From assembly GCA_963681505.1 (NCBI GenBank), contig OY811975.1, positions 6,811,490 through 6,875,489 on the forward strand: 64,000 bases of DNA. Reading direction: 5' to 3'. The number at the start of each line of letters is the position of its first letter. Position 1 is the first letter of the stretch. This document shows positions 1-64,000 of this stretch, piece after piece. The position numbers were made by a program, and so were the translations under genes. The DNA is from Eunapius fragilis (taxonomy: Eukaryota > Porifera > Demospongiae > Spongillida > Spongillidae). The notes beneath the pieces are model-generated. The model saw only the letters and a list, made by a program, of their open reading frames with translations. It was not told the DNA's origin and did not search any database.

Positions 1-126
1 CAACTTTGTCTTACAGTGTCAGATGATTCTTTGATCTCTTTTTCTGTGTACTTTTCGGCTAAGCAATCTTTCAAATGATATAAAAGCTTTTAAAAATTGC
101 ATCAATGCAATGAACACTGTTTATAC

Positions 127-275
127 CTTCTAGCAGTTTCATTCTTCTTGGGGACAAAGGGGGCTTTAAACTAGAAGTTAACTTTCCCACTGGAATGAAT
201 GAACAGGTCTTCAACTCATCGTCGGTGAAGAGTGCATCCATTAATGCCAGAGCATACTTTACAATGTTGACCCCA
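127..275 (-). CDS. Exon with BEN-domain-like sequence (partial host gene)
   Basis: Minus-strand reading gives about 48 residues whose pattern (LMDALFTDDEL, then GKLTSSLKPPLSP, then RMKLLEG) resembles the second half of a BEN domain, a DNA- and protein-binding module of chromatin factors and some mobile-element proteins. A donor GTATAA follows at 126 and a possible acceptor AATTAG precedes 275. The gene would run off the left edge of the window. I could not make the phase of the neighbouring upstream exon (352-536) fit this acceptor, so the link is unproven. The BEN call is by eye. Confidence 0.45.
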
Positions 276-351
276 CTAATTTTTATCAGATCCACTCCTT
301 TATTCTTTTTTCATACACGGTGAATAGAGTATTATAGAGGTATTTACTTAC

Positions 352-536
352 AGTCAGAAAGTATTCTGGTCGGTGGGTAGTGAATGATTGCTGTTGCTCA
401 ACTCTAGGTATTGTTGATGTTTGTGGTGTCAATGAAGACCTTTTCCATGGTTGATGTTGAATAGAAGATTGCTGTTCTATGACGTTTGTTGCAGTAGGTG
501 TGGGTAGCGACAATGATGAACTTGATAATGGCTGAA
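352..536 (-). CDS. Candidate exon, Gln/Ser/Thr-rich linker
   Basis: The minus-strand open frame is rich in Gln, Ser, Pro and Thr. It lies between an acceptor (TTAATAG, before 536) and a consensus donor GTAAGT (after 352). It may be a disordered linker of the same gene as the BEN-like exon at 127-275. No domain is recognisable. Confidence 0.35.
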
Positions 537-630
537 CTATTAATAAATAAACATGTACATGTATATGAATAAATCACGAGCACATTAGACCGGAATTTGG
601 CATGTAGCAGGTTGCAGTAAGGTGCTTTAC

Positions 631-684
631 CATTGCTTCAACAGCAATCCTTATGCGCCTTATATCTTCCGCTTGAGTTGATTC
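631..684 (-). CDS. Candidate small exon (18 codons), with a decayed duplicate at about 1374-1425
   Basis: Minus strand, acceptor TTTAG before 684 and donor GTAAAG after 631. It encodes ESTQAEDIRRIRIAVEAM, exactly 18 codons in phase 0. A similar stretch reading EPTQANDLRHIRIW lies near 1374-1425 behind its own TTTAG acceptor, which suggests a local exon duplication. The function is not recognisable from so short a segment. Confidence 0.3.
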
Positions 685-820
685 CTAAACAAAAGAAAAC
701 TTCTATCATTGTGCAGTTTATTTTTATACAGGAAATGCATTTGTTTAATACATGCAAAATATTTTGCTTCTATTATCTTGATTAAGTTATCAATGTACAT
801 AAGACATTGTTTTGCGTAAT

Positions 821-883
821 ACCATACATGTTCTACTTATATGTACATTTGTACCATACATGTTCTACTTATATGTACATTTG
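821..883. repeat. Two-copy 32-bp tandem duplication
   Basis: A 32-base unit beginning ACCATACATGTTCTACTTAT occurs twice back to back (821-852 and 853-883, the second lacking the final base). The rest of 690-1990 is AT-rich and apparently intronic, apart from the small exon-like duplicate near 1374-1425. Confidence 0.85.
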
Positions 884-1992
884 ATTCCTTTTGTGCATCC
901 TTTGCCAGTTGAGGGGTTCGTCTTTAGTTATCTGAACAGATTTGTCACTCTGAATATACATAAAAAGTCATCATAAATACAAAAATTCCACATCTCTCTG
1001 TGTACAGGAAAGTAAGAGTGCTATGATGATTATATGCAGAAGATACAAAGTTTCATCGATTCAATTAGGTAACATCGAATGCAAATTTGGGTCCAGCTGT
1101 GTGTCAGTTACATAATACTGTACTCATATTAGCTGCCTATAATGCCTGATTTGTCATTAGCGGGGACTGTAGCAAGGTGGGTGGTTCAAAGGAATTAACA
1201 TAGTGTACTTGATAAAAGTGCACTCCCACCATTTTAGAGGTAATGAATGGTAACATCTATGAGTGAGTGAAAAAAGGCTTTGTATTCTAGAGGAACTGAA
1301 AAGCACAACTGGGAAACCCTTTTCAACATGAGTGTTTATATTAGAGACCCTATGCCTATCGATTAAGTATACCTGAGTACCATATCCTTATGTGTCTTAA
1401 ATCATTGGCTTGAGTTGGTTCCTAAAAATATATATAGATTACATGCACATGATCTTGGAAGGAATAAGTAAAATGATTAAAAACTACTGATTGGATGGAG
1501 GTTATAGAGATCGTCGATTTTATCTAGGAAAGGATATTGACGAATTAGACAAAATGTTGCTGATAATCAAGCCATCACACAGTTTCAGACGTTCACCACG
1601 ATCACTGAAGGTGTCTGGTATTTTCAGAACGTCAGGCTTGGCTTTTGTACTATGCAATACCTATACTTATGAAGGTATTGCCACCGACTATATAATACAT
1701 CTTTCTTTATTGATTACATCTATTCACATTCTTCTAATTGTCAGACTAAAATGTTTGCCTTGTATTTGGTAGTTTATGTATGTGTATGTGTGTGCTATGT
1801 TGTTGTTACAGTATGTATTGATGTCAGTCTTCAAAGCTGAAATTAGGATAACACAATCACAGAGTTGATTGTTACAAATGCATGTAAAGGGTGAGAGGGG
1901 GAAAAATCACATTATAAAGTTTGATGTGTAAAATACATTAATAAATGAGTCTGTGTACAAATAACGGTTAGAAAGGGAAAAAGCAAAACACT

Positions 1993-2219
1993 TTAGCTGA
2001 CCCCAAAGCCCCCATGCCTAAGTAAACCTTCATCCATGTAGTGCTCAAATTCTTTGCAATCGGCATGTTTAGCTGGTAGTCGTAGCTGCATTACACAGGT
2101 TGATGCTGTAGGATACATACTGACTTCGTCAAATGTTAGAGAAGGTTGTAGTGGTAGTCCAAGTGGAGGAATGCATTCAAAACCCGTGAAAGAAGATAAA
2201 ATGGTGGATAGTGTCACTC
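1993..2219 (-). CDS. Terminal exon of a HECT-type E3 ubiquitin ligase (C-lobe)
   Basis: HECT ligases accept ubiquitin as a thioester on a cysteine in the C-lobe and pass it to substrate. This minus-strand exon starts after the acceptor TTTATTACAG (2220-2229) and ends at a TAA. It reads through the typical C-lobe tail: a GFECIPPLGLPLQPSLTF stretch, the conserved ASTC block holding the presumed catalytic Cys, an LRLP block, and a C-terminal GFGVS. The Gly-Phe-Gly ending matches how HECT proteins usually stop. Upstream exons would lie to the right, where a LINE (from about 2.4 kb) now sits. I found no N-lobe exon in the window, so either a long intron separates them or this is an orphan fragment. 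Family assignment is by motif, without an alignment. Confidence 0.6.
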
Positions 2220-2445
2220 CTGTAATAAAAATAAATGACAAGTGACCACAAATTGTGAGGGAGAAAACATGCACCCTAAATCTTGCACCCCCATAATCAA
2301 ATCAGATTATTCATGGTTGAAAATACGTGTAATGCTCATATATAAAATGCTCACACATATAATTATTGTTAATTAATCACATAATCAGGATAACTGTCAC
2401 AACCCTCATGTAATAACTGCTTTCCAGCCACCTCCGCAGTTAGGT

Positions 2446-5400
2446 TTGCAAGTTTCCCTACAGCAGCTTAATTTTCATCAGCAGCTGCCGAATTCAACTT
2501 TGCAGCTGTCTACACCGCCATCACAGTCTTCCCCTCCAAACCTATCAGCTGTAGTACAGCCTCCATTACCCATACCTCCTCCCTTAGCGCCAGAGCTTCC
2601 ATGCCCATCTGGTCATGAATCTCTCTCCCAATTCACTCTGCTACCATCTATACGCAGTTCTGTTGCGCAGCCTGCAGGAGGGAGGAAACAGTGTTCTGTT
2701 TCTGGGTGTTTGGATTTAGTTGCACCTACCATGTGGCACCACCATATGGATAGCCACTTGAAGGGAATTCTTCCTGGTGCTGTTCCTGACGCATGGCTTT
2801 TGGAACATGGTTTATCTGTGTGCCACTCCTGTATTAAGCTAGTTTCAACCTCACACCTTGTTTCTCATCAACAAAAGTGTGTTCCAGCAATTTCCATCTC
2901 AGTTCCACCCCCATCTGATACCTCTGCTGATTTGCCCTCCTTAGAGGAGGTGTGTAGCCTTAGGTGCCCAACAATTCGATTTGTGCCCAACAAAGCAAAG
3001 CCTGCCTTTGCACGGGTATTCTCAGCTGCTCTCATGGCTGTCATCTTTGAAAATTCAGTTTCAGCTTGGTTAAGACTGTTCATGCTGCCTAAGTGTGTTC
3101 TCCCCAGTGCAAAACGTGGTGGGCGTCACAACAAGCCTGTTCCCATTGAGTCACTATGTGCAATGTGGGCAGATGGTAAAATAAGTGATCTGTGGCACAA
3201 GGCAGTTTCTCGCTTTTCATGTCCAAAACAGCCTTCAGTGCCAAAAGGTGACACAGTTAAGAAGAGGGTGAGCTCAGCAATATCATTATCTCAGGATGGT
3301 CTCTTTGGTAAGGCTTGTCAAGTTCTTGTGTCACCTGGAGTAGCACCTAATAATGCTGAAACTTGGAGTCTTTTAGTTTCCAAACATCCTGAGTGTGCCT
3401 GTCCTTCTGTTCCCACCTTGCCATTGGGGGGTATTAATATCCCGCCTGATTGGCGATCCTTATGTCTTTCCCAAAGTTGACAGCAGCAGGACCTTCTGGT
3501 TTACGCATCCAACACATCATAGATGCATCAGAGGTGCCTCAACAGATACACATCCTCCAGCCACTAAGGGGTGTCATCAACCTTCTTGCTGCTGGCAGAG
3601 CTCCACCTGAGGTGTCCACTTTCCTTGCTGGGGGCAGTTTGACAGCTCTTAACAAGTCAAAATCTGGCAGCATCTTTGATATTCGTCCTATTGCTGTAGG
3701 AGAAAGCTTACGCCGTTTGGTGGGTAAATGTCTTTGTGCTGCAGTTAAGACAAAGGCAGCAGAGTTCTTCAAACCATTTCAGTTTGGTGTCGCTTGTTCT
3801 TTTGGAGCAGAAAAGATCGCACATGGTTTGAGAGCATGTATTGAGAACCACTGGCTTGATGTTGATTTTGTTGTTCTAAAGGTGGACATGAAGAACGCTT
3901 TCAACATGGTCTCACGTCAGGCTCTGCTCTCTGAATGTAGCACTCACTTCCCTGAGCTGCTTCCATGGGCCAGTTGGTGTTATAGCCAGAGTCCCATCCT
4001 GTGGCACCGATTGGTTGCCTGCGTTCAGAGCAAGGGGTTCAACAAGGTGACCCTCTAGGCCCTCTGTTTTTCTCCCTGGTTCTGAACATCCTGGTTTCAA
4101 AAATCACATCCAGTGGAGTTTGTGCAGACTTGTCCTACCATGCCTGATATCTGGATGATGGTGTGTTAGCAGGTCCCAGATCAGCGGTTCTCAGAGCCCT
4201 CACCATTATTCAGGATCAAGGACCTTCTCTGGGTCTCATCATAAACATACCTAAATTTGAGATCTTCAGCCGTAGTGACATCAGCTCATTTCCACCAGCT
4301 ATGAAAGGATCCAACTGTCCCAATTTGGTTATTCTGGGCATTCCCATTGGTGACCAAGCATTCTGTTCTGCCTTTATTTCAGGGAAGCATGGGGAGGCTA
4401 AAGCTCTGTTGCTGTAACTTGAAGAAGTTGGATCAGAAGTTGGATCAGTTGATCCACATGTGGCATTTTCACTCCTTTGGCAGTGTGCAGGTTTCTGCAA
4501 GATGGCTCACCTTGCCCGTGGTACTCCACCCTCCCAAGCTATGTCAGCCCTTAAGGCCTTTGATCTTGACATACGCAGTTGCTTCTCATGTTGCACTGCT
4601 GTTGACACCTCTGATCAGGCCTGGCAGCAGGCAGAGCTCGGTTTGAGTAGGGGTGGCCTTGCTTTACGCTCTATTTCTCGTCACTCACCAGCAGCGTATA
4701 TTGCATCCCTGAGCTCATCTGGTTTTAGTACGTCTTCTCAACAACACCTTAAACATGCAGTCTATAGAGGCATTCAACTCCTTTGTTCCAACTTCTGATG
4801 CAGTCTGTGTAGAGGATGTGTTGACATCACCCTTACATCAAAAGATGCTATCCACAAAAGTGGACAACCACCTTTTCAATCTGCTCCTGGGGAACTCCTC
4901 CCCCGCAGATAGAGCTCGCCTGCTTTCAGTCTCCTCCCCACATGCTGCCTCTTGGATCTCAGTTATTCCTTCTGAGGGGCTTGGCCTCCATCTGGAGCCG
5001 TCTGAATTTCAGGTAGCCATCAAGTGGTGGCTGGGTCTTGACACCTCTAGTGGTGCTATGTGTGCTCTGTGTCCAGGGAGTGTGCTCGATCCCCTAGGCC
5101 ATCACGCTCTCACCTGCAAGCGAGGTGGTGATGTTGTCTCCCATCACAATAAACTCTGAGACACCCTAGCGGAGGCCTGTCACAGGGCCCACTTGAGTGT
5201 TAAGGTGGAGGCAGGATGCAACCTCACCCTTGACCATAGCCACTCCCGCCCAGCTGACATCCTGGTACCCAACTGGTCTGTGGGCAAGCCAGCGGCCTTT
5301 GATCTATCTGTGACCTCACCGCTCAATTTAAACGTTTTGTTGGAAGCGGGACTCACAGCTGGTGCAGCCGCCAGAGCTACAGAGCTGAGAAAGCATGAGG

Positions 5401-5648
5401 CAAATGATGGGAAGTGCAGGGAGCTTGGGTGGGTCTGTGTCCCAATGGTCGTTGAAGCTTATGGGGCTTGGGGTGCTGAAGCCATGGAGTCATTGTCGTG
5501 TCTGGCCTCTCGCCTAGCAACCAGTTCAAACAAGGCAAAAGCAGCTGTCCTCAATAGCCTGTATGGCAGGCTAAATCTTAACCTTGTTAAAGCAAATGCC
5601 ACTGCAATACTGTCTAGATGCTTTACCTCGGACATGTACACTGTTTAG
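2446..5648 (+). mobile_element. LINE (non-LTR retrotransposon) with N-terminal zinc fingers and C-terminal restriction-like endonuclease; broken
   Basis: In order: a Gln/Pro-rich leader; a Cys/His cluster (about 2690-2875, CSVSGC then HHHMDSH, a CHSC pair, HQQKC); reverse transcriptase from about 3470 (AGPSGLRIQHI; VDMKNAFNMVSR; a QQGDPLGP block near 4040; YLDDG near 4145); a thumb/connector; a CALC..GHHALTC zinc motif near 5060-5115; and a PD-(D/E)XK-like block RPADILVP..AFDLSV near 5250-5310. No AP endonuclease is seen, so the family resembles LINEs that nick with a restriction-like enzyme. The reading is split by a frameshift near 3460, another near 4030, a TGA where a Trp or Arg is expected before YLDDG, a TAA at 4415-4417, a shift near 4780 and a TGA at 5157, so this copy is dead. 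The 5' end is uncertain; the 3' tail, rich in A and T, runs to about 5745. A diverged relative lies at 36,332-37,990. Confidence 0.85.
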
Positions 5649-5750
5649 ATTAGGTAGTTTCTTATTTTATTATGATGTGTCATGTTATAATTCCTTAATT
5701 AATTTATGTATTCCTAAAAATAAAAATAAAATATTAATCACAATGTATAA

Positions 5751-6015
5751 TTAACCTCCAGTTTTTTGCGGCGAAATTACCGTGTACGGTAACGTTATTT
5801 ATTGCCATGCACGGTAACAAGCAATTAGGACATAGAAAAACAGTGGAAGATTATAATTGCGCTAGTTTGTCACATTAAAAGGAGTTCAGCGAACAAATGA
5901 GATTAGCGCTAGATTAATTTTAGGAATAATTATGACTCCTGAAAGACCGTCATTTTAAATTGCCGTGTACGGTAATAAATTACCGTGCACGGCAACGTAA
6001 CAACGTGGAGGTTAA
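5751..6015. mobile_element. 265-bp MITE with TTAA ends (piggyBac-like)
   Basis: The element opens TTAACCTCCA and closes with its exact inverse TGGAGGTTAA. TTAA at both outer ends is the target duplication used by piggyBac-type (and Kolobok) transposons. Just inside each end are palindromic blocks of the form TTACCGTGTACGGTAA or TTGCCATGCACGGTAA, four in all (about 5778-5815 and 5960-5998), arranged as mirrored pairs. No coding capacity. It sits between the 3' tail of the LINE and the decayed 15-residue-repeat gene. Confidence 0.75.
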
Positions 6016-6955
6016 ATGTAAGCCAGTACCGTTAAATGCAGCCAGGTCTCTTCCGTGACTGAACGGCAAAAACTTTTTTTGCTATCTGCCCGGGTGTCCA
6101 ATTGTGCCCCCGGGTGTCCAATTGTACCCCCGGGTGGACACTCAGGACAATAGACATTAATGGCAGCTGAATTGTCCTCTTTTAGCAGCGTGGTTCTCCT
6201 CAAGGTCCTCCTGCCTTTTAGCAGATCGCTTAGATTCAATATCTGCGTTGTAGCTGTTGCATGCAGAGGCCTTCCTCTTTTCGGGATCGGCCTTGTAGCT
6301 GTCGCGTACAGAGGCCTCAGATTCCTTTCAGGATCGGCCTTGTAACTGTCACGTACAGAGCCCTTTTTCTTTTCGGGATCGGCTTTGTAGAGTGCTCAGG
6401 CTTTAGCTTTGTTCTCGTCTTGCTTTTGGAGGTATTCTGCTCTTTGCTTAGATCTCTTCTTTTGATTATGCGAAGGAAACAACTTCACTAACCAAAGGAG
6501 CAACTAAACTGCACAATAATTTTGGTGCATTTATACTGCCAAAAATTATTAATAAGAATCTATTATAAACAATTCCTCTATAGAACTTGCTAAAAGTGAT
6601 ATGCGTCTATATGATTTTAAGGCGCACCGTGCAGGTAAATTTCGAAGCGATTGGTACTATTGCTGTTCTTTAAACCGTTCGTAGCTCGAGTTATACATTC
6701 CTAAGAAGAAGAGGATGACCAAGAATTATTTTAGGATTGGGCACGAGAAACAGGAATTTCTTTCTCTAAAAGCACACTATTTTATGACACGGAACCAACG
6801 TAGAAATGTAGATTGTTGTGCTCTCATTCCATCACCACAAAGAGGTAACCATTTCTCCATTGTCCCTCCAGACGCAAGTGAAGGGTTTTTTTAATGACAT
6901 TCATCAATTCTCAATCAATCCTACATGTATATTGAACCTGCAGCAGTTGTATTAA
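6016..6955 (-). pseudogene. Decayed copy of the 15-residue-repeat gene family (5' region plus exon 1)
   Basis: On the minus strand, about 6480-6955 matches the promoter/5' region of the better copy at 47,490-48,000 (shared landmarks: CTGCAGGTTCAATATA, GGATTGATTGAG, GCGTCTGGAGGGACAA). About 6160-6480 matches its coding repeats: degenerate units of ADPEKKKASVRDSY type, then ADIESKRSAKR. The number of repeat units is lower (about four) and the frame is broken. The 3' part (6016-6160) continues into a NVYCPECPPGGT-like stretch that recurs as DNA at 26,560-26,720 and 27,495-27,650. It ends next to the TTAA MITE. Best read as a dead dispersed copy. Confidence 0.65.
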
Positions 6956-6959
6956 ATAT

Positions 6960-9060
6960 AATACTGATACATATGACATTGTACAATATATAAGTCCACA
7001 TGTCAGGGTTACTCTAAATTCTATGTGTCGACCATCCATCCAAACTACAACCTGAGGTCCATGATTTATTTATTTTTGGCCACTTTCCACATGCAGCTCT
7101 TCCATTCATCTTGTGTGATCTCCATCTAGGCCTTCTGCTAGTTATTTTCCTGTCTATGCACATAGCTATCCTGCTGGCAACATCCAATTTTGCCTCTTTA
7201 CGATAATAAAGCAGCACGCTATAATGCAACAGAGATGAATCTTTCACAGCATGCACATCTTGTTATTGCACTTACCTGTGGATGGTATATATTTTTAGGG
7301 GGTATACAGTTTTACTCCAGCCTAGCTGTTTCATATTTGCAGTTGCCAATATATGGATGGATACATTATAAAACATCGTATGTGCATGATGTACTGGTGT
7401 CAGTTGTGAGAATGTAGAAGTGAAAGATCTCCAGGTAAGATGTTTTGAAGGCCGAAACTTCATCACCTAAAGTGTATGGCAACAAAACAATTAGGCCTAC
7501 CATCTTGGAAAATTTGAGTCTCCATGCATCGTGAATCTCTCATCAGTTCGCCGTCATCTCTGTTGGAAACGAAAACAATTACCTTCACGCTGAATAACGC
7601 ATTTCCTCCATGCATGAGTATATGTATATTTATATGTACGTAAACTGAGTAGTGTAGTATTAACTTATGAGAGAGACAGTGAGAACACGCAACGCACAAA
7701 TACACATCAAATTAGATAAAGCATCATATCAGCCAAAGTGACACACAGTGGGAGGTACTGTTAGGTACACAGAATCACTGGCATAACAATATTGACTGTG
7801 TTTTAACATGGGTCACATATTTACTACACAAAACATCAACTGGTTCCATGTCGACACAAACATGAAGTTTGAAGTTTAGCTGTTACATATTAGCCATGTA
7901 CACTGGGCTGGTACACTGAATCACTGGTACAACAATACTGAGCTTTAACTTGGGTTACATAGCTAAACAGCTGTGCAGTGTCATATACAAAGCTTATTCA
8001 GATTGAGTACGCCTAGTATAACGCTCAATATACATCATATCGTATAATGACTGTATATAGTCGGATAATGCGTGTTATACACCCCAATGTATACTGCATG
8101 TATACGGATGAAATACACAGATGTACATGCCGTGTATACATGCTCAAGTGGCTACTTTGTTGAATTAAAATTTGCTCAGTAGCTGATGGCATTATGTACA
8201 TGTCAACGAGGCAATTGCCTGTACTTTTTGTATTTGGTCACATAATGATTTAATTGGCATGGGTGGTATATAGAATGGACAGTGTCTCGAGAAACATGTG
8301 ATGTCCAAAAATTACAATCACTGAAGTACATATATTTGAAGGGGAAAAACCAAGCAGTGAGCTTTTAGACTGTTCTACTTCTACTTTTCAGTTCATCAGA
8401 GTATCACTTGGGAGAGGGTTTGAACTAGATTTTCACTTGGAGGCAAGACCATGTTGCCCTAGGCAATCACACCCAGTAATGGGACTATAGATATAGCAAA
8501 TACTGAACCACCAGTGCATTGATTGGTAAGCTAGTGCTGCATGCTCTAACGTTAGAATTCCATATGGTTATGAACGTCTACAAGTTGGAAGTTGTGAAAG
8601 AAAGTAGCCACAATCGAAGTAGTCCATATGCATTGACGATTGCTGACCCTGCTGTAGGAGACACAAGCACCTCTTGATGTATGTGCATGTTGTGCAGGAT
8701 TGCCTGAGAGTGTTGTATCCCAAGTAGCCATCGGTCTTTTCTTTTTCCATCAAGCTATCCTACTCCATAAGCTATGTGACCTGCACAATGGCACTGAGTA
8801 CCACGCTTTTGGAATTCGTGTGCTTCCATATACCATTTGTGTGCTGTCTTGTCTATGCTCTGCCTATAAAATAGTTAACATGCTGCAATCACAGTCTTCA
8901 CAGAGCTGAAGGCACTGTGATTACGGCGTGAGCCTTGCTGTACTGTATGTAGGGGGCTGACATCCTGAGGGTCACTACCGTACCAGCTCTATATTCACAT
9001 TCATAGTTTAGCCGCCTCATGATGGAACTCAAAAAATCCCCAACACCTTTTGGCTTTCAT
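6960..9060. other. Intergenic/intronic, no gene recognised
   Basis: Short open frames only, none with a recognisable domain. An imperfect direct repeat (about 7755-7815 and 7905-7965, both with a GGTACAC..GAATCACTGG core) is the only structure I noticed. Confidence 0.5.
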
Positions 9061-9062
9061 TA

Positions 9063-9190
9063 CAGTTGAATCCGGTTAAGTGCACTGCCTCCGGTCCAGA
9101 CTACAACTTGCACTTAAACAGAGTGTGCGCTTATCCGTATTGATCCAGCCACGTGGTTATCTAGTGCACCCCCACCATATACCCGACGCT
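9063..9190. repeat. Possible Tc1/mariner (pogo/Tigger-like) left end
   Basis: A TA dinucleotide is followed by CAGTTGAATCCGGTTAAGTG, the kind of terminus seen in pogo/Tigger elements. I could not find a clear matching right end. A loosely similar inverted stretch near 9970-10005 (GCACATAAGCGGATCGTACG) may be a truncated partner. Confidence 0.3.
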
Positions 9191-9511
9191 AAAAACTGAC
9201 GCTACAAGAACTACACACTGAATCTCAATCAGCAAAACACGTTCTGTAATACCGCATGCAAGCATGACAGAATAATATAGTCCAAGCACATAACGCATAA
9301 TGTTCTGTTTAATGCAACGAAAAGTAGTCCTTAATTGTCTTTTGAGTGCTTTTTTTGAGAGCGTCAGCAAACGTCACTGGCATGGTGGTGGCGGGGGGCA
9401 GCCATTAGCGTCAGCCTGCCCGGCGGTATCCTCTGCATCAGACTCGTCAGCGTCTGTTGCCAGTCCCTACACGTCGGCACAGATGTCGGCATCTGGTCAT
9501 ACGTGCCATAT

Positions 9512-9897
9512 CAGTGGCGGCGGAAGGGGGGGGGGGGGGGGGGGGGGGCTGGAGGGTCTCGAGCCCCCCCAATAATGACATAGGGGGGGCTCAGCCCCTC
9601 CTAAACAATAACCGGTATAGTACAATTGTTATTCCTTGCCCGCGAGATTGCTCGCGTATACCGTTACCGTTCGCCTGTGCCCGCACATTTATACAATGAC
9701 ATCCAGAAAACTGAGTCACCGTAGGCGACCGCTCGATGGGGAAAAAAAGGGGGGGGGGCCCTCTCAACTAATAATATTCATGGAGCTAGTTTTCTTGAAA
9801 AGGAATACTGTGAACAAATGCTCTCTTTGAAGTCATGAATTTAATTATCCTCGCTTTTAGAGCCCCCCCCAATCTTATATACCTTCCGCCGCCGCTG
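9512..9897. mobile_element. 386-bp MITE, CAGNGGCGG termini, 5-bp target duplication
   Basis: Left end CAGTGGCGGCGGAAGG and right end the inverse of CAGCGGCGGCGGAAGG, flanked by perfect CATAT repeats (9507-9511 and 9898-9902). Inside each end is a G-run (left, 9526-9548) or its C-run complement (right). A second member with the same plan lies at 50,585-50,873. Such CAG(G/A/T)GGCGG ends are common in animal hAT-like MITEs, but those give 8-bp duplications, so the family is left open. Confidence 0.75.
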
Positions 9898-10009
9898 CAT
9901 ATTCTCACGAAACTTTAATTAACTGTAGCCAAATTAGCGTGTAAATATCCATTAGTCACATGCACCAAATGAGTGCGTGCACATAAGCGGATCGTACGCT
10001 TATCAAGAT

Positions 10010-10290
10010 CCTGCCCATGATCTTACTATGATGGCTAAATATAACTAAGATCTTGACCAAGATCTTGGCCTAAATTATTGTAAAGCATTTTTCTTTTCAT
10101 CTGGCAGGGGATATGTCTATCTTAGTTAAATCACTCCATATGTGATGGTGCATGCAGTTCCCCCTCTTATTATAATGCTTAAAATTATCTTGGGCAAGAC
10201 CTTGATAATCTGGCCAAGAATCTTGAGTCTTGGCCAACATGACAAGATCATGGTCAGATGTGGCAAGACCTTGACTTAGATCTACAATTT
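10010..10290. repeat. Degenerate AAGATCTTGGCC-type repeat cluster
   Basis: Variants of the palindromic AAGATCTTGGCCAAGATCTT recur several times at uneven spacing, including TAAGATCTTGACCAAGATCT near 10,045-10,065. Read on the minus strand it underlies the 3' half of an unrecognised frame. Confidence 0.55.
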
Positions 10291-10624
10291 TTTTTCGCTG
10301 GGACCGATTGGCCAACTTAATCATCTTTTGCCTGTTGAGCAAGAGTGCCTCATCTTCCTCCATTAACTCGGTCACCTTTTCGTATCCCTCATCCGTTTTT
10401 CTCTTTATGTACTCGCACGCTTCCCAAATGTGACCCAGGATTCGCTTGGTAAATTTAAACTGCCTCATTTCCCGATCTTTAATCTCCAGGGAAAAATCCT
10501 TATTTGAGGTGGTCATTATCCTTAAATAATGATCATCTTTTACATTGCATATCTTTGCTAACCAAGTAAGCAAGATAAAATATATGCTATTAGTCAATTG
10601 TATACTGATTAGCCTCCATAACAA
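10097..10624 (-). CDS. Unrecognised 175-codon open frame
   Basis: The minus-strand frame is charged in its middle (about residues 50-115: KTDEGYEKVTELMEEDEALL then RSQRKK), consistent with a helical coiled segment. The last third coincides with the repeat cluster above and is probably not selected protein. No family recognised. It may be a fragment of a transposon protein or a chance frame. Confidence 0.2.
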   Translation of the reverse strand: MLWRLISIQLTNSIYFILLTWLAKICNVKDDHYLRIMTTSNKDFSLEIKDREMRQFKFTKRILGHIWEACEYIKRKTDEGYEKVTELMEEDEALLLNRQKMIKLANRSQRKKIVDLSQGLATSDHDLVMLAKTQDSWPDYQGLAQDNFKHYNKRGNCMHHHIWSDLTKIDISPAR

Positions 10625-10683
10625 ACTTTAAATGATGTCAATATGATCAATGTCCATGTGGTAAATCAGGGAGGAAGTGGCAC

Positions 10684-10722
10684 ATCCTTATTTAAGGATT
10701 GACACCATCCTTATATAAGGAT
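10684..10722. repeat. Pair of ATCCTTATTTAAGGAT palindromes (left pair)
   Basis: Two 16-bp palindromes, ATCCTTATTTAAGGAT (10,684-10,699) and ATCCTTATATAAGGAT (10,707-10,722), sit 7 bp apart. A matching pair lies at 11,738-11,773. Confidence 0.85.
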
Positions 10723-11737
10723 CACAACAGTAGATATTATTGACCATAAAAACCACAATAGTTTTAAAATTTTTGATTTTCTCTGATAGCCAGTTGATCC
10801 AGCTATACTCACAACCTGATTCGTTGAAGAAATAACTTGTGGTTAATAAGTTATGCTTATTTACACCATAACGCTTAAAAATTAATATTAAGCATTTGTA
10901 TAATGACGTGTACTGATGTAGATGCTTGCTTCTGCTCAAACGCCAGCATGGACGTACCCTAGCCTCACTGAAACCACGTGCACTGCATGTGAGTGCTCTG
11001 CCGCCGCTCCATCGAACGGTGTGCTTTCTAGTTCTATCATTGAGTACAGTGCCATATACAATGGTGCATTGAAGGAGGGGGGAGAGGGGGGGGGGGGGTT
11101 GGGAGATCGAGGAAGCATTGCCATTTGCCAATTGGCATACGATATGTGTTCGAGCTTAGTGTAGCTTAGTCCCAATTAATTAGACTCGAGGAGACCACGC
11201 CATTGCCTAAGCCTACTGTTGCCGTCGCTGTCACTGTCATTTGACGAATCATGCAGTGCTGCCGCTTTGGTCACCTGGGCCTACATGTATGTATCCATCC
11301 GTACTGAGGAACTACATCCGTCGCTTTCTGTGGCTCCCTCGGTATCTAAGCAGGGTTACTTAGCTTGACGCTATCGAGTGTATGCAATCGCTTCGATCTT
11401 TGGAAGTATACTGCATGGCCGGTACGTGAGCGTAGATTGTTGAAGCCGTGGATATTGTTCCACAGATCCATCTGTCATGCAGTGTATATTCTACTCCTAG
11501 AGCTACCAGAAGCCTGTCCTTCCTTGCCATACGTCGCTTTGAGTTAATATGCTCACTACTATATCGCCAGCGGCAAATGGCGGTTTCGCCGTATTTACAC
11601 TGTAATACCGATTTTTGAGCGAGCCAAACCTGTTTTAATCGCGGCAGTATCACTGATCTGCATGATCTTGAATCTAGTGAATCATTAATATAATTCAAAG
11701 CATCAAGAGTACATCATTCTCTTAGAAAGTGGTCATC

Positions 11738-11773
11738 ATCCTTATTTAAGGATGGCCATCCTTAAATAAGGAT
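11738..11773. repeat. Pair of ATCCTTATTTAAGGAT palindromes (right pair)
   Basis: ATCCTTATTTAAGGAT (11,738-11,753) and ATCCTTAAATAAGGAT (11,758-11,773), 4 bp apart and preceded by AGTGG as in the left pair at 10,684. The two pairs bracket about 1 kb with no recognisable gene and may be its termini. Confidence 0.85.
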
Positions 11774-11946
11774 TGTGGGAGATTAAACATTAAAAATGTA
11801 GGTTGTTTTGCACTGTGTCTATCTGGGTGTTGTCCAGGCTCTACTGCATCTTTGGTTTGATCAGTCTCATAGAAATGAACCATACAGCTATTGTTCCCAA
11901 GTAAGGAAGTACTTCATACATATTTAAAAAAATATTTACTTTCTGG

Positions 11947-12092
11947 TGTCGGAAGATATATTGTCACCCTGTAAAAAGTGCCCCCCCCGGACAATTCATT
12001 CTAGGATATAATGTCCCCTCCCTGGTTATATTGTCCCCCCTACCCGGACAATACACCCTAGCTAGGGTACATTGCCCCCCCCCCCCCCCCCT
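11947..12092 (+). repeat. Left terminal inverted repeat of the Ginger element
   Basis: Begins TGTCGGAAGATATATTG and continues as imperfect units of GGACAAT..ACCCTAGG..TATATTGTCC type, themselves mirror-symmetric, ending in a C-run (12,075-12,091). It matches the inverse of 21,583-21,758, which holds about two more units. Confidence 0.85.
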
Positions 12093-12374
12093 CCCTAACA
12101 TTTAAAACACCTGCTACGGTCGACAATGGCTAAAATAAGGTCTATTCATAGCCAATTTCCAGTGATCGTACATGTATAGCGGTATATAAATAAACCACAT
12201 TACATAAGGCTATAAAATAGAAATGGTTAACATGCACGTGACCCCAAAAATTAAAACTCCAGCCTCGTGTAGAGAAATGGTTGACTATAAGGCTATTCAG
12301 GAATTCTTGAACTATGGTAGTTAGTTATTCTGTAGGATATTCCAAAGACCAAAAGCGTTATTAAGAAGGAAAGC

Positions 12375-12528
12375 GACGCTTAACTTTCAAGTTAAATCTG
12401 GAGTTCTTTATTATTCTGTCTCTTCGGTTTCGACCATAGAACGGCGATGGAGAAGGGTTATACCAACAGGGGATGAGCGCCATCGCATCATGAAAAGCTG
12501 TCACGCATCTGCTGAAGGTACGCATGGT
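12375..12528 (+). pseudogene. Ginger integrase exon: zinc-binding N-terminal part
   Basis: Frame reading FKVKSGVLYYSV, then RRVIPTGDERHRIMKSCHAS, then GTHG, followed by the donor GTGAGT at 12,529. The order (substrate-like LYY, VIP, ERxRIMxxCH, GTHG) is that of the start of the His/Cys zinc-binding domain in Ginger and KRBA2-type integrases. The rest of that domain (GRD..YWPGM, CxxC) should follow in the next exon, but I could not find it in 12,529-12,640. The exon start is approximate. Confidence 0.55.
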
Positions 12529-12654
12529 GAGTACAAAATGACTACTAAACACAGAGAAACTCTTTTTCACAATATAAGCTATAGTCAATGTTTGGTTTTA
12601 GAGTACATTGTATGGTTAATCTTTAAATTGTAACTATGTAGTGCACGCTGCAAG

Positions 12655-15358
12655 TTAGCATAACTATGTTCATAGTTCCCCAAAATTTGCAAAAACTGAT
12701 GCTGCTCTCCATCATGTTGCAGTGGAATCTAAAGTCTGGATTCAGGTAGGTTGTGTTCACTTGTTTTTCAACCGTGCATCTGCGTGCATGTGTTTCTCTC
12801 CTTGTTCCCTAAAGTGTCATTTCAATAAGTGAAGCTGGTTGTAGACCAATTACTCCCAGTATATCTCGTGTATTATCTTATAATACTTAGTAGTCTTCAA
12901 TGGCATGATAAATTTGAATCATAATTTTGCATATCTCACACATCCATGGCTATATATTACTCACACTCATCCACCTATTCTTGTAAATACATGCTATGCT
13001 ATTCGGAATAATAAAGATGATTTTAAAACAATCCTCACCCTTTGATGCACCATGCAATGTTGTGTTGCCAAAAATTTATTTAATCACGTACGCAAAATCT
13101 ATACAAACAATGAGGTATATAAAGCTATTGAAATGGCTAAGTGTTATGCTCACCTTTTGAATCCTCATAATTTGAAGGCATTAATTTATTTCACCCACAA
13201 AATTCACTAAAAAGAATATTTCAGAAACTATGATATGTTTTATTACAGGTTATTGACTTGATTGGCCCCCTTCCCTAAACTTCGTCGCGCAACAAGTATA
13301 TAATATCTCTGATGGACCACTTTTCAAAATGGCCAGAGGCTGAGCCTTTGAAGGACAAGACATCATACGGTGTAGCCACTTTCCTTTACAGGATGATTTG
13401 CAGGTACAATGTAATATAATATTTACATGCTTGTGTGAAAGAAGTAAGATGATATGTTGCTGATATATTTTATATATTTTTGTTTGCCTTGTTATTAGGT
13501 AAGTTGTGTAATTTGGTAGCATTGTTTCAGTGGCTTGAAAGTACAGGGTGTCCCACAATCAAGGAAAAGTCGATAAAAATTCAACACATTCCATGTAATT
13601 ACATTACATTAGTGGGTATTGATTATAAATAACCAGTTTCAATAGGGACAAATGCTGATCATATTGAATGCATGTTTACACTAATGGTTCAACAGAAAAA
13701 TATGTACATGTAACTATAAAAACTACTCATAATCAAGTGCCCGAAAATCAAAAGTTTGACTCTTAATAACTCCGCAGTAGAATAAGTTATTTAACTTTTG
13801 GTCATACATCAAGCCAAATAATCAGCTTGTCATTAGTTATTATAACTAGAATATGGGTAGTCATCTGTTCTTAACTGATTGGTTTGAATTTAAATATCAA
13901 ATAGCTTGATTTAACTTAGTGAAACTTAATATGCTTGTGATTGAGCAATTTTCACCTATAAAATACTTGCTCTCATTAAATTTTCAAAGTTATTATAACA
14001 TAAATTAGTAAATCAATCTTAGTTATGATTTTAAATATATTTAAAAACGATTTTTTTCTTGATTGCAGAACACCCTGTATATTGTGCTATAAAAATGTGC
14101 ACATTGTTGCCTTGGTAACAAGGTTCAATGAACGGCAATTATTTTTATACAATTTTGTATTCTTTATCCCATTTTTATGCAGACATGGAGCTCCCAAATC
14201 AAGCCTTAGTGATCAAGGGAGGAAATTTGTTAACAGCACAATTCAGACCCTGTTTCATCTAACAGGAATCAAGCACAAGGTGACATTTGCTTATCACCCT
14301 CAATGCAACGGCTTGGTGGAGCGATACAACCAGACACTTCAGCGATCATTGCTGAACCTTGTAAGTGACAAACATAATGATTGGGACATGTTTCTTGATG
14401 GGGTGCTGTTTGCCTATCGAACATCGGAACACAAATAAACTGGTGTTATGCCATTCGAGCTAATTTTCTGCAGGTATGTAGATTTAAGGAGGCGATAAGC
14501 AATCACTGTGACAAGATTATTTTAATCATTTAGGAAAGCAGTTCTCCCTATTGAGGATGAAATAAATTCAAAAAGTAAGAGCAGCAGCAATGAAGTTAAA
14601 GAAATGGTAGAAGGATCCCCGAAACTGGAGGAAATGATTGCTAGAATGGAACAAATTCAGCAACAACTGTTTGAATCAGCAAAATAAACATTGACAAAGC
14701 ACAGGACCGCTACAAACGAGATTATGACATTAAGCATCTAAAGAAAGGCAAATCAAGCTGCATTTTACTAAGATTCTTTTATTGTTGTGATTAGCATGTT
14801 TTATCCGTTTCAAAATAATTCAAGTTGGACAGCTGGTCCTGTTACGCAACTCTCAAAAAGATGGTAGAAAAGGTGGCAAGCTGCAACAGAGATGGCTTGG
14901 CCCACCATACAAAGTAGCTGAATCTCTTGGAAAAGGAAGATATGTGCTCTTCAATCCTAAGACTAAATCAAACCTCAAGAAAACAATCAATTTTAACAGG
15001 CTTAAATTATACCTCCGACGAAGATTTGTGCACAAGAGCGGACACAAGACTTCCAGAATTGCCAAAAGGTTAATCTACAAAGGAAAATCAGCTGATATAA
15101 GCTCAGACATGGAAAAGATAAGTGATGCAAAGGAGGGAGACATACCAGGAAAGTTTGTTCATCTAGCAGACTCAAGCGCAGACATAGAAGGTCATGGAAA
15201 GAAGCAGGGTGTAGTGCATCCTTTGTCAAAGAAGAAAAAGGTAACAAATGACTTCTACAACACGCCACAGCATTCCAGTCAACCTTTGCCCGTTCACTCC
15301 AGTCAGTCTACACCACAGCAATCCAGTCAGTCTACACCACAGCATTCCAGTCAGTCTA
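12655..15358 (+). pseudogene. Ginger integrase: DD35E core, GPY/F-type domain and Ser/Gln-rich tail, in several exons
   Basis: The integrase cuts and joins transposon ends to target DNA. Exons read by eye: about 12,655-12,745 (KFAKTDAALHH..WIQ); 13,249-13,403 (first catalytic Asp in VIDLIGPLP, then MDHFSKWPEAEPL); 14,183-14,473 (second Asp in SLSDQGRKF, Glu in GLVERYNQTL); 14,534 to about 14,750 (coiled segment); and about 14,835-15,358 (GQLVLLRNS, KLQQRWLGPPYKVAESLGKG, then a SSQSTPQ repeat tail). Thirty-five residues separate the second Asp from the Glu. Splice phases agree: TGC AG at 13,403 joins A at 14,183, and TGC AG at 14,473 joins G at 14,534. RWLGPPYKV is the GPY/F-like module. A stop after GPLP and another in the third exon show decay. 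The tail is interrupted at 15,358 by the LTR element and resumes at 19,952 with CACCACAGCATTCCAGTC, the same Ser/Gln repeat. A domesticated KRBA2-like gene is the main alternative. Confidence 0.75.
13544..14077. mobile_element. 534-bp mariner-like MITE in the Ginger intron
   Basis: Flanked by TA on both sides (13,542-13,543 and 14,078-14,079). Left end CAGGGTGTCCCACAATCAAG, right end the inverse of CAGGGTGTTCTGCAATCAAG. CAGGGTGT ends and TA duplication are typical of mariner-type elements. No coding capacity. It lies wholly inside the integrase intron 13,404-14,182. Confidence 0.8.
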
Positions 15359-15578
15359 TGTTTAGATAGGTTGTTTTGGGAACTGTGCATGCGCGATGAG
15401 GGTGTGCACTCTTATTGAGGATATAGCCGCAAGGCGTGTATGCTCTGTTGGGAACTGCGCATGCGCGATGAGGGTGTGCACTCTTATTGAGGGATATAGC
15501 CGCATGGCGTGTATGCTCTGGAGGTTGTATTTGGCAGTTGTGATTAGTCAGTTCCTTGGTGTAGCGGCACTCGTAACA
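15359..15578 (+). repeat. 5' LTR (220 bp) with an internal tandem duplication
   Basis: TG..CA ends. About 72 bp (GGGAACTG..TATGCTCTG) is present twice in tandem here and once in the 3' LTR, which explains the length difference between the two. Confidence 0.9.
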
Positions 15579-18500
15579 TGGTGTCAGAAGTGGCTTCTCT
15601 CTAACTGTTAAAAGGGCGGAGAGAAATGGAGAAATATTTAGTTCCAGACCAAGTGGGCGAGGGAGACATAATGGATCAGTGGCTACGTTTCAAGAAGGAA
15701 TTGGCACTATTCTTGACGGCACTGGGAAAGGATAAGGCTGAGTCAGCGGTGCAGTTGGCCATGTTTTTGCATGTAGTGGGTCCACGAATCAATGACATGT
15801 ATGAAGTGATGACGTTCACTGAGGGAGAAGACAAGGGATTTGATGGAGTCATGACAAAGCTGGACTCACTATGCGCTCGAAGAACCAGTAAGCACGTACT
15901 CAGAGATAAGTTCTTTCAGCTGAAACAGGCAGGTCGTTCGGTAGATAAGTTTGTGTCCGAACTGCGTAAACAAGTCAAGGATTGTGACTTTGGGAACCTG
16001 AAAGAAGATTTGATGTTGCATGTATTGATCAGGGGCATTGATAGTGAGCGCATGAGAAGAAGACTGTGCGAGACAGCCAAACTGGATTTAGCAAAAGCCA
16101 TTCAGATGTGCCAAACTATGGAGGCGATGACTGCGGATCTACAGAGCTGGGAAAGGGAGACCAAAGAACTACTAGAACAGGTAGCAGCTGTTAAGGGCTT
16201 TGAACACCAAGAAGAGGATGAGGTTGCCATGGTTAGGAAAAGGGGTGAACCTAGGAAGGGTGTGTCAGTTCGCGGTAAGGAGTCTATGGCTGAAAGTATT
16301 GAATCAGATCGGAGCCAGAAGGAGGACCTGGAATGTTAGAAGTGCGGAAGGTGTCATCGTCCGAGACAATGTCCAGCGTTTGGGCAAAAGTGTCTCAAGT
16401 GCAATGGTTTTAATCACTTTGCAAGAAAGTGTAAGGTGAGAAGCAGACCAACCCAGTTGATGCAAGAGTTGGAACCAGAGAAACTACTAACAGGTCAAGG
16501 TGGAGAAAAAGGGCAAAAAATTGCTAGCGAGGTTTTGGTGTGAGGCAGGTGGCAAACGCCTAGAGTTGACCTTCCAACTGGATACTGCTGCCTCTTGCAA
16601 TGTACTGTCACTTCCAGACTATGTGCAGTTAGGCAGCCCAAAGTTAAGAGACAGCGGGATACTATTGTCCATGTATGATGGGTCAGTAAAGCGATCGCTG
16701 GGTCAGTGTCTAGTAGTGGTGAAAGACAGGGAAGGCAAGAGTTAGCAGCTGGTGTTCGAGGTGTTGAAGACAAGGCATCACGCCTTACTATCCTTAGACA
16801 CCTGTTTACAGTTGGAGCTAATCTCATATAGGTCGGAGAGAGTGAATCTGGTTTCTGAGCATAGTATCCTAACAATGGAGACAGTTCTGTTAGAATTTGG
16901 AGATGTTTTCAGTGGAGTAGGGTGCCTACCAGAAGAGTATCATATAGACCTAGATCTAGCTGTTCCACCAATGCTTAACAGACCAAGGAAGATACCTCAT
17001 ACCATGCGAGCAGCTGTGGAGGACAAACTCAGAGTTCTGGAGGAGAATGGAATAATTGCCACTGTGGACCAGCCAACAGAGTGGATTAGCAACATCACCA
17101 CAGTATGGAAACATGATAAGAAGTCTGTTCGTGTTTGTTTGGACCCTCGGGATCTGAATAAAGCTATCCGACGGAACCACTTTCATAGGCCTACCATAGA
17201 CGATGTACTACCCCAGTTGAAGGGAGCAAGAGTGTTCAGTCTACTTGATGCCAAGGATGGCTTCCTGCAAGTAAAGTTGAGTGAGAGCAGTAGCTTTTTG
17301 ACAACCTTTTGGAGTGCAGGGCACAAGTATCGCTGGGTCAGAATGCCATTTGGCATCTCATCCGCTCCAGAAGAGTTTCAGCGAAGGCTTCAGGATGCAC
17401 TGCACGGGCTGGAAGGTGTAGCAGTTGTCGCAGATGATGCCCTAGTGTATGGAACGGGCAAGCAGATGCAACGGCCAGACAGGACCACGATCAGAGGCTG
17501 CTCAAGCTGCTTCAACGGGCTTGAGAGGTCAATCTAAAGTTTAATAAGGACAAGATGCGCCTGCACCAGACAGAATTGCTATACATTGGACATCAAATCT
17601 CGACGCAGGGAGTTAAACCCAATACGGCAAAAGTAATGGCAGTGAAAAACGTGCCCATACCAAAGACTGTCCAAGAAGTGTGCCGATTCCTTGGAATGGC
17701 GAATTACCTGTCAAGGTTTATACCAAACCTGTCACAAGTGGCAGAGCCGCTGAGGTGTCTAATAGAAAGAGATGCTGAATTTGTGTGGGGAACCTTGGAA
17801 CAGGCAGCCTTTGAAGAGATGAAGACCCTGATCAGTAACGACCAGCTACTAGCGTTCTATGACGTTCACAAACCCATTGTGATTCAGTGTGATGCCAGCA
17901 CTGAGGGGCTTGGAGCCACCTTGTTGCAGGATGGGCGGCCTGTAGCATCAGTGTCACGATCGTTAACGAGTGAAAAAAATTATGTTGCCTTAGAGCTGGA
18001 GTGTCTAGCTATATAGTCTTTGCCTGCCAGCGACTGAATCAGTACATCTATGGAAAGAGAGTAAGAATTGAGACGGACCACAAACCTTTAGAGATGATTG
18101 CCAAGAAGTCCATCTTAGTAGCACCTAGATGACTACAGAGAATGCTGTTACAGTTGCAACGTTACGATCTTGATGTGGTGTATCTACGTGGAAAACTACA
18201 AGTGGTGGCTGATGTGCTGTCCAGAGCTCCAGTGGGACACCCAGTGGGAAACGAGGGGGGAAAAGCAGGATGTTTTTCAACTTGAAGATCAGGAGATGGA
18301 GAACACCAAGGAACGAGAGTTTGTTTGAGTTAGTGACCAGAGAATGGAGACTATTAAAGGAGCAGCACAAAGTGATCCAGAACAATGTAGCCTGAAACAT
18401 GTCATTGTTCAAGGATGGCCGTCCACCATTTCACAGGTGCCCTCACCATCCAGACCCTACTGGAATGTTTGAGACTGTATCACAGTCCAAGATGGGATTA

Positions 18501-19797
18501 TCCATAAGGGGGGACAGATTGTTGTTCCCACAGAACTGAGAGGCCAGATTCTACAAAGACTGCATGCAAGTCATCAAGGTATAGAATCAATGTTGAGAAG
18601 AGCAAGGGACTCGGTTTATTGGCCTGGGATGACAGAAGATGTAAAAAGAGTGTGCTCTCAATGCAGCATTTGTGAAATGGACTCCCCAGCACTGCCGAAG
18701 GAGAAGCACTTGGCACTCAGCATTTCTCAGAAACCGTGGGAAAAAGTTGGAGTGGACCTGTTCAGATTTAAGGGCAAGGACTACCTACTTATTGTAGACT
18801 ATCTGACGGACTACTTTGAGATATCTAATCTCAAATGACAGTGGCCAGGGTAGTGGTGGATGCCATTAAAGAACAGTTCGCACGATATGGAATACCAGTT
18901 GTAGTGCAAACAGATGGGACCCCCAGTTCATAGCCTGGGAGTTCACGGACTTTGCAAAGAGCTGGGGATTCCAACACACTATGTTGTCACCCTATAATAG
19001 TCAGTCCAATGGAAAGGCTGAATCAGCTGTGAAGATTGCAAAACGGTTGCTGAGAAGTAAAGACCCCTTTTGGACTCTACTGGAATGGCGTAACATACCT
19101 ACTGTAGGATTAGATGCAAGCCCAAGCCAACGGTTCCTGGCACGGAGAACTAGGGGGGGCCATCCCTATGGCAACTAACAAGCTGTTGCCTGAGGTACAG
19201 AAGAACATGCAGAATAAGAAAATACACCGGCAGGAAGTAATCCACAATCGGGTGAACTCCTGTAGAGATCACCTACCACTGCAAGTGGGGCAACCAGTAT
19301 TGGTCCAAGACATGTTGGCCAGGAAGACGCAGTGGAATCACGGAATATGTGTCGACTGGCTGTCTGACAGATCCTACATAATAGACGTGGATGGCTGGAT
19401 CCTGCGAAGAAACAGGAAGTTTCTGAAGCCATCATGCAATGTCCCACGAGTAGAAACTCCTTCCTATGAGCAAGAGCCGGAGGTCCCAGCAACGAAGATG
19501 GGTACGGCAGAACCACCTGCACCCAATACTGAAGACCAAAATCAAACGTCAGGACAGGAACTACACGAACTACCCAGAGGAAATGAAGGACAAGCCGAAG
19601 TACCTAAACCACCAAAGGTGCAGGATCAGGGGAGAGAACCGCAAGTTGAAGAGCATCTAGTACCAAGGGATGTTGTTGCAAAAGGGTATCAAACAAGGTC
19701 TGGACGAGTGATTAGTGAACCATCACGATATCGAGACTTCAGGAAGTTCTAGGGAGAACACTTATTTACTTATTGTAACGGGGGGGGGGGGGGGGGA

Positions 19798-19945
19798 TGT
19801 TTAGATGGGTTGTTTTGGGAACTGCGCATGCACGGTGAGGGTGTGCACTCTTATTGGGGGATATAGCAGCACGGCGTGTATGCTCTGGAGGTTGTATTTG
19901 GCAGTTGTGATTAGTCAGTTCCTTGGTGTAGCTGCACTCGTAACA
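19798..19945 (+). repeat. 3' LTR (148 bp)
   Basis: Begins TGTTTAGATGGGTTG directly after a G-run and ends GCACTCGTAACA, followed by AGTCTA, the copy of the hexamer before the 5' LTR. Confidence 0.9.
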
Positions 19946-20639
19946 AGTCTACACCACAGCATTCCAGTCAACTGTCAACAATTAACTCCAGTCAGTCCTT
20001 ACCTAAGAGTCCTCATCAGTCCTCATCACATTTGTCAAAAGTGATCAGTTTAACTATATCTTCAGATTCCGGCTGTCCATCAAACATTATTCAGGTTCCT
20101 CTTTCTTGCAATGATAATGAAACAGAATGCTCAGTGTGCTTCAAATGGAAGAAATAAACTGCAGCATACTTTTGGAACAACTTCATTCTTCTCACCTTTT
20201 GCGTTTGTGGAGGACAGGAGCCTGTGTACTTCATTACAAAGCTGCAGAACACGATGAAGAATTTGATGAAAGTGTCAATGAATTTGATTTAAGTGTCAAT
20301 GATTACAAATTGCATGCAGTTGAATTATTTATACAATTTCACACAGAAAAGGCTGAAGGAGGGTGAATATGCATTGAGCAAGGACATCGTAGTTTGCTTA
20401 TGGCTAGAGTACAGAAGTTTGAGTGGCAGTACTCCACTGAGAGTTGTTTCGGGAGGTGACTTTGTGATCGTTAATGAAGAATTGCACGAGGAGTTTGATG
20501 AGTTTAGAAGCAAAGTGTATGCATATGTGGATAAAGAATACAGCATTGTTGAAGCTGTGGAACTGCTTTAGGTTTGGTGTAGAGCAAGTAAGGTAATTCT
20601 ATGCAGAGTTAAATTGCTTGGAAGGTGATATTTTCTAAT

Positions 20640-21346
20640 GTCTTCAAAACGTCTGGATGAATTCTGTGAGTGGGTTCATGATAAAAGGCGCTTGTGCTGT
20701 GATGAGGCGGAGTTTAGAGTGACAATGTTAACTGATCCTTGCATTGATTCCTCACATTCCAAATACAGTATGGATGCAATCACATACAACCCAGTATGTA
20801 GAGGTTGGCAAATATCCATGTGTAACTCATTTGGATTGAATTTTCATTATGGCAATAACTCTCATCATGGTGCAGCACGTAATGAAAATGATCGGGATTT
20901 CTCAAAACTGGAAGAATATCTGCAGATGGAAATTGCTTTTTTCGGTGCATTTCATTCATCATCACTGGATCACTAGACTACCATGAAGAATTGAGATTAC
21001 TAGTAACAACATACATGGCTCACAATTCATCAAATGACAAGCTATCGATCCTTCTTCCCCCAAACCTGTCAATGCAATCATATATTACACATTCAAAGAT
21101 GCAGTCACTTGGAGAGTGGGATACAGAAATTGAAATCACTGCAACTTCCTGCTTGCTGAACACAGCAATATGAGTGTTTTATACTGGAATGATTTTGAGT
21201 GGGTGCAATATTCTCCATGAAGCAAAGAGCGACACACATCAAGAAGAGCGTACCTACATTACCAATGTGAATAATCATTTTGAACCTGTCAAAAGGATGA
21301 TGTAGTGGAATTGATGTATTGTACTGTACGGAAGTCAATTTTAGCA
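20640..21346 (+). pseudogene. OTU-type cysteine protease remnant of the Ginger element
   Basis: OTU proteases remove ubiquitin-like modifiers; several transposon families carry them. From about 20,880 the plus strand reads LKTGRISADGNCFFR, holding the Asp-Gly-Asn-Cys catalytic box, then ITGSLDYHEELRLLVTTYM, then a GEWDTEIEITATSCLL block, and near 21,260 ITNVNNHFEPVKRM with the His-Phe of the active site. This is the usual OTU order over about 150 residues. The stretch is not in one frame: stops lie before the catalytic box and after CLLNTAI, with a shift around the WVQYSP-like piece near 21,210. Upstream frames at 20,127-20,571 and 20,640-20,900 (e.g. DEFCEWVHDKRR) probably belong to the same gene but carry no motif I recognise. 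Confidence 0.65.
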
Positions 21347-21582
21347 TGACATCAATTTATTTATTCCACAACTATAACTGACACGATTTTGAACAATCCA
21401 ATAGTCTCTGACCATGCACACCTACAGTGTAATTCATGCACTCATTGAATTTCATTTCTTTTGGATTAGTTGCTAATACGCTGTCCTGTTGAGAGGCAAG
21501 GTTTATTCTACTTACGTTTGAATCGATATATGCATGATACGTAATATATAATGGAATGTGCTATCGGAATTTTTAAATATTG

Positions 21583-21758
21583 GGGGACGATGTACCTTAT
21601 AGGGTGTATTGTCCTGGTAGGGGGACAGTATAACCAGGGAGGGGACATTATATCCTTGGGTGAATTGTCCGTGAGGGACAATATACCCTAGGTTACATTG
21701 TCCGGGGGACAATGCAACCTAGGTTATATTGTCTGGGGGGACAATATATACTACGACA
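21583..21758 (-). repeat. Right terminal inverted repeat of the Ginger element
   Basis: Read on the minus strand from 21,758 it begins TGTCGTAGTATATATTG and repeats the GGACAAT/ATTGTCC units of the left end, including the same CCCTCCCTGGTTATA stretch. Confidence 0.85.
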
Positions 21759-22589
21759 CCGGCATTATTGTAAGATGCAAACATGTAACAAAAGACTTCT
21801 ATCAATTTCCGTGCCAATCACAATTTCAAGATTACCTACTTCTTTAGAGAATGTAGCGTGTTAGAAAGGTACACTGCAAGATTTCCAATATATGCATAGA
21901 ATTGTTATTTTTCATCTCACAGGGTCTGAATTAATGTCATGGTTACATTATTACTCAATACCTGTACTACAGAGCATCATGCTGCCAAATTGTTATGAGC
22001 ACTATTCACTTTTGGTAGCCAGTATTCATATTCTATTGAATCAATTTCTAGTTCTGAACTACAGATAGCTGATGCTCTTTTCCATCAATTCTACATTGAA
22101 TATGAAAATATGATCTTTATGTGTGCATTACATTTTATGTGACTAAAGCAAGTTAATGCAATAGGTATTTCAGCTGTGGCAATGAATGTGCACCTTCTTA
22201 TAGCCACTTCATGTTTGCTTGCTTGGGGGCCTTCAGTTATGGACTGTGTCGTGTTTTGCCTTTGAAAGTCTAAATGGAGAACTGAGGAAACTTTTCCATG
22301 GCACAAACAGCAGAGGTATTATAATATTCTTAAGTCAATGAATTGAACTGACATTAGTTTACATTTGTATTACACAAATCGCTTATTTATACATTTACTT
22401 TGTCCCAGCTTATTCCAAAAGTAAAGTTATGTTCATATAATGCGGAGTAAGCCAGAATTATGTATACAATAGCTAAGAACCTGCATGAGATTGACTGTTG
22501 TAATTTGCCGACATTCAGTAAAAGTACCCAATGGACCTAGAAAATATCCTGGACCGATTGGAAAAACTAATTGAACAGAAGGTCAGCTT

Positions 22590-23100
22590 CGCCGTATACA
22601 TGCCATGGCTGGAAATGTACATGAAGCGCCTAGTGTTGAGGCATATTATAGAGCTCGAAGAGAGAATGATGTATTCCACTCCACATTGTACTCCAGAGCT
22701 ACAAAGCAAAACAACTATGCAGTGTGTTACAATACTGGTATGACAGGTGCATTGCAAGTTGGAAAAATATATATACTGCTTTACTTGCATTAAGTCAATT
22801 GATGAGCATAAATTTTTTCAATTATCACACCATTTGACAGTACAACACATTTTCATTTCACAAGTTCGCAAGATGTAAATTCGTATTTGGAGCAGAAAAT
22901 AATTCCAATCCACCGTCCAGCTGTAAGAAGAGAAGAATACGTTGACATATGTGAAATATCAAAGTGCATTCCATTTCATTTACAAAGACGATGGTTTGTT
23001 TGTGTCTTTGCTAATACCCTTCATGGTGTATTAGATCAAATTTTTTTACCTGATGTGACTCTTACAGAAATGTCATTTGACATATTAAAGCCAGTGTATA
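22590..23100 (+). pseudogene. Relic of an unidentified protein, possibly transposon-derived
   Basis: Two plus-strand stretches in the same frame, 22,605-22,793 (GNVHEAPSVEAYYRARREN.. then NTGMTGALQVGKIYILL) and 22,887-23,100 (RREEYVDICEISKCIPFHL), are separated by several stops. The pattern of aromatic and Gly-Lys-Ile blocks recalls the C-terminal region of some transposon-encoded proteins, but I cannot name a family. Confidence 0.25.
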
Positions 23101-23248
23101 ATTATATTGTACTTATACATTTGTACAAATTTTTAATTTGGAACCACCAGCGCATAGTACACTCAATGAAGCTGATATACACCGCGAGCTCATTATAAAC
23201 CACGTGACCAATTAAAATTATCATATATGTGCATGCAGCAATATTTCG

Positions 23249-23335
23249 TAGGCTGGGAACGAGAACGCGAGATCAATTGCGCGTAAATCGCGATGATTTA
23301 CGCGCAATTGATCACGTTTTCTCGTTCCCAGCCTA
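23249..23335. repeat. 87-bp near-perfect hairpin
   Basis: Outer arms TAGGCTGGGAACGAGAA and TTCTCGTTCCCAGCCTA are exact inverses; inner arms GATCAATTGCGCGTAAATC and GATTTACGCGCAATTGATC are also exact, with only a few unpaired bases between the two sets. It may be a tiny foldback element. Confidence 0.9.
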
Positions 23336-24516
23336 TAATTTGCGCAATATTGCTCTAATTATCTTCATTCCACGCAGATCCGCGCGAGATGCGTAGAAAT
23401 TTTTCCCTGGGTAGCCACCTGGATGAGTAAAATCAGCATTTGGCAAATCACTGTGTGTCAAGCAATGCAAAACTAGAAATCTGAAGTGATGCTCACAGGC
23501 AGCAATCCTTGAATTGAGGCTACTTGTTTTGTGTGTGCATCAAATCTGCGTGTGATTTTATTAATCAGATGGTCAAGAAAAGATGTGACAATTGCTCGCT
23601 TGTAGTACTCGTCCCTCTCTATACCTGGACGTAGTGTGCATGTGTGTGCATGCGGAATAATTATCTGATACAAAAACTGGAGTCGTATGTACGATGATTC
23701 ATAGATGCTAGAGAAAACTGAGCAAATACCATGCATACCTACTTTGTCTTACCTTCTACGATTTGCACCTTTTTCAATATGTCTGTCTAATAAACATTAA
23801 TTGCATTATCAATAATGTCAACGATACAAATGATGTAAGGCGCGCGTGAATTCGATTGCATAATCCACTATTCTCTAGAGACTGCAATACATAATTCCAG
23901 CATGCAGACCCCTCTTCTTAGGGTGGTGTATCGGGATCAACTCGTAGCTATCGCACTTAAGGAGGCTTTCTCTGACACATCAGAAACTTTACAATTATGG
24001 CTTCATGCCCTCATGATCAGATTCTATGAAAGATCACATTGCATTGATGAAATAATCGGACTGCTTTGTGAACCTCAAAATGGCGTCGTGGTTTATGCAT
24101 TTTATTTGGCATTTGGTTGTTGCGTGAAGAAGCGGTGGGCATTGATAGGCAACCGGCATTTTCTTGCTCTAACCTGTCCAGTCTGGCAGTGACTTCTTTC
24201 TACCCCAGGCAGCTGGTATATTTGAAAATATGAACACATACGTCCGCGTTCTAATTATACACTGAAATGTCCATGTTCTAATAAAAGTGCGAGAGGGAAT
24301 GGAAATGGGCTGCTAAAATAAAATGCTATACCAAAGTATATGTTATACGCGTATAGGGTTTGTGTGCATGAATTTGCACGTTTCATGACGCGGGTACACT
24401 TGCTAGCATTAAATTGTCCCTTAACCTCATTCATTATCTAAGTATGAATTGCATTTGGCCCGTCCCGCCCTCCAATACTGAGATTCGCGGCAAGGGGTGT
24501 GTTGTAAAATTACTAA

Positions 24517-27500
24517 ATGGAGGCTTACGACTTCGTTGTTCCGCCGCCTCACGAATACTGTTGTCTAGTTACGAAAAAAGTTCTTCTAGAGCCGTATTTG
24601 ACTCTCTGCTGTGGTATTCACCTCTCCAAGCAAGTTGCCGACCAGCACAATGCCGAAAAGCGACCATGTCCTGGCTGCAACGTGTCGACATTTACTACGG
24701 TGCTCGATAAGTTTGTCCAAAAGAAGGTACTGGACCTTAAAGTGAAGTGTCCCAACACCAGCAAAGGCTGCTCATGGCAGGGGCCCGTGATGGAATGGGA
24801 GGCCCACCTGAATTGCTGCGAGCTCGCTCCTGTACCGTGCCCTAACAACTGCAACGCACTGGTGACGAGAGGCATGGCGAAGTCGCACGCCGAAAACGAC
24901 TGCCCGTTGCGGCCGGCGACCTGCAAGTACTGTAGCCACCGCTGTTCCTTTGCGTCTCTCACCCAAGTGCACTATGCGGTGTGCCCCGGATATCCGGTGA
25001 CCTGTCCCAACGGGTGCGGTGCAGACAGTATTGAGCGCCAACTACTTCCAAACCACATAGTAGGGTGTCCGATGGCAGTCGTGCAGTGTGATTTTGTGTC
25101 GGTGGGGTGCGCGACCAAAAGCCCGAAAGTGCGAATGCAGCAGCACATTGAAAGTAACGTCGGGGGCCACCTGTCGCTGGTAGTCGTCAAGCAAGCGGAG
25201 ATGATGAGTGAGATAGAAGCGCTTAAGAAGGTGAATGATGTGAATAGTTATTTGCGATGGCGATTACACGTTTGGTGTTTATATGCCTTCCGTGTGCGCG
25301 CATCTGGCTATATGTGTACAAAGCCTATAGCTTCGCGAAGTTGTATGAAATGTGGTATATATTGTGTGCTAATGACCGCCTAGGGTTAACAGCGTCTTAC
25401 CACTGCGGTTGGGACTTGTTGACTTCGGTTGTCTTGGTAACTCAGGGTAATGAATCATTCATTGCAGTACGTGTGCAATAACTGTGTTCTAATGCATGCA
25501 GGTATTTCATGACTCTACTGATGGCGGCTCAATCAGGGTGGATGAAGTGGTAGGTGTATTGTTAAACGGAGACACAATGTTCAATATCTATAAGAATTAA
25601 TGTATCCATGTATAGTACAATGAAGTCACCGCCAGACTGGACAGGCTAGAGCAACATTGGAGTGAATACATCGAAAAACAGTCCCAGATTGTTACCTCAT
25701 TGCAGACTGCCCTCAGTGAACAGGCTGAGGTAATCATGCATGCATGCATCATTATTAAGCACTTAGACAAAAATCCTGGCTATTCAACCACCTCCCACCT
25801 ACAAACAATATCACAGCTGTGCCTTGGAGACAGATTCCTTTGTGTTGTAATTGAGGTTGTTGGGATGTGTCCATGGGTGGATCAGGAAAATGAGCATGCA
25901 TGTCCATGTTAGAATTAGCACAATTGTTGTATATCATTGAAGTTAATTATACAGTGCCTTTGTGACAGCATTAAATAGTAGCTTCATCAGAGATAACACA
26001 TAGATGGATTGGAAACTAATCACGTGCTCCATAGATTTAGGCAATTTTATAACGTGCGGCGATGCTCGCAAGTGTAAATCACTAAGTAGACCAAAAAAGG
26101 GGCGGATTTTGTACTTTGAATACAGTTCTTGAATGTTACAAGGTAACCAACTATCCTTTTTAAAACAGTCAGCTTATAGATAATCCACCATTAGCGATTT
26201 GGTATAAATTTTAATAATTGACGGCGAACAAAAATCAGCTATTTTGTAACTTGTGGGGGAGTATCCGCGCTGATATAGAGTCTTAGACGAGCTGCTATCG
26301 TCTTGTTTGGTTACTTCATATGGCCTATTGTGTGCCCATCACTTTAGTTTGGCGCATGGTGTCTTTGTAACCCTCACACTCACATTTCCTGGTAGCCACG
26401 CCTTTGTTTTACGGAACCGACTGGTTTTGGTATTTTATTTTGACAGTGCAGTGTTGGTTTGTGTGCCCATCGCATGTTTTGAAAGGGCCAACGTGTCCCA
26501 TTTCTTTAGTGAATTTCTTCAATGGTGACGGGTGGAAGAAAGTTTATACATCGGAACGTTAATGCCTATTGTCCTGGGAGTCCCCCGCGGGGCACGTAAC
26601 GGGGGCAGGAAACAAATTATTTGGCGATTAGTTAATGCAGCTTTCCAGTGACGTTAAACGGTTTGGCCACGTTGTACAAGTTCTTAAGTATTTGGGTCGA
26701 AGTTTTTAAGCTTTAACCTGTTTGGCTGTTCTTGTAGCAGCTCGTCTCAGCTGAACCACCCGGTACGTAATACGCTCCCAGACAGTTTGAAATGCGCCGC
26801 GTAACTTAATAACAGAGGACTATATTTAGCTAGAGCAAGGACTTTGTACCCCACATGGCTACTTAGAAGTTTTTTTTGAAGGCGAGAGCTTAAAACAAGT
26901 CGTTTCATCCGCCTAGCTACATATAGCCGCCATTTACGGGCCCGTTAAAAGGTTTTGTTTATGCGCGTCAAACCATAGACAGTATAAAACATGGATTGGA
27001 AACGCTAGCCTTCGCATACGAAGTTACATTCAAAATAGGTGTTTTCTGTACTACAAGTGGTCACTTTTTGTGGGATTTTACTCACGAAGCATTGGTACTT
27101 CATGAACTAGAACCATTTTAAACTGATCTATAATCATTTTAGAATTGTTTAGTCAGTATTGCATCTATAAATTGTCATTTGTGTCGCACTAATTGATTGT
27201 CAAACCGGCTCGTTCGTGGGCCCGAAGCCCATGAGGTTTCTATTTCTTTGGCCAGCTTCACACGCGGTGTGACGTGTCTAAACGGGACCCTTCAACTTCA
27301 GGACCGAGGCAATAGCACTCCGAACGATACCTGTAGACATCTACAGGAAACCTGGAGGTCAAATAGTTTACGGAAATCGAAACGCGCATGAAATCCGTAA
27401 TCTTTATCGTTTCCAATATACTATCTATGGTCAAACGTATTGGGTATCTCCAATTTGGCAAGCTTTTATATAAACAGCGAATATAGTTCGGTCTTCAAAG

Positions 27501-29758
27501 CTTCGGTAACACAGATAAGGACTTATACAACGTGGCAAAGCCATTAAATGTCACTGGAAAGCTGAATTGTCTAATCGCCAAACAATTTGTTTCCTGGTGG
27601 AAAAATGTGCCCCGCAGGGGACACCCAGGACAATAGACATTACGACTGCTGAATGAAAGAAGAGCGAATATTTGAAGCTGGTTGTGGCTATTCATCGCAA
27701 TCTTGTTGAGTTAACAGTTTCAAAAGGCCTAAGCCTGTTCCAGACTCCTTAAGTCCTGTGGATACGTTGTCTGAGCTTGTTCCATATTCCCCAACACTCC
27801 CTGTCTCTTTACCCATGTCCTTTTTTAATAGCTGGTATGGTAGAATCTTTGCATTCTTTATATTAATAACAGGATAGCTAGAATGACACTTCCTACATTG
27901 TGGGGATGGATCATCAATGTCCATATGTCATAGCTCTGATCATAGCAACTTGTACGGATTCTTTCCAGGAGTGCACATGTTAATCAGTTTGATTGACTGT
28001 TTCCAATCCATCTATTTATTATCTCTGGTTTCATATATCTGATCATTCATAGTTATAGCCAATGTCAGAGCAATTGTAGTGTATGATTTCACCTTTGCTC
28101 AGGTGGGGACATTTTTTCAAGGTCCAGTCGTGTAGGGATAAGGAGGCTTGGTTTTATTTTGCGTACTAAATGTCAATGTTACACTGTTGATTTATTCATG
28201 GATGGTAATCAAGTTATTCAGGGATGGATGTAGATCTCGGTTTTGAAATGTGTGGAATTGATAGTAGTTGCTGTTTTACAAGTGCATATGAGGAAGAGAT
28301 GAGAACTATATGTATTCAAAACTGACATAAATACTTGTATAACTAGAATCAAAACTGTGGTTATAGTTTCTCTACACTGAGCATCAGCATTCATATATAC
28401 TAGTCATTTATTTTGTACTGCAATTCATTAACTTGAAATGCTATGAATATTACAGACCATTGAAACCTTGCAGGCAAAAGCTCGTGACCAAGAAAAGGTA
28501 AGCTCATGCTCCAAAATAGGATCCGTCAATGATGTAATAATCTATTTTCTCAGCAACAAGCAGCAATTGTAAGAATGGAACTCCAAATGGCTGAGTTACA
28601 AAAGGTACTACTAATGCTTAAAATGTCTTTGTCTGCTCCTGAATTTTTTCCTGAAGTTCCTATTGTGAAACCAGCTATATGCATTGTTATTAAGGGGAAG
28701 ATATTTTAATCCCTTATGCTTTCATTTTTTATTATGGAGAAATGTCCATTCTTAAAGTATTTCTACACTCATGTTTGCAATTAGTGTAGCCAAATATGGT
28801 TCTAAATCACATATTTATAGGACAGTAATGAAAACCATTTGCCTTGCAGATGTATACACAGAAAAGTGAATCATCTACTGCAACAGAGCACAAAAAAGGA
28901 AAGAAAGCATCACCTGACCCAATCCCTTCAGATCGTGATAACCAGGCCAAAATTATTAACAATGAGCGAAAACTATCTGCACCAGCTCCACAGCTGCCTA
29001 AGAATACAACACCCCAGCCAGTTCCTGAGAGTAAACGTTCTGTTGCTGAACATGACAAAGGCCAACTGGCAAAGGCAAGTTCTGAACCTGAAAAGATGGC
29101 TACTTCCGAACAGGGTATCAGGGCCAAGCTGATGATGTATGAGAACAAATCCCAGGCTACCGAGCGGTCAAACCAGCCATCAAAGGTCACCACCACACAG
29201 GCACCAAGTGAAAAGAATGATCAGCCTAAGGGGGTAGTATCTCATACACGACAGCTGTCTCAGTCACATAAGGTGAAGGCCTCACAGATAACACCCGTGG
29301 ACCTCATTATGACAGAATTCACTGAGCGGAAAGAGAATGATGACTTTTGGTTTAGTGACCCCTTTTACACTCACCAGAGTGGGTACAAGCTCTGTCTGAA
29401 GGTAATACCAGGTGGCCTGGGGGTTGGAGCCAGTAAGCATGTAAGCGTTTCTGTGTACATCATGAAAGGAGAGTTTGATGACTCACTCAAGTGGCCATTT
29501 AGAGGTGATATCACTTTGCAGCTCCTGGACTGGGCAAAGGATGAAGTTCACTGTGAAAAGATCATTTCATTCAATGACAAGGTTGACTCAGATGTCAGTG
29601 GCCGTGTTACTAAAGATAGGCAAGCAGAGTATGGTTGGGGAAACCCTGAGTTTGTGTCACATGCTGAGCTGGCATCTGGCCGAGCAAAGAAGATAGAATA
29701 TTTGCGCAATGACTCTCTCAAGTTCAGGGTTCCCAAGATTGTGATCTTTAGCAAGTGA
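24517..29758 (+). CDS. TRAF-like protein: degenerate RING, TRAF zinc fingers, coiled coil, MATH domain (six exons)
   Basis: TRAF-type proteins link receptors to ubiquitin-dependent signalling in the cytoplasm; the MATH (TRAF-C) domain binds partners and the coiled coil trimerises. Exons by splice signal: 24,517-25,230; 25,502-25,549; 25,616-25,729; 28,456-28,497; 28,554-28,604; 28,850-29,758 with TGA. Every junction is phase 0, giving about 625 residues. Residues 1-60: RING-like (EYCCLVTKKVLLEPY..CPGC), lacking some usual ligands. About 75-225: TRAF zinc fingers with repeated CP..C and H..C spacing. About 230-325: coiled coil spread over four small exons (RLDRLEQHW, MELQMAELQK). About 325-470: charged, Pro/Ser/Lys-rich linker. 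About 475-end: MATH (TEFTERKENDDFWFSDPFY, GYKLCLKVIPGGLG). The start is the first ATG before the RING in a plausible context (TAAATGG). The long third intron (25,730-28,455) holds an inverted-repeat insertion. The linker is longer than in vertebrate TRAFs. Confidence 0.85.
26555..27650. repeat. Inverted-repeat pair in the TRAF-like gene's third intron
   Basis: The stretch 26,560-26,735 (TGCCTATTGTCCTGGGAGTC.., GGAAACAAATTATTTGGCG, AGCTTTCCAGTGACGTTAAA) is matched inverted by 27,480-27,645 (same landmarks with scattered changes). The same sequence also occurs at the 3' end of the decayed repeat-gene copy at 6016-6160. Either one 1.1-kb element with long inverted ends or two facing fragments of one family. 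Confidence 0.7.
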
Positions 29759-30699
29759 AGAAAGGATAAAAAAAAACCCTGGTCTGATTTGTATGCACAA
29801 CAGTTTTTAAAAGTTTGCTTAATACTTGTTCTCCAGTACAAAAGCATTGGAGAGTGGTGAATTACCTAGGACAATTCACAGTTAGCAGCATGCTTACATG
29901 TAGTTATTTACCAATTTTTGCACAGATCTATTACCATTGCATCCACCTGAGATTTACTTATCATGTGGAGGTTGTGAGGGATAATGTTATGTATATATCA
30001 TAGTAAAAGAAATCTGAAAAAGTGAAAGCCATTTAAAAATATGCATGAATTGATATGAATTGTCAACTGTACAATTCTAGTTTGAAAAATTTAGTAACAC
30101 ATGTTCTATTCATCATGATAAGCTAGCCTGCCAATAATCCTCGTCGTTGCCCAGAACATTTTAATGATACAAAATTGTGGATTGGATTATATACATGTAT
30201 AATGATTCAATCACTTAAGCCAATAATTTCAATTGAGTAAAACCATGAAGCTGAATCGAACCATTCAAAGTGAAGCTCCCTACAACAATCACTGATTGTC
30301 ACCACCTGTTAGGTATGTTGTGATCCTCACCATGCACATGAGGGATCCTTACTACCAGCATTGTAAGGTGTGAGGCGATCCTCTCCTCCTTGTGAGGTGA
30401 TTACCACTACAAAGAATATTACAACACAGTACATTGTTAATACAGGGTTCCCATTAATGAATAGAGTGTTGTAAGCAAAATAATTTATGAATGTACAATA
30501 ACCACATTTAGTGAAATATGAACTGCATTATTAGATTATGTTTAACAGTTCAAATGATAAAATAAAACAGCTTGCAATTAATTAATTAGACACTTTAATG
30601 AGTAGCATGATTTATAAACTGGAAGGTAGGTTTGAAAAAGTATAAAATTTGATTGGCCTTTTACTACTTAATTATAATATTCAAAAACTATAATTCAAA
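29759..30699. other. Intergenic, TRAF-like 3' flank
   Basis: AT-rich with no recognisable gene or repeat. It presumably contains the 3' UTR of the TRAF-like gene; I could not place the poly(A) signal with confidence. Confidence 0.5.
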
Positions 30700-33600
30700 C
30701 TTAATGCCTCTCCCTGGGATGCTCCCCATGCATTGAGTATGAAAGCGTGGTTTAAGGTCACCCGAATTCTGTCCCATGTTCAATGTCGTTGTTCTTTTGC
30801 CCACTAAGGGGCAGGCAGCAGCTGCAGCTGGACGTTTGCTACCTAGCCAGCAAGGACCAACGTTAAGCGCTGGCTATCATTGGGTCAGCCTGCGTTCCAA
30901 ACCATTACGCTGGCAATGGTTAGGTGGCTATTGGGGTAGAAGCCCAGAGGGTGCCGCCCAAGTTATATTCCCCAAATAGGATTTAAGTGGTTTTGGTTCC
31001 AGGCATGGGGTACATCATGGTAGTACATAAACATTGTGTGTGCATGTGCCAAAATGTTACTAAGCTGATGCTATGACTGCACTGTTTGAAGGCTGTGTCA
31101 AGGGGTGACGTGTGTAAACCTTGTAGGCTTCGCTACGCTATCTGCCTAGGATCTTGATGTCCTCAGGTGGTAGACCACTCCTAGCCACTGCTGTTGCTGC
31201 TCCAATGCGTAGGCTGTGGGTGTTGTACAGTTTTGTGCTATAGCCACACTTTCGTATCATGTGATGCAGTACCAATCTCAGTACCCTAGCTGTGAGGGCT
31301 GTCCCTGATTGAAACCGAAATAGGGGTTTTCTTGCAGATTGTGTCACCTGACCTAGGTACCTCTGCATTGCAAAGTGTGGGCAGCACTTGGTGTGTGTCT
31401 GTCCGATGTGGATCTGGCAACCTTCACCCTTCTGGTCAGTCTTAGACCTCTTGATGGTGTCTACCATGCTGTCCTTATGCATGCCCATTGTGAACTCGCT
31501 GACCTTTGCAGACCGAAGAACCCCAATGTGATGGCTGCTTTGAGCATCAGGCGATCGTGAGCTGTTCTGTGGTCCCTGTCCAGCTGTGACAGCATCTGTC
31601 CTAGAATCTTGTTGGTGATTGGCTGACGTTTTGGTTTGAGGTGGGCTGCAGGCATGGAACGTTCGACACCTTGGACCAGGAGCTTGATCACCGGGTTGTT
31701 GGTTGTTGGACTTTCAAGAGCATTCACGTGGTGTAGGTAGGACACTGCTGATATGTACACCTGAATTGTCCTTGGCTGGAGGGTCAAGCTCAGGCCAGTC
31801 ACGAATAGTGCCAAGGTTCGAGTTGTACCCGGGAGTGGTTTCCGGTGGTGGGTGCTGCAGAAATCATAATACCTCTTAATCCCTGTCTGGTAGGTGTTGA
31901 ATGTGGATGGGGCCAGTGCTCTGCAGAGAAGCTTCTCCATCTGGTGACTTTAAGTTCTGCCAGCTCTGGAGGTACTGGTGTTGGCTGTGGGTTGGCCTGT
32001 GGGGCAAGGGCAGAAAACAGTGACAACTGATTACGCGAGAGAGCATCCACTATTCGGTTCAGTTTGCCTGGCAGGTGGACCAGGCGGACAATAAAACTGT
32101 GCTTGGCAGTGATGAAGAACAGTGTCCACAGGAGGTGTAGAATTCCTGGGTGCCTGGCCAACTGGTTGGACCAGGACTGCACTACTGCCATGTTATCACA
32201 GTGCACAGTGATGCGTTGTCCTTGCAGGAGATGTCCCCATGTGCAGGCTGCTGCAACGATGGCAAACAATTCCTGCCACTGAATCGATCGCAAGGGAAGT
32301 CTCTGATGAGGTGACCAGTCACCACGGAACCACGCCCCGTTGAAGTATGTACATGTACCATAGTCCAGTGTCCCCGAGGCATCTGTTAATAGGTTGATGG
32401 TCTCTGCATCCCTCCAGTTGGGGTCGAGGAAGATTGATACTCCATTGCACGAGGGCAGAAACCTGTCCCACCATATGATGTCCTCCCTTGCCTCCACATT
32501 AAGGTGAATGTGATGGTGTAGTTTGGAGACTGTGGTTGACAGCTCTATCAGCCTACGGAGGAAGAGACAACCAGATGGGACCACTGTGGCAGCAAAGGAC
32601 AACTTGCCAATCAGCGACAGAAGGTCCCGCTTTGTAGCTTTGTGCTTCCCAGCCAGGATTTGATTAAGATGGTCATTTCTTGCAGTTTGTCAGGTGGTAA
32701 TCGCAGCTGTTGTAGAGTAGTGTCGATGGTGAAAGGAATGTGATGGTGGTTGCTGGACCTTCCAGCTTGTCCAGGGCAACTGGGATACCCAACCTCTTAC
32801 ATACTCTGAGCATGGTATCTGCTGACTCACTACAAGTGGGCTGTCCAACTGGGCCCGCCAGGAGGAAATCATCCAGGTAGTGAATCACATCCGCTGCATA
32901 ATTGGTGGCCATGATCCAGTGGAGGGCAGAGGCAAACTGGTTGAAGAGGTATGGAGCCGAACGAAGGCCAAAAGGCAAGCATGTGTCTACATAGTACATC
33001 CCCTTCCAATGAAGGCCCAGGAGGTCCCACTCTTCTGCTGCAATTGGAACCATGCGAAATGCTGCCTTGAGGTCAATCTTGGCCATCATGCACCCTTTCC
33101 CATATCTGGACACCATTGCCACTGCATCGTCTACTGTGGCGTAGTGGATGGGAAAGGCTTCTTTATCAATGAAGTCATTGATGCTGCTGCCTTCGGGTGC
33201 AGAAAGGTGCATGATGACCCTCCATTTCCCATTCTTTTTAGGCACTGCTCCCATCCCTGATGTGCGCAGGTCGGTCAGTGGACACTCTGAGTATGGACCC
33301 AGGATGCATCCAGCCACAATTTCTTTTGCTAGCTCAGTGTCGATGATGTCTGGGTGCTTACGTGCTGATGCTAGGTTTCGTGCAGTGTCAGAAAACGTGG
33401 TCCATTATATCAGGTGGAAACGCCGTTGTCAATGCCAGCTAGCAGCCATGAAGTCCAGGCCTTGTCGGGATGATTTCTTAATTCTTGCTCGAAGGTAGAG
33501 CTTCGTAGTGGTGTGCAAGCTCGCTGGAGCTCACACGGGTGCCGGCTTGGTGCGAGGGCAGGCTGTAGCAGGGTGGTCCGTGACCCCAGCACTTGTGGGC

Positions 33601-34924
33601 ATAGTGGCATTCGGCTCCTTTAGTGCACTTGCCATAGTTAAAACGACGGCAGATTTCCTGGCCTGTGGTGGTGAGCACGGAGCGATCCCCCTGCTGGTTG
33701 CTGGCGTTTCCTGCTGTGGTGGCTGAGCCCTGACGAGGGGTGGAGCTGCCACTCTGCACCTGCTGCCGGGCACGAAAGGGGTTACGGGTAACACACCAGA
33801 CCAGTATGTCCTCCTTCAGCACGTCCCATTGTAACGTCGACTTGCTTCTAGCCGCTGCCTCCCAAAATAGCCGGTCGTATTTCAGAGCCGATGCAGCCGG
33901 GTAAGCGGAGAACAGCTGGCAGACGATGGTCTGATATTTTACCAGTTGCAACGCTGTCTTGGGAGCCGTCTGAACTCGGATTGCCAGGAAGATATTCCAA
34001 GCCTCTAGCCAACTTGGGAGATCGACCTGCCGCTTGGAAGCCTTGCGACTCTTTTTGGGCGCCACCGCTTGCCCGGGCACCGCGTCCTCTGTGGGTGGGA
34101 GTAACTTATCGAAGTACTCACCTCTCTTTATCTTCTTGACGATCCGCCTCGCTGGAGTGGACACGCAAGAGATAAGGGGAGAGTCCGTCGATGACCCGGA
34201 TGAGCTGGAGCTGCGATGCCGATGGTGATCGACGCTTAGAGCGGCTCTTTCTGTGACGTCTTGTAGAGCGCCTGCGCTTGCGGTGATCCGAACCATCCGA
34301 GCTGCAGGAGGTAGAAGAGCTGCCGGAGTCGGATGAGGCGCTTGAGGAAGAGTTGGTCGATCGACGACGTCTTTTCAGTCCGTGTGCCTTGCGTTTGCGT
34401 CGTCGTCGGGGTTCCACCTCGGGAGGAGGAGAACTTTCCGGAGGAGGAGAACGTTCGGTTTCAGCGATGGGCTTAGGCGTTGCATCCTCATCCGAAGATT
34501 TGCTGGATTCCTCGCTGGATTCGGATGCAGCGTCAGGCGCGTCGTCTCGCTCTGGCTCCGGCTCGCTAGAGGTTTCGCGAAGGTACTGGTAGAGGCGCTC
34601 TACCAGGGCAGCCTTGTTTCCCGTCGTCACGAACTTTGCCGCGCCTAGCCGACGGCGGAGGACTTCGCACGTTAGCTATTGTAGATCTCTACGATTCATG
34701 ACTTTGTAGCTGCAGTGGCTGATGACTGAGTGAGTCACCCTTCCCCGACCTCTCTTAAATAATGCCTGGGACCAAACCCTAAGAAACCCTATTTTGTTTG
34801 TTGTGGTTGATAGGCTGAATAGGCTGTATAGCTGGGGAGGGGTTGTATACTTAGCCATGCCTTTGAGCTCATCAACAGGCAGAGCTATAACCTTCCTGAG
34901 GGTAGCATTCCCGCCAACATTAAG
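30700..34924 (-). mobile_element. DIRS-type tyrosine-recombinase retrotransposon fossil
   Basis: DIRS elements integrate with a tyrosine recombinase instead of a DDE integrase. Parts on the minus strand, 5' to 3': a SAP-like N-terminus (GNKAALVERL) and Ser/Arg-rich region, about 34,118-34,630; a gag-like region with a CCCH finger (CRRFNYGKCTKGAECHYAH), about 33,480-34,290; reverse transcriptase with LPFGLRSAPYLFNQF and HYLDDFLL, about 32,670-33,320; RNase H (LLTDASG, VHCDNMAVV), about 31,950-32,600; tyrosine recombinase, about 31,138-31,940, with HSLRIGAATA near its end. Diverged inverted ends can be seen: GGTTTTGGTTCCAGGCAT (near 30,990) against the inverse of 34,760-34,785, and CTTAATG at both limits. 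The order fits DIRS. It is broken in about three to four places and looks almost full length. Moderately old, judging from the drift between the ends. Confidence 0.85.
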
Positions 34925-36331
34925 CAAAGTTTACTTACTGTAGACCTAAACACCCCTTGTAAATACTAAATGTTCCCTGCAAATTTGTATTTCATTTCAG
35001 TTTTAATGGAACACTTTTTTCACCTTATACTACTGATTTTTAAGGTTATTATAATAGTGATAATCAATGTGCATTTATTACTGTTTATGTATTGTTTTAT
35101 ACAGTATTATTACTTTTATTATTGTAATTAAAAAAAAAAAAGTTTTAATTTAAAAAGTAAATAACACATTTTTAGAATGTGGCCAGTGGGATATAGAAAT
35201 TGAAGGCAATAGTGGTGTAAACAGCCACGCGCATAGCATGATGTTATTGTATACGTTGCATGGTGTCAATTGAGTTATGGCAGCTGCTGCTCACCAACAA
35301 TCATGTCAGTGTTAGTTCAATTGTTATTAACCAATCAACTTATGATCAATAAATAAATAAATAAATAATCGGAACATGAAATACATACAGGTAGATTATA
35401 CTTAGGTAATTAAAATGAAATCATAAAGAGAAATAATAAGTCAATAAATTTACTCCATAAATGAGGACAGAGGAGCACCATCATCAAATTAAACCTGGAA
35501 CCTCTAAGACAGAGGCTCACTGCTCAAACTCCCGCAAAAGAAAGCCATGATCAGATGTAGCTGCTGGTGATGGAACAGGCTTTGCCCCACTTGGAAGACA
35601 GAGTAGTGGCCATGTGCTTTATGAAAGTGACAAGCCTCTTTGTGAAGTAGTCCATCCACGGGAAGGACAAATGGGTGAAGGTGCCTCTTCTGTCTTCAAC
35701 TGGTTTTTTGTACATTCTCTTCTTCTCCTGTGTGCTGGATTCAAGAACGGTATTAGGTGCTCGATGGCAGTGTGATATGGTGTCAGTGTCTATGACGGAC
35801 ATCAAACAATGCCTCCACCTGTGGTTGTCAAACATCTCTGATTCCCAGGTCAAGCCTTAGTCCTGGATCACTTGAGGTGGCAGTAGCTTAATTCACAATA
35901 GACTCCTTTATAACTTGGGGCTGCACCTGACTTGCAAGATCACCAATGCAGTCATGAATCTCATTGTGGGGCAGTATAACAAGTCCCCCCGTCAGAGTTC
36001 TTACAGTCTAGGGCGTGTTGGATGGTGAAATCAGCCCCACAACCATTGCATTTGGCTGGCAGAGATTAGATGGATGTCTCAGTTAGACCATCTCTGAACT
36101 GTACAGGAGCCAAATAAAAGTTGCAAATTACCAATCAACTTATGTCAAAATTATGAAACAAGTAACCTAAACCATTCTCGATGAAAAAGTTTGGGGGATT
36201 TAGGATTTGAAGGCAAAAGTGGTGTAATAAGCAAGGAAAAAGCTAGGAAACAAGTTTCTAACATTAACGTCGAACAATAGAATATAATTTATACAAATAT
36301 AATTTGGTGGAATTTATGTTATTAATTTAAG
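34925..36331. other. Intergenic region with LINE tail fragment and half MITE
   Basis: Holds an (AAAT)n run near 35,348-35,370, the LINE-derived fragment at 35,551-35,870 and half of a foldback MITE at 36,172-36,265. No host exon seen. Confidence 0.5.
35551..35870 (-). pseudogene. Fragment of a LINE C-terminal region
   Basis: Minus strand reads DTDTISHCHRAP, then QEKKRMYKKPVEDRRGTFTHL, then KRLVTFIKHMATTLSSKWGK. This spacing (DxRVxxTD, EKxRKY..EDRRxxFTPL, FxKRLAxxLSxKW) is the C-terminal part of a widespread LINE type in sponges and cnidarians, with several replacements. Only this piece is present and it carries stops just upstream. Confidence 0.55.
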
Positions 36332-37990
36332 TATATGGAGCTCCAATTGGTGATTCTGAATATTGCAACCAGTTCATTTCAAGAAAGCATCAGGCTGCCT
36401 TAGCTCTTCCACCTTGAAGAAATTGGCAGTTTAGACCCACAAGTTGCATTGGCCTTGTTGCATTTCTGCTCTGGTTTTTGCAAGCTGATCCACATTGCTT
36501 GAGTCACTCCACTGCACCTTACCTTGAATGCAATAAAGCTATATGACGCTGATATTCGCTGCTCCTTTGCAAACTGCACTGGCGTTGATACTTCTGATAC
36601 CGCTTGGAAGCAAGCTAAAATAAGTCTGCAAAGAGGGGGATTGGGGCTTTGCTCACTAGTTTATCACTCTTCGACAGCCTATATAACATCCTTTTTCACA
36701 TCTGGAAGTGTACAAGCTACACCACATTAGGATAAAGTCATCTCTCTGTATAATAATTGTTTTGCAGATTGTGACACCTTATCAATCAGCTCACTGAAGG
36801 ATAACAGCCCAAACCAAAAGAAACTATCAGATTCTATTGAAGCATTACAATTCAACTTACTCCTCAGCACAGCAGACAGGGCAAGATTATTATCCATCTC
36901 TTCCCACATGCTTCAGCATTGATCTCTGTAGTTCCATCAATCAGCCTTGGTTTGCTCTTTGAACCGCAAGAGTTTAATACAGCACTAAAATGGTGGATTG
37001 GGGTTAATCCCTCAGTGGGTTTAGTCGGTAATTTGATGGCTTGCCCTCTTTGTCCATGTAATTCACTTGACCCTTATGGGCATCATTGTAAGAGAGGCAG
37101 TGATGTCACTTTGAGGCATAATGTGTTACGTAATGTGCTATTCAATACTTTCCGTAGAGCTGGCTTGTCATCACATCTAGAAGTTGGTAGTGGCTGGGAT
37201 CAGGAGAGTTTAATGAACTGTCCAGCAGATATTCAAGTCACCAATTGGGACAATGGCATCTCAGCAGCCTTCGATTTCAGTGTTGCTCAATTCTAGTACT
37301 ATTACAGACGTGGGCATGCACTCAGGTTCTGCAGCAAGAGCAGCTGAGCTCAGAAAGCACACTCAAAATGACTCTAAATGTGCTGCACTTAGTTGTAAAT
37401 GTATTCCACTGGTGGTAGAGTGCTATGGCGCATGGGGTCCAGAGGCTTTAAAGGCTTTCTCACAAGTAGCCACTCGTTTAGCCATTCGTGGGAATACCTC
37501 TATATCTATGACATTGACTGACCTCTTTGGTCACCTCAGTCACTCACTAAATAGAGCTAATGCCATGCCATTCTGAGTCGTTCTTACTCCCACCTTGTGC
37601 AGCAGGTGGATGAACTTCCACAGCGAAACCGCTATCCGGAGACGGGTTGCTACGGTACTCCGTCTGTATCGAACATGACGGACTTCTACGTAAATGTCAC
37701 GGAAACGTTTTGTGACCACTTGGAAGTTGGCACCACATTCCACAGCACCACATTCCACACTAATTATCACAAAACAATATTGTGCGGCTCAGTTTATAAT
37801 GAATATAATTATGAAGTCCCAATTACGGCGATTGATACAGTGTGGCCATCCACACGTTGAATACAATCTACTCCCACCTTGTGCAGCAGGTGGATGAACT
37901 TCGTGTGTAATTGTTTGTATTGTGTGTGGTTATTAATTTATTGCTTGATGTCATAAATATATTGAGTTAGGTTTAATTAAAAAAGGAAAA
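36332..37990 (+). mobile_element. Second LINE copy, 5'-truncated, with an internal 250-bp insertion
   Basis: Begins in the region matching about 4335 of the first LINE (APIGDSEYCNQFISRKHQAA) and runs through RRGGLGL-like, LCPCNSLDPYGHHCKRGSD (zinc motif), CPADIQVTNWD..AAFDFSV (endonuclease-like), and ARAAELRKHTQND to the C-terminus. Several frameshifts and stops break it, for example near 36,410 and at 37,295. The 3' end is an A-rich tract (37,975-37,995). Protein similarity to the first copy is moderate, so they are separate lineages of one family. The frame near the C-terminus, ILSRSYSHLVQQVDELRV, is cut by the insertion at 37,619-37,868. Confidence 0.75.
37585..37902. repeat. 34-bp direct repeats flanking a 250-bp insertion in the LINE
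   Basis: TACTCCCACCTTGTGCAGCA and the next 14 bases occur identically at 37,585-37,618 and 37,869-37,902. Without one copy and the 250 bp between them (37,619-37,868), the LINE's last codons read straight to their stop. The insert is unique in the window, contains a 14-bp tandem repeat (CACCACATTCCACA, about 37,730-37,760) and has no poly(A). Confidence 0.85.
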
Positions 37991-38560
37991 AAAAGTGTAA
38001 TATTTGTAATGAAATGATAAATTCAGTGTGTTAAAATATATGGACTATTAATAATTTCCCATTATTGTTAGACCCTAGCTTGTTTCCTTGCTTTTTACAC
38101 CGCTATCACCCTCAAGTTAGGAAGAAATAGTTTATCTCATGTGATGAAATACAGCTGGAAAATCCTAGAGCGGCTAAAATTATTGCAAAATAATCATCCT
38201 TGTGTAAATATTGTCGGACAAATTTGAACTGCAAGATTTTATCCTATGTGATGTGATTTTGGATATATTCATTGATCTATATGTAGTAGCCACCAATTAA
38301 GGCATGGCAATTTGTGTGGCATGGCAATTCATGTTATTCATCTTGATCCAAATATGTAGCTGAATAGGAATGAGAGCCTTTCGCCAAACAGAACTTCAAA
38401 AGGTGCATGAAATGATGTCTCATGGCCACTTGTATTGTATGCAGACACTTGCATGCGTTCAGATATTCATCCCATAACTTTTCCTTGAGCTGTCTTATGT
38501 TACAGTCTCCGAGAAAATGATATATCACTATATATATACAACTATATATACAACTAAATA

Positions 38561-38821
38561 AAAACATCCTCTATGAGAAAGTTGGTGGCATATTGGTTTG
38601 AAGGCAATAGTGATGTAAAAATCAAGGAAATAAGGTCTTATCAGAAGGGAAAATGTAATAGTCCTATGTTTAGCCCATTTCTAGGGCATGTTGTTTGTGT
38701 GCTAAATGTAGGACAATTACATTTTCCCTTCCGATAAGGCCTTGTTTTAGGACTTGCTTTATACACTACTATTACCTTCAAGATCCTATATATCACCAAT
38801 ACACTCATAGAGAATATTTTT
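38561..38821. repeat. Foldback MITE, complete copy
   Basis: Left AAAACATCCTCTATGAGAAAG and right the near inverse (CACTCATAGAGAATATTTT). The arms are inverse over about 100 bp each (GGCAATAGTGATGTAAAAA.. / ..TTATACACTACTATTACC), with TGTTTAGCCC and GTGCTAAATG near the centre. Other copies or halves: 36,172-36,265 with 38,045-38,112; 47,408-47,488; 49,909-50,095; 50,110-50,272; 57,078-57,275; 58,017-58,119 with 59,483-59,573; 62,146-62,329. Confidence 0.8.
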
Positions 38822-40030
38822 ATTGGTCTGCATCTTCATCCACACCGTGCCACCGATCACATGTGGAGATCTGCACGGCCACATAATTCACAAAGGGCAA
38901 TAAAGTACTCCTATATGTTTGAAGCCACTCACTATTTTCTTCACGTCTTCAACTACACCTTCCATGAAAACTTTCACTAACTCGTGCAATTGTCTACTTC
39001 ACACCAGGATGTACCGAGGTGGGTTGTACGTCGCAAGCCAGAGCAATCTTATGCATCCCATCCGATTCTGAATGTACCATAGCTATATCGGTAAACTCCC
39101 ATTTAGCCTATACTATGCTACTTTGCTTTAGTATATAATTAGCTTACTGCCATATCATACAACACTTTGTAACTAACATGTCAGCCGAATCTGTCGTGTT
39201 TCATTGATGCATATACTGCTTTGGACACGCACTGTCCTTAAGATACAGATAAAATACTACCAACAAAGTGCATCCACAATGGTTAAAATATTACAGAAAC
39301 AATCCTTTATCAAAGAATAGAACTACCAGCGTGGAATCGTTGGAGTTCAAAGGAGATGTGTTTAAAAAAAGAAGTAGTATTTGCCGTTTCACCCATGCCT
39401 CTTCGTGAGTTGTGTTACATTATCTATACATATTCTTGAATCTCTTTAATAATAGAGGGTTTTTTAATATTTCGATTTATAGTTGTTTGATAAAATTACT
39501 TAATACTAGGAATAAAATTGGATTACCTGAAATGTATTTTAATGACATGAAGTGGTTTATTAATTTCATTCGGATTACTGAACATTCCAACCTTGCATCT
39601 AGAGAAAAGGCTCTTCAGTTAGTTTTCTGCACAAGGTTTTCAGCACGGCATTTGCATATGAAAGTGCAAAATTACTGAGATGCATGTTATATAAATTGAA
39701 TGCATAATGTGTCAATTACAGGCCTAGTGTCAAATAAATGTATGACATTGTACATCTACAGTTCTAAAACGTGTAGGTTAAAAAGAATTAATGACCCTCG
39801 TTGTTGGGGTCCATTGTGTTCAGTTCAGATGGTATGGCGTTTAGCTTGTGGTGGTTTGGTTAAAACAATCCGATCACTAAGGACAATTGTATAGCTGAAA
39901 AATGATTAACACATATAGTTAAGTGAGTAGAAATGCAAACCGACGTATACCTTTTATCTTGTGACGGATTTGAAACAACATAAACAGTTCTTGGAAGAAG
40001 AAAGCAGGTTAAACCAATCAAGTGTACAAT
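38822..40030. other. Region 3' of the NIDO-FN3 gene's TM exon; cytoplasmic exons not identified
   Basis: The minus-strand gene must continue leftward past the TM exon, which ends in phase 2 with a GTAAGT donor. I could not identify a cytoplasmic exon here. A plus-strand stretch at 39,412-39,894 (YFNDMKWFINFIRITEHSN) is vaguely like part of a retroelement polymerase and is otherwise unassigned. Confidence 0.4.
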
Positions 40031-40038
40031 TCACTTAC

Positions 40039-40168
40039 TTTTTATGCTTCTTTGCTACAACCACTGTTACAACAATTGCAATTGCCAATAGTATGGTAAG
40101 TATTACTATTATCGGAATGAGAACGGCGGAAACAGACTCAGGATTTGCATTTGTATATAATTTAGGAT
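40039..40168 (-). CDS. Transmembrane exon of the NIDO-FN3 gene
   Basis: Acceptor CAATCTAG, donor GTAAGT. Encodes NPKLYTNANPESVSAV, a roughly 25-residue hydrophobic helix, and a KKHKK stop-transfer signal. Joins the previous exon in phase 1 (A|AT = Asn) and leaves in phase 2. Confidence 0.8.
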
Positions 40169-43100
40169 CTAGATTGGGAAGGGAAGAGATAAAAATGGAT
40201 ATTAGCGCTCACATTATTCGTTCGTCTGTGTGATTACTTTGCAGACTTGCGGCATCTTTCGTAATGAAATTGACGTATACGTTTTGGAACAGATTTATAA
40301 TTTTTGACTCTCCGACGATGCTGATTTCAGCAACGATCAAGAATACATATGATTCTGTCAGATTGAGGTTGGTAATGACAATCTGCGTAATAGTAGCTGG
40401 AATGTGTGGAATCATTAATCCATCCGGATAGTATAGTGTGTAACCAACAAGGATGCCATCTGAAGGAATTGAAGCTGGTTTCCAAAATATCTGGGCAGTT
40501 GAGTCGTTTATTGCAACAGCATAAACCCAGGAAATATTTACTATGTAGGAATAAACCAATGCTCATGCATGAATACACCTCAATATTAGTTCTATAGGCA
40601 ACTTACAAATAGAGTAAGTACTGGTGTGTATAAACACTGCATCACCACAGCTTTGTAAAGTGCAAGCAGCAACACTGATATTGTATGCTGTTGCTGCCTT
40701 TAGTCCCAAAATTGTATGCACAATTTCAGAAGTCATGAAATTATAGTGCATGGCAGACTCCATGGATACATTGTATGTCATGTCCACACCTCTAGGCACC
40801 ATAGGCTGGTTCCAGATCAGTGTAATGCTGGTAAAAGTATTGCTCAGAAGATGCAGTCCAACAACTTGACCCGGAGTGCCTTTTTGTTAATGCCAATAAA
40901 AATCATGCAATGAAAATCATGTGATAGTAAATGATCTTAATATCCACTTTAATTTGGATGCCCAAAATCAATATTCCACATAGTATAGTATCTAAAGTCA
41001 TTATATCCACACTTCAATCAGTAAAACTACATGCAAACCCAGGATTTCTCAGTTTATAAAACTGTTTCTTGGCATAGAGAATGCTTTACAAAACTATGAG
41101 TATGATTTCCACATGTTAAAATCAGAGACAGATATGCGTGTTATACTGCATAGCATTTTTGACTTATCAGTACTATTTATTTAACAATCAGCATTAGGAT
41201 ACAAGGATATTATTTCATTTTGTAGTGCACTTGAAAAAAGCACACTTAAACACGTATCATAATGGCCATCTACTCACCTGATTCACTAATGTGTCCACTA
41301 ACTATTAGTGATGGCATTCCCTCACCAACTGATGTGTTGGCAGTCACATAACAGCTATATTGTGTAAATGGATTTGATCCAGTATTAAATCTGACAGCTT
41401 GGCTTGTCCCATTTGATACAGTACTCATGATGACGCTTGTCTGATTAGCAGTGTGATTAGCAGACATGTTGCAGTACACTGTGTAGGCATTGATGATACC
41501 GTTCTTTGGAATGGGTGGTGCCCATTTTGCAATAAGTTCATTCACTGATCCAGGAAGAGGTTGAACTGATATATTCAATGGTGCAGATGGAACTACATGA
41601 AATGCAAAGTGGTTTAAACTATTGTTGATGATGACATTTTTGCACCATTTTTGCACCATTAAGAAATAAATACATAACAAGATGTAAATGATGTGACCTT
41701 AATTTATTTACAATCGCTTTTATAATAAATCACACAATTCAATAGGACAGACATATCACACAATTTATGCATGGAATTAATAGTACAATCTTTTAGTTCT
41801 ATGGAATCTTTATTGTGGTAGAAAAGATAATAGTGCAGCAACAACTACTTTATAATATATTCCTACGACAAGTTCCATTATTAATAATAAACGTCAAGAA
41901 GGCCTCCATCTCAAAGAAAACAAGGGTACTAATTTCTTAGTATGCTTCCATGCAAATTGCATATTATTCTCTCATCTGTAATATAATCTATATAACGTTT
42001 AGTAGTCCCCTTGTTAAAATAGCGTGATTGCACATTCAGGACATTAAATACACTTGTATGCAAACCATATTTGGGTGACATTATTGTGGCCCAGAGCATA
42101 CTGTTTCAAATGATGTAAAATTTCTACAGGTAGTGCTGCATGCTAATTCATTATGGTCTTATGAATAACAAAATGCATCATATTAAAGGGCAAAATTTCT
42201 CACCGGATTGACTTGTCCTGACTATTAGTATTGGTGATGCCACTCCTTCACCTGCAGACGTGTTCGCTGTTACAAAACATTCATATTGTGTGTATGGGTT
42301 GAGTCCAGTATAGAAGATAGCTAACTGAGAGGTCCCATTCACTATTGACCTGATTGATGCCATATTAGGTCCAATCACCTGTTCAGGGAATGCTTGTGTA
42401 GCAGATGTATTACAATACACAGTGTATGCAATAATGATCCCGTTGGTTTGTGTGGGTGGAGTCCAAGCAATGGCAATCTCGTAGGGAGAAGTAGTTATTG
42501 AAGCCATTGAAATGCTTGATGGTGCAAAAGGAACTGTACAGGGAAATAAGGTATTTCATGGATGGGCATGTGACATTGATCTTACTTAGCAATGAAGATA
42601 TTTAAACCGTATATCTATCTTTGCACAAACAATATATGGTTGAAATATCTCTAGATAGCAATGCCTATAACAGTACATTAAAATGAGTAAGCAATTATTA
42701 ACCTATATGAAAATGAATTGCATTCCTACTAAAGGCTGATTCAGTTGTTAGAGAAATAGCTTGAACTCAAACTAATTCTTGCTCACCTGATTCTCCAGTT
42801 CTTCCTGTGACTACACTTGAAGGTGTTCCCTCACCAACTGATGTATTGGCTGTCACATAACATCTATACAGTGCTAAAGGATTCGATCTGATACTGAAAG
42901 TAACAGCTGAGGTAGTACCATTAACTGTTGTTTTGATATACATGGCACTTGTTTGGTTTACTGAATAATTGCAATAGACCATGTAAGCAGTGATTATTCC
43001 ATTTGTAGGATTGGGTGATTCCCATTTTGCCATTAGTTGATTTGTAGAACCAGGTACAGGTGTTACAGATACATTCAATGGTGATGATGGAACTGAAATA

Positions 43101-46100
43101 GAATTTAAAAGATCCTCATGTAAATATGATTGAGATTTGTTTGTTTACAGTGAATTATGAACAGTGCACAATGAAATAGCTTCACTGCATGGCGTTTAAA
43201 TGATTTATTATGCCAATTTGTGTGGTTATGTTGAATTTCAGATGGACAGCAATCTCAGTGTTTAGTTGATGGCACATTAATCTTTGCAGTTAATCAAAAT
43301 TATCGATTGGTGTCTTCACTGTTCAATAAATTATTTTATATGAATCTATTACGTGCGTCATTTACTTAAATTGCTGGATTTACAGATGAATCAGTGTGTC
43401 CGACATAGACACTTGTGTGTATTTTATACACAAGTTCAGGAGATGTAGTAGGTGATTTATGTATGATGCATTCCACACTGATAGATTATTTGTCTCAGTC
43501 AATTTACCATCAGCACATTAAATACACACTTGTATACGCAGCACACATAATACTAGCCCAATGTACATACACTGTTTCACATGACTAGTGATTTTAATAG
43601 AAACAGAAGATTACAAAACTAATGACTGAATGATTGAATATATATTTATAGTGAATTATGGATATGCATAATACAATATCTTCACTGCAATGCAGTTAAA
43701 GTTTTAATGCATTGCATGGATAACATAAGAAGTGATTAGGTTTACTTTAGTCATCATTGTACGAATGTATTACATGTGTCAGTGCATGGATAATTTAACT
43801 GGTTAGCCTGTCATGCTTCGAAATGGTAACCTGTCAAATTAGAGTATACATTTTGAAACTGCATTATTGATTACTGTTTAGTCAAAGAGCCTAGTACATG
43901 AAAGAAGTCATAAAAGAAGAACGCGCAAAATCTGGTCAGATTTTGCGCATTATCTATTGACTTAAGCGTGCAACCTAAAATACCTAACCATTAGGGTACC
44001 AAAAAGTACATTTGATAGCTGTGAAAACATTTCTTGAGTTCTCTGACATTTCACTGTGATGTGGAAGAACTGACCGCTTTTGAGATGTCACACATAATGG
44101 TGTCCTGATGAAGAAACACTAACTGAAAAATTTGTACACTCCAGTTCACTAGTAGTGAAGGATATAACTATTAAGTGGTCCGGTATACACCAGAGGAGAG
44201 GGAGGCTGCCAATATTACAGGAGATCTGTCCTCCTGGTAAAATTCACAAAGATCAAGGATGAGAAAGAAGTGTCCGCTTGTTGCATGATCTGAACATTAC
44301 AGCTGAGGTTTTCATACTCATTAATGCCTTTGCATATCATTTAAATAGTATTCCAACATGATTTCACTATGAGCTACTGCAAACCATTATTACTTATAGA
44401 GATGCACTAGTTTAAATACACTATTTAAGTGGATTAAAGGGGACGCTTATTATAGCATACTTCACAGTACAAGATACACAAGTGTTCTTTTGCCTCGATG
44501 AAAGCAGGAGCGTGCATATCCATAGAGGCTTCTGTGTTGGCAGCAATGCACCCTCCCCACCAGTTCCTATGTTATGATATACTGTGTTGTGTGAAATAAC
44601 TATTGCACAGTACGATTCTATTTCATCCCTTGTATATTGAAAGTCATGATAAAGGGCTACAAATCATGACTTTTAAAGAGAACAGTACGTAGAAGCAGTG
44701 TAAAATGAGGAATAGTTTAAAGTCGAGTCTGAGTCACGTGCGCAGTTATCAACAATCACTTACCTTACTCTTATCTTTGCAACCAATGCACAGACAAGAC
44801 TAAAATAACTTGCAAGAAATGCCTTTTCCTATTGGCTTGTTATAAAACTACATTTCAATCATGTCCTTTACCCATGACCCTACAACAACCTGCAAGCACA
44901 GCTCTGATACATTGTGGATTGCATGTTAAATGGCATGATGGGTATTCTATCGATTTAGTTACATTATGAGTTCGTTGTAGTAAACCACTATTATGAGAAT
45001 GTGTTTTTTTATTGGTTTGGTATGTCGTGGTATTGAATAATTCAATTGATAATAAATTAAGCAACTCTATTTCTGGTTATTTTTAGGGTTGAGGGCTTTG
45101 CTTGTGTTTGAGGAAATTGTTCTTTCTGAACCAAACCGATGAGGCTGCAAATACGTGTTGATCTTCAAGACAGGCTAGCGAGGCTGCTTCACGGCCAATG
45201 TTGCTTTCTTGTGTTCCATCTGTATCACACTTTATAGCTCCTGCTGTTACTCCTTAACTGCGTAATTCTGCCTCACCATATTTTTCGCGTTTTCTAATTT
45301 AGATGTAAGATGTTCATCATGTCACAGGTGGGGATACTTTACCGCACATTGTCATACCAGGAGACTCCAGATGGTGAAGCGACAAGATTTCGACAGCAAC
45401 GCCTCTATAGTTGTTGGTCAGGACAAGACAGCAGCAATTCGGGATATGCCTGCCCACGGAATATCTCAGAGCTTAGAGAGCGGTGACACAGTTGGGAAAT
45501 TTCACACTAAACCTTGTAAAATGAAGCCAACCATTGCGCCTACTAAGCAGCAGGAGATCATGGAACTGAGGACAAAGCCAACGAGAGGCTCTCTCACTTG
45601 TAAGGATGGAATTGAGTAAAACATCCATGCTTGCTCAACAGTCCTACAGCAAGAGTCTAGGTCACGGCAGATGCCTCCTCACACGGACTAGGTGTGGTAT
45701 TAAACAGTTGAACAAGGGTGAGAGGCGGCCGGTAGCTGTATCTCTCGACAGAAGGAAGCAGAGATATTAATGGATAGTGCAATTGAGCGTCTCCCAACTA
45801 TAGGAGGGAAACTGAAAGAGTTTGCTGCCTCTCAAGCATCTGATGCGGTTTGCTCTATTAAGTACAGCCAATTCAGGTGGTCTAACAAACACCTGGTTAC
45901 AGACGACATCAAGTCCTACTGGGCACTCAGAGGGTACTTAACAGTACACAATAGACTTCTGCTATATGGAAGACAAATTGTTATTCCAATGGCCAGGCAA
46001 CCTTAGAGAAAATACTGTACCAAGGACTCCTAGGCATCCAAAGATGCAGACTGAGGATCATGGTATCTGGTGGCAGGGTGCCACAGCTCTGATGGACAGG

Positions 46101-49100
46101 ATGGTAAAGCAGTGTCACAGGTGTGCTCAAGAGGCAGCTGCACACAGGGAGTCCATGATTGCAGCAAAGCTCCCCTCATACCCCTGGCTAAAGATTGGTT
46201 CAGACTTGTTCGTACTGAATGGCACAACATATGTGCTAGCAGTCAACTACTTCTCTAGATGTATAGAAGAAGTTAAAATGACTACAACCTCTTCAATGGT
46301 GATCATTGAGAAACTGATATCCATGTTTCCAGGCAGGGGATTCCAGAGTTTATGGTCAGTGACAATGGTCCTCTCATGAAAGAGTTTATGAGTTCACCCA
46401 TATCACCTCAAGTTCAAGATACCCAAAGAGTAATGGCCAAGCAGAAAGGGCTGTACAAACAGTAAAGAAACTCCTTTGAAAGTTCCCATGGACCCTCTGC
46501 TCTCCCACATCAGTCACAAGCCTAGGTCATGCCATAAAATGAAGTGCATTTATGGTGCACAAATGTACTTTATAACTTGCTATGACGTGCTTCAGTCAGT
46601 CGCTTTGGCATTAAACAAGCATGTCTCTTGCAGTATTCTGTGCATGTTCCTACAAGCTGCAACAATGCCAAGGTTCAGTAATCAGATTGCTTTTGGGTAA
46701 TCACGTTGGATTACTGTGCAGCATCTTTACACTTTCCTGCCATATACCCAAAGCCATCATAACCTAGTCTATGAAAATAAACTGGATCGAGATCTAAATT
46801 TTGCAGTAACGAAGTTATTATATTTGCTACAGCTTACCTGCTGAGCTCAAAGAAGGAAATCCCTTTAGTTTCATTCGTTAGAGATGATCTGGTCGACGAT
46901 GTAATCAAGTAGAACAACTGAGAACAGCTGCTTCATGAGCTTCTGCTGGTGCCACAGTGGGTTCTGGTAGGGCATGTGGAGCACATTCTGTAGGTCATCT
47001 CTGGAGTGTCATCTAGGTGTTTCATATGTGAGCACTTCACCCTGAGATATAACAGGTACCACTTCTTCACTACCTTAAACATGTAAACAACGAATTACAT
47101 TGGTCACTGACTGGACCTGTAATGGCAGCCACCTTCCCCGGAATCCATTTAGAAACCATTGCCACTGAAGATACATGAATACACAAACGCCCCATGTAAT
47201 GGGAGATTATAAATCGTCTGCATAAAGCTCTGATATTTTGGTATTGATGCATGCCTGTTCAAAGCACAATCCACACTGAACATTTGACATACCTTGATAT
47301 CACTTTTTTTGTAAATTGTAAAATCTGGCATATGTTCATCTAAGAATCAAGCAATCCAATGAAGTACTCTAAAACGGATGCAGATTTTAACAAGTAACTA
47401 ACACAATTCTCTAATGAGAAAGTTAATGAGATATTGGATTTGAAGGTAATGGTAGGTTAAAAGCAAGGAAACAAGGGTCTGTAGTAATCTGAACCTGCGG
47501 CAGCAGGTTCAATATAGGATTGATTGAGGGTTGATGAATGTCATTAATAAAACTTAACTAGCGTCTGGAGGGACAACGGAGAAACGGATCGCTTATCTCT
47601 TTATCGCGGCGGAATGAGAGCACAACGATCTACAGTTCTACGTTTGTTCCGTGTCATAAAACGGTGTGGTTATAGAGAAACAAACAATTTCCTGTTTCTC
47701 GTGCCCAGTCCTAAAATAATTCTCCATCGTCGTCGTCGTCGTCGTCTTCTTCTTCTTCTTCTTAGGAAGGTGTAACTCGAGCTAGGAACGGTTTAGAAGG
47801 ACGGGAATAGTACCAATCGTATCGAAATTTACCGGCACGTTATCCTTACATGTCATATAGACACATATCAAGTTCTATTTAATAATGTATGTAATAGATA
47901 TTTATTAATAATTTTAGTCAGTATAAATACTCTAACCTGCACTAAAAATATCTGGTGTTCCTATATCGCAGTTTAGTTGTTGCTTTGGCTAGTGAAGTTG
48001 TTTTTCTAAAAATGCCTTCGCGTAATCAAAAGAAGAGATCTAAGCAACGAGCGGAATACCTCCAAAAGCAAGACGAGAATAAAGCTAAAGCCCGAGCGCT
48101 CTACAAGGCCGATCCCGAAAAGAAGAAGGCCTCTGTACGCGACAGCTACAAGGCCGATCCCGAAAAGAAGAAGGCCTCTGTACGCGACAGCTACAAGGCC
48201 GATCCCGAAAAGAAGAAGGCCTCTGTACGCGACAGCTACAAGGCCGATCCGGAAAAGAAGAAGGCCTCTGTACGCGACAGCTACAAGGCCGATCCCGAAA
48301 AGAAGAAGGCCTCTGTACGCGACAGCTACAAGGCCGATCTCCCGAAAAGAAGAAGGCCTCTGTACGCGACAGCTACAAGGCCGATCCCGAAAAGAAGAAG
48401 GCCTCTGTACGCGACAGCTACAAGGCCGATCCAGAAAAGAAGAAGGCCTCTGTACGCGACAGCTACAAGGCCGATCCCGAAAAGAAGAAGGCTTCTGTAC
48501 GCGACAGCTACAAGGTCGATCCCGAAAAGAAGAAGGCCTCTGTACGCGACAGCTACAACGCAGATATTGAATCTAAGCGATCTGCTAAAAGGTGGCGATA
48601 TGAAGAGGACCTCGAGGAGAACCGTGCTGCTAAAAGGCGGCTATATGAAGAGGACCTCGAGGAGAACCGTGCTGCTAAAAGGCGGCGATATGAAGAGGAC
48701 CTCGAGGGAAACCGCGCTGCTAACAGGCAGAAATACGAGGACAATTCAGCTGCCATTAAAGCATCTAAAAGGAGTCGGTATTGGAATGACCCCGCGTCCG
48801 ATTGGCTAAATGTGCTTCCGAGAGGACGCGGTACCGCAGGGGTCACAGCATGCACTACCACTACCACCCAATGGTATGTTATGGCATGTTGTATTAACAT
48901 TAAAAAGCTGTGCATGCAACATTTGTAGAGCATAGTCGGGCGGTGTTTGGTCGGGCTTGTCACCCTACTACCTGACCAAACGCGGTAGAAGGGCCCGCAC
49001 AACTATGTACAGCACGGATCTGCACAAAACCATTCACTTCACATGTAAAGCATGCAACTGTGTGTACAGTAGTATAGTGTCTATTGTTTTAATCTGATGT

Positions 49101-50598
49101 ATAAAAAGGCTTATTTGAAGGCTTCCTTATCTGTCTAGCCATGTACATGTGTTGCAACTATGAATATAATTGCAGTTGCAAGGGCTGAGAACTATAGGTG
49201 AAATGAAAATAACTGCAACCTTATCCTTCTCCCATATAGCTACTCCTTGTATGAACCCAAATCTCATGCACTAATGGAGCTTCTAAGTGAAGTAAATGAT
49301 GCTTTTTGTAAGTCTCATCCATTGCTAGCTCAAAAGGTTGTTACTAGATCTGCCCATGCAGCAGTAAGTAAGATTGGGGCAGAGGCATTGGTTTCTAAAG
49401 CACATGTATCAATTCATGATACATGCAAAAGTGTGGTATTCACCTAACTTAAGCCAATCTCATGTACATTTCAAGTGCTTTGTCCATTGTACACACCACC
49501 AGCACTAGCAGCAGACTTTCTTGCCACCACATGCCACCAATAGTCTTGTACTTTGGCAAATCAACTTGTTATAGCTACCATAAGGTACTTCTACTCTCAC
49601 ATTTATGTAGTGAAAAATTCAGACATTCTGCCCACACTCATAACATGCAGACCCTGTCCACAGATATTACTCATCTGAAAACATATCCTTATCAATCTGC
49701 ATGGTGCCATGTTATCCCAGATCTACATGCAGTCATGTAGTTCACTTCCTGAGTTCCCACACTATCCAGCTTTACTTCATGTAGGCTACACCTCCATGTT
49801 TAGATTGGAGCCTTTTCTAATTTGACCAATAACATTTTAGCACATGCCGTTAATATGATGGAATTGGACCAATAGAAATATAGCACAGTCTGTACACGTA
49901 CAGACTAATTTTACTGGAAAATTGAAATAGGCCTATATTTAGCACACAATATAACACACATGCCTGTGTAATGGGCTAAATATAGGCCTATTTCAATTTT
50001 CCAGTAAAATTTCTGTCACTCTTGTTTCCGTGCTTTTTACACCACCATTGGTCAATCCTATATACCAACAACTCTCTCGTTAGAGAATGTTTTTATTTAC
50101 TTGTAGTAAGAGAAAATCTCATAGTCCTATATTTAGCCAGTTTGTTTATGCTCATGTGCTAAATATAGGATTATGACATTTCCCCTTACTAATACTGACC
50201 CTTGTTTCCATGCTTTTTACACCATTATTGCCTTCAAATCCTATATCTCACCAACTTTCTCATAGAAAATGGTTTTAGTTACTGTACTTGTTTTATAGAT
50301 TTTTTTCTCCTATCTAAATATACGTCTTACACTGACCGCATAGTATAGTATGTTTTAAATCATTTCCTGTAGTTTTCTGGTAAGTTTAGTGCGGCCCAAA
50401 TCTAAGGATACAATTACCAAAATATACCATTGAATATTTGATCACAGTAGGCACTCTTCCAGCCAATTCTGCAGGTGTTGGCCATTCTTTAAATGTGGTC
50501 AAGAAGGAGGAGGAGGATGATTCCGGGACTGGGTACGAGGATGGGCAGTACCCTTTTAACCGCGCGGTATTGCGACATAAAACGCAGAGGCGGATCCA

Positions 50599-50632
<34 letters not shown>

Positions 50633-53600
50633 CTATGGGGGCTGTAGCCCCCCCCCTTTCGGATAAGTAACGAAAATAATTACGACTAATGCGCTCACTG
50701 CATGTATTTTTATAATATTAATGCTATACCTGTATTAACTTATGCGCACAAAGTGAAGCATCGTTCCTACTTGAACCGAAATGGTATTTAATTAGTGCCC
50801 CATGCACAGATTTAGAATACAACTTTTTTATAATAAGCCCCCCCCCCTTTCAAAAATCCTGGATCCGCCCCTGAAACGAACGGCGAAACTACTCACTTTC
50901 GGTCTTCTCGTTCGATTACAACAACTAGCTAAAGGATTTTAGTTTTAACGGGTCGCGTTAAAAATAAAAAGATTCCATAGTCGGGGTCAAATTCCTATAG
51001 AAGTCTTTCATCGCGTGACTTAATAGCATTCATCTTCTTATTAGTCCGCTATATTGGTGCTCGTTTACGGCTTATGCTTAGTTTTGATACGTAACATTAC
51101 TTCAGAGTGTCGTTTAAATATATATTATTGTGGTCTAACACATGACTAACATTTGTAAAAATATGATTTTTACTTATGCCCTAGCTCGGAGCGCGAGTTA
51201 TACGTATCAAAGGTACCAAACCGAGCATAAGCCCATATATTTCCATAGTAAACCAAGCACCAATATGGCAAACTATAAAGCAATTAAATCCCACGCGTCA
51301 CGTGACCATGAAAGAGCTCTATATGGACGTTTCTAACGGAACAGATAATAGCCATACATGTGTTTGTTAGAGAACACCGAGACAATTCATGTGACGTTTA
51401 TGAGGATATAAAGGTCATTAGCAATTATCCATTCCATACAAACCATTAGAACCATCATTCAATTCTAAAAGATAAAAATTGAATAGTCTGATATGTGTGT
51501 TATTTTTGGAACACGCATTGTCATTTGCAATGTGTATAGCTGGTCACTTCTAAGGCATTTGAAAATCCCACTGCATTATCTATCCAAATAAGTAGTAAAT
51601 TATAAATGAAACATGAAGGTTCTTACCAGATTGATCTGTCCTGATTATTAATATTTGTGATGCCAGCCCTTCTCCAACAGATGTATTAGCTGTTACAAAA
51701 CATTCATATTGTGTGTATGGGTTGAGTCCAGTATTGAAGATAGCTAACTGAGAGGTCCCATTCACTATTGACCTGATTGATGCCATATTTGGTCCAATCA
51801 CCTGTGCAGGGAATGCTTGTGTAGCAGATGTATTACAGTACACAGTGTATGCAATGATGATCCCGTTGGTCTGGGTGGGTGGAGTCCAAGCAATTGCGAT
51901 TTCGTTGGGAGAAGTAGTAACAGGAGCCACTGAAATACTTGATGGTGCAGTAGGAACTGTCCGGGGAAATAAGGTGTACAAGTTACATTGACCTTTCTTA
52001 GAAATGAAGATATACCTACTTCAAGCTAGTATGATACTTAAATTAACTTTTTGTTCACCAAGGTTGTATTTGTGTCCTGGTGCAAATGTGGGTAATGTCC
52101 CAAATTTAGTGGTTCAAGTAATACAGCCACTTGAATAATTACTAATTTCTTTTACTTAATACTTTTCTTTAGGGAGATTATTATTTACCGGATCTAATCC
52201 GGGTTAGGTTTAGATGCTGGACCCTTTTAATTAGGCACATAGCAAAACATTCCTAAACCATAAACGAAACCCTGAACAAGGGCCAGATGGCATGCACAGC
52301 TTCCTCTCTAACACAGGTTAGTTACTAGTAACCTGGATTAGGTTAGAATAAGGAAGGTTAAAGTACAATTAAATTGTCCCCCCCAAAAAATCAACTGCCT
52401 GAATATGTAATGATAGTAATTTTAACAACATTCTATTACCATCATATAGCAGCTATTAACGTATTTATAAATTAATTGCATTCATAGAAATTATGGATTC
52501 AATTGCGGACTTATAAATTAGAATATAATTCTTGCTCACCTGATTCTCCATTTCTTCCAGTGACTACCCTTGAAGTTGTTCCCTCACCAACTGATGTATT
52601 GGCTGTCACATAACAACTAAATAGTGCTAAAGAATTTGATCTGGTACTGAAAGTAATGGCCTGGGTAGTACCATTAACTGTTGTTTTGATATAGATGTCA
52701 TTAGTTTGGTTTGATGAAACATTGCAGTAGACCGTGTAAGCAGTGATTATACCATTTGTAGGGATGGGTGATTCCCATATTGCCAAAAGTTGATTTGTTG
52801 TCCCAGGTACATTTGTAACCGATAAATTCAGAGGTGATGATGGAACTGAAACAGAATTTCAGAATACGTGTTCACGTACTATTGAATATTGAAAGCATGT
52901 TGAAATGAACATTGCACTACGAATTAGTGAAATATTTTATATCGTTCACTGATGCTGAAAATCAGATGGAAAACAATATTGCAGTATTTAAGGTGTATTC
53001 AGTTTTAATCATCATAATTCATCAGAATTACGTATATATGTACTACTGTAAGTTAGAATTGCACAAATATTCCTTGTTTTTAGCTACTTGATATGTGTGG
53101 ATTACGACATGCCATGAGAATGGTGTTAAGGAAGTTTGATATATAAATGATTTATACATGCATATTTATATAATTTCAATACTGGGCTCAATGCATTCAT
53201 ACAACTTCCTAAAGCATTCTCTGATCGTATGGCATAAACCGTTTTTCACTCTACTCTAGTATGGATTTACTTAGATCATATGAAATGTAGATTCAATATA
53301 AATCACTTTGTAGATGGTAGTAAACTTTTGCTCACCTGATTCCCCAGTTCTTCCTGTGAATACTTTTGAAGGTGTCCCCTCACTAACTGATGTGTTAGCA
53401 GTTATATAACAGCTATATTGTGCAAAAGGATTCGATCTGATACTGAATACAACAGCCTGGGTTGTTCCGTTAACTGCAATTCTAATGTACATTACGTAAG
53501 TTTGATTGGCAGAAATATTGCAGTAAACTGTGTAACCAGTGATGATACCATTTGTAGGAATGGGTAGTGCCCATGTAGCGTTGAGTTGGTTTGTTGATCC

Positions 53601-56600
53601 AGGTAATGGGTTGACAGATACATTTAATGGTTGTGATGGAACTGAAACAAAATTTCAATAATTCCACGAGCCACAATGCATGACATGCGTTGCAGAATTA
53701 ATTAGTTCAAATGTAATATGGATTTTTGCATAGTCTCGCATTTATGATTCAAATCGTTTTTCTAAAATGCTCGTGGATTGATAATTAACAGGGAAATTGA
53801 ATCATTGGCAATAATTATAGAGTAGAAATTGCGTCCTTCGTGCTCTCATCCTCCTTGTATAGAAATTTGCTTGTCCGCAATTCAAAAGGCCGTGTTGTCG
53901 TTTTTTTTTTCTGTGCAAATAACTACATGTACATGTACACAGTGTTAGATACGAGTTAAATAATGAAGTTAAATGATATAGATCAACTAGTTACATTCTA
54001 GTCCAGAGTGAACCTAGATTCACTGTGCACTAGGTCTACAGAGAGAGGGACACTGCAGGGTACACGCCCCTTTGATGAACGAGCCCCTCTGATGCATAGG
54101 ATGGATGAGCGGAGGAGAGAAAAGGACAGACGGCATCGCAACCATCCATGGTTTGGCTGTAGGACGAGTTCCATTTGGAAGTTAGCGGGTCTGCCAGGCG
54201 TTTATAGAAAGTGGTTGCAATTGGACCCATTCCACCAGTAGTGGAGAGTACAATTGGGGTGAAAGAGGCATGCTCTATTTCCCTGATGCGTTGCTCTCTT
54301 TTTCATGTCTGCGGTAGCAATCACTGGGTGTGGGTGTGGTGTTAGATGGAGCAAGTGGGTTAAGGACTCTGACGTCAAAAAACGATTTTTCAAAGTGGCC
54401 ACCCCAGAAACCATCAGCTGCAATGTCTGATCTTGCTCCAATGTCAGTGATGGCAGAGGCAAGTTTGAAGGTACGTACCAAGAAATGGATAATTGTTTGG
54501 CCATACATACCCATCGTACTGATCCTGAGGGGCCACCTGACATAGGTTAGGGTCAACCGAATCCCCCCTCCCCCAATTGCACTCGTCTCTCTCTCTCCCA
54601 CACTCTCTTTAACTTGAAAAAAAAAACGTCGGGTGGTATGTTAGCAAAATTAAAATACACCCTAACGTTCTCCACCGTATAGAGCATGTGTACTGTAAGA
54701 TGGGGGCCCGAGGATAGATGTTCTGTTGAAAGCTTCAATAGGAACTTCTCAAAGTCCAAGCGGAGAAGTTATTCATATATCAGATACGTAAAGATGTTCT
54801 TCCAGGATATTCTAAAGCGATTGGTATAACGTACACTCTTTAAAACCATTCCTATCCCGAGTTATACTCGGTCGAGAAGAAGACGACGACGACGACAACG
54901 ACGACAACGACGGAGAATTGGCCTGGGACGAGAACAAACATTTGTTCTCTTAAAGCAAACAGTTTGAAGACTGGAAAAAAACATAAAAATGACCGTCTTT
55001 GCCTTCTGGTTCGATAGCAACAAAGAGCTAAACTATCCATTTCTTGGTACGCGAGTTATACGCGGGTGGCGCTTTTAAAAATGATATTCACGACCTGGGT
55101 CAATTCCTAAATATAAACAGGAACTGCTATCGTAGACGATAGACCATGATTAAAATTTACGCATTATCATTAGGCACAATTATTCGCTACTTTGAGAGTT
55201 CATAACTCTCGTAATTTTCTCTACCAGCAGCGAAAAAGATATGTACTTGAAATCACAAAACCCCGAGTGTAGAGTTGGCGCCCTTGCTTCCAAAACAATT
55301 AAGACACATCATGCGCATGCATGCCAATGCGATCTAGTATGTAGTATACACATACCCTTCCCTGCATGGTAATTAAAAAGTGATCCACGCGAAACTTAAG
55401 ATCTGAATGTTATATCAAACTATGGGGAAGGTTTAATATCTGCATTTAGATTAGTTTTATTTGGCAGCTAAAGGTACATCAACCAGTTACTAGTAGTGAA
55501 TGTCAATACAGCTCACTTGATTCACTAGTTCTTCCAGTGACTCTCTGTGAAGGTGCTCCCTCACCAACTGATGTGTTTGCAGTAACATAACAGCTATATT
55601 GGGTAAATGGATTCGATCTTGTACTGACGGTGGCAGTTGCGTATGCCTCATTTACTGCAGCAGGGGTACTTATGATTATTGTTACTTGATTGGCTGAGAA
55701 GTTGCAATACACTGTGTAGGCATTGATGATACCATTTTTTGGAATGGGTGGTGTCCATACAAAAGTTAGTTGATCTCTACTGATACCAGTATGCACTATC
55801 ACTGGTGAGGCTGGAACTGCATTGAGAGATACAACAAATTCATAGCGATATTAAAATTCATCATGACATTAATACAAAAAAATTCAATGTATTACTGAAA
55901 CGTTTAATATTATGTATGTGAATGAGTGCCAAATAAGTAGTTCAAATGAACTATATTGATGAATCAATAACTCTAACTAGACTAAGAGCTAAGCAGGTGC
56001 ATGCATAATCAGAACGCAAGTATGTCAGTTTGGGTTTGTGCTCTATGCTATGGCGGTGGTGAGGTCAGTTCAGAAAAGCATTGCTAGGGTCTCATTTGTT
56101 GCAGCACAGCAGTATGCAAAGTGAAAAGGTGTACGTTACATTAGGTGGCATCATAGCCCTCTGTTTCACTAAATATACTTCCTTACATGGTTGCAATGTC
56201 ATATTTTAAAACCAGGGATATCGATGCAAACTCGTTTGCTAGGCCTTTCAACAAAATCCATCTATTTGGTGAGCTCTTTGTAGCTTCCCATGCAGGGCGG
56301 CTGATGTTATCATCCAGCATCACAATGAGTTCCACAGCAATAGCGCTGTTCACATGCAGGAGTGCCTGTATTCTTGTATTCTTAAAGAGTGACACCTTCT
56401 GTTAGACATAGTTTGTCCACCTTGGCTTGAAAATGTAAACGCCCTGCATAGTTGTTCCTGGTTGGGAGCAGTGATGCAATATATGCCAGGGGCGTATCAG
56501 CCAGAGGGGAAAAAAGTGAAGTGCCATTACTTCAACATCTCTGATGGTTATGGTGTGGTGTTGAGAATATGCTTCAGAAGGGACAGACGAGAGATGTACA

Positions 56601-58579
56601 TCCCCGCCCTCTTCAGCGATGGTGGATAATTCCAATGGGGATAGATGGATTTAATGATGAAAGTATTCTTGAAATCAATATCTCCTTTCAGTTTCAGATA
56701 TGGCAGCAACATGCCTTGATGCCTCTACGAAAGACATGATCTATTCTTATAGCATATGCTGCCATCGATATACTGCTTTCATAGCGGTCCTCACAATCCG
56801 TTAGCTCCATCACCTTCAAAATATGTGCTTGCAATTCAGATGCTGATCGTCTGGTGTAGCAGGTGACATGGAGATGACAGCCTTAAGTCCTTTTTGTACT
56901 TTTAAAACAAGAGGTGCTTGTGGACCTATCCACATCTAATGGGCTAAGGAAGGTACACTTGAACTGCAAATAGTTATTTTAATGACTAGTACTTCTCACT
57001 AAAGCTAATGTGATTGATGGATACCATCCTCATCTTTGTTTTTTTCTTCTTAATTTCTGATGTGCATAGTCGATATCAGAAGAGAACGAGGGTTTGGGAA
57101 AAAAAAATCACACAAAAATTCTATATTTAGCACATGTAAATGTAACAGAACCAAAAGAAGTGCTAAATATGGGATTTTTGTCTCATTTTTCTTTTCCCAA
57201 ACCCTTGTTCTCTTCCTTTGTACACCCCCATTGCCTCCAATTCCTATATCCCACCAACTTTGAGAATGTTTTTCTTTACTTGTTTCCTCTATTTTTAACT
57301 TTATTGTCGATGATTTCTGCGAATACTGGCAAGTGCTCGCAAGTTATAGTTATGACGTAGCCTCTTTAATTGCACTTATGCAGTTCCTCCCCCCTCCCCC
57401 CCTTCTACCGTCACGAGCAGACGCCCGCTTTTGAAGGGTCAGCTTTGACAGCCTTTGTACCGAAGCGGGAGGGCTCTAACTCGTCGACCGTCTCGATTTT
57501 GGAGGAATTCCTCTCGCCGTTTAGCTCTCCTCTTTTGTTGAAGTGAAGACATTTTGAAAAAAAAAAAACAACTTCGCTAGCCAAAAGTGGTGAACAAAAC
57601 TGCAATCAAATGAAATCCCACCTGTTTATAACGCTACACTATTATAAAAATACGTAATTTTGCCATGGGAACGCTTCAATTTAACACTTCGCATTACGTA
57701 ATGATTACGTATGTTTTTATTCATATATCAAAGATGTCCTTCCAGGAGATTCTAAAGCGATGGTATAAATTAATGGCGCTCTTTAAAGCCATTCCTATCC
57801 GGAGTTATAATCACCCGAGAAGAAGACGACGACGACGATGACGACGGAGAAGAATTGGCTAGGGGACGAGGTAAAACTTTTGTTCTCTTAAGGTCACTCA
57901 AAGGTATGTCGTACCTTTACAACCTCACTCTCATATCAAGATGGATTACTTCACATGCTATACGGTTCATAATCGAGTATGAATAAAAATCAATGAAACA
58001 AGTAAATAAAAAACATTCTCTATGAGAAAGTTGGTGGCATATAGGATTTGAAGGCAATGGTGGTGTAAAAAGGAAGGAAACAAGGGTCTAATAAGAAGGG
58101 AAAATGGAATAGTCCTATAGATCTTTTTCATGTTTCACAAGATAATAAACTAGATCACGTGAAACACCGGTGGCGGCCATCTTGCTGCACAGGTACTAAT
58201 GTATTGCGTGCAGTAATTTGGTGTTTCAAGTGTTCTGAGGTTGATAAAGAATAAAGATCTCTCGTTCCATCGAATATCTGCTGTTATTAACCACATTGGA
58301 GGAGAACGTGAACGCGAGCTCAGCCAAAGTCGAAGAGATGCTGCCTCGATGCTCTTTCAAGACAAGGCATAATAAAGACTATGCTAGCGAATATTGAGTG
58401 CCTTTCAATCCGGAGAGCCAGCTGGCTACACTGTATACAAAATTCAACCAAGATTGGTTATACCGACTCTACAACTTGGTCACTGTAAAAGGATGCGAAC
58501 GGCTTCAAAGCAGACGTACGTAGTTATGACACCTGATATCAGCTATGAACGTATATTGGATATGGCGTCGCTTTGTTGT

Positions 58580-58649
<70 letters not shown>

Positions 58650-61600
58650 GGCTCTCTACTTGAAATGCACCCATTTGATGCTTGTATATGTTTATGTGCC
58701 AATACTGACTGCCGAAAGCGGAGCGAGAACACATGCATGTACGAAAGGCTACCCAGAAGTTAGCCAGAACCATGCATTATGCACTCCGATCTTGTATCTT
58801 ATAGACACGTACAAGTTCGCTAGGAACACTTTCGTATTGGTCTCTTCTATACATATACATGCATTCAGGTGATCTCCCCATTCATATGTATCTTACTCCA
58901 AACGTCGTTTCTGTCTCCGGCCCGGATCGACGCTGGAACCAAAACTCACGTGGAACAAATCGTACTCAATTTCAGCCCGGCCGGAATATTTCTGGCGCTC
59001 GTTTTCATTTGGTCCGGCCGGATCAAAATTAATGCGACCGAAATATTTGTGCATGCATGCATGCATGCATGCATGACAGACCCAGATTTAGTCACTGACA
59101 GGCCATGCAGCCGCTTACGACTGGTTGTATAGGCTTAATTTTTAAACTGCATGTATAAATTGCTTCGAAATTTGTTTGCACAACAAAATAAGATACCGAA
59201 TTGCTTGCAGCCAGCCTATATTACAAGATCAACGCAAAACGAATTATCCGAGCCTTATACGTACGCGTTATAATGATAGCAGTCTTACTGATGCATCTTG
59301 AAAGGAAGTATATATCTATTATTCGGTATAATATCTTTGACATCAGTTTTCTGAAGCGGAATTAGTCGTTGCGTAGATAAATCTAGATTTATGGTCGTGT
59401 CTATGCCAGCTGTGCACCAAGATGGCGGCTTACGTAAATGACGTCACGTTTAATGTAACTTGGTCATGTGATGAAAAAGGTCTATATTTAGCACATTTCT
59501 ATATGTAGGATATAGTATGTTGTTTGCGTGCTAAATATAGGACTATCCATTATCCCTTATTATTAGACCATAAAACAATTCCGCAAGTGTAGACATACTC
59601 TTTGTAGGCCGATTTAAGTTATTTATAGTGCCTTTTCTGAATTAATTTTCTCTGCATACTCTAGTAACATACATGTTCACTTACGTGATTGATCTGTTCT
59701 GTTCCTGGCTAATAGTGAGGGTGTTCCATCACCAACTGTTGAACTTGCAGTCACATAGCAATCATATTGTGTGAATGGCATAAATCCAATCATTGTAACC
59801 GATAGTGTTGTTCCATTTACTACCGCTCTATTGGTGGGTACATTTGGTCCAATCACTTGTTCTGGATAGGTTTGATTATCAGAGGTGTTACAAAATATGA
59901 TGTAATTCATAATATTGCCAAGTGTTACTGCTGGTGGAGTCCACATGGCAGTAAGTTCGTTTGGAGAGTAAGAGACAGGTGACAGTCTGAAATTCAGAGG
60001 AGATGATGAGACTGAAAACATAAGAACGATGCTTATTTGGTAATAATGCATGAATGTAATCATTATTACATACCAAACGATTGGATTTTTCCATTTATTT
60101 TAAAAACCCATAATCCAGGAGTATTAACGTTGCTTGTTGAAGAAATGTTAATTATTGCATTGGTTCTGGATTCTGGAACAGTTGCATAATTTAGACTGTC
60201 TCCTGCATTGAATCCAACCTGTGCTGGAATTCCGCCAAGACCACCTGATGCATTCCCTGATACATCACCTGTTGTCCACTGCATTAAACCATCAGCATAC
60301 TGGAATATTGCAAATGATTGAACATTGTCTGTTGCTAGGATGCACTGGAAGGTGTTAGTCTGAAAGAAATCAAATATTTTAAGATTCAAAATGGAAGGTG
60401 TAAAAATGTTTTAAATTAGGGAGATTCTTTAGTTAATTTATTTCTGATATTTAGTATAAGCAAATTAGAAATCATGTATGGCAAAAATTGAATATACCGT
60501 AAAATCCCAATTAAACGCCTCGTCAATCTGGGATGACCAGCATGAATACCCCCCACAAAAACAGCAGCACCGCCATAACGGCATACCCTGGCATCGCTAG
60601 TATGTGTGAACCACCAACCGCCCTTACAACAGAGCTGGTATATCTATGGCTAGTATCCAAGCAAGAGTTTTTTTTTTGTCCCAAATAAATGCCACGGCAT
60701 TCAGTTGCGATTTAACGGTAAAATGATATCTACTACCTTAGTGTAATTTGTGCTGATACATGAATGTGTGAAAGTGCTGATGTGCGACCCGTTACTGGCA
60801 ATCAAGCCAGATCACAGATAGCTAAGCAAACTGGTGTGGTTGGGTAAGTGCTGTCCATACATGCTTAAATCAACATCCACCTCATCCTGACTGTCTATGT
60901 CACCACCATCCACTTCACCATCCTTGTCATGACTGCTGGACCATTGATCATCATCTGCATCTGAGTATAATCTGTGCCAATGGGATGACTGAACTCTTCA
61001 GAAATGGAATCAAGTTCATTAGATGCTTCTCTAGCAAGATCACTAACTTTAGTTCAGTAAATATGATAAGGGTTACTTGTTTCTATGCCACAGCTTCAAG
61101 TGACCTCACTGTTGTCTCCTTTGTTACTGCCTCCCATGCACTGCATCATCAGCTATTTTGAAGAAACTCTCATTTTGCCTGCAGTAGTTTTGTCATTTTG
61201 GCCTTCTACCATCCAGCTACTGTAAAGACTGCGATACTGTGCTTTGAATGGTGTATTAAAACAAATAAGTCCCATACAATGATATAAAGACTGTCTGATT
61301 GCTAAACGAATTCAATTCGAAACCTGGACGTCCAGGCTCCAAACATGATGCCTGCCGTAGGTATTAAAACTACCAACAAAATAGGTATGTTAATCAATGG
61401 CATATCGCTTTAATAAATACGTTGAAATAAGCTTTATCTGATGTATGTGTATGGCTTCACATGCAGGCCTGCATGTGCATACCATGTTAACGCATGTTGG
61501 GAATTAATTATTGGGTTGGTGGCTAAATTCTAATGTAGGCAAAAAAAATGTTTTAATGCCTGCAATCATTTCCTATAGTTACTCCCTGTATGAACCCATG

Positions 61601-63165
61601 AGTATAATGGTCGTCTTGAAAAGGCTTAGAAAGCTATACTGTAAGCGTGTCTATTTGACTTGCATCAAGGGACACCCCGCTAGCTTCATCAAGTTTCCTT
61701 CATGCCAAACTACTACAAGGCCCCTCACTCCTCCCCATCAGGATTCGCCCTTTTCCTTAGATGCCCCCCCCCCCCCCCCCCCCCTTCCTTGGACCATTAC
61801 ATCCAGTAGATGTCCCCTCCCACATCCACATAGTACACCCCTCCTGCTCCAAGAGTAGATGGAAGTTCCAAAAGTAGACACCATTTCTAATATGTACACC
61901 ATTTTTGTATCTGGGAAAAGGGATCTGCTGCAACTAAGTATTGCTGCAGTCCAATCGGTCACCATGTCATTATCACACATAGACTCTGAATTCGGGTGTT
62001 CATATAAGCTAGTATGTAGTACAAATTGCGTAGTTTCGAATTTGTCAATACTGTGGTTGGTTATATTTCAGGAGCGAGGGGTGCAATATCACCACAAAAT
62101 TAATTGGAATAATCTCTTATCTCATGAAATAATGAAATAACAGATTAAAAACATTCTCTTTAAGAACGTTGTTGGCATATAGGATTGAAAGGCAATAGTA
62201 GTGTAAAATGGAAGAATCTGAAATCTAATAGTAAATGGGCGAAAAGTATCTTATTAGACCCTTTTTTACAGCACTATTGCCTTCCAATCCTATATGCCAC
62301 CAACGTTCTCATAGAGAATGGTTTTATTACATGCTGCATCCTGGCTACTGGTCACACCTTCTCCTGGTCTAAATCTGCACCTTGACCCTAATGAGCTGCA
62401 ATGACACGGCTAGAGGCTCTTTGTGCTCTCTGTGCTCTTGAGCGCCTTGGAGCAAACGACCCCAAGTGTTTCCAGGCGGCCACCCTCGAACTAACAACGA
62501 TAAAGTATGCTACCGCCCGATCCAGCTGAGTAACGTGCATGACCGGATAAATAATACAGCTCATTTTCCGCTGTAAATTGCTTGTCATGGAATTGGGAAT
62601 TTTTTTATGTGCTACGTTCCTATTCGCTAAATGCATGACATATCCAAATCTCGTTTGAACCAACAGAAGTGAGTGAAATTTACCATTCTGCATCAACTTC
62701 TGATTCACGAAGGTTTCCGCTTATCTTTGTACAGATGCCATGTTATTTTAATGTCCTGCATGCAGATTTATATTCTTTTTTGCTGAGGTCAGATGCATCT
62801 GCCATACTACGCAGTTTAATGCGACTGGTGATATTAAGGTCTGTGTATATAGCATGCATGTACATGCACTCAGCTGTAGTTATTACCTTGTCCGTGTTGT
62901 AATTGTAGTAGCCAACGTGATCCCATGTTGCAATGAATAACCATGTCAGGTTAAAATTTGGTCCTGACAGCACTAACGGAATGTCGATTTTTGCTTTTGC
63001 TAACAGTAGTGGGTCGAATGTAGATCTGTACCAAATATTGCCTGTGCCTCTAGTGTCAACGTCACTGAAATACGGTGCTATCATAGGATTGCTCGGGATA
63101 GGAAACGCCCTTGGTGTATACTCACGATATGGATGATTAAATGTCAAGTCTCCATTGGTGTTCAC
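40039..63165 (-). CDS. NIDO-FN3 type I membrane protein, 13 exons seen (5' and 3' ends missing)
   Basis: Probable cell-surface adhesion or receptor protein. Exons 5' to 3' on the minus strand: 63,165-62,887 and 60,359-60,074 (NIDO domain); then ten FN3 exons, 60,011-59,685, 55,816-55,517, 53,641-53,336, 52,845-52,540, 51,956-51,627, 43,092-42,787, 42,533-42,204, 41,592-41,278, 40,879-40,607, 40,540-40,238; then 40,168-40,039 (TM). Each FN3 exon is a multiple of three, starts after AG and ends before GT in phase 1-1. The TM exon encodes about 25 hydrophobic residues (LIPIIVILTILLAIAIVV) followed by KKHKK, so a type I orientation is likely. FN3 domains show WTPP..NGII..YTVYCN and NPFTQYSCYVTANTSVGEG. 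Many Asn-X-Ser/Thr sites fit an extracellular region. No signal peptide exon is visible before 64,000 and no cytoplasmic exon after 40,039. NIDO with FN3 recalls SNED1-like or sponge adhesion proteins, but orthology cannot be claimed. Confidence 0.85.
40238..40540 (-). CDS. FN3 exon 10 (membrane-proximal)
   Basis: 303 bp, phase 1-1, acceptor TACATAG. Reads NISWVYAVAINDSTAQIFWK, then GILVGYTLYYPDG and a YVFLIVAEISIVGES strand pair, typical of FN3 though lacking the YTVYCN signature of its neighbours. Separated from exon 9 by a 66-bp intron. Confidence 0.75.
40607..40879 (-). CDS. FN3 exon 9
   Basis: 273 bp, phase 1-1. Begins GTPGQVVGLHLLSNTFTSI, includes LIWNQPMVPRGVDMTYNVSM and ATAYNISVAACTLQSCGDA. 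A diverged FN3 fold with an extra Cys pair near its end. Confidence 0.75.
41278..41592 (-). CDS. FN3 exon 8
   Basis: 315 bp, phase 1-1. VPSAPLNISVQPLPGS start, AKWAPPIPKNGIINAYTVYC core, SVGEGMPSLIVSGHISES end. Confidence 0.8.
42204..42533 (-). CDS. FN3 exon 7 (type A, near-duplicate of 51,627-51,956)
   Basis: 330 bp, phase 1-1. Shares almost the whole sequence with the exon at 51,627-51,956 (IAIAWTPPTQTNGIIIAYTV, EQVIGPNMASIRSIVNGTSQ), with about ten residue changes. Confidence 0.85.
42787..43092 (-). CDS. FN3 exon 6 (type B)
   Basis: 306 bp, phase 1-1. AKWESPNPTNGIITAYMVYC and SVGEGTPSSVVTGRTGES; closely similar to the exons at 52,540-52,845 and 53,336-53,641. Confidence 0.85.
43923..43948. 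repeat. 26-bp perfect hairpin
   Basis: GCGCAAAATCTG and CAGATTTTGCGC are exact inverses with a 2-base loop (GT). Confidence 0.9.
45650..46480 (+). mobile_element. Ty3/Gypsy fragment (RNase H to integrase), fossil
   Basis: Plus-strand pieces include an RNase H-like VTADASSHGLGV near 45,660, then integrase pieces (about 45,770-46,480) with a Cys/His region, SYPWLKIGSDLF, YVLAVNYFSRCIEEVKM and SNGQAE. No LTRs found. A truncated copy, broken in many places (at least five), of a lineage different from the element at 15-20 kb. Confidence 0.65.
47490..48011 (+). promoter_or_regulatory. Shared 5' region of the 15-residue-repeat gene family
   Basis: About 500 bp upstream of the ATG at 48,012 are conserved in the copy at 6480-6955 (minus), and parts in 54,755-54,960 and 57,550-57,900 (both minus). 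Shared blocks include GCGTCTGGAGGGACAA, an (CGT)n/(CTT)n run at 47,726-47,765, GGGCACGAGAAACAGG-like sequence and GTATCGAAATTTACC. Conservation of non-coding sequence between loci indicates a mobile or amplified unit. Confidence 0.6.
48012..49447 (+). CDS. Two-exon gene with 15-residue coding repeats, one frameshift; Helitron-associated family suspected
   Basis: Exon 1 (48,012-48,873) opens MPSRNQKKRSKQRAEYL. Ten 45-bp units follow (about 48,107-48,556), each encoding KADPEKKKASVRDSY, then three to four 15-residue units of another kind, AKRRRYEEDLEENRA, then KASKRSRYWNDP. A 2-bp insertion (GATCTCCCG for GATCCCG, about 48,338-48,341) in the fifth to sixth unit shifts the frame, so the translated remainder becomes RRPLYATATRP repeats. 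The donor ATG|GTATGT at 48,874 and acceptor CATATAG at 49,239 join TG to C to give a Cys codon; exon 2 then reads YSLYEPKSHALMELLSEVND in phase. The end of exon 2 is uncertain. Highly charged repeats suggest long helices. Such repeat N-termini precede DUF6570/Helitron-like helicase proteins in sponges as I recall them, but no such domain is in the window. Sits in an intron of the opposite-strand NIDO-FN3 gene. Confidence 0.6.
49909..50095. repeat. Foldback MITE variant
   Basis: ATTTTACTGGAAAATTGAAA..CCTATATTTAGC is mirrored exactly by GCTAAATATAGG..TTTCAATTTTCCAGTAAAAT (to 50,012). A tail of the standard family (CTTGTTTCCGTGCTTTTTAC.., CTCGTTAGAGAATG) continues to 50,095. Confidence 0.8.
50110..50272. 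repeat. Foldback MITE, right-hand portion
   Basis: CTATATTTAGCC / GTGCTAAATATAGG pair at the centre, then TTGTTTCCATGCTTTTTACA and CTTTCTCATAGAAAATGG. The left arm is missing. Confidence 0.7.
50585..50873. mobile_element. 289-bp MITE, CAGNGGCGG termini, 5-bp target duplication
   Basis: CAGAGGCGGATCCA at the left and the inverse of CAGGGGCGGATCCAGG at the right, flanked by AAACG on both sides (50,580-50,584 and 50,874-50,878). A 33-base G-run (50,600-50,632) follows the left end and a C-run precedes the right end. Same plan as 9512-9897. Confidence 0.8.
51069..51232. repeat. Imperfect inverted repeat around GGCTTATGCT
   Basis: GGCTTATGCTTAGTTTTGAT near 51,069 faces ACGTATCAAAGG..AACCGAGCATAAGCCC ending near 51,232. 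The arms are about 25-30 bp with one small insertion. Nearby, 50,890-51,010 resembles 54,985-55,125. Confidence 0.5.
51627..51956 (-). CDS. FN3 exon 5 (type A)
   Basis: 330 bp, phase 1-1, donor GTAAGA. VPTAPSSISVAPVTTSPNEI start, SVGEGLASQILIIRTDQS end. Near twin of 42,204-42,533. Confidence 0.85.
52540..52845 (-). CDS. FN3 exon 4 (type B)
   Basis: 306 bp, phase 1-1. AIWESPIPTNGIITAYTVYC core, SVGEGTTSRVVTGRNGES end. Confidence 0.85.
53336..53641 (-). CDS. FN3 exon 3 (type B)
   Basis: 306 bp, phase 1-1. Begins VPSQPLNVSVNPLPGSTNQL, ends SVSEGTPSKVFTGRTGES. Confidence 0.85.
54009..54640 (-). pseudogene. Fragment of a LINE C-terminal region
   Basis: Minus strand holds ADGFWGGHFEKSFFDVRVLN, a YRRHEKE block, and in a neighbouring frame GGMGPIATTFYKRLADPLTS then KWNSSYSQTM. 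These are the DVRVFNP, EKEK and ATTFYKRLA signatures of a LINE C-terminus common in sponges and cnidarians, related to the piece at 35,551-35,870. Frameshifts separate the blocks (near 54,250 and 54,130). It lies in an intron of the NIDO-FN3 gene in the same orientation. Confidence 0.65.
54755..54960 (-). repeat. Fragment of the repeat-gene 5' region
   Basis: Contains AGCGATTGGTATAACG.., CCGAGTTATACTCGG, a GACGACGACGACAACG run and GGGACGAGAACAAA, in the order found upstream of the repeat gene at 47.5 kb (inverted) and at 57.7-57.9 kb. Confidence 0.5.
55517..55816 (-). CDS. FN3 exon 2
   Basis: 300 bp, phase 1-1. LPASPVIVHTGISRDQLTFV start, FVWTPPIPKNGIINAYTVYC core, SVGEGAPSQRVTGRTSES end. 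Confidence 0.8.
57078..57275. repeat. Foldback MITE, diverged copy
   Basis: Left AGAGAACGAGGGTTTGGGAA and right TTCCCAAACCCTTGTTCTCT are inverse arms; TATATTTAGCAC and GTGCTAAATATGG lie at the centre. Confidence 0.75.
57400..57900 (-). pseudogene. Dead copy of the 15-residue-repeat gene (5' region and start)
   Basis: Minus strand 57,550-57,900 matches the shared 5' region. From about 57,550 it reads MSSLQQKRRAKRREEFLQNR, equivalent to MPSRNQKKRSKQRAEYLQKQ of the 48-kb copy. A short piece (KADPSKAG) remains of the repeats before the frame is lost. Confidence 0.55.
58120..59482. mobile_element. 1,363-bp TIR element inserted in a foldback MITE
   Basis: TATA flanks both sides (58,116-58,119 and 59,483-59,486). 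Ends GATCTTTTTCATGTTTCACA and, inverted, GACCTTTTTCATCACATGAC; similarity continues about 75 bp inward through a CGGCCATCTTG / CCGCCATCTTG block. Inside are a (CA)n run and a (GCAT)n run, and no convincing transposase. Probably non-autonomous. Confidence 0.75.
58581..58647. repeat. (CA)n microsatellite
   Basis: About 33 uninterrupted CA units, inside the 1.36-kb TIR element. Confidence 0.98.
59685..60011 (-). CDS. FN3 exon 1
   Basis: 327 bp, phase 1-1. Follows the NIDO exons: the last base of 60,074 joins TC to give Val, then SSSPLNFRLSPVSYSPNELT. Core MWTPPAVTLGNIMNYIIFCN. Confidence 0.8.
60074..60359 (-). CDS. NIDO domain, second exon
   Basis: 286 bp, phase 0 to 1. TNTFQCILATDNVQSFAIFQ, then YADGLMQWTTGD and GGIPAQVGFNAGD. 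TFQ..L..D..SFAIF.Y is the characteristic second half of NIDO (nidogen-like extracellular) domains. Confidence 0.8.
60497..60718. mobile_element. 222-bp MITE with TA duplication
   Basis: CCGTAAAATCCCAATTAAACG at the left; right end the inverse of CCGTTAAATCGCAACTGAATG; TA at both sides (60,495-60,496 and 60,719-60,720). Confidence 0.7.
61555..61640 (+). repeat. Short match to exon 2 start of the 15-residue-repeat gene
   Basis: CCTATAGTTACTCCCTGTAT followed by GAACCC matches the acceptor and first codons (YSLYEP) of the exon at 49,240. Similarity stops soon after. A C-run (61,764-61,784) lies downstream. Confidence 0.35.
62146..62329. repeat. Foldback MITE, short copy
   Basis: AAACATTCTCTTTAAGAACG..GGCATATAGGATTGAAAGGC is mirrored by GCCTTCCAATCCTATATGCC..GTTCTCATAGAGAATGG; the loop is short because the central TTTAGCAC part is missing. 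Confidence 0.8.
62887..63165 (-). CDS. NIDO domain, first exon
   Basis: 279 bp, phase 0-0, acceptor ATCCAG, donor GTAATA. VNTNGDLTFNHPYREYTPRA, then IAPYFSDVDTRGTGNIWYRS, the opening NIDO signature (NxNGxLTF..APYFSDVDT). It is the most 5' exon visible; a signal-peptide exon is expected to the right. Confidence 0.85.
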
Positions 63166-63762
63166 CTGGATTTAAAAAAAAAAAAATTGTAATTATATAT
63201 ATGGCGTGCACTATTATGAATGGCATAATTTTCAAAGACATAAATCTAGCGTGATTGGATGGAAAAAAAAATGAACTGCCAACATTAAAGAAAGAATAAT
63301 TGGGTTTAACATCCACGTGTAAAAACAAATCACCCATTTGGCTAGGTATGGGATCCCGGCCCCGTGACCTACTTTAACCATGATAAAATTTGTGTTTTTG
63401 GGCAAATATGCATTAAGGGCCTGCGCATGGAGTAGGGCTCCATGCTAGGAGCTTTGTAATTAGAGATGGATTATAAGTATTCACAAAAATTTGATGCTTC
63501 TTTAAGTATACCATTGAAAAGTGGTGACTAAGAATCCACATGTTGTAAGAAAAGGTTACCCATGCAAGGAACTTGTGACTTGTAAAAAAAGAAAACTGCC
63601 GCATGCATGCACATCTTGTACGTGTGGTTGACGTATACGCACGCGCATTATTTATTTAAAGCAGTCTAGTGTGCCACATCTGCCAAACTCTTGAGCCCAA
63701 ATCTTAGCACGCTATAGCGTCCAGGACCAAGTGTTGTATAGGGGAATTTGGTGAATAGGAAT

Positions 63763-63901
<139 letters not shown>

Positions 63902-64000
63902 GCATTTTATGTGCGTAGCGTTACGTAACGTTAACCTTTGCAAAATGGTGAGGTCGATTTAGGCCATTCAAGATGTGATTACCTATAATAGTTTCCCTTA

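Follow-up and report, generated by a model that had tools for sequence, protein, structure and literature searches.

A decayed Ginger1 transposon in the sponge Eunapius fragilis, and evidence that its family was probably formed by exchange of a protease cassette

Positions 11947 to 21758 of a 64,000-nucleotide stretch of the Eunapius fragilis genome (contig 5:6811490-6875489, called here the window) are bounded by inverted ends and hold both integrase and OTU protease coding sequence. This arrangement raises the question of whether the locus is a single transposon and, if it is, where its protease came from. We find that the unit is a Ginger1 DNA transposon of 9,812 bp, a length that includes a nested Ty3 element; the outer element measures ~5.2 kb once the Ty3 element is subtracted. 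The fuller reading, that this is a decayed autonomous cut-and-paste element whose family was formed by protease cassette exchange, we regard as very probable. The features are as follows, with the basis of each in brackets where it was recorded.

11943-11946, no strand: left target site duplication, CTGG (sequence)
11947-12092, + strand: left terminal inverted repeat, TGTCGG... (sequence, end-copy comparison)
12277-12519, + strand: N-terminal exon remnant, MVDYKAIQEF... to CHASAEG, frameshifted, with the YPYY-like region and first half of the zinc finger (sequence, comparison with L025 and L031)
12683-12760, + strand: site lacking ~160 bp (second half of the zinc finger, kept in L025 and family B), with downstream remnant AKTDAALHHVAVESKVW
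13249-13403, + strand: integrase exon with the first catalytic Asp (VIDLIGPLP) and one in-frame stop (sequence; homologues in family B and L025)
14183-14473, + strand: integrase exon with the second Asp and the Glu (DD35E) and one in-frame stop
14534-14752, + strand: integrase exon remnant, core to GPY/F, end approximate (sequence, family B homologue)
14823-15013, + strand: GPY/F module, where similarity to family B stops
15265-15358, + strand: Ser/Gln-rich linker, like that of family C
15353-15358, no strand: 6-bp duplication AGTCTA, left of the nested Ty3 element (sequence)
15359-19945, + strand: nested LTR retrotransposon of Ty3 type, also interrupted by stops, with LTRs at 15359-15578 and 19798-19945
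19946-19951, no strand: 6-bp duplication AGTCTA, right of the nested Ty3 element (sequence)
19946-21299, + strand: remainder of the linker and OTU-coding region, 63% identical to family C and absent from family B
20892-21173, + strand: open frame of the OTU protease; the catalytic box is DGNC, with its Cys codon at 20934-20936 (Pfam OTU, 9.9e-8)
21583-21758, + strand: right terminal inverted repeat, ...CGACA, with mirror-symmetric ATTGTCC/GGACAAT units
21759-21762, no strand: right target site duplication, CCGG (sequence)

A sequence-only reading had placed inverted TGTCG ends and CTGG/CCGG flanks at these positions, and both are there. The two ends are 146 and 176 bp long and both start with TGTCG; their inverted similarity covers ~120 bp in the best block, in which 97 of 119 positions are identical. 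Ginger1 is defined by TGTNR ends, terminal inverted repeats of 40-270 bp, CCGG-type 4-bp duplications and an integrase with a GPY/F module (Bao et al. 2010, PMC2836005), and the window element has repeats in the ~40-270 bp range starting TGTNR and a 4-bp duplication of the CCGG or CCGT/ACGG type. Among 13 elements with both flanks readable, 12 carry perfect 4-bp duplications (CCGG in nine, ACGG, CCGT and CCGC in one each), the sole imperfect one being the window copy. This count omits L051-L054, L058 and L059, in which one or both flanks are unreadable; partial flanks are CCGG on the left of L053 and on the right of L054 and L059, and the 3' ends of L051 and L052 are abnormal.

The same reading had proposed searching the genome with both ends, and had judged a chance coincidence of the features unlikely. 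Across the 218,937,333 bases searched (24 contigs), at least 53 left and at least 65 right end matches were scored, as overlapping sets. The two ends pair around an integrase match at nine other fetched loci, eight with CCGG and one with ACGG duplications, all perfect, which excludes chance as the source of the arrangement. The pairing also runs against the first outcome named as refuting by the earlier reading, ends dispersed as a satellite unrelated to integrase genes. A site free of the insertion, which that reading proposed for comparison, exists for a sister copy. The joined flanks of L025 gave a continuous 82% match to a paralogous stretch of contig 5 with a single CAGG at the junction, an empty site, while a genome search with the joined flanks of the window copy matched only the two flanks themselves.

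The intron-split DD35E integrase expected from the earlier reading is present in exons at about 13249-13403 and 14183-14473, with approximate boundaries from splice sites read by eye. The D-to-E spacing is 35 residues, read from SDQG...NGLVE, and the core gave rve and rve_3 Pfam matches on single exons, below the curated cut-offs. The GPY/F-like module was likewise found; it contains a WLGPPYKV motif, is 75% identical to the family B module and matches Pfam SH3_Tf2-1 at E 5.5e-4, below the curated cut-off. A profile search bore out the OTU catalytic box, with a match above the cut-off and similarity extending to ~21299. The H2C2 zinc finger, matched by Pfam at 2.6e-17 in family B, is readable in L025 and has lost its second half in the window copy, and a candidate YPYY motif upstream of it, read by eye as SYPTGYSKD...VLYYS in family B and in part in L025, is frameshifted in the window copy. 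Two integrase exons and the OTU are interrupted by in-frame stops; with frameshifts and the loss of ~160 bp in addition, the outer gene is a pseudogene, a state that the earlier reading did not mention.

Nor did that reading mention the nested Ty3 element, which accounts for 4,587 of the 9,812 bp. It contains gag, reverse transcriptase, H2C2 and integrase pieces, and its LTRs align in two blocks (125/131 and 83/91). The reverse transcriptase of the unit is confined to this element, which L025 and L026 lack. The 5' LTR also has an internal tandem duplication of ~72 bp that is missing from the 3' LTR. The Ginger identity proposed earlier holds for the outer element, which has the Ginger1 features examined, but a later retrotransposon makes up almost half of the bounded unit, and the copy itself is dead.

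Two families share these ends. Family A comprises the window copy, L025 and L026, at ~88-93% nucleotide identity in the main blocks. L025 and L026 are decayed or partly deleted, and no intact copy was found among the three family A members with integrase; a fused integrase-OTU protein is accordingly a prediction, since it is read from broken copies. A search of solved-structure sequences with the OTU protein of family A (L059) returned one chain, 5jze, labelled RNA-dependent RNA polymerase, at E 0.0015.

Family B (L027-L033, seven copies fetched) has the ends and CCGG-type target of family A and an integrase block 81% identical to it, with Ulp1 and PHD domains in place of OTU. Pfam matches the PHD at E 2.2e-8 and the Ulp1 (C48) at E 4.7e-4, with 20.5 bits against a cut-off of 20.7; the best 30 solved-structure sequence matches of the Ulp1+PHD protein cover the PHD part only. 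L029, L031 and L032, on contigs 7, 9 and 12 with unrelated 300-bp flanks, show no substitutions over 5,235-5,236 aligned bp and differ by 1-4 gap columns. Substitution-free copies on three chromosomes point to very recent movement, and family B looks recently or currently mobile. In its linker, a block of a few dozen residues (…LSKKTRVMECTTEESGDWADPSLDNGKD…) is repeated several times in tandem (L031:2738-4420). L030 carries an extra left-type end in opposite orientation ~330 bp past its right end (L030:5232-5303), and at C18:2156793-2157183 two right ends like those of family A lie on the same strand, 227 bp apart.

Comparison of the families shows that family A is a mosaic. Nucleotide similarity to family B runs over window positions 11947-15013 in pieces, with gaps at introns, and resumes at 21556-21748. 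Between these, the linker and OTU (15265-15358 and 19946-21299) match family C, a distant Ginger-like family represented by L039/L060 and L041/L061, at 63% nucleotide identity. Families B and C have only a 161-bp integrase stretch in common. The ends, integrase and GPY/F module of family A thus go with the Ulp1 carriers, and its linker and OTU with family C. The ends of family C differ from those of A and B (TGTCACGC and TGTCGCGC), as do its 4-bp duplications: GACC and GATC were read in the two copies for which both flanks are known. Within families A-C, ends and target preference therefore follow the integrase and not the protease. By the NG86 method, dN/dS is ~0.22 for the OTU region of A (L059) against C (L039; dN 0.23, dS 1.06) and ~0.10 for the integrase block of A (L026) against B (L031; dN 0.10, dS 1.00). 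As dN lies well under dS in both, each region was long maintained as protein.

The phylogenies conflict in the same way. The integrase tree (21 rows, 159 columns, some rows short) was built from 28 extracted loci with the near-copies L027, L028, L066, L067, L068, L072, L076 and L078 omitted, and it places family A as sister to B inside a set of Ulp1 carriers (98/94, 97/95). The OTU tree (18 rows, 132 columns, some rows short; L082 and L084 omitted) places A as sister to C (98/99). Forcing the ten OTU rows into one integrase clade was rejected (p-AU 1.0e-5), as was forcing A together with the four C-type rows (p-AU 0.009). One OTU-linked locus below 50% identity, C1:12470864, combines a Ty3-like integrase and, downstream of it, another that is Ginger-like (L080); it enters the tree as two rows.

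Linkage was scored as a protease match within 9 kb downstream for 99 of the 150 scored integrase matches. At 75% identity or more, at least seven were linked to Ulp1, at least two to OTU and one was unlinked (L025, which holds a decayed OTU). The 25 matches at 60-74% identity comprised at least nine with Ulp1, none with OTU and 16 with neither; at 50-59%, at least four had Ulp1, none OTU and 43 neither; below 50%, one had Ulp1, six OTU (one later found misassigned) and ten neither, all among the matches listed. Overall, 70 of the 99 had no match of either type within 9 kb downstream, among the matches listed. The whole genome gave at least 150 OTU-like and at least 144 Ulp1-like matches. Because these totals are lower bounds, linkage to either protease is undercounted.

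The mosaic, the trees and the linkage agree, and exchange of a cassette lying between the GPY/F module and the 3' end is the simplest reading of them. Because A is nested among Ulp1 carriers, we infer that Ulp1 is ancestral in this set and that A gained OTU. The tree conflict would also be expected if a common ancestor had held both OTU and Ulp1 and each lineage had lost one, with no exchange. OTU would then have had to be lost separately in every Ulp1 lineage around A; none of the 99 integrase matches has both types within 9 kb downstream, among the matches listed, and the Ginger elements described by Bao et al. 2010 (PMC2836005) carry either one and not both, as do those here (OTU in A, Ulp1+PHD in B). 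We consider it improbable. Still less credit is due to the idea that family A took its OTU independently from the host or from another type of transposon and resembles C by coincidence. OTU domains do occur in other transposons such as Helitrons (Bao et al. 2010, PMC2836005), and OTU matches are numerous in this genome (at least 150, as above), but A and C are alike over ~1.4 kb of linker plus OTU, their OTUs are sisters, and among the 18 rows compared no host or Helitron OTU is closer to A than C is. That a fragment of Ty3 integrase and an OTU pseudogene happen to lie between unrelated repeats has next to no probability: an integrase-bearing Ty3 element does sit inside the unit and the ends also occur without integrase in shorter derivatives, but the nine other loci have the same ends around the outer-type integrase with perfect duplications, and L025 and L026, which keep the same order without Ty3, already contradict it.

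Under cassette exchange, an element of the family B lineage, targeting CCGG and carrying Ulp1 and PHD, would have had its segment from GPY/F to the 3' end replaced by linker and OTU from the family C lineage, with ends, integrase and target preference unchanged. The product of the resulting gene would have been an integrase-type transposase, made up of a zinc finger, a DD35E core and GPY/F, with an OTU cysteine protease at its C terminus. Homology, together with the duplications, suggests binding of this transposase to the long inverted ends, excision of the element and its joining to CCGG-type sites, where the cuts would be staggered by 4 bp. The OTU may strip ubiquitin off the transposase, or off local repair or chromatin proteins. 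The Ty3 element would later have landed in the linker of the window copy.

Ginger1 elements are already known. Bao et al. 2010 (PMC2836005) describe OTU and Ulp1 families from four animal species, sponges not among them; one of the families also has PHD. By published description, Ginger1-1, -2, -3 and -11_HM and Ginger1-1_AC, the OTU-bearing elements of Hydra and Aplysia, share with the window element TGTNR ends, long inverted repeats, CCGG/CCGT duplications, a DDE integrase with GPY/F, a C-terminal OTU and introns; the window element differs in its sponge host and in an integrase that groups with Ulp1 carriers of this genome. Ginger1-9_HM has the C-terminal Ulp1 and PHD pair of family B, where family A has OTU. 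Ty3/Gypsy integrases belong to the same enzyme family and share the GPY/F module and TG...CA ends, but the outer element has no reverse transcriptase or LTRs of its own, the nested Ty3 element being separate. Ginger2/Tdd, with an AT-rich RTATAY target and no GPY/F, was ruled out by the CCGG-type target and GPY/F module of the window element.

The available sections of Bao et al. 2010 (PMC2836005) contain no discussion of exchange of OTU and Ulp1 domains, and among the titles and opening abstract lines listed for a protease swap or for Ginger in sponges, no other paper on such an exchange appeared. We lean towards the general view that a ubiquitin/SUMO-protease cassette is swapped between distant lineages of Ginger1, with integrase, ends and target choice retained. 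If so, deubiquitinase and deSUMOylase modules would be interchangeable helpers of integrase-type transposition and not partners co-adapted to one integrase. The reason why Ginger transposases carry such proteases is only a suggestion in Bao et al. 2010 (PMC2836005), who proposed a role in host repair after transposition. The natural swap provides a matched pair with similar ends, target and integrase, A with OTU and B with Ulp1+PHD, which suggests that one protease can do the work of the other. Given its substitution-free copies, family B could serve for testing this interchangeability.

Shorter derivatives of ~1.5-1.7 kb (L051, L052, L053, L055, L056 and L057) have A/B ends and OTU-coding sequence and lack the integrase. 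A near-identical deletion junction is common to these six of the nine fetched derivatives, so they look like one deletion family. We considered whether they are carriers retained for their OTU and rejected this, as they look like one deletion family and have stops in several OTU frames. Duplications in the three derivatives with both flanks readable are CCGG, CCGT and CCGC. Over their first ~50 bases the six derivatives are almost identical to family B, which might therefore mobilise them.

The earlier reading also drew attention to mirror-symmetric units inside the ends. These are real, but they are few and unevenly supported against shuffled sequence. With 10-base arms and at most one mismatch, six ends contain one to three units each, compared with shuffle means of 0.04-0.14; two internal controls contain none and one, the latter reached by 38 of 500 shuffles. 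The strongest case is the right end of family B, whose three units were reached in 0 of 500 shuffles, and the weakest are the window left end (18/500) and the family C right end (35/500). Allowing two mismatches leaves a weak contrast with shuffles. That the transposase binds these units is a guess. The left end of family C has similar palindromes with TGTCC/GGACA cores. In family C, which extends from ~430 in L060 and to ~2448 in L041, palindromes on TGTCCGGCCGGACA echo the A/B mirror units.
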